From NCBI GenBank assembly GCA_012512925.1, contig JAAZDE010000053.1, forward strand, positions 1 through 34,198: a stretch of 34,198 nucleotides of DNA, in the 5' to 3' direction. Position numbers and translations under genes: made by a program. Position 1 is the stretch's first letter, and the number at the start of each line of letters is the position of its first letter. This DNA is from Desulfuromonadaceae bacterium. GTDB lineage: Bacteria > Desulfobacterota > Desulfuromonadia > Desulfuromonadales > JAAYDE01. Below, piece by piece: positions 1 through 34,198 of this stretch. The notes beneath the pieces are model-generated. The model ran no database searches, was not told where the DNA came from, and saw nothing but the letters and a program-made list of their open reading frames with translations.

Positions 1-861
1 AGCGTTTTCATGGATTATTCCGACGGCGAGAAACAGACCTCGGCGATGTTCGGCGAATCGGGCGTTTTTCTGGCGCCCAAGCACGCCGACTTCGTCTCCC
101 GTTTTATCCAACACTCAAGCAAAAAGGACAGCATCATTCTGGATTGCTTCGGGGGCTCCGGCAGTACCGGCCATGCGGTCATCCAACTGAACCGGGAAGA
201 TCGGGGTGATCGAAAATTTGTACTGGTGGAGGTGGGCGATTATTTCGATACGGTGCTGAAGCCGCGAATCTGCAAGGCCGTCTATGCACCGGCCTGGAAG
301 AACGGCAAACCGGCCCAGCACGGCAAGGGAATTTCCCAATGCATTACCTGTCTCCGCCTCGAATCCTACGAGGACGCCCTCGACAACATCACCTTCGAGC
401 CGGTCGATGAGCAGGCTAGCCTTCCGTTTGACGATTACGTCCTCAGCTACATGCTCGATTTCGAAACCAAGGGGAGCGACACCCTGCTGAACGTCGCCAA
501 GCTCGATTCCCCCTTCGACTACACCCTTCGCCGCCACGGCAAGGACAAGCCGCTTCCCGTCGACCTGCCCGAAACCTTCAACTACCTGATCGGCCTGCAC
601 GTCGCCACCCGCCGGGTGTACGACAACAGCGGCATCCGCTACCTGGTCTATCGCGGCAAGGCCGAGGGCCGGGCGACGGTGGTGATCTGGCGCACGACAC
701 GGGGCTGGGAAGAGAAAAAGTTCGAGGCGGACCGGGCATTCGTCCTGGCTCAGAAACTGACCGAAGGGGCCGAGGATGTGCTGGTCAACAGCGACAGCTT
801 TATTCCCGGTGCGCGTTCCCTTGATCCGGTTTTCAAACGCCGCATGTTCAACGGGGAGTGA
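1..861 (+). CDS. Type III-like adenine-specific DNA methyltransferase (Mod), C-terminal part
   Basis: This open frame runs in from the left edge, so the start and the catalytic DPPY-type motif, which precedes motif I in beta-class enzymes, lie outside the window. The S-adenosylmethionine-binding motif I, DCFGGSGSTG, is encoded near bases 145-174 and is followed by a strand ending in FVLVE, as in type III Mod and related N6-adenine methyltransferases. About 230 further residues form a C-terminal region, probably for target recognition or contact with the helicase partner. The stop codon overlaps or nearly touches the next gene, a Res-like helicase, so the two should be translated together. By family the protein would modify host DNA to protect it from its partner nuclease. 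Whether the missing half is intact cannot be judged here. Confidence 0.85.
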   Translation, partial: SVFMDYSDGEKQTSAMFGESGVFLAPKHADFVSRFIQHSSKKDSIILDCFGGSGSTGHAVIQLNREDRGDRKFVLVEVGDYFDTVLKPRICKAVYAPAWKNGKPAQHGKGISQCITCLRLESYEDALDNITFEPVDEQASLPFDDYVLSYMLDFETKGSDTLLNVAKLDSPFDYTLRRHGKDKPLPVDLPETFNYLIGLHVATRRVYDNSGIRYLVYRGKAEGRATVVIWRTTRGWEEKKFEADRAFVLAQKLTEGAEDVLVNSDSFIPGARSLDPVFKRRMFNGE

Positions 862-866
862 TCGTC

Positions 867-3800
867 ATGGCGCGACCAAGCAACGGAGCTGTCACGGCCA
901 ACCCCACAACCACCAACGGAACCTACGTCAAGCTGGAGCAACGCCTGGTGCTGGCGGCCTGGTGCTGCCACCTGCTCGGTTACGACGACAACAAGGCGAT
1001 GCTGGCCAACCTGCGGGAGGTCGAGGAGGGGTTCGACCCCAGCGGACCCTCCTTTCTTATCCTGGCGATCCTGGCCCGCGGCTCCAAGTGCCTGGTGCCG
1101 CGCGACGATCTGCTCCGCTACGACGCCAACATCCGTTCCCACCTGGTCCATTTCAACCGCCACCGCAGTGAGCCGTTGCGGCTGCGCTATTTTCAGCATC
1201 TCGCCCTGCTGCTGACGGAATTGCTGCTCGACCGGCTCTGCAACCATGAGGCAAATCTGCGCCGCGACCTCAACGATTTTGTCGCCCGGCGCAATGCCCG
1301 GCGCGCCGTCATGGACCCGCAGGACCAGAAATTCAGTCCGGAGGACCTGACCAAGCTGGCTTTCTGGATGGCCACGGGCAGCGGCAAGACCATCCTCATG
1401 CACTTCCACTATCGTCAATACCTCCATTACCTGAAAAAGCCCCTCGACAATATCCTGCTGGTCACTCCCGACGAGGGCCTGTCCCAGCAGCATCTGGAAC
1501 AGATGACCGCGGCCGGGATTCCCTGCAAGCGTTTTGCCCTTGAGGCCAGCGGCCTGGAAACTTCCGAGAAAAATACGGTGCGGGTCATCGAGATCACCAA
1601 GCTGGTGGAGCAGAAGAAAGGCTCCGGGGTCAGCGTACCGGTGGAGGCCTTTGAGGGGAACAATCTCATTTTTGTCGACGAAGGGCACAAAGGTGCGAGC
1701 AGCGAGGCGGGCAAGTGGATTGCCAACCGCGAGAAGCTTGCGGAGACCGGTTTTACCTTCGAATACAGTGCCACTTTCGGGCAGGCCATGACAACGGCCC
1801 GCGACGACGCCATGACCCGCGAGTACGGTAAGGCCATTCTGTTCGACTACTCGTACAAATATTTCTACGGCGACGGCTTTGGCAAGGATTTCGAGGTGCT
1901 CAACCTGCGCCGTGAAACCGGCGACGAGCAGACACGGATACTGTTATTAGCCAATCTGCTGGCCTTTTATGAACAGAAGCGCACTTTTGAAACCCGCAAC
2001 GCTGAGATGCTCCGCTACCATCTGGCCGATCCGCTCTGGATTTTTGTCGGCAGCACGGTCAACAAATCCAAAGACAATAAACAGGCCAGGGAATCGGATG
2101 TCCTCACGGTGGTGAAGTTTCTCGACGCCTTTCTGCGCAACGAGCAGGGCTGGGTACAAAAGGGGATCGGCCGCCTTCTGGCCGGTGACAGCGGCATTGC
2201 CGACAACGGCATGGACCTTTTCGCGGGCCGTTTCAGGCTGCTGACCGGCTGGAGTCGCGACGCCGGGACTATTTACCAGGATCTGCTGGAGCGTGTCTTC
2301 CATACAGGCTCCGGCGGCACCCTCCATATCGGCGACATCAAGGGAAAAACCGGCGAACTGGGACTCAAGGTGAGCGGTGCGGAAAACTATTTCGGCCTGG
2401 TCTATATCGGCGATACGGCCAGCTTCAAAACACTCATCGGCGAGCAATGCCCGGAAGTCGAGGTCGAGGAGGACCGCATCGCCGAATCGCTGTTCGAAAA
2501 CATCAAAAAGCCGGATTCGCCCATCAATATCCTTATCGGCGCCAAGAAATTCATGACCGGCTGGGACAGTTGGCGGGTTTCCAACATGGGGCTGCTCAAT
2601 ATCGGCCGCAGCGAAGGGACCGAGATCATCCAGCTATTCGGCCGTGGCGTGCGCCTGCAGGGGAAGGAGCGCAGTCTGAAACGCAGTTCCGCCCTGCCCG
2701 GTGTTCATCCCGCCGGCATCGAGGTGCTGGAGCGATTGAATATCTTTGCCGTGCGGGCCGATTACATGGTGCAGTTTCGCGATTACCTGGAGCGTGAGGG
2801 GATTGACCCTGGCGGCTTCGTGGAACTGCCACTGCCGATCCGGGCCAACGATGCATTCCTGAAAAAGGGGCTTTTGGCCCCCCGTTTGCCGAAAGAGAGC
2901 GTTTTCGCGAACAGTGAACGGTTCCTGCTCGACTGTGACGAGGCAGCCAGGGTGACCCTCGATCTCTCGACCCAGGTGGAGCGTTTGGGCAGTTCCGGCG
3001 GCGGTTACCAGAGCGGGAATTTCCTGCAGGGAGAGACCAGGAGAATTCCGGCTGATCAATTGCCCTGGCTCGATTGGGAGGGGCTTTACCTGGCGATGCT
3101 GGCCCACAAGGAGGAACGGGGCTTTCAGAATCTTGTCATCCGTCCGGAGCATCCCCGGCAGGTACTGACCGCCGAGCCGGACCTTTACAGTCTGATTTGC
3201 GATGAGGCCTTGCTGAGGCCGAGTACCTCCGCGCAAGGGAAGCGGCTGCAGGATACGGCGGCCGGAATTCTGAAAAAGTATCTGGAGCGGTTCTATCGCA
3301 TCAGGCAGCAGCGGTGGGATTCGGAACGGATGTTTTATGCTCCCCTGTGCCGCGAGGATGAAAACTTCCAGGATTACAAAGTCCGGGTGCCACGCTCCGA
3401 GACCACCCTTATCCAGGATATTTTGGAGACCATCGAGGATGGGAAACGTATCTACGAAGAAAATGTGGCCGTGCCGCCCACCCTCCACTTCGACAGGCAT
3501 CTTTTTCAGCCGCTGCTGATTCAAAAAGGGAACACTATAAAGTCTTCACCACCATGTCTCAACGAAAGTGAGCAGAACTTTGTCCGGGACCTGACAGACT
3601 ATTGCCATTCAAATCCCGAGGAACTGCAAGGGAAAGAGCTGTTTCTGTTGCGCAACCTGAGCAGGGGCAAGGGGATCGGCTTTTTCGAGGGCAGCGGGTT
3701 CTATCCGGATTTCATTCTCTGGGTGACCAAAGGGAAAAAGCAGCGCTTGATATTCATTGAACCGCACGGGATGCTCCACGAGGACCATCCGGCCATCAAT

Positions 3801-4073
3801 CCCAAAGTCAACCTGCACAAAAAATTACAAAAGCAGATGGCTGCGGTATTGGAAAAATCCAGGGCAAAAAACCTGACCGTCGATTCATTTATTGTTTCCC
3901 GAACGCCTTACGATGATTTGCGAAAGAAAGTGGTTGATAAATTCGGCCCCTGGAGCCGGGCGAGATTTGCGGGGGCGCATATACTTTTTCCGGACGAAAC
4001 GGATCATTCCTACCTCAAGCACATTCTTGGTGCTGGTACGACTCAAACACCGGTTAAGGGAGAAAGTGATTGA
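867..4073 (+). CDS. Type III restriction enzyme Res-like DEAD/DEAH helicase with C-terminal PD-(D/E)xK-like nuclease
   Basis: The ATG at 867 is preceded by GGGGAG eight bases upstream. A GTG at 858 overlapping the upstream stop is possible but has no ribosome site of its own. The 1068-residue protein has Walker A ATGSGKT at about 169-175, a DEGH Walker B box at 271-274, SATF (motif III) at 301-304 and QLFGRGVRL (motif VI) near 589-597, an SF2 helicase/translocase core. Near the C terminus (about 947-968) is FYPDFILW followed by RLIFIEPHG. This matches the PD-(D/E)xK nuclease pattern of type III Res subunits, except that the usual Lys of ExK is His. It lies directly behind the Mod fragment and overlaps the next gene by four bases. 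I infer the ATP-dependent cleavage subunit of a restriction system; active cleavage depends on whether the ExH variant is functional. Confidence 0.88.
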   Translation: MARPSNGAVTANPTTTNGTYVKLEQRLVLAAWCCHLLGYDDNKAMLANLREVEEGFDPSGPSFLILAILARGSKCLVPRDDLLRYDANIRSHLVHFNRHRSEPLRLRYFQHLALLLTELLLDRLCNHEANLRRDLNDFVARRNARRAVMDPQDQKFSPEDLTKLAFWMATGSGKTILMHFHYRQYLHYLKKPLDNILLVTPDEGLSQQHLEQMTAAGIPCKRFALEASGLETSEKNTVRVIEITKLVEQKKGSGVSVPVEAFEGNNLIFVDEGHKGASSEAGKWIANREKLAETGFTFEYSATFGQAMTTARDDAMTREYGKAILFDYSYKYFYGDGFGKDFEVLNLRRETGDEQTRILLLANLLAFYEQKRTFETRNAEMLRYHLADPLWIFVGSTVNKSKDNKQARESDVLTVVKFLDAFLRNEQGWVQKGIGRLLAGDSGIADNGMDLFAGRFRLLTGWSRDAGTIYQDLLERVFHTGSGGTLHIGDIKGKTGELGLKVSGAENYFGLVYIGDTASFKTLIGEQCPEVEVEEDRIAESLFENIKKPDSPINILIGAKKFMTGWDSWRVSNMGLLNIGRSEGTEIIQLFGRGVRLQGKERSLKRSSALPGVHPAGIEVLERLNIFAVRADYMVQFRDYLEREGIDPGGFVELPLPIRANDAFLKKGLLAPRLPKESVFANSERFLLDCDEAARVTLDLSTQVERLGSSGGGYQSGNFLQGETRRIPADQLPWLDWEGLYLAMLAHKEERGFQNLVIRPEHPRQVLTAEPDLYSLICDEALLRPSTSAQGKRLQDTAAGILKKYLERFYRIRQQRWDSERMFYAPLCREDENFQDYKVRVPRSETTLIQDILETIEDGKRIYEENVAVPPTLHFDRHLFQPLLIQKGNTIKSSPPCLNESEQNFVRDLTDYCHSNPEELQGKELFLLRNLSRGKGIGFFEGSGFYPDFILWVTKGKKQRLIFIEPHGMLHEDHPAINPKVNLHKKLQKQMAAVLEKSRAKNLTVDSFIVSRTPYDDLRKKVVDKFGPWSRARFAGAHILFPDETDHSYLKHILGAGTTQTPVKGESD

Positions 4074-7000
4074 GCGACAAGCAGTTAGGTCTGTTCGATG
4101 AGCAGGTTGATGTTCAGGCGAGCGTAAGAAACATCTCCGACTGGCCCGATATTGACCGCTTTCCCCATAATTTCAATAGCCGTCAGGTCGAGGAGATCGT
4201 CCTCAAAGACGTGGCCGGCAGTGTCTCCCCCCTGGTCGTTACCGGCTTTACTTCCCTCGATTATGTCATTGATTTCCTTGCGGACCTTCCAGCTGAATCT
4301 CCAAAAGAATTCCGGATTTTGATCGGTAGTGAACCGACCCTTTCTCGTCGATCCCAATACAGCATCAATAAAAAAAACCTCCCTCAGGAAATGATCGACT
4401 ACTGGCTGGATGCCGGTATCTCGTTACGGCTCTGCTACAAGATTGTCCTGGTTATGGAGATGATCAGGACAGGCCGTTTGCAGAGCCGCTTTATTGCCGA
4501 CGATCGGCGGAAGCTTCATTGCAAAATTTATGTTGGAGATGAAGCGGTGACCCTGGGTTCCAGCAACTTCAGTTTCACCGGACTGAGAAAACAGCTGGAA
4601 GCCAACGCCAGATTCCATTGTCGAAAAGAACCCAAACGTTACCTTGAGGCCCGACAATTGGCCGAGAATTATTGGAAGCTTGGCGACGATTACAATGGAT
4701 ATCTGTTCGAGTTGTTGGAACAGTTGCTGAAAATCGCCACCTGGAAAGAGGCGCTTGGTCGAGCCTGCGGTGAATTGCTTGAAGGAGACTGGGCGCAGAA
4801 ATACATTTGCACCCACTTGGCGGGGGCCGGCAAGGAACTTTGGCCGTCCCAGAAGGTCGGCATCGCCCAGGCACTCTGGATGGTGGAAAATGTCGGCAGT
4901 GTCCTGATCGCCGATGCGACCGGTTCGGGCAAAACCCGGATGGGAGCATATCTGCTGCGCGCCGTTATGGACAGAATCTGGAGCACTGGACGCGCCCGAA
5001 AAGATATCACCGCGCTGGTCTGCCCCCCGGGGCCCGTCGAGGAATCGTGGAAGCGGGAAGCTATTTCTTGTGGACTGCCTTTGGTCGCTTTGTCACATGG
5101 CGTGCTGAGTCAGCAGAAGTCCGGCCGGCACGAGGATGTCATGCAAAGTATCCGCCGGGCTCAATCGCTCGCCATCGATGAGGCTCACAACTTTTTGAAT
5201 CCCAAATCGTCCCGGACCCGCGGCCTGCACGGCAACATGGCCGACGTGGTGGTCATGTTCACCGCCACGCCCATCAATCGCGGGGTGCATGATTTGCTGA
5301 TGATCGTCGATCTGCTGGGGGCCGACAACCTGGAGGATTCGGCCCTGGAGCTGTTTGACCGGCTGGCCCGGCGTCTGGGGAATCAGAGCGGAAAATTCAT
5401 GACTACCCAAGAAGAGCGCCTGGTCATGCAAAAGGAGGTGCAGCGCTTCACCCTGCGCCGCACCAAGAAGATGCTGAATGCCCTGGTGGACTGCGATCCC
5501 GACGCCTACCGGGACGATCTCGGCAGCCGCTGCCGCTATCCCGAGCATCGCTCCCGGACCTATTCCACCGGAGAGACCGAGACCGACAAGAAGCTCGCAT
5601 CCCGAATCCGCGAGTTGGCCGGGAACCTTAAGGGGCTGGCGAATCTGCGCTCCGGCCTGGAGCTGCCGGAATCGCTCAAGGGCCTCCTCGATGAGGATGT
5701 TTATATCCGAGGCCGGCTCCAAGGTGCCCGCGGGTTGGCTTTGTACAACCTGATGTCGCGGCTGCGCTCTTCCCGTGCCGCGTTGTTGGAACACTTGCTC
5801 GGGACCGAGACCACGGCTAAAGAGTTCGGCATCACCGGCTTCATCAAACCGGAGGAGACGGGCAACGTTCTGGGGCGGTTGCGGGAGAGTGCCGGTCAGG
5901 TTCAACCCAGTTCCCTGGCGAAAAAGCTGCCGGTCTGGCTGGCCGACGGGGAGGCGCACCGACTGGCGGTCGAGGAGGAACTCCGAATCTACCAGGAGAT
6001 TTTGGTGCTGGTCGGACGGATGTCGGACAGCCGGGAACGCGCCAAGGCCCGCCGTCTTTCAGAATTGTTGAAAAGATATCCTTTGGTCATCGCTTTCGAC
6101 AGCTGTCTTATCACCCTGGAGGTGATCCGGAACCTGATCCGGGAGGAAAATGACCATGGGCAGGTCCTTGTCGCCACCGGTGCCAAGGAACAGGAGAGAA
6201 AAAAGGTCAACCATTTGTTCGCGCTTGGTTCGAAGGCGAAAGGGGTCGTCGCGCTTTGTTCAGATGCCATGTCGGAGGGACTCAACCTCCAGCAGGCCTC
6301 GGCAGTCCTGCTGCTGGACATGCCGAGTGTCATCCGCATCGCTGAACAGCGGGTTGGGCGGGTGGACCGTATGAACAGTCCGCATCCGGAGATCGAGGTC
6401 TGGTGGCCCCTGGATAGTGGAGCTTTCTCCCTTAAGGCGGATCGGAAATTTTTTCAAAGATATAATGAGGTCAAGGATATCCTCGGCTCAAATCTGCCGC
6501 TTCCCGAGAATCTGATTCCGGAGGAGTTACAGGCCCATGCTCCCGCTACGGTGGAAGAGATGATCCAAGAACTCCATGAACTGGAGAGAAAAGGGGAGAC
6601 CTGGGATGGGCTCCGGGATGCCTTCCAGCCGGTCCGGGAACTGCTCGAGCCGGTATGCGGCCTGGTACCGGAAATGGTTTACAGGGATGTTCGAGGCTCC
6701 CGGGCCCGGGTGGTGTCAACCGTGAGCCTGGTAAGAGCCGAACGCCCCTGGGCTTTCATGGCTGTCGCCGGGGCTGAGCAAGGGGCGCCGAAATGGGTTC
6801 TGATCGAGGGACTGCAGGGGCGGTTGGTGACCCATCTGGAGGATGTCGTCACCCGGTTGCGGCATTTTCTGAAGGACGATCCGGAAAACCGGCCGATGGA
6901 CAAGAGAGCCTCCGAACTGATCGCACGGTTTCTTCACCTTGTGCTGAAAGCCGAGGTGTCACTGCTTCCCCGGAAGAAACAGCGGGCACTGGAGGAGATG

Positions 7001-7357
7001 AGACAGGTTTTGGGTCACTATCTCCGGCAGGCCGAGCAGGCCGGAGATCGGGAGCGGATCGCGGTGCTGAAAGGGGTGCTGGCACTTCAGGAGGTGCCTC
7101 TTGACGACCAGGAGCGGCCCGATCTCGATGCGGTGGCCGAGGGGTGGCTCGATCTGATCCGGGAGACCTGGTATCAGAAGTTGATCCAGAGGCGCCGCTT
7201 CAAGCCGCTGCGGCTGCGGGACATCCGCAAGGAACTCAAAAGCCGGCCGATTCCCCTTGGCCGGATTGCCGAGGTTTTTTCCTCCATCCCCCTGTCGCAG
7301 CCGATTCACACCCGGATCATCGCCGCCATAGTGGGGTTGCCGGATAGTGCTTCCTGA
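4070..7357 (+). CDS. Phospholipase-D-like domain fused to SNF2-family helicase, predicted anti-phage protein
   Basis: Translation likely starts at TTG 4070, inside a TTGA overlap with the upstream stop and after an AAGGGAGAAAG ribosome site. The protein has 1095 residues. The N-terminal part carries a PLD-type half-site: HCK at 150-152 followed by GSSNFSFTGL at 163-172, the arrangement of HKD nucleases. A superfamily 2 helicase follows: Walker A ATGSGKT at 283-289, DEAH at 370-373, TATP at 398-401, and a C-terminal lobe with EGLNLQQA and QRVGRVDRMNS, typical of SNF2 proteins. About 300 C-terminal residues have no domain I recognise. Only one HxK half-site is evident, so a nuclease would probably need to dimerise. 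It ends the mod-res operon, and I infer that it senses or degrades invading DNA together with it. This is not a standard type III subunit. Confidence 0.85.
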   Translation: MSDKQLGLFDEQVDVQASVRNISDWPDIDRFPHNFNSRQVEEIVLKDVAGSVSPLVVTGFTSLDYVIDFLADLPAESPKEFRILIGSEPTLSRRSQYSINKKNLPQEMIDYWLDAGISLRLCYKIVLVMEMIRTGRLQSRFIADDRRKLHCKIYVGDEAVTLGSSNFSFTGLRKQLEANARFHCRKEPKRYLEARQLAENYWKLGDDYNGYLFELLEQLLKIATWKEALGRACGELLEGDWAQKYICTHLAGAGKELWPSQKVGIAQALWMVENVGSVLIADATGSGKTRMGAYLLRAVMDRIWSTGRARKDITALVCPPGPVEESWKREAISCGLPLVALSHGVLSQQKSGRHEDVMQSIRRAQSLAIDEAHNFLNPKSSRTRGLHGNMADVVVMFTATPINRGVHDLLMIVDLLGADNLEDSALELFDRLARRLGNQSGKFMTTQEERLVMQKEVQRFTLRRTKKMLNALVDCDPDAYRDDLGSRCRYPEHRSRTYSTGETETDKKLASRIRELAGNLKGLANLRSGLELPESLKGLLDEDVYIRGRLQGARGLALYNLMSRLRSSRAALLEHLLGTETTAKEFGITGFIKPEETGNVLGRLRESAGQVQPSSLAKKLPVWLADGEAHRLAVEEELRIYQEILVLVGRMSDSRERAKARRLSELLKRYPLVIAFDSCLITLEVIRNLIREENDHGQVLVATGAKEQERKKVNHLFALGSKAKGVVALCSDAMSEGLNLQQASAVLLLDMPSVIRIAEQRVGRVDRMNSPHPEIEVWWPLDSGAFSLKADRKFFQRYNEVKDILGSNLPLPENLIPEELQAHAPATVEEMIQELHELERKGETWDGLRDAFQPVRELLEPVCGLVPEMVYRDVRGSRARVVSTVSLVRAERPWAFMAVAGAEQGAPKWVLIEGLQGRLVTHLEDVVTRLRHFLKDDPENRPMDKRASELIARFLHLVLKAEVSLLPRKKQRALEEMRQVLGHYLRQAEQAGDRERIAVLKGVLALQEVPLDDQERPDLDAVAEGWLDLIRETWYQKLIQRRRFKPLRLRDIRKELKSRPIPLGRIAEVFSSIPLSQPIHTRIIAAIVGLPDSAS

Positions 7358-7427
7358 AATTGGCGGGAGGAAAATGGTTAATGGCGGCCCTTGAGGGGAG
7401 GTCAAGCCTCGATGCGAAACCGTTGCT

Positions 7428-8096
7428 TTAAACCACCCCCCCAGCCTTCCAGGCCTGCTGCCAGAAATCGATTTCACAGCGCATACTGACGACGAAGGCC
7501 TGGATGGCTTCGGCCTGTTCCCCCTCATCCTTGTCCGCGGCCCAGCGGTTCAGGCATGCGATCCATTGTTCGGCCATGTTCTGCACCGCCGGGTCGGCGT
7601 ACAGATCCAGCCAGAGACGGTAGGGATGGTTAGGGTCGGCGGTTTTTTCCATAAGAGCCAGGCGCCGCCCCACCTCGGCGTACAGCACGGTGCAAGGAGC
7701 GGCGGCGGCTAGGCCGACGAGTTCCGAGTTGTGCTCGACGGCGCTGCTTTCCTGCTCCATATAAGCCGTCGTCGCCGGACCGGGGGCTTCGTCCACCCAG
7801 GCCAGCCGAAGTTGTCTGAATAATTGCTCCTGAATTCCCAGTTCCGCCTCTTCGGAAATCTTTGCCGAATATTCAAAAAGGAATCGATCCTCCTCCGTCT
7901 GCGCCCGGGCCGCGAGGGTCCGGCATACCCGCACGTAATTGCGCAGATACAAACCATCCTGAATCAGATAGTGCTGCATCTGCCGGCGAGTCAAGGTGCC
8001 GGCGGCAAGACCTGCCACAAAGGGATGGGCGGCGGCCTGTTCCCATAGCGGGCCGCAGGCCGTCACACAGCGCTGATAGAAAGATTTTTCCTTCAT
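7428..8096 (-). CDS. tenA: TenA family thiaminase II (aminopyrimidine aminohydrolase)
   Basis: TenA enzymes hydrolyse aminopyrimidine products of thiamine breakdown to hydroxymethylpyrimidine for salvage, and can act as thiaminase II. From ATG 8096 the protein has 222 residues, the usual length. Residues match Bacillus subtilis TenA closely: Asp47 (QDGLYL), Tyr112, Cys135 in [10 protein letters not shown] and Glu208 in RCEIDFW. The Cys places it in the TenA_C class. A TTG at 8108 would add four residues, but ATG aligns better with family starts (MKEKSFYQR). It follows a methyltransferase gene by about 28 bases on the same strand, so co-transcription is likely. No TPP riboswitch was seen upstream and no other thiamine gene is present, which suits a salvage role. 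Confidence 0.9.
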
Positions 8097-8124
8097 GAGA
8101 TTGCGCAAGCTGCAGACCCCGGGT

Positions 8125-8826
8125 TCAGGGCTTTACGGCGCACACCGCCACATAGTCTCCCGATTGATAACCTTCACAGGGGTCTTCCGGGGTGGCGTCG
8201 GCAAAACGGGGATGCCTGGTTAAAGTCTGCATGAAAGTGAGTCCGGTGAAGCCGGCCTTCAAGGCGGCATCGATTTTGTCCTGGGTCGGCCGCCAGTTGG
8301 CGCCGCCGGCCAGTTCCACGGGGTAGGGCTCTTGGGGCAGAACGCCGCGCAGCCGGTCATCGTTCCAGGTGCCATAGGCCCCGCCGAGTCGATACAATAT
8401 CCCGAAGGAACTTTCCGCCGGAATATCGATCAAAAGTATCCTGCCGCCCGCTTTCAGCAGGCGGTAAGCTTCGGCGGCGGCAGCATTCAGGTCGCCGATA
8501 TAGCCGGGGGAGCCGTTGAACATGACGGTGTCGTAGCCAGCGTCTTCCAGGGGCATTTTTTCCGCTCCGGCCTCGATCACCGTCATTCCGCGTTTGCGGG
8601 CGATTTCCGCCATGGCTGGGGACGGTTCCAGACCTTCCGTTATGGAAATCCCGTAACGGTTCCGCAACAACTGTTCAAACAGCCCGGTACCACAACCGAC
8701 GCTCAAGGTTCTGCCGGGATTGTTTCCCAGGACATGGGCCACCAGCCGGAGTTCCGATTCCAGGAGGGTCTCGTTCCTCTGAAACCAAGCGTCATAGATA
8801 TCCGAATATTCATCAAACGTAATCAT
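8125..8826 (-). CDS. Class I SAM-dependent methyltransferase
   Basis: This is a 233-residue Rossmann-fold methyltransferase. Motif I is [15 protein letters not shown], followed by an acidic strand end [11 protein letters not shown] and the motif IV region [15 protein letters not shown]. The start is the ATG at 8826 because GAGAGAAAAG precedes it and the protein begins [14 protein letters not shown], a common opening of ubiquinone/menaquinone-type and generic methyltransferases. The frame stays open to 8904, but that extension looks non-coding. The substrate cannot be told from sequence. It precedes tenA in the same transcription unit; a link to thiamine is possible but unproven. Confidence 0.85.
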
Positions 8827-8921
8827 CTTTTCTCTCTCATTGAAATTAAAAAAAACAACAAATGTCCGGAACAAAGGCGCAGATGGTTGCAAAGCGCCGC
8901 CCAAAAGCAGACTGGTTTGAC

Positions 8922-8950
8922 CTTGTAATTCAGCTAAGCCCCCCTGTCAA
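8922..8950 (-). promoter_or_regulatory. Predicted sigma-70 promoter for the methyltransferase-tenA unit
   Basis: On the minus strand TTGACA (8950-8945) is followed after exactly 17 bases by TACAAG (8927-8922), a 6/6 and a 4/6 match. Transcription would start near 8915, about 90 bases before the methyltransferase ATG at 8826. This is prediction from consensus only. Confidence 0.5.
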
Positions 8951-9037
8951 CACAAAAACTCCCATAAGGATTTCGGGAAACGACCTTTATCCGGCTGGAA
9001 ATTCACGGGAAAGAGCGCTCCACCTTTAAACGACCCC

Positions 9038-9847
9038 TTATGTCATGCCCTGAAGGGCAACTTCTTCGGCCGTCCGGACCAGAAGTTCCGGATCGTCGCT
9101 CATGATGCCGTCGACCCCCATTCGCAGCAGGCGTTTCATGTCCTCGGGACGATTGACGGTCCAGACATGCATCTCCAGGCCGGCGGCATGGGCGGCTGCC
9201 ACAGAGTCGGGAAAGACGATGGGGATGCCGCGGTAGGATTCCGGCACCTGTAGAGCCCGTCCCAAAGGATGGTAACCGGGAGGGCATCCCTGTTTCAGCC
9301 AGTTGAGAAAGGCGGCGATGTCCCCGCGGCCGGAGCCGGTGGGGATGGCGCCGCACAGGGGCCGCAGCCGCTCCATGACCTGGTCGCTTTCGCTGGCCAG
9401 CAGCACCGTCTCTTCCCTGCCGGCCCGGCGGACGGTGTCCACGACCAGCGCTTCGATGGGCGGATCGCTCTGTTTGATCTCGATATTGATGAAGGCTTGC
9501 GGACAGGCGTCGAAGACTTCATTCAGGCTCGGCACGGTTATCCCCCGTCCCCGGAATGGCCGCCCCCTCTCTTTGTCCCGAAAACTCCATCCCGCGTCAC
9601 AGGATTTGATTTCAGCGAAGGTCAGGTTGCGGATTCGTCTCAGTTTTCCGCACATCCGGAAAAGGGTTTCGTCGTGGTGGACCATCACCACGCCGTCGCG
9701 GCTGGCCCACACGTCAAGTTCCAGATAGGGCGTACCGGTTGCCAGGGCGGCGCGGAAAGCGGCGATGGTGTTCTCCGGAAAACGGGCGGAAAACCCCCGG
9801 TGGGCGAAGAGACGCGGCGAGGGTGAGGCAAAATAGCGGCTGGTCAT
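9038..9847 (-). CDS. Glycerophosphodiester phosphodiesterase family protein
   Basis: The enzyme splits glycerophosphodiesters into glycerol-3-phosphate and an alcohol. The protein, 269 residues from ATG 9847, shows the family signature HRGFSARFPENT near residues 17-28, then ELDVWASRDGVVMVHHDETL, and the C-terminal pattern VWTVNRPEDMKRLLRMGVDGIMSDDP. The catalytic His pair and metal-binding Glu/Asp residues are therefore present. No signal peptide is visible, so it is probably cytoplasmic (UgpQ-like). Its ATG overlaps the stop of the upstream transporter gene (ATGA), which indicates translational coupling. The frame extends to 10231 inside the transporter gene, but that part is a shadow. The coupling suggests, without proving, that the UMF1 transporter handles a related substrate. 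Confidence 0.9.
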   Translation of the reverse strand: MTSRYFASPSPRLFAHRGFSARFPENTIAAFRAALATGTPYLELDVWASRDGVVMVHHDETLFRMCGKLRRIRNLTFAEIKSCDAGWSFRDKERGRPFRGRGITVPSLNEVFDACPQAFINIEIKQSDPPIEALVVDTVRRAGREETVLLASESDQVMERLRPLCGAIPTGSGRGDIAAFLNWLKQGCPPGYHPLGRALQVPESYRGIPIVFPDSVAAAHAAGLEMHVWTVNRPEDMKRLLRMGVDGIMSDDPELLVRTAEEVALQGMT

Positions 9848-11160
9848 GGGGAACCCTTTCCCGCCAGACGGCGGCCCCTGTCGACATCGACGGTGAGCAG
9901 CAGCAGACCGCCGGCGACGAAGAAGAACAGCAGTCCGAGGATGGAGAGGCGGGTGGAGCCGGTTAAACTGCCGATCAGGGCGAAAAGAAGGGGGCCGAAG
10001 ATCGTCGCGAACTTTGAACCGATGGCGTAGAAACCAAAGAACTCCGCCTCCTTGTGGGAAGGGATCATGGAGGCGAAGAGGGATCGGCTGATGGCCTGGC
10101 TGCCGCCGAGAATCAACGCCACCACCAGGCCCAGAAGCCAGAACTCCCAGGCATGGCGCATGAAGAAGGCGTAGATGGTGAGCAGAATGAAAAGGGCCAG
10201 ACAGGCGAGAATGGCCGATCTGGAACTCCACCGTTCGGCGATCCGCCCGAACAGCAACGCCCCCGGCATGGCGATGATCTGGATCATGAGGAAGCAGCCA
10301 AGAATGGCGCCCTGGCTCATGCCCAGTTCTTCCCGCCCGAACACGGCCGAGACGACGATGATGGTTTCAATACCGTCGTGATAGAGAAGAAAAGCGATGA
10401 GAAAGCGGAGCAGATCCCGGTACGGGCGGATCTCCAGAAAAGTCTGCAGATAGTTCTGGACTTTTCTGGTTACGGCTCTTGGCTGCGGCTGTTTATCCCG
10501 CACCCAGATAAAAGTGGGCAGGGAAAAAACCAGCCACCAGAGACCGGTGAGGAGGAAACCGGCGCGGGTGGCGTTTCCCTGGTTGGCGAAGCCGAACCAG
10601 GAGTAATGCTGGATCATGACGAAGACCGCGGCCAGGCACAACCCTCCGCCCAGGTAGCCCCAGGCGAAGCCGTGCGCGGAGAGGCGGTCGACCTCTTGAG
10701 GTGCGGCGATGACGGGAAGGAAGGCGTTGTAGAAGATATTGCCGCCGGCGAAACCGATATTGGCCAGAGTGAAAAAGAAGGCGGCCAAGACGAATTGGCC
10801 GGGGCCGGCCAGGCTCAGCAGTGAAGTGCCCGCAACCCCGCAGAGGCAGAAAAGGATCAACAGGGGCCGCCGCCAGCCGCGGGCGTCGGCCAGGGCGCCG
10901 AGCCAGGGGGCCATGGCCGCCACCAGCATCGCCGAGACGCTGATCGTATAGCCCCAAAGGGAGGCGGCTTTGAGGGTGAGGTCCATCCCCAGGAGAGGGA
11001 GGTGAAGTCCCCCCTCCGGAACCAGCGAGACGAAGTAAACCGGCAATACGGCGGCCAATCCGACGGTGGCGAAGGCTGAATTGGCCCAGTCATAGCTGCA
11101 CCAGCCGATCCAGGCCCGTTTTTTGTCGACCGGCGACATACTGTGTCCGGGAAAGTTCAC
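9844..11160 (-). CDS. MFS transporter, UMF1 (Atg22-like) family
   Basis: This 438-residue integral membrane protein has about twelve hydrophobic segments. It opens with KRAWIGWCSYDWANSAFATV, the hallmark of the UMF1 family in bacteria, which is related to the Atg22 vacuolar amino-acid effluxer. A conserved segment GGSQAISRSLFASMIPSHKE lies near residue 355. The likely start is GTG 11160, which overlaps the upstream stop as GTGA. ATG 11139 is an alternative that would shorten the protein by seven residues, and neither start has a strong ribosome site. The substrate of bacterial UMF1 proteins is not established. The gene sits between a Dsb-like thiol protein and a glycerophosphodiesterase, all with four-base overlaps, so the three form one operon. 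Confidence 0.88.
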   Translation of the reverse strand: MNFPGHSMSPVDKKRAWIGWCSYDWANSAFATVGLAAVLPVYFVSLVPEGGLHLPLLGMDLTLKAASLWGYTISVSAMLVAAMAPWLGALADARGWRRPLLILFCLCGVAGTSLLSLAGPGQFVLAAFFFTLANIGFAGGNIFYNAFLPVIAAPQEVDRLSAHGFAWGYLGGGLCLAAVFVMIQHYSWFGFANQGNATRAGFLLTGLWWLVFSLPTFIWVRDKQPQPRAVTRKVQNYLQTFLEIRPYRDLLRFLIAFLLYHDGIETIIVVSAVFGREELGMSQGAILGCFLMIQIIAMPGALLFGRIAERWSSRSAILACLALFILLTIYAFFMRHAWEFWLLGLVVALILGGSQAISRSLFASMIPSHKEAEFFGFYAIGSKFATIFGPLLFALIGSLTGSTRLSILGLLFFFVAGGLLLLTVDVDRGRRLAGKGSP

Positions 11161-11900
11161 TTCCCGGAGGGCGCCGGTGACTGAGGCGGATGGTTCGTCG
11201 CCGCCGGCGGATCAAGGAGCTGCTGGATGCGGCGCAGGTCGCTGCCGGCGACATAGGTGCCGTTTATCCAGTAGGAAGGAGTGCTGTTGACCTTGAGGGG
11301 TTCGATGACCTTCGCCTGGCGCTCCAGCTGGCCGTTGTCCTTGACGGAGGGGAGAGGTTGCTGGTCGTATTTGCCGGAGAAGACTTCCTTGTAGGCGGTT
11401 TGGGGATCGGGGGAGGAGAGGATGTAGGCCGCTTTGGCCCTGGACTGTGAGTACGTCTGCAGCGGCTTGAAGAAGATGTGGCGGGTTATGTCCTGGCGGG
11501 AGTCGAAGTAATGACTCCCCTTTCGGCAGAAACTGCAGTCAGGGTCGGTCACCTCGATAACCTGATGAGGGCCGCTGCCGATTTTGAGGGCCTCCCCGAG
11601 GGGCAGCCCCTTGATACGCTTTTCCATCACTTCCTGGACACGCCGGGTGGTGATATTCTCTCCTTCCCTGGAAATCAGATTGCCGATCAGCAGGTGCCCC
11701 GTGTCCGGGGCGTAATAGAAAATCCGGTCGCGGGAGACGATCTCATAGACCCCTGGCAGCGGAGAGTCGTTGACCTCATCTACGGTCAGCTTGGGAAAAG
11801 ACTCCTGGACAGCGGCGGAAATCTTTTTGTGGTTCGGAGTGGCGGCCAAAGCATGAGTACACAAAAAGAGGAAAATCAGGGTGACGGATAAACGTTTCAT
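11157..11900 (-). CDS. DsbC-family periplasmic thiol:disulfide oxidoreductase
   Basis: From ATG 11900 (GAGG upstream) the protein has 247 residues. A signal peptide, MKRLSVTLIFLFLCTHALAA, leads it to the periplasm. An N-terminal DsbC-like dimerisation domain (about 25-100) is followed by a thioredoxin fold with active site CSFC at 122-125 in TDPDCSFCRKG. A cis-Pro region, VNSTPSYWINGTYVAG, and the terminal LRRIQQLLD helix follow. DsbC proteins usually carry CGYC, so the dipeptide between the cysteines differs and the redox potential may too. Expected role: disulfide isomerisation or reduction of exported proteins, possibly c-type cytochromes. No DsbD partner is present. It heads the operon with the UMF1 transporter and phosphodiesterase. 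The open frame continues upstream to 12041, but there is no sign that this part is coding. Confidence 0.87.
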   Translation of the reverse strand: MKRLSVTLIFLFLCTHALAATPNHKKISAAVQESFPKLTVDEVNDSPLPGVYEIVSRDRIFYYAPDTGHLLIGNLISREGENITTRRVQEVMEKRIKGLPLGEALKIGSGPHQVIEVTDPDCSFCRKGSHYFDSRQDITRHIFFKPLQTYSQSRAKAAYILSSPDPQTAYKEVFSGKYDQQPLPSVKDNGQLERQAKVIEPLKVNSTPSYWINGTYVAGSDLRRIQQLLDPPAATNHPPQSPAPSGK

Positions 11901-12012
11901 GGAAAGCCTCGCCAAAGCAGATTTCGGGTTTCTCGGATCTCCCCATATTTCAGCATAAAGATCGTCTGAAACACAGAAAAAAATTTTCCCGTGGAGGCGT
12001 TTTTGTGCTCTC

Positions 12013-14271
12013 TCAGGCGCACTCTGAATATCCGCAGGCATGGCAGACCATGCAGCCGCCCTCGTGCTCCACCGGCCCGCCGCAGTCGGGGCAGGCCCCG
12101 CCGTTGGCCAGAGAGGCCTCCTTTTCCATCATGTCCTGGGTGTGAAGCAAGATTGCCTTGGCCACCGCGTCGGCACAGGAGGTGATCCGCTTGGCTCCAA
12201 AACCTGCCGGCTTGTGACAGCTGATGCCGATCAGCTGTTTGACCGCCTGGCGGGCCTGCACGCCGCTCCGCCAGGCCAGGGAAACGAGGCGGCCGATGGC
12301 CTCGCACTGGGAAGCGGCGCATCCTCCCGCCTTGCCCATGGTGGTGAAAAGTTCGAACAAACCATCGTTGTCCTCGTTGATTGTGACGTAGAGGGGACCG
12401 CAGCCGGTCTCCATCTGGTAGGTGGTCCCGGTGAGGGCACGGGGACGTTCCCTTTTGTGGCCGGCTTTGCCTTTTTCCATCGGAACCGATGACTCGGCGG
12501 CTCCGGCGACGCTGAGCACCTGCTGATCCCGGGAGCCGTCCCGGTAGATGGTGACGCCCTTGCATCCCTCTTTCCAGGCCAGGCGGTAGACCTGGGCGAC
12601 TTCTTCCTGGGTGGCCTTGTTGGGGAAATTGACGGTCTTGGACACGGCATTATCGGTATGTTTCTGAAAGGCCGCCTGCATCAGGATGTGGTCCCGCGGG
12701 GTGATGTCGTGGGCGGTGATGAAAATTCGGCGAATGTCCAGCGGGACCTCGGGGACGTTCTGTACCGAGCCGTGCTCGGCGATTTTTTTCATCAGTTCCG
12801 GTGAGTAGAAGCCTTGTTCTTTGGCCAGGCGCTCGAAGATCGGATGGACCTCCACCAGGATGTCGTTGTCCAGAACCTGACGGACATAGGAAACGGCGAA
12901 GAGGGGTTCGACGCCGCTGGAGGTGTTGGCGATGATGGAGATGGTGCCGGTGGGGGCGATGGTGGTGCAGGTGGCGTTGCGCAGCGGCTTGCTCCCCGAG
13001 CCTTCGTAGAGGCTGCCGATGAAATTGGGAAAGGGTTGGCGTTCGATGGCCAATTGCCGGGAGGCGGCCCGGGCTTCCTCGGTGATGAATTCCATGATCT
13101 TGTCGCCCATGTTCAGGGCCTGGCTGTCGTTGTAGGGGATCCCGAGCAGGATCAGCATGTCGGCCCAGCCCATGATGCCGAGGCCGATCTTGCGGTTGGC
13201 GTGGGTCATCTCCTCGATCTGGGGGAGCGGGTAGCGGTTGACTTCGATAACGTTGTCGAGGAAGCGCGTGGCCAGGTGCACCGTTTCCCGCAACTTGTCC
13301 CAGTTCACCTCGCCGCTGTCGGTAACCATGCGGGAGAGGTTGATGGAGCCGAGGTTGCACGATTCGTAGGGCAGCAATGGCTGCTCGCCGCAGGGGTTGG
13401 TGGCTTCGATCTCCCCAACCTGCGGCGTCGGGTTGTCGCGGTTGAGGCGGTCGAGAAAGATGATCCCCGGCTCGCCGTTGGTCCAGGCCATCTCCACGAT
13501 CTGATTGAAAACCTTGCGGGCCGGGAGTTTTTTCATCGTCTCGCCGGTCCGGGGATTGATGATGACGTATTCTTCATCCTTTTCCACCGCCTCCATGAAG
13601 GCCTCGGTGATGCCGACGGAGATGTTGAAATTGGTCAGCACGTGCGGATCCCGTTTGGCCATGATGAAGTCCATGATATCGGGATGGTCCACGCGCAGGA
13701 TGCCCATGTTGGCGCCGCGCCGCGTCCCCCCCTGCTTGATGGTCTCGGTGGCGGCGTCAAATACCTTCATGAAGGAGATCGGTCCCGACGAGACCCCCTT
13801 GGTGGAGAGGACGACATCCCGCGCCGGACGGATGCGGCTGAAGGAAAAGCCGGTGCCGCCGCCGCTCTTGTGGATCAGGGCGGTCTGTTTGATGGCCTCG
13901 AAGATACTCTCCATGGAATCGCCCACCGGCAGGACGAAGCAGGCCGAAAGCTGGCCCAACTCCCTCCCGGCATTCATCAGGGTGGGAGAGTTGGGGAGAA
14001 ATTCGAGGGAGATCATCATGCGGAAAAAGGATTCTTCCAGTTCCGGAATCCGCTCGGAATTTCCGAACCGCTCTTCGGCACTGGCGATGGTGTGGGCGAC
14101 CCGCCGGAACATATCGAGGGGTGTTTCCAGAACTTTCCCCTCGGGGCTGCGTTTGAGGTAGCGGCGTTCCAGTACCGTCAGTGCGTTCGGGGACAGTTCC
14201 GAGGCCAGGGATTCCGGCTTCAGGCAATCCTTTTGGTTCTTTTTCCGCTGTCTGTCGTTTTCAGGCATCAT
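12013..14271 (-). CDS. nrdJ: Adenosylcobalamin-dependent (class II) ribonucleotide reductase
   Basis: NrdJ reduces ribonucleotides to deoxyribonucleotides using adenosylcobalamin, so it works with or without oxygen. The 752-residue protein has TNPCGEQ at 291-297, which gives thiyl-radical Cys294 with Asn292 and Glu296. The redox cysteines are Cys111 (LSACFVLP) and Cys305 (ESCNLGSINLS); the eleven-residue gap from Cys294 to Cys305 is the class II spacing. The C terminus has a Cys-rich zinc-ribbon tail (CPDCGG, CMVCHACGYSEC) that shuttles electrons from thioredoxin. No ATP-cone is visible at the N terminus. Two adjacent ATGs (14271 and 14268) follow AAGGGAG; the second has the better spacing. 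A promoter with an NrdR box lies upstream. No cobalamin riboswitch was found in the leader. Confidence 0.95.
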   Translation of the reverse strand: MMPENDRQRKKNQKDCLKPESLASELSPNALTVLERRYLKRSPEGKVLETPLDMFRRVAHTIASAEERFGNSERIPELEESFFRMMISLEFLPNSPTLMNAGRELGQLSACFVLPVGDSMESIFEAIKQTALIHKSGGGTGFSFSRIRPARDVVLSTKGVSSGPISFMKVFDAATETIKQGGTRRGANMGILRVDHPDIMDFIMAKRDPHVLTNFNISVGITEAFMEAVEKDEEYVIINPRTGETMKKLPARKVFNQIVEMAWTNGEPGIIFLDRLNRDNPTPQVGEIEATNPCGEQPLLPYESCNLGSINLSRMVTDSGEVNWDKLRETVHLATRFLDNVIEVNRYPLPQIEEMTHANRKIGLGIMGWADMLILLGIPYNDSQALNMGDKIMEFITEEARAASRQLAIERQPFPNFIGSLYEGSGSKPLRNATCTTIAPTGTISIIANTSSGVEPLFAVSYVRQVLDNDILVEVHPIFERLAKEQGFYSPELMKKIAEHGSVQNVPEVPLDIRRIFITAHDITPRDHILMQAAFQKHTDNAVSKTVNFPNKATQEEVAQVYRLAWKEGCKGVTIYRDGSRDQQVLSVAGAAESSVPMEKGKAGHKRERPRALTGTTYQMETGCGPLYVTINEDNDGLFELFTTMGKAGGCAASQCEAIGRLVSLAWRSGVQARQAVKQLIGISCHKPAGFGAKRITSCADAVAKAILLHTQDMMEKEASLANGGACPDCGGPVEHEGGCMVCHACGYSECA

Positions 14272-14306
14272 GAGGCTCCCTTAACTAGATGAAGTATGTT
14301 TCAGGA

Positions 14307-14335
14307 ATAAAACCACAATATATAGGGTCTGTCAA
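14307..14335 (-). promoter_or_regulatory. nrdJ promoter (-35 TTGACA, -10 TTTTAT)
   Basis: On the minus strand TTGACA (14335-14330) and TTTTAT (14312-14307) are separated by exactly 17 bases, which predicts a start near 14300 and a leader of about 30 bases before nrdJ. The spacer is almost entirely filled by the NrdR box at 14313-14328, so repressor binding would block RNA polymerase directly. Confidence 0.7.
14313..14328 (-). promoter_or_regulatory. NrdR box (operator of nrdJ)
   Basis: The minus strand reads ACCCTATATATTGTGG, matching the NrdR consensus ACACTATATATTGTGT at 14 of 16 positions. NrdR is the Zn-finger/ATP-cone repressor of bacterial ribonucleotide reductase genes and usually binds two boxes about three helical turns apart. 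A degenerate second copy, ATACTTCATCTAGTTA, lies at 14297-14282, centred 31 bases away and sharing 9 of 16 positions, including the outer ACT and GT. The first box is confident, the second only suggestive. The nrdR gene itself is not in the window. Confidence 0.8.
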
Positions 14336-14394
14336 GGCGGGTTTGGAATGGGTCTCGAGACCGCAAACACAGTTATTCGAGGGCCAACTAAAAA

Positions 14395-14481
14395 CTTTAC
14401 TCACTGGGGTAAATATGCAAGGATAACAGCGTTCTGAAGCCCATTTCGGGCTTTCCGCATCGCTGGCGGAAGGCCTTTTTT
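14395..14481 (+). ncRNA. Candidate structured leader (attenuator-like) before the acyl-CoA synthetase gene
   Basis: The 311-base gap between nrdJ and the acyl-CoA synthetase holds, besides the nrdJ control sites, an element with three hairpins on the + strand. They are a small one near 14396-14413 (TTTAC paired with GTAAA), a second at 14436-14454 (GAAGCCC paired with GGGCTTT, loop ATTTC), and a terminator at 14451-14481. The second and third share bases 14451-14454, so they cannot form together, which is the logic of an attenuator or riboswitch. I do not recognise a known riboswitch class. A perfect 12-base palindrome, GGTCTCGAGACC, lies upstream at 14351-14362. No clear + strand promoter was identified. 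It could instead be a free small RNA. Confidence 0.4.
14451..14481 (+). terminator. Intrinsic terminator upstream of the acyl-CoA synthetase
   Basis: CTTTCCGC (14451-14458) pairs with GCGGAAGG (14466-14473) around a seven-base loop, followed by CC and six T residues (14476-14481). No gene ends here on the + strand, so it must serve a leader or small RNA. Confidence 0.6.
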
Positions 14482-14582
14482 AACATGGCGGCCGTAAGAA
14501 TCCGCCGATCCTTTTTGGCCGAGGCGATAGCCAAGCCGTTTTTCCGCCGGGAATTTCCCATTTAAATGGAGGATGGAAGAAT

Positions 14583-16238
14583 ATGTCCCAACAACTTGAT
14601 TTCACCATGGGTGGACTGCTGGAGGATATCACCCGGAGGTTCCCCGACAATGACGCCCTGGTCTACCCCGACCGGGGCCTGCGCTACAGCTACCGGGAAT
14701 TCAACGCGGTGTGCGATCGCATCGCCAAGGGCTTGATGGCCCTGGGCATTGAAAAAGGCGAGAACGTCGCCATCTGGGCCACCAACGTCCCCGAGTGGGT
14801 CATTCTCGATTGGGCCACCGCCAAGATCGGCGCCGTTCTGGTCACCGTCAACACCCTTTACAAGACCAAGGAACTGGAATACATCCTCAACCAGTCCGAC
14901 GCCACCACTCTCTTTCTGATCCGCGCCTTCAAGGATACCGATTACGTCCAAACCCTTTACGAGGCCGCTCCCAAAATCAAAGAACTCCCCTTCGGAAAGG
15001 CCGGCAACGAAAATCTCCCCTTCCTCAAGAGGGTGATCTTCATCGGCGATGAAACCCCCGCCGGAATGATGAACTTCCGCGATCTGGAAAAACTGGGGGA
15101 GCAGATTTCCGATGCCGACTATCAGACCCGCAAGGATTCCCTTGAGCGGCACGATGTGATCAACATGCAGTACACCTCCGGCACCACCGGTTTCCCCAAG
15201 GGGGTGATGCTGACCCACCACAATGTCATCAACAACGGCTATTTTATCGGCGAGTGCATGAAATTCACCGAAAAAGACCGGCTCTGCATTCCGGTGCCGT
15301 TCTTCCACTGCTTCGGCAGCGTGCTGGCTATCATGGCCTGCGTCACCCACGGTTCCACCATGGTTCCTGTGGAGTTTTTCAAGCCGGAACAGGTGCTGCA
15401 GACCATCGAGAAGGAGAAATGCACCGCCGTCCATGGGGTGCCGACCATGTTTATCGCCCAATTGGATCACCCCAACTTTCACCGTTACGATCTTTCCACC
15501 CTGCGCACCGGGATCATGGCCGGTTCGGTCTGCCCCATCGATGTCATGAAGCGTGCCGTAAAGGACATGCATGTCACCGAAATCACCAGTGTCTATGGTC
15601 TTACGGAGGCCTCTCCCGGCATTACCCAGACCCGCACCGAAGATTCCATCGAACTGCGGGTTTCCACGGTAGGCCGCACCCTGCCGGGGGCCGAGGTCAA
15701 GATTGTCGACATCGAAACCGGCGCCGCGCTGCCGCCGGGCAAACAGGGGGAACTGTGCGCCCGCGGCTACATGGTCATGAAGGGCTACTACAAGATGCCG
15801 GAGGAAACCGCCAAGGTCATCACCCCCGACGGCTGGCTGCATACCGGGGATCTGGCGGTGATGGACAGCAACGGCTATTTCAAGATCACCGGGCGCATCA
15901 AGCAGATGATCATTCGCGGCGGGGAAAATATCTATCCCCGGGAGATCGAGGATTACCTCTATACCCATCCCAAGATTTCCGACGTGCAGATCTACGGCGT
16001 GCCCGACCGCAAGTACGGAGAGCAGGTGATGGCGGCTATCAAACTCAAGGAGGGGATGACCTGCACCGAACAGGAGATCAAGGATTTCTGCAGGGGGCAG
16101 ATCGCCAACTACAAGATTCCCTATTACGTCAAGTTTGTCGATGAATACCCGATGACCGCCAGCGGCAAGATCCAGAAATTCAAACTGCGGGAGATGGCCA
16201 TTCGGGAACTGAATCTCGAAGAGGACAAGAACTCCTGA
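14583..16238 (+). CDS. AMP-forming acyl-CoA synthetase (fatty acid-CoA ligase family)
   Basis: The enzyme activates a carboxylic acid to an acyl-adenylate and then to acyl-CoA. The 551-residue protein carries the P-loop YTSGTTGFPKGVMLTH near 197-212, the adenine motif YGLTEASPG near 338-346, and the hinge GWLHTGDLAVMDSNGYFKITGR near 418-439 followed by GGENIYPREIE. The catalytic C-terminal Lys is in TASGKIQKFKLRE. The overall pattern is that of FadD/AlkK-type medium- to long-chain ligases; the exact chain length cannot be read from sequence. ATG 14583 follows GGAGGA nine bases upstream. The gene opens an operon with an M24 peptidase 21 bases downstream and is preceded by an attenuator-like leader. 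Confidence 0.9.
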   Translation: MSQQLDFTMGGLLEDITRRFPDNDALVYPDRGLRYSYREFNAVCDRIAKGLMALGIEKGENVAIWATNVPEWVILDWATAKIGAVLVTVNTLYKTKELEYILNQSDATTLFLIRAFKDTDYVQTLYEAAPKIKELPFGKAGNENLPFLKRVIFIGDETPAGMMNFRDLEKLGEQISDADYQTRKDSLERHDVINMQYTSGTTGFPKGVMLTHHNVINNGYFIGECMKFTEKDRLCIPVPFFHCFGSVLAIMACVTHGSTMVPVEFFKPEQVLQTIEKEKCTAVHGVPTMFIAQLDHPNFHRYDLSTLRTGIMAGSVCPIDVMKRAVKDMHVTEITSVYGLTEASPGITQTRTEDSIELRVSTVGRTLPGAEVKIVDIETGAALPPGKQGELCARGYMVMKGYYKMPEETAKVITPDGWLHTGDLAVMDSNGYFKITGRIKQMIIRGGENIYPREIEDYLYTHPKISDVQIYGVPDRKYGEQVMAAIKLKEGMTCTEQEIKDFCRGQIANYKIPYYVKFVDEYPMTASGKIQKFKLREMAIRELNLEEDKNS

Positions 16239-16259
16239 TCCCTGTGGGGAAAAACCGCC

Positions 16260-17450
16260 ATGAACATTACCCCTGCCGCCGAACTGGCCCAGCGCATCGA
16301 CAGATTCCAGGCGCTTCTGAAAGACCATGAACTGGATGGTGCTTTCATTCTCCAGAATGCCGATCTTTTTTACTTTTCCGGCACCATTCAGCAAGGGGTG
16401 CTCTATCTTCCGGCGGATGGCGAACCCCTTTACATGGTTCGCAAGGAATTCAGCCGCGCCAAAGTTGAATCGGGTCTGAAAAATATTGTAGCGATCCGCG
16501 GTTTCCGGGATCTGCGGCAATGCCTGGCCGACTTCGGCCATCCCCTGCCGGAAAAGGCCGGTATGGAACTGGACGTGGTGCCGGTCGCCCTCTATCAGCG
16601 CCTGTGCGCCAATTTTCCCAAGTGCCGCATGACTGACGTCACTCCCCTGATCCGGGAAGTAAGGGCCATCAAGTCGGAATTTGAAATCGCCGCCATGAGA
16701 GTCGCCGCCGCGATGGTCGACAAGATTTTCCTCCAAGCCAGGGAGGTCATCCGCAGCGGCAAGACGGATATGGAGGTGGTGGCCGAACTGGAATTCACGG
16801 CCCGCCGCCTGGGGCACCAGGGGATCACCCGCATGAGGAGTTTCAATTCTGAAATCTTCATGGGGCAGTTCATGTCGGGCGCGGATGCCGGTGTGCCGTC
16901 AAGTGCCGATACCCCCCTGGGGGGGCCGGGCTTGAATCCTTACGTGGGGCGCGGCAGCGGCTGGAAGAAGATTGCCCCCGGGGAGCCGATCCTTTTCGAC
17001 TTTACCGGTACCGCCGAGGGATACCTGTCCGATATGACGCGGATCTTCTGCATCGGCGGCCTTGACGACGATCTGCTCCGCGCCTATGACGACATGGTGG
17101 CGGTCCAACAACTGATGAAGCAGACGGCTCGCCCCGGGTGCAAGTGGGGGGAAGTCTATGAAGTCTGCTGCGAACTGGCCCGCCGGCAGGGGCACGGGGA
17201 GCATTTCATGGGGGCTCCCGGCGCCCAGGTCTCTTTCATCGGCCACGGCATTGGCCTGGAGATCGATGAATATCCCTTTATTGCAAAGGGTTTTATGGAT
17301 TATGAGTTAAGAAAGAACATGACCTTTGCTTTTGAACCCAAGGTGGTTTTCCCGGGGCGCGGCGCGCTGGGAATCGAGAATAGCTTCTGCGTCACCGAGG
17401 ATGGTGTGGAAGCCCTGACCTTCTCCGATGAACAATTGGTTGTCATTTGA
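16260..17450 (+). CDS. M24 family metallopeptidase (Xaa-Pro aminopeptidase/creatinase fold)
   Basis: This 396-residue protein has an N-terminal creatinase-like domain (about 1-150) and a C-terminal pita-bread catalytic domain. The five metal ligands are all present: Asp in LFDFTG, Asp in LSDMTRIF, His in GHGIGLEIDEYP, Glu in FAFEPKVV and Glu in GIENSF. It should therefore be an active dinuclear-metal aminopeptidase, probably cleaving N-terminal residues before proline, in the cytoplasm (no signal peptide). It lies 21 bases after the acyl-CoA synthetase, with a GGGGA ribosome site, and 26 bases before a small exported protein. A functional link among the three is not obvious. Confidence 0.9.
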   Translation: MNITPAAELAQRIDRFQALLKDHELDGAFILQNADLFYFSGTIQQGVLYLPADGEPLYMVRKEFSRAKVESGLKNIVAIRGFRDLRQCLADFGHPLPEKAGMELDVVPVALYQRLCANFPKCRMTDVTPLIREVRAIKSEFEIAAMRVAAAMVDKIFLQAREVIRSGKTDMEVVAELEFTARRLGHQGITRMRSFNSEIFMGQFMSGADAGVPSSADTPLGGPGLNPYVGRGSGWKKIAPGEPILFDFTGTAEGYLSDMTRIFCIGGLDDDLLRAYDDMVAVQQLMKQTARPGCKWGEVYEVCCELARRQGHGEHFMGAPGAQVSFIGHGIGLEIDEYPFIAKGFMDYELRKNMTFAFEPKVVFPGRGALGIENSFCVTEDGVEALTFSDEQLVVI

Positions 17451-17476
17451 ACTCCCAGCAGGAAAGGAGATTTGTT

Positions 17477-18091
17477 ATGAACAGGATGGGAAATCGCAAA
17501 TCCGGAATCAGTCTGGCGGTGGTTGGATTCATGGCGGCATTGCTGCTGGCCGGTGCGGCCTGGGGTGACGATGTCACCGATTCGATCAACGAAGGATTGC
17601 AGGCCTACCAGAAAGGGGAGTTTGCAGGGGCGGTCGAGAGCCTCAATTACGCCTCTCAGCTGATTCAGCAGAAGAAGGGGGAAGGGCTGGCCTCTCTGCT
17701 CCCCGAACCGCTCAATGGATGGACCGCCGAGGAGGCCGTTTCCCAGGCCGCCACTGCCGCCATGTTCGGCGGTGGGGTGACGGCGGAGCGCCGCTACAGC
17801 AAAGATTCCGCCGGTGTCAGCATCCAGCTTCTCGCCGACTCCCCTATGATGCAGGGGATGATCATGATGTTTTCCAATCCGATGCTTGCGACTGCCGATG
17901 GGGGCAAAATGGAAAGGATCGCCGGTCAAAAGGCCATTGTAAAATACAACGCCGCCGGACAGAACGGCGACATCAAGATTGTCGTCGCCAATCGTTTTCT
18001 GGTCACCGTGGAGGGGAACGAGGTTTCTCTCGAAGATCTCAAGGGATATGCCGCCGCTATCGATTATCAGAAGCTGGCCGCTGCCCCCTGA
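17477..18091 (+). CDS. Exported hypothetical protein with a methionine-rich segment
   Basis: I do not recognise this family. The ATG at 17477 follows AAGGAG with good spacing, so I prefer it to GTG 17447, where the open frame begins overlapping the previous stop. The 204-residue product has a clear Sec signal peptide (basic MNRMGNRKSG, then a hydrophobic stretch ending LLAGAAWG). The mature part begins with a repeat-like helical stretch, EGLQAYQKGEFAGAVESLNY, similar to a single TPR. A methionine-rich piece, SPMMQGMIMMFSNPM, sits near residue 123, and a beta-rich end includes IKIVVANRFLVTVEG. It is the last gene of its operon and is followed by a strong terminator. A periplasmic location is likely; function is unknown. 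Confidence 0.75.
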   Translation: MNRMGNRKSGISLAVVGFMAALLLAGAAWGDDVTDSINEGLQAYQKGEFAGAVESLNYASQLIQQKKGEGLASLLPEPLNGWTAEEAVSQAATAAMFGGGVTAERRYSKDSAGVSIQLLADSPMMQGMIMMFSNPMLATADGGKMERIAGQKAIVKYNAAGQNGDIKIVVANRFLVTVEGNEVSLEDLKGYAAAIDYQKLAAAP

Positions 18092-18124
18092 TTTGAAAAA
18101 TAGGGCAAATTTTTCTTTGACTGC

Positions 18125-18159
18125 AACGAAAAGCCCTCTTTTTGAGGGCTTTTCGTTTT
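18125..18159. terminator. Strong bidirectional terminator between convergent genes
   Basis: A perfect 14-base-pair stem, AACGAAAAGCCCTC (18125-18138) with GAGGGCTTTTCGTT (18144-18157), closes a TTTTT loop and is followed by T residues; the other strand has the same form. It separates the acyl-CoA synthetase operon from the convergent pncB. Confidence 0.92.
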
Positions 18160-18180
18160 GCGATCTGATGTCCAGGGGTC

Positions 18181-19620
18181 TCAGGCGAAAAACCGTTCTT
18201 CGTATTCGGCGATCAGCCGGGAGCGCAGATCATGAATCCCGCGGCTCATGGCCACCTTGTAGATGTGGGGGTTTTTGAGACGCAGCGAACCTTCGGGTAG
18301 TCTCCTGAGTTGGTCACGGCAGTAATCGGCGCTCTTGGCCAAGGATGGGAAAGAGCAGGTGATCTGCCCGTTTTCCATAACGGTTCGGCGAATTTCCTCG
18401 ATCCTGCCATTGTCGGGAACCCGTTTCCTTTCCTCCGGCCGTAAGGGGTTGTAGACGATATCACCAGGGGTCACGATCTCATCATTCAGGCAGAGAACAT
18501 CCATTTCGAAGTTTCCTTGCGGATCGATTACCCGGAGGATTTTCTTGCGGTCGGGGAGGGTGGCTTTGGCCAGGTCGCTGGTCACCTTCAGTTTGGGTTC
18601 ATCCCCTATCCGCACCAGTTTGTAAACCCCGCCCAAGGCCCCTCCTCCTGTTCCGGCACAGGTGACCAGTTTGGTTCCGACCCCGTAGATATCCACCTTG
18701 CCGCCTTCGTTGCGGATGGAATCGATGATCTCCTCGTCCAGTTCGCTGGAAGCGACGATGCGGGCGGCGGGGAACCCCTCCCGGTCGAAGGTTTCCCTGA
18801 CCTTTTTGCTGAGGTAGGCAAGATCGCCCGAATCGAGTCGCACCCCGATGATCTCATGTCCTCTGGCGCGCAGTTCCCTGGCCACGGTGAGGGCGTTGGG
18901 GAGCCCGCTCCTGAGGGTGTCGTAGGTGTCGATGAGCAGGATGCAGCTGTCGGGAAAGCAGTCGGCGTAGGCGCGGAAGGCGCTCAGTTCGTCGGGGAAT
19001 GACATGATCCAGCTGTGGGCGTGGGTGCCCCGCACGGAAATGCCGAAAACCTGCCCGGCCCAGACGTTGCTGGTGCTGCGCACGCCGCCGATGCAGGCGG
19101 CGCGGGCGGCTCCCAGCCCGCCGTCCGGCCCTTGGGCGCGGCGCAGTCCGAATTCGAGAACCTCGGCGTTTGGCGTCACACTGGTGATGCGCGCCGCCTT
19201 GGTGGCCACCAGGGTCTGGAAGTTGATCAGATTGAGGAGGGCGGTTTCCACCATCTGCGCCTCGGCCAGGTTTCCCGCCACCGTCAGCAGCGGCTCATTG
19301 GCGAATACCACCGTTCCCTCCGGAGGAGAGGTGACCTGGCAACGGAAGCGGAAGCCCGCTAGATAATCGAGAAATTCTTTTTTAAAAAGACCCAGCCCGG
19401 CAAGGTATCCTATATCCTCCGGGGAGAAGTGGAGCCGGGAGAGGTAGCTGAGGGCCGGTTCCAGGCCGGCGAAGACGGCGTAGCTCCCCTCGTAGGGGTT
19501 TTTGCGGAAAAAAAGATCGAAGACGGCTTTTTTTTCATGCATCCCCTTGTCAAAATAACCGGCCAGCATGGTCAGTTCATAAAGATCGGTCAACAGGGGT
19601 GAATAGCCGGGATCATACAT
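18181..19620 (-). CDS. pncB: Nicotinate phosphoribosyltransferase
   Basis: PncB converts nicotinate and PRPP to nicotinate mononucleotide, the salvage entry to NAD. The protein has 479 residues and starts [22 protein letters not shown], the typical opening of the larger NAPRTase type. Key elements are [26 protein letters not shown], and [13 protein letters not shown], which contains the histidine phosphorylated during ATP-driven turnover. [18 protein letters not shown] and [10 protein letters not shown] follow. ATG 19620 follows GGAGG at eight bases. The gene converges on a shared terminator. The rhomboid protease gene lies upstream on the same strand with a 73-base gap, so the two may be co-transcribed. 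Confidence 0.95.
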
Positions 19621-19693
19621 GGATCAGCCTCCGTGGTTCAGGTATTCCATATAAAAGGATAACCCGCAGTAAGAGGAGGGCAAGCGGCCAGGG

Positions 19694-20401
19694 TCACTGG
19701 ATGAACCAGGAGGAGATGAGCCCGAGGAGTCCCGCCGCCAGCAAGACCCCGTTGATGCCTCCCGCCCAGTTCCACAGACGGGAAGTGTTGTGACGCAGGG
19801 GCATGAACCATCCGAGAACCATTCCGCCGAGGGCGCCTCCGAGATGGCCGGCGTTGTCGGCCCCCACCATCAACCCGAAAAGGAACGCGAATGCCGCCCA
19901 CTGAAGCATCATGTTGCGTCTTTGGATGGCTGCCGGGATACCCAGGCGGTGGTAGAAAACCGCGGCGAAGCCGATCAGCCCGAAAAGGGAGCCGGAAGCG
20001 CCGACCACAGGCGTGAAGGGGTGCCATAGATAGCCGGCGAAGGTGGCGGTCAAGGCGGTTACGGTATAGAGAGTGAGGAAGCGGGAGCGGCCGATTTCCC
20101 CCTCCACCAGGGTGCCGACCTGATAGAGGACGGTCATGTTGAAGCCGAGGTGAATGATACCGGCATGGGTGAAGGCGTAGCTGATGCATCGCCATAATTC
20201 TCCCCGTTCCAAAGCCAGGGGCCAGAACTGGGCGCCCATATGGACCAGAAGGTTGGTAGGGGGGGAAAAGACCGGTTTCAGCCCCATGCCGGCCAACAGT
20301 CCGATGGCGATCATCAGGAAAAAAAGAATTACGTTGATGATGATCAGCGTGCGGGCCAGGGAGATGCCGGGCACGGTGGGGAAGGGGGAGTGAAGAAACA
20401 T
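19694..20401 (-). CDS. Rhomboid family intramembrane serine protease
   Basis: This 235-residue polytopic membrane protein has at least six hydrophobic segments. The catalytic dyad is visible: Ser136 in GASGSLFG and His186 in ADNAGHLGGALGG. The transition-state His84 and Asn88 are in FTHAGIIHLGFNM. The ELWRCISYAFTHA segment is the conserved WR motif preceding the first catalytic helix. Such enzymes cleave single-pass membrane proteins; no substrate is indicated here. The ATG at 20401 is preferred because the protein then begins just before its first membrane helix. It is divergent from the aldehyde dehydrogenase gene across a 200-base gap in which I found no convincing promoter pair. Confidence 0.92.
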   Translation of the reverse strand: MFLHSPFPTVPGISLARTLIIINVILFFLMIAIGLLAGMGLKPVFSPPTNLLVHMGAQFWPLALERGELWRCISYAFTHAGIIHLGFNMTVLYQVGTLVEGEIGRSRFLTLYTVTALTATFAGYLWHPFTPVVGASGSLFGLIGFAAVFYHRLGIPAAIQRRNMMLQWAAFAFLFGLMVGADNAGHLGGALGGMVLGWFMPLRHNTSRLWNWAGGINGVLLAAGLLGLISSWFIQ

Positions 20402-20601
20402 GACGAAATTCCATTCCAGACTTCGAAAATATCTTCACTATTTCAGAAATTCTCAATTATTACAATATATTTCATCATAATGTGATGGATGGCGGTTTGA
20501 CTGTTGCCCAACTTCCAATGAATGGACATAATATCAAGAAAGAACTGCTCCATAAGTAATTCTCTGGGAATTTTCCGGAGCATGAGAAAAGGGGGACAGG
20601 G

Positions 20602-21966
20602 ATGGCTTTGGATTCGATCAATCCTGGCAATGGCGAATTGATGGCTCAATTTGAAGAATGGACACCGGAGCGGACCCGTGAGGTGGTGGCAGCAGCGGGA
20701 CGGGCGTGGCCCGGCTGGGCGCACACCTCCTTTGCCCGGCGCTCCGCGGTATTGACTGAGACGGCGCGAGTGCTTCGCGACGAAAAGGAAAAACTGGCCC
20801 GAATCATGGCCCTGGAGATGGGCAAGCCGATTCGCGAGGGGCGCGCCGAGATCGAAAAATGCGCCCTGGTCTGTGCGTATTATGCCGCCAACGGCGAGCG
20901 CTTTCTGATGCCGGAGGAGGTGCCTACCGACGGTTCCCGCTCCTTTGTCGCCTTTCGAGCGCTGGGGACGATCCTGGCCGTGATGCCGTGGAACTTTCCC
21001 TTCTGGCAGGTCTTCCGCTTCGCCGCCCCGGCCTTGATGGCGGGAAACTGCGGAGTGCTCAAGCATTCCTCCAACGTCCCCCAATGCGCTATGGCCATCG
21101 AGGGGATCTTCCACCGGGCCGGCCTTCCGGAAAATGTTTTCCGAACTTTGATGATCGGTTCCGGTCAGGTGGATGCGGTCATTGAAAATCGTCACGTCAT
21201 GGCAGTGACCCTGACCGGAAGCGACGCCGCCGGACGGAAGGTGGCGGCCAAGGCGGGTCAGATGCTGAAAAAAACGGTGCTGGAACTGGGTGGCAGCGAC
21301 CCTTTCATTGTCCTGGCCGATGCCGATCTGGATGAGGCGGCCAGAGTCGCCGCCCTTTCCCGCTGCCTCAATTCCGGCCAGAGCTGCATCGCCGCCAAGC
21401 GTTTCATCCTGGTCGACGAGGTTTTTGAGCCATTTCTGGAACGGTTCAAAAATGAGATGGCCGTTCTGGTGGTGGGCGATCCTCTGCGGGAGGAAACCCA
21501 GGTCGGGCCGCAAGCCAGGTGGGATCTGATGGAGGCCCTCCACCTCCAGGTGAAAAAGTCCGTGGAGAAGGGCGCTCGAGTGATTCTGGGAGGGGCGCCT
21601 TCGTCCGGACCGGGATGTTTCTATCCCCCCACCATTCTGACGGAGGTGGCGCCGGGCATGCCGGCCTGGGACGAGGAGCTTTTCGGGCCGGTGGCTTCCG
21701 TTATTCGCGTTAAGGATGAAACTGAGGCGCTGAGGGTGGCCAACGATTCACCCTTCGGGCTGGGTGGGTCGGTGTGGACCCGGCAGCTTGCCAAAGGTGA
21801 GGAAATGGCCGCTGCCCTGCGGGTCGGCGCCGTTTTCGTCAATGGTTTGGTGAAGAGCGATCCCCGGCTTCCCTTTGGGGGGGTCGGCATTTCCGGTTAC
21901 GGCCGCGAGCTTTCTCATTACGGCATCCGCGAGTTTGTCAACATTCAGACGGTGTGGATCAAATAA
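20602..21966 (+). CDS. NAD(P)-dependent aldehyde dehydrogenase, succinate-semialdehyde dehydrogenase-like
   Basis: This 454-residue protein of the ALDH superfamily should oxidise an aldehyde to its acid. Catalytic residues are present: Asn131 in MPWNFPFW, Lys154 in GVLKHSSN, Glu228 in VLELGGSDPF and Cys262 in NSGQSCIAAKR. The cofactor loop TGSDAAGRKVAAKAG follows the usual pattern. Short length and the motifs PWNFPFWQVFRFAAPALMAGN and PFGGVGISGYGREL resemble the Sad/YneI/GabD1 group that acts on succinate semialdehyde, but substrate assignment within ALDHs is often wrong. ATG 20602 follows a GGGGGACAGGG ribosome site. The gene appears to be transcribed alone. Confidence 0.9.
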   Translation: MALDSINPGNGELMAQFEEWTPERTREVVAAAGRAWPGWAHTSFARRSAVLTETARVLRDEKEKLARIMALEMGKPIREGRAEIEKCALVCAYYAANGERFLMPEEVPTDGSRSFVAFRALGTILAVMPWNFPFWQVFRFAAPALMAGNCGVLKHSSNVPQCAMAIEGIFHRAGLPENVFRTLMIGSGQVDAVIENRHVMAVTLTGSDAAGRKVAAKAGQMLKKTVLELGGSDPFIVLADADLDEAARVAALSRCLNSGQSCIAAKRFILVDEVFEPFLERFKNEMAVLVVGDPLREETQVGPQARWDLMEALHLQVKKSVEKGARVILGGAPSSGPGCFYPPTILTEVAPGMPAWDEELFGPVASVIRVKDETEALRVANDSPFGLGGSVWTRQLAKGEEMAAALRVGAVFVNGLVKSDPRLPFGGVGISGYGRELSHYGIREFVNIQTVWIK

Positions 21967-22118
21967 GGGAAAAAGGTTAAAAAGTTTTTTCTTGTGATGG
22001 TTAAAACAGAGGAAGAAAATCACCAATTTGTGGTGCGATCAGGTGGGTTGGTGGAGAGAATTCGGGATTGGCCCGCAGGGGCCTGAATTGATGAACCGGG
22101 AATGGGAAAAATAATAAA

Positions 22119-23816
22119 ATGGATGAGGTAAGGCCAAATAAATTGCCGGTTTTGTTATTTTTTTTGGTTATGATCGGCTTTTTCAGCGGAGACCTGGAGG
22201 CGGCGCCGGGATTGCTGCCGGTGGATTGGTCCTCCCCTATACAGGAGTCGATTTCCAGGAGGGAACTGCCTGTCCGCCTGGCGGAGGGGGGGAGAAAGAG
22301 CTTTCATCCCTCGCTGCAAACTTTTTATGAGCAGCGGGGGCATATCCCCGCCTGGCTGAGCGATGACGGTCTTTCCCGCGAGGCGGAGACCTTTATTGAA
22401 CATCTTCGCGATCTTTCCGATGAAGGGCTTTGTCCGGAGGATTACCGGCTGGCCGAGCTGGAAGAATTGCTGCTTGTGCGTCAGGCGGCGGCTCGATCGG
22501 GGCAGACTCCAGGCCATCCGTGGTGGGTGGCCATGGATATCCTGCTCACGGATGCCTTTCTGACCTTGGCCGATGATTATGGCCAGGGACGGGTCAGGCC
22601 CCGTCAGGTTCACGACGAATGGAGCTTCGCCAAAAGAACGCTGGAGCCGGTTATGGCGTTGCGTTCCGCTCTGGAGGATCATGCCGTTGAGGAGGTGCTG
22701 GATCAGCTGCGGCCTCTTTCCTCCTCCTATCGAAAACTGGCCGAGGCGCTCCGCCGATACCGCGATGTCGCTTCGCGAGGGGGGTGGCCGACGATCCCCT
22801 CCGGTCCCTCGCTTCGGCGCGGCGAAAAGGATCTGCGGATTCCTCTGCTCCGGCGCCGGTTTCTGATCACCGGCGATCTTTCGCCGGGGGTCAAAACCTC
22901 CCCCGACACGCTGGATGCTTCCCTGCTGCGAGCCTTGATCCATTTTCAACGGCGCCACGGACTGGCGGCGGACGGCGTTCTCGGACCCAAGACCCTGCAG
23001 GAGATGAACGTTTCCGCGGATGAGCGGGTCCGCCAGATCGAGGTCAATCTGGAGCGGTGGCGGTGGCTGCCGAGGAACCTTGGCGAGAGATATCTACAGG
23101 TCAATATTCCCGACATGATGCTGACCGTGATGGAGGGGGGGGATTCCGTTCTGTGGATGCCGGTGGTTGTCGGGCGTGCCGTCCGCGAAACGCCGGTTTT
23201 CTCGGCGCGGATGACCTATATTGAATTCTCACCCTACTGGCATGTTCCCCCCACTATTCTCAGGGAAGACAAACTGCCGAAAATCAAAAAGGATCCTCGA
23301 TGGTTGACGAGAAACAATTTTGATCTCCTCCCGTTAGGGAATTACCAGGGGGGACCAATCGATCCACGCCGCATCGATTGGCAGGGGGTCGAGCACCAAA
23401 ATTTTCCAGGTGTGCTGCGCCAGCGCCCCGGTCCGTGGAATCCCCTCGGGCGGATCAAGTTCATGTTTCCCAACAACCATGCCGTTTATCTCCACGATAC
23501 CAATCAACCCTGGCTTTTTTCCCACAACAGGCGCCTATACAGTTCCGGATGCATCCGTATCCAGCGGCCCCTCGATCTGGCCCAGTATCTTCTGGAAGGG
23601 GAGGGGTGGGACTGCGAGAGTCTGATCCAGGCCATGGACCTCGATTGGCCGCGTTTGGTCTGGCTGCCGAAGCCGGTGCCGGTCTATCTCCTTTATCAGA
23701 CGGCCTGGGTCGATAACGGAGGCCTCGTTCATTTCCGCAAGGATCTCTATCACAAGGATCTGCTGCTCGATTATCTGTTGGTGCAGCGGAACGCCCTCAA
23801 CGGCGGCAAAGGGTGA
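22119..23816 (+). CDS. L,D-transpeptidase (YcbB-like) with peptidoglycan-binding domain
   Basis: The product (565 residues) has an N-terminal signal or anchor helix (KLPVLLFFLVMIGFF). A scaffold region follows, then a peptidoglycan-binding domain (LIHFQRRHGLAADGVLGPKTL, near 270-290) and a C-terminal YkuD catalytic domain. The active site is His459 in YLHDTN and Cys478 in YSSGCIRIQ, the YcbB/LdtD form of the motif. The segment between (SPYWHVPPTILREDKLPKIKK) is also typical of that group. It would make 3-3 cross-links in peptidoglycan in the periplasm. The start is uncertain because there is no strong ribosome site before ATG 22119, but the hydrophobic N terminus supports it. A terminator follows. 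Confidence 0.9.
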   Translation: MDEVRPNKLPVLLFFLVMIGFFSGDLEAAPGLLPVDWSSPIQESISRRELPVRLAEGGRKSFHPSLQTFYEQRGHIPAWLSDDGLSREAETFIEHLRDLSDEGLCPEDYRLAELEELLLVRQAAARSGQTPGHPWWVAMDILLTDAFLTLADDYGQGRVRPRQVHDEWSFAKRTLEPVMALRSALEDHAVEEVLDQLRPLSSSYRKLAEALRRYRDVASRGGWPTIPSGPSLRRGEKDLRIPLLRRRFLITGDLSPGVKTSPDTLDASLLRALIHFQRRHGLAADGVLGPKTLQEMNVSADERVRQIEVNLERWRWLPRNLGERYLQVNIPDMMLTVMEGGDSVLWMPVVVGRAVRETPVFSARMTYIEFSPYWHVPPTILREDKLPKIKKDPRWLTRNNFDLLPLGNYQGGPIDPRRIDWQGVEHQNFPGVLRQRPGPWNPLGRIKFMFPNNHAVYLHDTNQPWLFSHNRRLYSSGCIRIQRPLDLAQYLLEGEGWDCESLIQAMDLDWPRLVWLPKPVPVYLLYQTAWVDNGGLVHFRKDLYHKDLLLDYLLVQRNALNGGKG

Positions 23817-23858
23817 TGACCTTTTCCTGAGGGGCAGGGACGGAGGATGGTGGTGGAG

Positions 23859-23892
23859 CGGCAAGGGATCTTTTTTCCTTGCCGTTTTTTTT
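23859..23892 (+). terminator. Intrinsic terminator after the L,D-transpeptidase
   Basis: CGGCAAGG (23859-23866) pairs with CCTTGCCG (23877-23884) and is followed by eight T residues. The rest of the gap to 24045 contains only a small hairpin near 23910 (CCGGC paired with GCCGG), which on the minus strand could weakly end the TraB-family gene. Confidence 0.88.
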
Positions 23893-24045
23893 ATTTTTGG
23901 AGGAGAAACCGGCTAAAGCCGGCCAGATAATCAGGCTGCTGTAAACCGGAATTGGGTTTTTTCGGCCTGGTGTGCCGATTTTGAATTGTAGGGGCGCAAA
24001 ATTACTGCGTCTTTAATCCTGGTATTGCCGCACGAGGGGCACCGC

Positions 24046-25233
24046 TTAAAGAAGATTTTTGAGCCAATGAAAGGAAACCAGGGTGCCGACGGAGGAACCG
24101 AGGGATGAGAGCAGGAAGACCAGCATGACCCGGGTCATGCGGTTTTTCCACCAGCCGCGGAAGGTGCCTATGTCACTGCCGACCGCTTCCATGTCCTTGA
24201 CCGTGGGTGGGACGACGCAGGCCTGAACCAGAGCGGTGACAAAGCCGGCGCCGATCATCGGGTTGAGGGAGGTGATCGGAGCGGCGACGAAGGCGGAGGC
24301 GATGGTCAGGGGATGGCCCAGCGCGAGGGTGGTTCCCAGGGATGCCAGCAGGCCGTTGGCCAGGATCCAGGCAAGAGCGGCTTCCGAGGCTTTCTCCCAC
24401 TCTCCGCCGGTGAAACCGAGGACGAACAGGAGGATCACCGCCAGCGGCAAGATCCAGGGGAGGATGCGGGAGAGGGTCGATTTGGCGGGAATCCGTGAAA
24501 TTTCAGCGAGGTCGGCTCCGTCGTAGCCCTCTTCCAGAAGCTGGCGGATGCCGGGGACATGGGCGGCTCCGACCACGGCAAGGATCTTTTGCCCCGGGCA
24601 GTGGCGGAGTTGGTAGGCCATGTAGCGGTCACGCTCATCGACCAGAATGGTTTTTACCGACGGCAGGATTTCCCCCATCTCCTTCAACATGGCCGAGAGG
24701 GTGTCGGTCTCCTTCAGGCGCTTGAGCTGTTCTTCATCGATCTGCTGTTTCTCGAAAAATCCCGCCAGAAAAGTAGACAGCAGAGTGAGTTTTTTCCACC
24801 AGCTGGTTTTTCTCCAGGCCCGTAGCAGGGTGGTGCGGATATCCCGGTCGATCAACTCCAGCCGTATCCCCTCCTGTTCGGCGGTCTCCGCGGCTGCCGC
24901 CATTTCCGCCCCCGGTTTGACGCCGGTCTGCAGTCCCATCCGTTTCTGGAAGGAGGAAAGGGCCAGGTTGACCATCAAATAGGGAAGTTGCCCCTTTTTG
25001 ATGACCTGGATGATATTCAGGGACTGCCAGCGGTTGCTTTCCCGCAGGGACTGGAAACGCTGACGATCGAGTTCGACACAGACGACATCGGGGGATTCAA
25101 AGGGAATCAGATGGCGGACCTCATCCACTGATTCCTGGGAGATGTGGGCGGTTCCGAGCAAAATGATTTCCCTGTCGTCCAGAAAAATCCTTTTAACGGC
25201 TGGGGATTCCTGATTGTCCATGACGATGGGCAT
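24046..25233 (-). CDS. TraB/PrgY-family membrane protein
   Basis: From ATG 25233 the product has 395 residues. An N-terminal TraB domain shows the conserved ILLGTAHISQESVDEV near the start, VVCVELDRQRFQSL, and, later, RDRYMAYQL and VVGAAHVPGI. These carry the paired GTAH and GAAH motifs of the EreA/ChaN/TraB metal-dependent fold. The C-terminal 140 residues contain about four membrane helices. Enterococcal TraB/PrgY reduces pheromone activity; the role of homologues in Gram-negative bacteria is not established. Two start codons are possible (25233, 25221), neither with a good ribosome site; an in-frame TTG at 25278 lies close to the upstream terminator and is unlikely. The gene lies about 100 bases downstream of a 6S RNA gene on the same strand. 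Confidence 0.85.
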   Translation of the reverse strand: MPIVMDNQESPAVKRIFLDDREIILLGTAHISQESVDEVRHLIPFESPDVVCVELDRQRFQSLRESNRWQSLNIIQVIKKGQLPYLMVNLALSSFQKRMGLQTGVKPGAEMAAAAETAEQEGIRLELIDRDIRTTLLRAWRKTSWWKKLTLLSTFLAGFFEKQQIDEEQLKRLKETDTLSAMLKEMGEILPSVKTILVDERDRYMAYQLRHCPGQKILAVVGAAHVPGIRQLLEEGYDGADLAEISRIPAKSTLSRILPWILPLAVILLFVLGFTGGEWEKASEAALAWILANGLLASLGTTLALGHPLTIASAFVAAPITSLNPMIGAGFVTALVQACVVPPTVKDMEAVGSDIGTFRGWWKNRMTRVMLVFLLSSLGSSVGTLVSFHWLKNLL

Positions 25234-25296
25234 CTCTTGGGGGGTCCAAAGTGGCTGCCGGGAGGGTGGTCCCGGCAAAAAATCAGCGAGGCAAAG

Positions 25297-25323
25297 AAAA
25301 AAGGCACCTCTCGGATGCCTTTT
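25297..25323 (-). terminator. Intrinsic terminator of the 6S RNA gene
   Basis: On the minus strand AAAAGGCA (25323-25316) pairs with TGCCTTTT (25306-25299) around a nine-base loop, continuing into a run of T residues to 25297. It lies just after the predicted 3' end of 6S RNA and before the TraB-family gene. Confidence 0.85.
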
Positions 25324-25329
25324 ATTCTT

Positions 25330-25518
25330 TTGAGCTCTCCACTCCCACCGTGGGCAGTTGGCCTCACATCGAAGACCAACAAGGTGGGGTCTCTTGTGCC
25401 GGTATCAGGCTTCCCGTTACGAGACGGGCCTGCTCACAACCAACCTGAAGAGATCCCGATCTAAAGATATTCCGTGTGGGCATCGCGCCTCACGAGCAGG
25501 GCAGAGAGCATCTCTGTC
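25330..25518 (-). ncRNA. ssrS: 6S RNA
   Basis: 6S RNA binds sigma-70 RNA polymerase by mimicking an open promoter and lowers transcription in stationary phase. This minus-strand segment has the right length (about 190 bases) and shape. GCTCTC (25509-25504) pairs with GAGAGC (25339-25334) to close the molecule. The upper arm contains GGTTGGTTGTGAGCAGG, close to the conserved upper arm of proteobacterial 6S. The apical hairpin is CAGGCCCGT with ACGGG-AAG-CCTG (about 25432-25407). A strong promoter precedes it and a terminator follows. Both ends are estimates. I identified it from memory of the family's shape and conserved arm, without a covariance search. Confidence 0.85.
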
Positions 25519-25524
25519 ATATTC

Positions 25525-25553
25525 AGTATAGGGCAAGGGGAGGTCTGTGGCAA
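25525..25553 (-). promoter_or_regulatory. Sigma-70 promoter of 6S RNA
   Basis: On the minus strand TTGCCA (25553-25548) and TATACT (25530-25525) are 17 bases apart, a near-consensus pair. The start would fall near 25518, which agrees with the base-paired 5' end of the predicted 6S RNA. Confidence 0.8.
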
Positions 25554-25696
25554 GGGTCAAATGGGTCGAATCCGGGATCGGAAGACGCAAAAAAAATGAC
25601 CAAAAAATAGGCAGAAATAATATGGGTGAGGAGATTGTAGCCATGGGCCAGATTGAATGAATTTTTTAAGATATTGAAATTTAACATAAAAAGTAA

Positions 25697-25711
25697 TGGC
25701 ACATAAAATGC
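25697..25711 (+). promoter_or_regulatory. Sigma-54 (-24/-12) promoter of glnK-amt
   Basis: TGGCAC at 25697-25702 and ATGC at 25708-25711 place GG and GC at the spacing required by sigma-54 (consensus TGGCAC-N5-TTGC). Transcription would start near 25723, about 85 bases before glnK. The element also forms an inverted repeat, ATGGCA/TGCCAT. NtrC-type enhancer sites were not recognised in the 140 bases upstream. Confidence 0.8.
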
Positions 25712-25808
25712 CATAGGATTGGGGGAAAAGGATTGGCGCCAAACTGCCATTCATTCTTCGCCGGCGTGCCGGAAATATATTCGAGCCATTTCGAAAGGGG
25801 GCCAGGAA

Positions 25809-26150
25809 ATGAAAAAGATCGAATGCGTCATCAAGCCGTTCAAATTGGAGGATGTCAAGGGGGTTCTTGCCGATCTGGGGATCTCCGGGATGACCATCTC
25901 CGAAGTGCGCGGGTTCGGGCGCCAGAAGGGGCATAGCGAACTTTATCGGGGATCGGAATATCAGGTTGATTTTTTACCCAAGGTCAAAGTGGAACTGGTG
26001 GTTCCGACGGAGCGGGTCGAGGAGGTCATCAGGGGAATCTGCCAGGGAGGACGCACCGGGCAGATCGGCGACGGCAAGATTTTCATCTATGACGCCGCCG
26101 AAACCGTGCGCATTCGGACCGGCGAACGCGGGGCGGATGCCCTGTATTAG
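25809..26150 (+). CDS. glnK: PII nitrogen regulatory protein (GlnK/GlnB)
   Basis: PII trimers sense 2-oxoglutarate and ATP/ADP and control ammonium uptake, glutamine synthetase and NtrB. The 113-residue protein begins MKKIECVIKPFKLEDVK. The T-loop carries the uridylylation site Tyr51 in ELYRGSEYQVDFLPK, and the C-terminal signatures GRTGQIGDGKIF and VRIRTGERG are intact. Start ATG 25809 follows AAAGGGGG. Upstream frames reaching 25719 lie in the promoter region. Linkage to amt 62 bases downstream suggests the GlnK role, which is gating the ammonium channel. A sigma-54 promoter fits nitrogen-limited expression. Confidence 0.95.
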   Translation: MKKIECVIKPFKLEDVKGVLADLGISGMTISEVRGFGRQKGHSELYRGSEYQVDFLPKVKVELVVPTERVEEVIRGICQGGRTGQIGDGKIFIYDAAETVRIRTGERGADALY

Positions 26151-26212
26151 ATGCGGAGGAAAACATCCATAAGCGATTTTTCAAGGGATCAACTGCGAAA
26201 GGGGTCAAGGTG

Positions 26213-27607
26213 ATGAACGGGATTCTTTATAAAATATTTGTTGTCCTGCTGGTTTTGATGCCGGTTTTGGTTCTGGCCGAGGAGGCGGCTCCTTCCTTGA
26301 CCGCCGATCAGGTGCAGGGAAACCTCAACTTCGTCTGGACCATGGTTGCGGCTTTTCTGGTGTTTCTGATGCAGGCCGGTTTCGCCATGGTGGAGGCGGG
26401 ATTCACCAGGGCCAAGAACGCCTGTAACATCCTGATGAAAAATCTGATGGATTTTTCCGTCGGCGCGCTGGCCTTCTGGGCCGTCGGCTTCGGCCTGATG
26501 TTCGGCGCCGGCAACGGCTTCTTCGGCACTGAAGGATTCTTCCTCAGTCTCGGCGCGGACAAGGAGAACTGGGGCTATGCTTTCTGGATGTTTCAGGTGG
26601 TCTTCTGCGCCACCGCGGCCACCATCATCTCGGGAGCCGTGGCGGAGCGCACCAAATTCAGCGCCTATCTGGTCTATTCGGCCCTGGTGTCGGCCTTTGT
26701 CTATCCGATCTTCGGCTCCTGGGCCTGGGGCGGTCTCTATAACGGCGGCGGCTGGCTGGAAAATCTCGGCTTCATTGATTTCGCCGGTTCCACCGTGGTC
26801 CATTCCGTCGGCGGCTGGCTGGCCCTGGCCGGGGCCATCGTGGTCGGCCCCCGAATCGGCAAATTCACCGCCACGGGAGTCAGGCCGATCCCCGGCCACA
26901 GTATGCCGCTGGCCGCTCTGGGGGTCTTTCTGCTCTGGTTCGGCTGGTACGGCTTCAATCCCGGTTCCACCACCACCGGCGACCACTCCATCGCCCTGAT
27001 CGCTGTCACCACCACCCTGGCTGCGGCCGGCGGCTCTGTCAGCGCCATGCTTTTCACCTGGCTCAAATACAAAAAGAGCGATGTCGGCATGACCATGAAC
27101 GGCGCCCTCGCCGGACTGGTCGGGATCACCGCCGGCTGCGCCAATGTGTCCACCCTCTCCTCCGTCATTATCGGCGCTGTCGCCGGGGTGGTGGTGGTCG
27201 GTTCGGTCCTTCTCCTCGACAAGATGCGCATCGACGATCCGGTCGGCGCCGTCTCCGTCCACGGTGTCTGCGGCGCCTGGGGGACCCTGGCCGCGGGGCT
27301 GTTCGACAGCGCCGGATTCACCTTCCACACGGTCGGTGTTCAGTTGATCGGCATCGGCGCCTGTTTTGCCTGGGCTTTCGGAACGGGGCTGATCCTGTTC
27401 AAGGTGATTGATCTGCTGATGGGAATGCGGGTCAGCAGGGAAGAAGAGATGGCCGGGCTCGATTTCGCCGAACATGGGGCCAGTTCCTATCCCGATTTTC
27501 ACACCGTCCATCTGGGAAGCGTATTCACCCCGGAGGAAAGTTCCCTCAGCATGGGCATGGCCATGGCCGCCAAAAAGTCATCGACCGTTCCCGCCGAACA
27601 AAGCTGA
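26213..27607 (+). CDS. amt: Ammonium transporter Amt
   Basis: This ammonium channel of the inner membrane has 464 residues. The signal peptide MNGILYKIFVVLLVLMPVLVLA is followed by eleven predicted membrane helices. The twin pore histidines are His197 (STVVHSVGGW) and His350 (SVHGVCGAWG). The family signature DFAGSTVVHSVGGWLALAGA is intact. The ATG at 26213 has AAAGGGG at eight bases; a GTG three bases earlier is also possible. The cytoplasmic tail after about residue 405 is the expected GlnK contact region, together with cytoplasmic loops. It is co-transcribed with glnK and ends at a strong terminator. Confidence 0.96.
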   Translation: MNGILYKIFVVLLVLMPVLVLAEEAAPSLTADQVQGNLNFVWTMVAAFLVFLMQAGFAMVEAGFTRAKNACNILMKNLMDFSVGALAFWAVGFGLMFGAGNGFFGTEGFFLSLGADKENWGYAFWMFQVVFCATAATIISGAVAERTKFSAYLVYSALVSAFVYPIFGSWAWGGLYNGGGWLENLGFIDFAGSTVVHSVGGWLALAGAIVVGPRIGKFTATGVRPIPGHSMPLAALGVFLLWFGWYGFNPGSTTTGDHSIALIAVTTTLAAAGGSVSAMLFTWLKYKKSDVGMTMNGALAGLVGITAGCANVSTLSSVIIGAVAGVVVVGSVLLLDKMRIDDPVGAVSVHGVCGAWGTLAAGLFDSAGFTFHTVGVQLIGIGACFAWAFGTGLILFKVIDLLMGMRVSREEEMAGLDFAEHGASSYPDFHTVHLGSVFTPEESSLSMGMAMAAKKSSTVPAEQS

Positions 27608-27638
27608 TGCGCTTTTGGTGATGAACGGTGGCCACCGC

Positions 27639-27668
27639 AAAACGGGCGTCCCGACGCCCGTTTTTTTT
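27639..27668 (+). terminator. Intrinsic terminator after amt
   Basis: AAAACGGGCGTC (27639-27650) pairs with GACGCCCGTTTT (27653-27664) around a two-base loop, extending into eight T residues. It ends the glnK-amt operon. Confidence 0.93.
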
Positions 27669-27712
27669 AGCGCCGTATCGACAGAACGATTTTTCTAAAA
27701 ATGGCCTTTCCT

Positions 27713-27741
27713 TCGACAAGCGGCTTTCTTTCCATTAGAAT
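27713..27741 (+). promoter_or_regulatory. Sigma-70 promoter for the structured leader and EI24-like gene
   Basis: TCGACA (27713-27718) and TAGAAT (27736-27741) are 17 bases apart, each a 5/6 match. The predicted start near 27748 gives a leader of about 240 bases before the gene at 27990, unusually long and consistent with RNA-level control. Confidence 0.65.
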
Positions 27742-27844
27742 GGCGATAGTGAGGAACTTTTTCTATGCCTTGTCCTTCCCTGAAAAGCCACCACAATCTC
27801 AAATCTGCCGGGGAAATGGGGCAAGGGCGGTCGGTTGAACCGTT

Positions 27845-27913
27845 CTCTTGTGGGAGCTTTTTCCGCCTCCCCAACGGGAGGCCCGGCAACCGCCGGCGGA
27901 AAATGGACAAGGG
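27845..27913 (+). promoter_or_regulatory. Riboswitch-like leader resembling the Moco RNA motif
   Basis: Within the 382-base gap between amt and the EI24-like gene, this core folds into nested helices with perfect pairing. CTCTTGT (27845-27851) pairs with ACAAGGG (27907-27913), and TTTTCC (27859-27864) with GGAAAA (27898-27903). Inside are two adjacent hairpins: GCCTCCC-CAAC-GGGAGGC (27865-27882) and CCGGC-AACC-GCCGG (27883-27896). The arrangement, with GGCAACCGCC and TGGACAAGG, resembles my recollection of the molybdenum/tungsten cofactor (Moco) motif. I cannot confirm the match without a covariance search. Further pairing is possible on both sides (27820-27845, 27914-27940). A structured regulatory leader is well supported; the ligand is inference. 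Confidence 0.5.
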
Positions 27914-27989
27914 GGAGTGTGGAGCCCTGCCGGTCGCTACCTCACAGAACATAAAGCCCTTCCCGGTTTGAAGAAAGGAACGATTTGTC

Positions 27990-28775
27990 ATGGCCAATAT
28001 ACTTCTGGACAATCCGATGACGCGATTCTCAAAAGGTTTTTTCTATCCTTTCCGGGCCGGCAAATATCTTGTCGGCCATCCCCGGCTGTGGAAATTTGTC
28101 CTGATTCCCTTCGTGATCAACGTCGTTGTTTTTTCTTCGCTGCTTTATTTCGGGGTTTTGTTTTTTGATTCCTATGTGTTGAAGCTGGTTCCCACCGGCG
28201 AAACGTGGTACTGGCTCTTTCTCTACTACACCCTGTGGGCCGTGGCGGCGGCCGTGACCGGGGTGCTGGTCTTTTTTGCCTTTACCGTGGTCGGGAATCT
28301 GATTGCCTCCCCTTTCAATGACCTGCTGTCGGAAAAAACCGAGGAGCTCATTATCGGTGTCCAGTCGGAGCGGAAATTCACCTTGGCCGGTTTTTGGCTT
28401 GACGCCAAACGGATTCTGGCCATGGAGTCCAAAAAAATGGCGTTATTCGTTTTCGCCATGCTCCTTTTGTTCTGTCTCAATTTTTTGCCCGGCATAGGCA
28501 ACCTGCTTTTTTCGCTGCTGGCTTTTCTGTTGACGATTTCCTTTCTGGCGGTGGAATATCTGAGTTTTGTCACCTCCAGGAAGGAAATCACCTTCAGACA
28601 ACTGCGCCGCCACTTTTTTTCCCGATTTGCCCTTCTGGCCGGGTTCGGAACGGGAGTTTTCGTATTGCTGGCCATTCCCTTCCTGAATTTCGTCTCCATT
28701 CCTCTCGGCGTCATCGGCGCCACCCTGGTCTGGTTCGATCATCCACCCGATTCGTCTCCAGCGGAACCGGAGTGA
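27990..28775 (+). CDS. EI24/CysZ-like integral membrane protein
   Basis: The product (261 residues) has four to five hydrophobic segments and matches the EI24 (etoposide-induced 2.4) domain pattern. An amphipathic N terminus (FSKGFFYPFRAGKYLVGHPRLW) is followed by paired helices, then NLIASPFNDLLSEKTEELI, a conserved piece in CysZ-type proteins. The end is LLAIPFLNFVSIPLGVIGATLVWFD. CysZ of enterobacteria transports sulfate, but many EI24 proteins have unknown substrates. No cysteine-biosynthesis gene is nearby. ATG 27990 follows AAAGGA at ten bases. Its leader resembles a Moco riboswitch, which would point to molybdate, tungstate or sulfate oxyanions, but this is speculative. Confidence 0.85.
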   Translation: MANILLDNPMTRFSKGFFYPFRAGKYLVGHPRLWKFVLIPFVINVVVFSSLLYFGVLFFDSYVLKLVPTGETWYWLFLYYTLWAVAAAVTGVLVFFAFTVVGNLIASPFNDLLSEKTEELIIGVQSERKFTLAGFWLDAKRILAMESKKMALFVFAMLLLFCLNFLPGIGNLLFSLLAFLLTISFLAVEYLSFVTSRKEITFRQLRRHFFSRFALLAGFGTGVFVLLAIPFLNFVSIPLGVIGATLVWFDHPPDSSPAEPE

Positions 28776-28902
28776 GCCAACAAGTGGCCGCCTCTTTTGC
28801 CGCCGAACTAACGTCATTTTAATTTGTTGACCGTCCAAAACCCTTTTTCCCCAATGGATTGAAAAAATTCCGTCCGATCTGGGTTCCCTTTTTCCGGCTG
28901 TG

Positions 28903-28931
28903 TTGACACGCTGTTTTAAAAACGCTAGTTT
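28903..28931 (+). promoter_or_regulatory. Sigma-70 promoter of trpB2
   Basis: TTGACA (28903-28908) and TAGTTT (28926-28931) are 17 bases apart. The start would fall near 28938, leaving a short 30-base leader with an AGGAGG ribosome site. Confidence 0.7.
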
Positions 28932-28967
28932 ATTCCTCGTTGGAAAAATTTCACTCCAGGAGGACAA

Positions 28968-30344
28968 ATGACAGGCAAGAACATTCTGCTCAAACCGGAA
29001 GAGATGCCCCGCCAGTGGTACAACATCCTGGCCGATATCAAGCTCAATCCCCCCTTGGGAGCTGACGGCAAGCCGATTTCAGCGGAGTCGCTGGCGGCGG
29101 TTTTTCCGATGAACCTGATCGAGCAGGAGATGAGCACCCAGCGCTGGATCGACATCCCCGAAGAAGTCCTGGAAATCCTCTCCATCTGGAGACCGGCGCC
29201 GCTGATCCGCGCTTATTCTTTCGAAAAGGCCTTGGCCACTCCGGCCCGCATCTACGTGAAGTATGAAGGCGGAAGCCCTCCCGGCAGCCACAAGCCCAAT
29301 ACGGCGGTTCCCCAGGTCTATTACAACAAGGTTTTCGGCATCAAGAGGCTGACCACCGAAACCGGCGCCGGCCAGTGGGGAAGCGCTTTGGCTTTCGCCT
29401 GCGCCCAGTTCGGTCTGGAGTGCAAGGTGTTCATGGTGCGGATCAGCTTCGATCAGAAACCGTACCGAAAAGCGATGATGCAGACCTGGGGAGGAAATTG
29501 CGTGGCCAGCCCCAGCACCGAAACCGCCGCCGGGCGGGCGGCTTTAGCCACCGATCCCGATACGCCCGGCAGTCTCGGCATCGCCATCAGCGAGGCGGTG
29601 GAGGCCGCGGTTTCCGACGGCAGCGGTCAGACGCGCTATTCCCTGGGCAGCGTTCTTAACCACGTCATGCTGCACCAGACCATCATCGGCCTGGAGGCTA
29701 AAAAACAGCTGGCCATGGTCGGCGAATTTCCCGACGTGATCATTGGCTGCGCCGGTGGCGGCAGCAATTTTGCCGGGATATCCTTCCCCTTTGTCCTTGA
29801 CAAAATGAACGGCAAAGATATCGCCATCCTGCCCGTGGAACCCAAGGCCTGTCCCTCCCTGACCCGGGGCCCCTTTGGGTACGATCATGGCGATACGGCC
29901 CGCTACACGCCCCTTTTGGCCATGCACAGCCTCGGTCACAACTTCATCCCCCCGGCCATCCATGCCGGTGGCCTGCGCTACCATGGCATGGCTCCGACCG
30001 TCAGTCAGCTGGCCCGGGAGGGGCTGCTCGAGCCGAAATCGGTTTCCCAGCTGGATGCCTACCGGGCCGGGGTTCTGTGGGCGCGGACCGAGGGACATAT
30101 CCCGGCGCCGGAAACCTGCAATGCCCTGGCCCAGGTGGTCAACGAGGCGGAGAAGGCTCGCGAGGAGGGGAAACAGAAGGTGATTCTGGCCTGTTTCAGC
30201 GGCCATGGTCTGCTCGATCTCACGGCCTACGACCGGTATTTTTCCGGTCAGATGAGCGACGCGGACCTGGATGAAAATGAGATTGAAAAGGCCCGGGAAA
30301 TGCTGCGGAAACATCCCCGGCCGCAGGATCTTCGAAGTCGATGA
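28968..30344 (+). CDS. trpB2: TrpB2-type tryptophan synthase beta chain
   Basis: TrpB2 is the pyridoxal-phosphate enzyme that joins indole and serine to tryptophan, often without a TrpA partner. The 458-residue protein is longer than TrpB1 (about 400). It carries Lys109 in [12 protein letters not shown], which binds the cofactor, the acidic residue in [10 protein letters not shown], and the phosphate loop GCAGGGSNF. An N-terminal extension of about 60 residues ([15 protein letters not shown]) is a TrpB2 hallmark. No trpA or other trp gene is adjacent, so indole salvage is likely. ATG 28968 follows AGGAGG at five bases. A sigma-70 promoter is predicted just upstream. Confidence 0.93.
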
Positions 30345-30454
30345 CAAGACCCCCGGGAAAAGCGGCCGGATTTGGACTATAATAGAAGTGGTGGTTTGTT
30401 TTCAGACCATCAGGCAACAACGGAAATAGTAATCTTCACCCGACAGGAGGAGCC

Positions 30455-30673
30455 ATGCCCCGTAAAGTGACGAAGATTTCCGTGCCCAAGGAAGAGGATG
30501 CTCTGGTAGAAGAGGTGGCCCGTCTCGACGAGGAACTGAAGATCATGGAGGAACACCCCGATCAGTTGGCGGCCTCCGAGGAGGAGGTTCAGGAGGAGAT
30601 GAAGAAAAGGGACCGTGAATACAAGGATGAACATCTCCACAGCATACCCAAACCCCGCAAGCATATCCGTTGA
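30455..30673 (+). CDS. Small highly charged hypothetical protein
   Basis: This 72-residue protein is not one I recognise. It is rich in Glu, Asp and Lys, with a predicted amphipathic or coiled-coil stretch (DALVEEVARLDEELKIMEEH) and a basic tail ending KPRKHIR; it has no signal peptide or membrane helix. A good ribosome site (AGGAGG) precedes ATG 30455, and a TATAAT -10 element lies upstream at 30378-30383, without a clear -35. The frame is followed closely by two hairpins that end transcription. These signs support a real gene despite its size. The role is unknown. Confidence 0.7.
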   Translation: MPRKVTKISVPKEEDALVEEVARLDEELKIMEEHPDQLAASEEEVQEEMKKRDREYKDEHLHSIPKPRKHIR

Positions 30674-30708
30674 GCGTTTGGCTCTATCGAAAAAAATGTT
30701 TTTTAAAC

Positions 30709-30730
30709 GAACCCGGCTTCGGCCGGGTTC
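30709..30730 (+). terminator. TTCG-capped hairpin downstream of the small protein
   Basis: GAACCCGGC (30709-30717) pairs perfectly with GCCGGGTTC (30722-30730) around a TTCG tetraloop. The following bases (ACGGTTTT) are a weak T-tract, so it may slow or end transcription together with the next hairpin. Confidence 0.6.
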
Positions 30731-30750
30731 ACGGTTTTACGGCCGAAAGA

Positions 30751-30791
30751 AAAGAAGCCCGCCCTTCTGATTTGAAGAGGCGGGCTTCTTT
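30751..30791. terminator. Bidirectional terminator between convergent genes
   Basis: AAAGAAGCCCGCC (30751-30763) pairs with GGCGGGCTTCTTT (30779-30791). The loop adds a CTTC/GAAG stem, giving about 17 base pairs. It lies between the small + strand gene and the convergent flavoprotein gene. Confidence 0.85.
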
Positions 30792-30870
30792 ATCGGGTCG
30801 TTTGGTCTTCGGGCGATTATTCTTTACTCCCTCTGAAGTTATCAGGCAGAGAAGAATGGTAGCGGCTTTT

Positions 30871-32289
30871 TCACCGACGAAAGAGCCAGCGGCAGATTTT
30901 CTGCACCGTTGTGGAGCCCATCTTCTTCATCATCCAGATCTCCGCCGCCCGTTTGGAGAGAAACCCCATAGTGGGGAAGGCATGCTGCTGCAGCAGGATG
31001 TCGTGGAGGCGGATCTTTTTCTGGATCGCCAAGGCCCACTCGTTGATCATTTCCCCCGAACCCTCGCCGGCGATGCTGACTCCGTGAATTTTCCCCGCAG
31101 GACTGGCGAAGACCTTGACAAAGCCGACGGCCACGTTTTCGGCGATGGCGGCGCCGTAGTCGCCATAGTTGACCCGGATCGTCTCGTAGCGGATCCCCTT
31201 CTCCTTCAATTCCTTTTCCCGCAGGCCGACGTAGCTGATCTGCGGTTCGGTGAAAACCGCCCAGGGTACGGCGTAGCTCAGGAAATTCCGCTTCGCTTTC
31301 CAGGGCAGCATGCTGTTCATGATGGCGATCATGCCCTGATGCATGGCGGCGTGGGAAAGTTGCCAGTAGCCGTTGCAGTCCCCTATCCCATAGATGTGTT
31401 TCTGGGTGGTCCGCAGGTATCCATCCACCTTGACGGCTCCGGCCGGGGTGGTTTCGACGCCGGCATTTTCCAACTTGAGGGGGGCAAGGTCGATCTTCCG
31501 TCCCACCGCCATCAGCAGTCGCTCTCCACTGATCCTTTCCCCCTTGTCGGTGCGGACGGTTACGCCGTCACCATCTTTTTCGATGCCTTCGATCTTGCGG
31601 GAATTGAAGACCTGAATGCCTTCATCGGCAAAAATCTTTTCCAGGAGTTCGCCGGCTTCCGGGTCGCCGTTGGGAATCAGAAATGGATCGGCCTGGACAA
31701 TGGCGCAGCGGCAACCCAAACGGCTGAAGGCCTGGGCCATTTCGCAACCGATGGCGCCGCCGCCGATAATCACCATGGAGCGGGGCACCGTTTTGAGATG
31801 AAAGATGTTTTCGTTGGTCAGCACCTCCACCTCTTCCAGTCCCGGGAGCGGCAGCAGGCGGGGGCGGGTACCGGTGGCGATGAAGATGCGCCTGGCGGTG
31901 ATTTTTTTCCCTCCCACTTCGACTGTGTGGGGGTCGACAAAAGAGGCGGCTCCCTCGCCGAGATGAAGATCGACCTTTTTAAACATGCCGACCGTCTTGT
32001 TGTCATTGATGTATTTCAAGTCTTTGGCGATTTTGCCGAAAAGATCGCCGGGCTCCGGCAATCCGGAGCCGGAAAGTTCCATCTCCGACAGTTTGTTGAA
32101 AGTATGACGGGTCTTGGCCATACGGAGCAGGGCTTTGCTGGGGATACAACCGATATTGAGGCATTCCCCACCGATCCTGTTCTTCTCGATGGCGCAGACC
32201 TTGAGGCCCATTTCCGCACCCATGGCGGCGACGGCCATTCCGGCGGGACCGAGGCCGATGGTGACAATATCGTAATCGTAGTTGGGCAT
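30871..32289 (-). CDS. NAD(P)/FAD disulfide oxidoreductase of dihydrolipoyl dehydrogenase fold, lacking the His/Glu dyad
   Basis: This 472-residue flavoprotein has an FAD-binding GLGPAGMAVA at residues 12-21 and the redox disulfide Cys43/Cys48 in GGECLNIGCIPSK. The NAD(P) site is VIIGGGAIGCEMA, and GIGDCNG precedes the C-terminal dimerisation domain. In dihydrolipoyl dehydrogenases the C terminus has HAHPTxxE, whose second His and Glu form the acid-base dyad. Here the segment is HAFPTMGF, so both are Phe (438, 443). It is therefore unlikely to be an ordinary E3 subunit and may pass electrons to a different acceptor. No 2-oxoacid dehydrogenase genes are nearby. ATG 32289 follows AAAGGAGA, and a strong promoter lies upstream. 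Confidence 0.88.
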   Translation of the reverse strand: MPNYDYDIVTIGLGPAGMAVAAMGAEMGLKVCAIEKNRIGGECLNIGCIPSKALLRMAKTRHTFNKLSEMELSGSGLPEPGDLFGKIAKDLKYINDNKTVGMFKKVDLHLGEGAASFVDPHTVEVGGKKITARRIFIATGTRPRLLPLPGLEEVEVLTNENIFHLKTVPRSMVIIGGGAIGCEMAQAFSRLGCRCAIVQADPFLIPNGDPEAGELLEKIFADEGIQVFNSRKIEGIEKDGDGVTVRTDKGERISGERLLMAVGRKIDLAPLKLENAGVETTPAGAVKVDGYLRTTQKHIYGIGDCNGYWQLSHAAMHQGMIAIMNSMLPWKAKRNFLSYAVPWAVFTEPQISYVGLREKELKEKGIRYETIRVNYGDYGAAIAENVAVGFVKVFASPAGKIHGVSIAGEGSGEMINEWALAIQKKIRLHDILLQQHAFPTMGFLSKRAAEIWMMKKMGSTTVQKICRWLFRR

Positions 32290-32333
32290 GGACGATTCTC
32301 CTTTGGCGCTGATGATATAAATATATTTGATAA

Positions 32334-32362
32334 TATATATAATTGAAAGTGAAGAATGTCAA
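32334..32362 (-). promoter_or_regulatory. Sigma-70 promoter of the flavoprotein gene
   Basis: On the minus strand TTGACA (32362-32357) and TATATA (32339-32334) are 17 bases apart. The surrounding AT-rich block (32305-32345) is unlike the rest of the region and could also hold operator sites. Confidence 0.7.
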
Positions 32363-32470
32363 GACCCCCGGCTGATAATTTGCTGACGAAAACGGCCCCA
32401 TTCTGATACATTTCCTGCAAATATCAGCAGCTGGAAACATTTCGGGGGGTTCCGGAAAGGATGTCGGCCT

Positions 32471-33130
32471 ATGAGGCTTCAGGAAGAAAGGGAACAGATC
32501 GTCGATTTTGGCAGAAGACTGATTAGCTCCGCCCTGACTACCGGCTCGGGGGGCAATCTGAGCATCTTCGACCCGGCACAGAAGGTTATCGCCATTACGC
32601 CCAGCGGGGTCCGCTATCAGGATGTCGCCGCGGCCGATGTGGTGGTGGTGGATCTTCACGGCAAAGTTGTGGAGGGAAAACTTTCCCCGTCCAGTGAACT
32701 GGTTTTCCATCTCGCCCTCTATGAACGCTTCCCGTCGATCCGGGCCGTGGTCCACACCCACTCCGTTTACGCTACGACGCTGGCCTGTCTGGGGTGGGAG
32801 ATCCCTGCCGCTCATTATCTGGTCGGTTTTGCGGGGAAGAAGGTGCCCGTGGCTCCTTACGCGACCTTCGGCAGCAGAGAACTGGCCGAAAATCTGGTCG
32901 AAGCCATCAATGGATATCAGGCGGTGCTGCTGGCCAATCACGGTCTGGTCAGTATCGGCGCAAGTCTGGAAAAAGCCTTCAATGTGGCTGAAGAGATCGA
33001 ATTTGTGGGCCGCGTTTACCTCCAGACGAAAATGGTCGGGGAGCCGGTCATCCTCTCCCCGGAGGAGATGGATCGGGTCCTGGAGAAATTCAAAAGCTAC
33101 GGTCAGCCCCGGAAAATTGAAAAAAAGTGA
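32471..33130 (+). CDS. Class II aldolase/adducin family protein, FucA-like
   Basis: This 219-residue zinc aldolase resembles L-fuculose-phosphate aldolase, which makes glycerone phosphate and lactaldehyde. Metal and catalytic residues are all present: Glu76 in SPSSELVFH, His95 and His97 in VVHTHSVYA, and His157 in LLANHGLV. Phosphate-binding segments are SGGN (26-29) and TPSG (43-46). The family also includes methylthioribulose-phosphate dehydratases and related salvage enzymes, so the substrate is open. ATG 32471 follows GGAAAGGA at ten bases. It is divergent from the flavoprotein gene. CTGATA half-sites at 32372, 32403 and (inverted) 32422 lie upstream and may be an operator. Confidence 0.88.
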   Translation: MRLQEEREQIVDFGRRLISSALTTGSGGNLSIFDPAQKVIAITPSGVRYQDVAAADVVVVDLHGKVVEGKLSPSSELVFHLALYERFPSIRAVVHTHSVYATTLACLGWEIPAAHYLVGFAGKKVPVAPYATFGSRELAENLVEAINGYQAVLLANHGLVSIGASLEKAFNVAEEIEFVGRVYLQTKMVGEPVILSPEEMDRVLEKFKSYGQPRKIEKK

Positions 33131-33187
33131 CGGCGGTCTTCCCTTCTTGTTAAAAGTGGGTCAAGGGGACTTGCCGCTCCATTCCGG

Positions 33188-33904
33188 TCAGTCGCCGCCG
33201 AGTTGATAGGTTATGGGAACCACAATGCGGGTGGCCTCAGCCGGGGCGGGGAAGGGGGCCGCTCGGGCCACGGTATGAACGGCGTCGTCGTCGAGAACGC
33301 CGAATCCGGAACTGGCGAGAACCCGGATATCACTGACGGCGCCATCTTTTTCGATCCGGAAGGAGACCATAACCCTCCCCGACCATCCTTTTTTGCGAGC
33401 CAGTAAGGGATAGATCATCCGTTTCTGGATCATCCGGCGGATTCGATCAATATCCATGGAGGGAGGGGGGTCTCCTCCAATCTTCTCGCCATTTTCCCTT
33501 TCGGGCCGGATCGTTCCACCCCTGATCGCGGTTTTTTGCCTGGCCGCCTCTCCCTTGGCCGCAACCGTCATCTTCCGCGGGACAGATTCTCCCCCTTTAG
33601 CCTTGGAAGGTTCCTCCTCGGCGACTTCCATAGCCGGTTCCGCGGACAATGGTTGAGGCACCCGTCTTTTTTTTTGGCTGAAAGTTTTTTGGCCATTCCC
33701 TTGCGACGCTCTTTCGTCCGTCTTGTCCTTTCCGGGGAGGGCGTGGGGCCTGGGTTCAGGAATACGGTCGGGGGCCAAACGGAACAAAAGAGAGGGTTCG
33801 GTAGGATAGTCCGCCGCTTGGTCCCTGAGGAGCAGTTCCAGTCCCGTCAGCAACATCAGATGAAGGATTAGGGAACAGAGAAAGGTGATGATATGACGTT
33901 TCAT
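33188..33904 (-). CDS. TonB-family energy-transducing protein
   Basis: TonB proteins span the periplasm and couple the inner-membrane proton gradient to outer-membrane receptors. From ATG 33904 the product has 238 residues: an N-terminal membrane anchor (IITFLCSLILHLMLLTGLELLL), a long Pro/Lys/Glu-rich linker (about 30-150), and a C-terminal TonB domain. That domain contains IYPLLARKKGWSGRVMVSF, KDGAVSDIRVLASSGFGVLD and VVPITYQLGG. The open frame continues to a TTG at 33952, but the membrane anchor supports the inner ATG. No ExbB/ExbD or receptor gene is in the window. Nothing clearly matching a Fur box was found upstream. Confidence 0.88.
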   Translation of the reverse strand: MKRHIITFLCSLILHLMLLTGLELLLRDQAADYPTEPSLLFRLAPDRIPEPRPHALPGKDKTDERASQGNGQKTFSQKKRRVPQPLSAEPAMEVAEEEPSKAKGGESVPRKMTVAAKGEAARQKTAIRGGTIRPERENGEKIGGDPPPSMDIDRIRRMIQKRMIYPLLARKKGWSGRVMVSFRIEKDGAVSDIRVLASSGFGVLDDDAVHTVARAAPFPAPAEATRIVVPITYQLGGD

Positions 33905-34108
33905 GTCCTCGGCGCAGCGGAAGCGGAGTGGAAATTTGTCATGATGCCGCAATAAAATTACTGCTGCAATCCTTTACGGTTTTTTCAGTATCGAGGAAAA
34001 TGGTGTTAAAGGAAGTTTATGTGAAGGCCGGTTTTGCCGTCTTCGCTGACAAAGACTAGAAAATGGATGAGAAAAAATAATTTAACATGCCGAAAAATAT
34101 ATTTTTTT

Positions 34109-34187
34109 TATAAAATTGAAGCCGCGCACCCGATGGCCCCGTTGTGGGTCGGGTGTTCGGGAATGGTGACCGAAGAGGCGGTTTTTT
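34109..34187 (+). ncRNA. Candidate small three-way-junction RNA at the right edge
   Basis: TATAAA at 34109-34114 could act as a -10 element, giving a start near 34120. The next 68 bases fold as AGCCGC (34120-34125) with GCGGTT (34078+100 to 34183), a long hairpin CACCCGA (34127-34133) with TCGGGTG (34149-34155), and TCGG (34057+100 to 34160) with CCGA (34171-34174), followed by six T residues (34182-34187). I do not recognise a known class. It could be a short terminated RNA, or a leader or attenuator for a gene beyond the edge. The rest of the gap from 33905 holds AT-rich sequence without a visible gene. Confidence 0.35.
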
Positions 34188-34198
34188 GCCGCAGAAGG

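What the first reader, a model, noticed from the sequence alone, without database searches (positions are those of the whole stretch)
1..7357. Restriction cassette extended by a PLD-SNF2 fusion protein
Directly seen: a type III-like methyltransferase end, a Res-like helicase-nuclease and a 1095-residue protein with an HxK phospholipase-D half-site ahead of an SNF2 helicase, with overlapping or near-overlapping junctions. Type III systems normally have only Mod and Res. The third gene brings a second motor and a second nuclease fold, which recalls the restriction-like and DISARM-type defence systems but matches neither gene set fully as far as I can recall. The 300-residue C-terminal region of the fusion has no domain I can name. 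This is the best candidate in the window for an under-described defence system.
Basis: partly seen in the sequence, partly recalled or inferred. Interest (0 to 1): 0.65.

Follow-up and report, generated by a model that had tools for sequence, protein, structure and literature searches.

The report
Restriction pair beside stand-alone nuclease-motor gene
A bacterium carries an ordinary type III-like restriction pair immediately followed by a separate gene for a DNA-motor protein fused to a nuclease; everywhere else we found this third gene it stands without that pair, so the three are most likely neighbouring defences rather than one new machine.

Summary
The three genes are real and tightly packed: a Mod C-terminus (contig edge), Res (858-4073) and a 1095-residue protein "P3" (4070-7357, 4-bp TTGA overlap with Res). 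P3 has a single, complete HKD nuclease motif (H150, K152, D157), an SNF2 motor confirmed by structure prediction, and a C-terminal part without a PDB match. The trio as a system is not supported. None of 35 other loci of this Res lineage carries P3, and none of 19 other P3 loci (15 with upstream sequence visible) carries Mod or Res. The window's own Res sub-clade (51-54% identity) is two-gene Mod-Res. P3 homologs stand alone or behind unrelated genes, several in defence islands (E2/E1-JAB operon, NERD-UvrD, AlbA_2). Best reading: a type III-like R-M pair plus a self-contained HKD-SNF2 nuclease-translocase, inferred to be antiphage, that has come to lie at the operon's 3' end. P3 reaches no family cut-off (DpdE, DrmD, PLD-helicase), so it is a divergent new member of a known kind. 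Caveat: half of the wider Res tree does carry a third gene, a DrmD-like SNF2 helicase without PLD; P3 could be filling that slot here, but one case cannot show it.

The parts
1..861 (+). Mod (type III-like N6-methyltransferase), C-terminal 286 codons; gene runs off the contig start, N-terminal 219 codons at end of contig G000:C167
   Evidence: PDLC03646 MTase_III 1.1e-45; N6_N4_Mtase; N-part on C167:22384-23034, 61% to L119 Mod
858..4073 (+). Res (type III-like SF2 helicase with C-terminal PD-(D/E)xK-like motif PDF..EPHG at residues 950-970); start GTG 858 or ATG 867
   Evidence: PDLC03654 REase_III 4.2e-145; ResIII 3.9e-12; motif conserved in its sub-clade
4056..4073 (+). Res/P3 junction: AAGGGAG ribosome-binding-like sequence and 4-bp TTGA start/stop overlap (translational coupling inferred)
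   Evidence: sequence read directly
4070..7357 (+). P3: 1095-aa HKD(PLD)-SNF2 fusion protein, TTG start
4070..4774 (+). P3 residues 1-235: single-HKD PLD nuclease domain, motif H150-K152-D157 + GSSNF 163-167
   Evidence: PLDc_2 0.005 in window copy, 6e-5 in L034 and 2e-4 in L074 homologs; invariance
4775..6616 (+). P3 residues 236-849: two-lobe SNF2 motor (Walker A GSGKT 285-289, DEAH 370-373, TATP 398-401, QRVGRVDR 760-767)
   Evidence: structure model aligned to SNF2 remodellers and to ZorD, Z 16-17
6617..7354 (+). P3 residues 850-1095: C-terminal three-strand + helical region, no significant PDB or family match
   Evidence: model pLDDT 81; Foldseek no match E<=0.001, best VIA-align Z 5.0; PHROGs none

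Best explanation
Two separate defence modules lie end to end. Module 1 is a two-gene type III-like restriction-modification system: Mod methylates one strand of a recognition site; Res, an SF2 motor with a PD-(D/E)xK-like tail, cuts DNA lacking the mark. Module 2 is P3, a self-contained nuclease-translocase: its SNF2 motor is predicted to run on double-stranded DNA, its single-HKD PLD domain to dimerise and cut DNA, and the C-terminal 245 residues are the likeliest sensor or clamp. P3 is inferred to act alone against invading DNA. It has become the last gene of the R-M operon by insertion and borrows its transcription and, through the TTGA overlap, its translation. Shown: the gene layout, motifs, SNF2 fold, and the absence of conserved linkage in either direction. 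Inferred: nuclease activity, dimerisation, antiphage role, independence of function.
For: Res side: 35 other loci of the lineage, none with P3; the window's Res sits in a 100/100-supported six-member clade (51-54% identity) in which the other five are plain Mod-Res, four with 8.5-10 kb visible downstream. P3 side: 19 other homologous loci (37-71% identity), none with Mod or Res; 15 have upstream sequence visible. P3 occurs alone between housekeeping genes (L072, L177-L181) or after unrelated genes: multiubiquitin/E2/E1-JAB/DUF6527 (21-bp gap, L065), NERD-UvrD (22 bp, L073), AlbA_2 (128 bp, L068), an AAA_14/DUF4143 ATPase (L071). It is patchy: 8 of 136 genomes of the order, with a truncated copy beside a transposase (L036) and a 75-residue remnant (L037). 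Catalytic motifs and purifying selection argue for activity. SNF2 fold Z 16-17, including antiphage ZorD at Z 16.3.
Against: The 4-bp overlap and the ribosome-binding-like sequence show a tight operon in this genome, which fits co-function too. About half of the wider Res lineage has a third SNF2 gene, so a motor partner is normal for relatives of these enzymes. No phage or plasmid record carries a close P3, and in genus g182 all four sampled genomes with this handle set have it, which a housekeeping role would also give. No activity has been measured.
Confidence: 0.62

Rival explanations
1. P3 is a working third subunit: it has taken the place that a DrmD-like SNF2 helicase holds in related Mod-Res systems, giving a type III-like system armed with an extra HKD nuclease-translocase that uses Mod's methylation mark to tell self from non-self.
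For: An SNF2-Mod-Res trio is frequent in the lineage (15 of 35 loci), with SNF2 once downstream of Res as here (L093). The window lacks that SNF2: upstream of Mod on C167 lie an HTH/SocA-Panacea gene and a 128-aa ORF. TTGA coupling. HKD-Swi2/Snf2 effectors paired with an N6-MTase are described in Type-2 BREX-related systems (PMC12839542).
Against: The SNF2 partner is confined to the other half of the Res tree; the 13-row clade holding the window has none. P3 and that SNF2 share only short helicase motifs. P3 occurs without Mod-Res wherever else it is found. Only one instance.
Confidence: 0.18
2. P3 is not a defence protein but a DNA-repair or transcription-recycling motor (RapA-like) with a nuclease domain.
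For: RapA is the best PDB sequence match (8e-8) and tops Foldseek. In genus g182 it was found in four genomes, standing alone.
Against: Patchy occurrence, truncated remnants, different sites even within that genus, and repeated neighbours from known defence families. RapA has no PLD nuclease.
Confidence: 0.12
3. The locus is a degenerate or partial DISARM or BREX-related system.
For: P3 scores weakly with DrmD, DpdE and PLD_Helicase models.
Against: All far below curated cut-offs; no DUF1998/MZB (DrmB-type) and no DUF499 found in the own genome.
Confidence: 0.03
4. The Res-P3 junction is an assembly chimera.
For: Draft assembly of 213 contigs; reads not available.
Against: A precise 4-bp overlap with a ribosome-binding-like sequence is unlikely at a chimeric join; GC and GC3 agree on both sides (0.57/0.72 and 0.58/0.70).
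Confidence: 0.03

Closest known systems
Type-2 BREX-related (BR) HKD + Swi2/Snf2 helicase (PMC12839542); NCBIfam NF042964 and PADLOC PLD_Helicase look like models of such proteins (my inference)
   Same: N-terminal HKD nuclease followed by an SNF2 motor in one protein, proposed restriction effector with an N6-MTase in the locus
   Different: P3 scores 32 bits against a cut-off of 1100; no DUF499 ATPase in the genome; C-terminus matches nothing; P3 stands alone elsewhere
PADLOC C3a139 'HKD+Snf2'
   Same: Same domain order; recognises distant P3 relatives on Calothrix and Thermococcus plasmids
   Different: P3 itself only E 0.009
Dpd system proteins DpdE (SNF2) and DpdK (PLD)
   Same: Best NCBIfam hit of P3 is DpdE (62 bits); homolog PLD regions hit DpdK
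   Different: Separate proteins in Dpd; 62 bits against a cut-off of 500; 7-deazapurine genes not examined
DISARM DrmD (SNF2) and DrmC (PLD)
   Same: SNF2 and PLD activities next to a methyltransferase
   Different: 48 bits against 610 for DrmD; DrmC 0.009; no DrmB-type MZB domain in the genome
Type III R-M (Mod-Res; long-Mod group PDLC03646/PDLC03654)
   Same: Mod and Res of the window belong here
   Different: An unrelated gene, P3, follows Res in this genome only
SNF2-Mod-Res trio on plasmids and chromosomes (e.g. E. coli pEC316_2, L091)
   Same: Same Mod-Res families plus an SNF2 motor
   Different: That SNF2 is DrmD-like (PDLC02619, 2.5e-196), has no PLD match, usually precedes Mod, and lies in another clade of the Res tree

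Membership tests
Type III restriction-modification | Mod: amino-MTase with type III Mod profile | tested here: met
   PDLC03646, 1.1e-45 C-part, N-part 1.3e-45 on C167; middle of gene not assembled
Type III restriction-modification | Res: SF2 helicase plus C-terminal PD-(D/E)xK nuclease, adjacent to Mod | tested here: met
   PDLC03654 4.2e-145; PDF..EPHG motif (K replaced by H), the same throughout its sub-clade
Type III restriction-modification | Cleavage needs two head-to-head unmethylated sites and ATP | not testable with these tools
   biochemistry
DISARM | DrmA, DrmB (DUF1998/MZB) core genes | tested here: not met
   no MZB (PF09369) match in the genome; no DrmA-like gene among the three (one search shows only helicase-motif matches)
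DISARM | DrmD by curated cut-off | tested here: not met
   NF038317 47.9 of 610 bits; NF038318 24.9 of 950
Type-2 BREX-related system | DUF499 ATPase | tested here: not met
   PF04465 absent from the genome
Type-2 BREX-related system | HKD-SNF2 helicase of the NF042964 family | tested here: not met
   32.4 of 1100 bits
Type-2 BREX-related system | DUF3780 and DUF1156 MTase | not tested
   no genome search made for these two families; the Mod present matches type III MTase
Dpd | DpdE by curated cut-off | tested here: not met
   NF041062 61.9 of 500 bits
HKD-SNF2 nuclease-translocases (kind) | complete HKD motif plus SNF2 motifs I, II, III, VI in one chain | tested here: met
HKD-SNF2 nuclease-translocases (kind) | HKD domain adopts the PLD fold and dimerises | tested here: inconclusive
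   fold comparison was dominated by the SNF2 core; PLD part of the model has low-confidence stretches
SNF2-Mod-Res trio | DrmD-like SNF2 beside Mod-Res | tested here: not met
   none in the window; P3 is a different family; upstream of Mod on C167 no SNF2

The most novel reading that the evidence does not exclude
P3 has been captured into the helper-motor slot of a type III-like system, so that a Mod methylation mark now licenses two nucleases, the Res PD-(D/E)xK and an HKD-SNF2 translocase. The lineage would then show repeated, convergent recruitment of SNF2 motors to Mod-Res (DrmD-like SNF2 in one half of the tree, HKD-SNF2 here).
Probability: 0.15. Interest if true: 0.6.

Novelty: new member of a known kind. 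Interest (0 to 1): 0.4.

Why it matters
It corrects a tempting reading: tight operon spacing in one genome is not evidence of a multi-gene system. It brings out a divergent HKD-SNF2 family (Desulfobacterota, Bacteroidota) that reaches no NCBIfam cut-off and only marginal PADLOC scores and may be a one-gene antiphage nuclease-translocase, and it shows that about half of one type III lineage, including conjugative E. coli and Klebsiella plasmids, carries a DrmD-like SNF2 helicase with Mod-Res, which can be tested directly in laboratory E. coli.

Tried and rejected
Viral contigs and phage records held no relative of P3. Structure comparison of the C-terminal region gave no significant Foldseek hit (best E 1.1) and VIA-align Z at most 5.0, helical overlaps only; this does not show a new fold. 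A match of the C-terminus to RapA's C-terminal domains, suggested by the BR-helicase literature, was not seen. GC and GC3 did not mark P3 as foreign. An empty-site comparison failed: the right flank (tenA, methyltransferase) is present in G002 without R-M genes, but the left flank could not be tied across the contig gap. PADLOC hits of P3 to DrmD, DpdE, HmaA and ZorD were rejected as shared helicase motifs (short stretches, scores far below cut-offs where these exist). Paper searches found no description of P3 or of the SNF2-Mod-Res trio in the held library; subscription papers are not held, so this is weak.
Full report
What is there. The window is one whole contig (G000:C185, 34,198 bases) of a 2.6-Mb, 213-contig genome whose close P3-bearing relatives are Desulfuromonadaceae-like metagenome genomes. 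Three plus-strand genes fill bases 1-7357. Gene 1 is the C-terminal part of a type III-like Mod; its first 219 codons lie at the very end of contig C167, and nothing else in the genome encodes the missing 1.6 kb. Gene 2 is Res, 1071 residues, with PDF..EPHG near its C-terminus. Gene 3, called P3 here, has 1095 residues. The Res stop and the P3 start share TTGA at 4070-4073, behind AAGGGAG.

What P3 is. Profiles give an SNF2 core and only a weak PLD match, but homologs score better on the PLD, and the motif H150-x-K152-x4-D157...GSSNF is complete and conserved. One HKD per chain means, from established knowledge of such enzymes, that two chains are needed for an active site. AlphaFold2 gave a usable model (pLDDT 73, pTM 0.63, 13 sequences). 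Residues about 235-850 align with SNF2 remodellers and with ZorD of Zorya at Z 16-17. The last 246 residues, predicted alone (pLDDT 81), matched nothing. Synonymous change is saturated while dN is about 0.22, so P3 is a maintained protein. It reaches no curated cut-off: DpdE 62 of 500 bits, DrmD 48 of 610, PLD antiphage helicase 32 of 1100; PADLOC HKD+Snf2 gives E 0.009. The last model does recognise more distant PLD-SNF2 proteins of Calothrix, Thermococcus and G144, so P3 is a separate branch.

Is the trio a unit? From P3's side: 19 other loci were read, at 37-71% identity. G098, G036, G002, G037, G007, G080 and G082 came from the same order; L069-L075 from other Desulfobacterota, proteobacterial and Bacteroidota genomes; G274 and four genomes of genus g182 from the phylum. 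None has Mod or Res. In four the upstream side is cut by the contig end. Neighbours instead are housekeeping-type genes (L072, L177-L181), or genes of other defence families: multiubiquitin, E2, E1-JAB and DUF6527 in L065; a type IIG-like methylase, an HSP70-like protein and a NERD-UvrD protein in L073; AlbA_2 in L068. In four loci besides the window P3 starts within about 130 bases of a co-directional upstream gene of a defence-type or ATPase family (L065, L068, L071, L073), so settling behind another operon looks common, though the sample is small.

From the Res side: 35 other loci were read, from the order, class and phylum and from annotated plasmids. None has P3. A tree of 32 Res proteins puts the window in a six-member clade, support 100/100, with L116, L119, L147, L148 and L149, all plain Mod-Res. 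This clade lies inside a 13-row clade without any SNF2 partner. The other half of the tree is different: 15 loci there carry an SNF2 helicase of 950-990 residues that PADLOC calls DrmD (2.5e-196), normally just upstream of Mod, once downstream of Res. It shares only helicase motifs with P3.

Mechanism. Mod-Res should work as a type III enzyme. P3 should translocate on double-stranded DNA and cut with its HKD domain; the target cue is unknown. The nearest described functional model is the Type-2 BREX-related HKD-Swi2/Snf2 effector, which is proposed to restrict DNA that the partner N6-MTase has not marked (PMC12839542). That analogy is the best support for the rival in which P3 uses Mod's mark, but P3 elsewhere has no constant methyltransferase beside it, so I hold self-contained action more likely (0.62 against 0.18). 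None of these activities was measured.

Known or new. DISARM and BR membership fail on tested features: no MZB/DrmB-type domain and no DUF499 in the genome. The kind, an HKD nuclease fused to an SNF2 motor, is known; the family is not named in the libraries searched. Hence a new member of a known kind, with the three-gene system not supported.

Noticed in passing
L091:2852-12372 (E. coli pEC316_2); also L076, L077, L079, L090, L092, L093, L111-L113, L115, L144-L146, L150: A DrmD-like SNF2 helicase adjoins the long-Mod type III pair in 15 of 35 loci, including conjugative E. coli/Klebsiella plasmids; it is largely clade-specific on the Res tree. I found no paper describing this three-gene arrangement in the held library.
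   Followed up: partly
L086:3253-6039, L088:3063-6008: In Athalassotoga and Priestia plasmids the same Mod-Res pair is preceded instead by a UvrD helicase with a PD-(D/E)xK nuclease domain.
   Followed up: no
L032:9157-16107, L040:1-2714, L037:9299-12609: A shared chromosomal site downstream of an mqnA-like gene holds, in three genomes of the order, a truncated PLD-helicase + AlbA_2 + P3, a contig-truncated PLD-helicase of another family, and a 75-residue P3 remnant respectively: a likely defence-gene exchange site.
   Followed up: partly
window:1 and G000:C167:23038: Both contigs end inside Mod and the middle 1.6 kb, which should hold part of the catalytic and target-recognition region, is absent from the assembly; strain variation at the recognition domain would explain the break.
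   Followed up: no
G344, G391, G433, G543 (L178-L181): Four genomes of one genus carry a 37-40% P3 homolog as a lone gene at at least three different sites.
   Followed up: no
window:858-4073: The catalytic K of the Res PD-(D/E)xK motif is H (EPHG) in the window's clade and several other members, whereas others have DPKG.
   Followed up: no
L075:9950-13173: In a Bacteroides genome the P3 homolog is split into two ORFs overlapping by 4 bases, between the motor lobes; real split or frameshift not decided.
   Followed up: no
window:14562-16817 and 14583-16238: Long antisense-overlapping ORFs (751 aa on -, 551 aa on +); the minus-strand one has no Pfam match.
   Followed up: no
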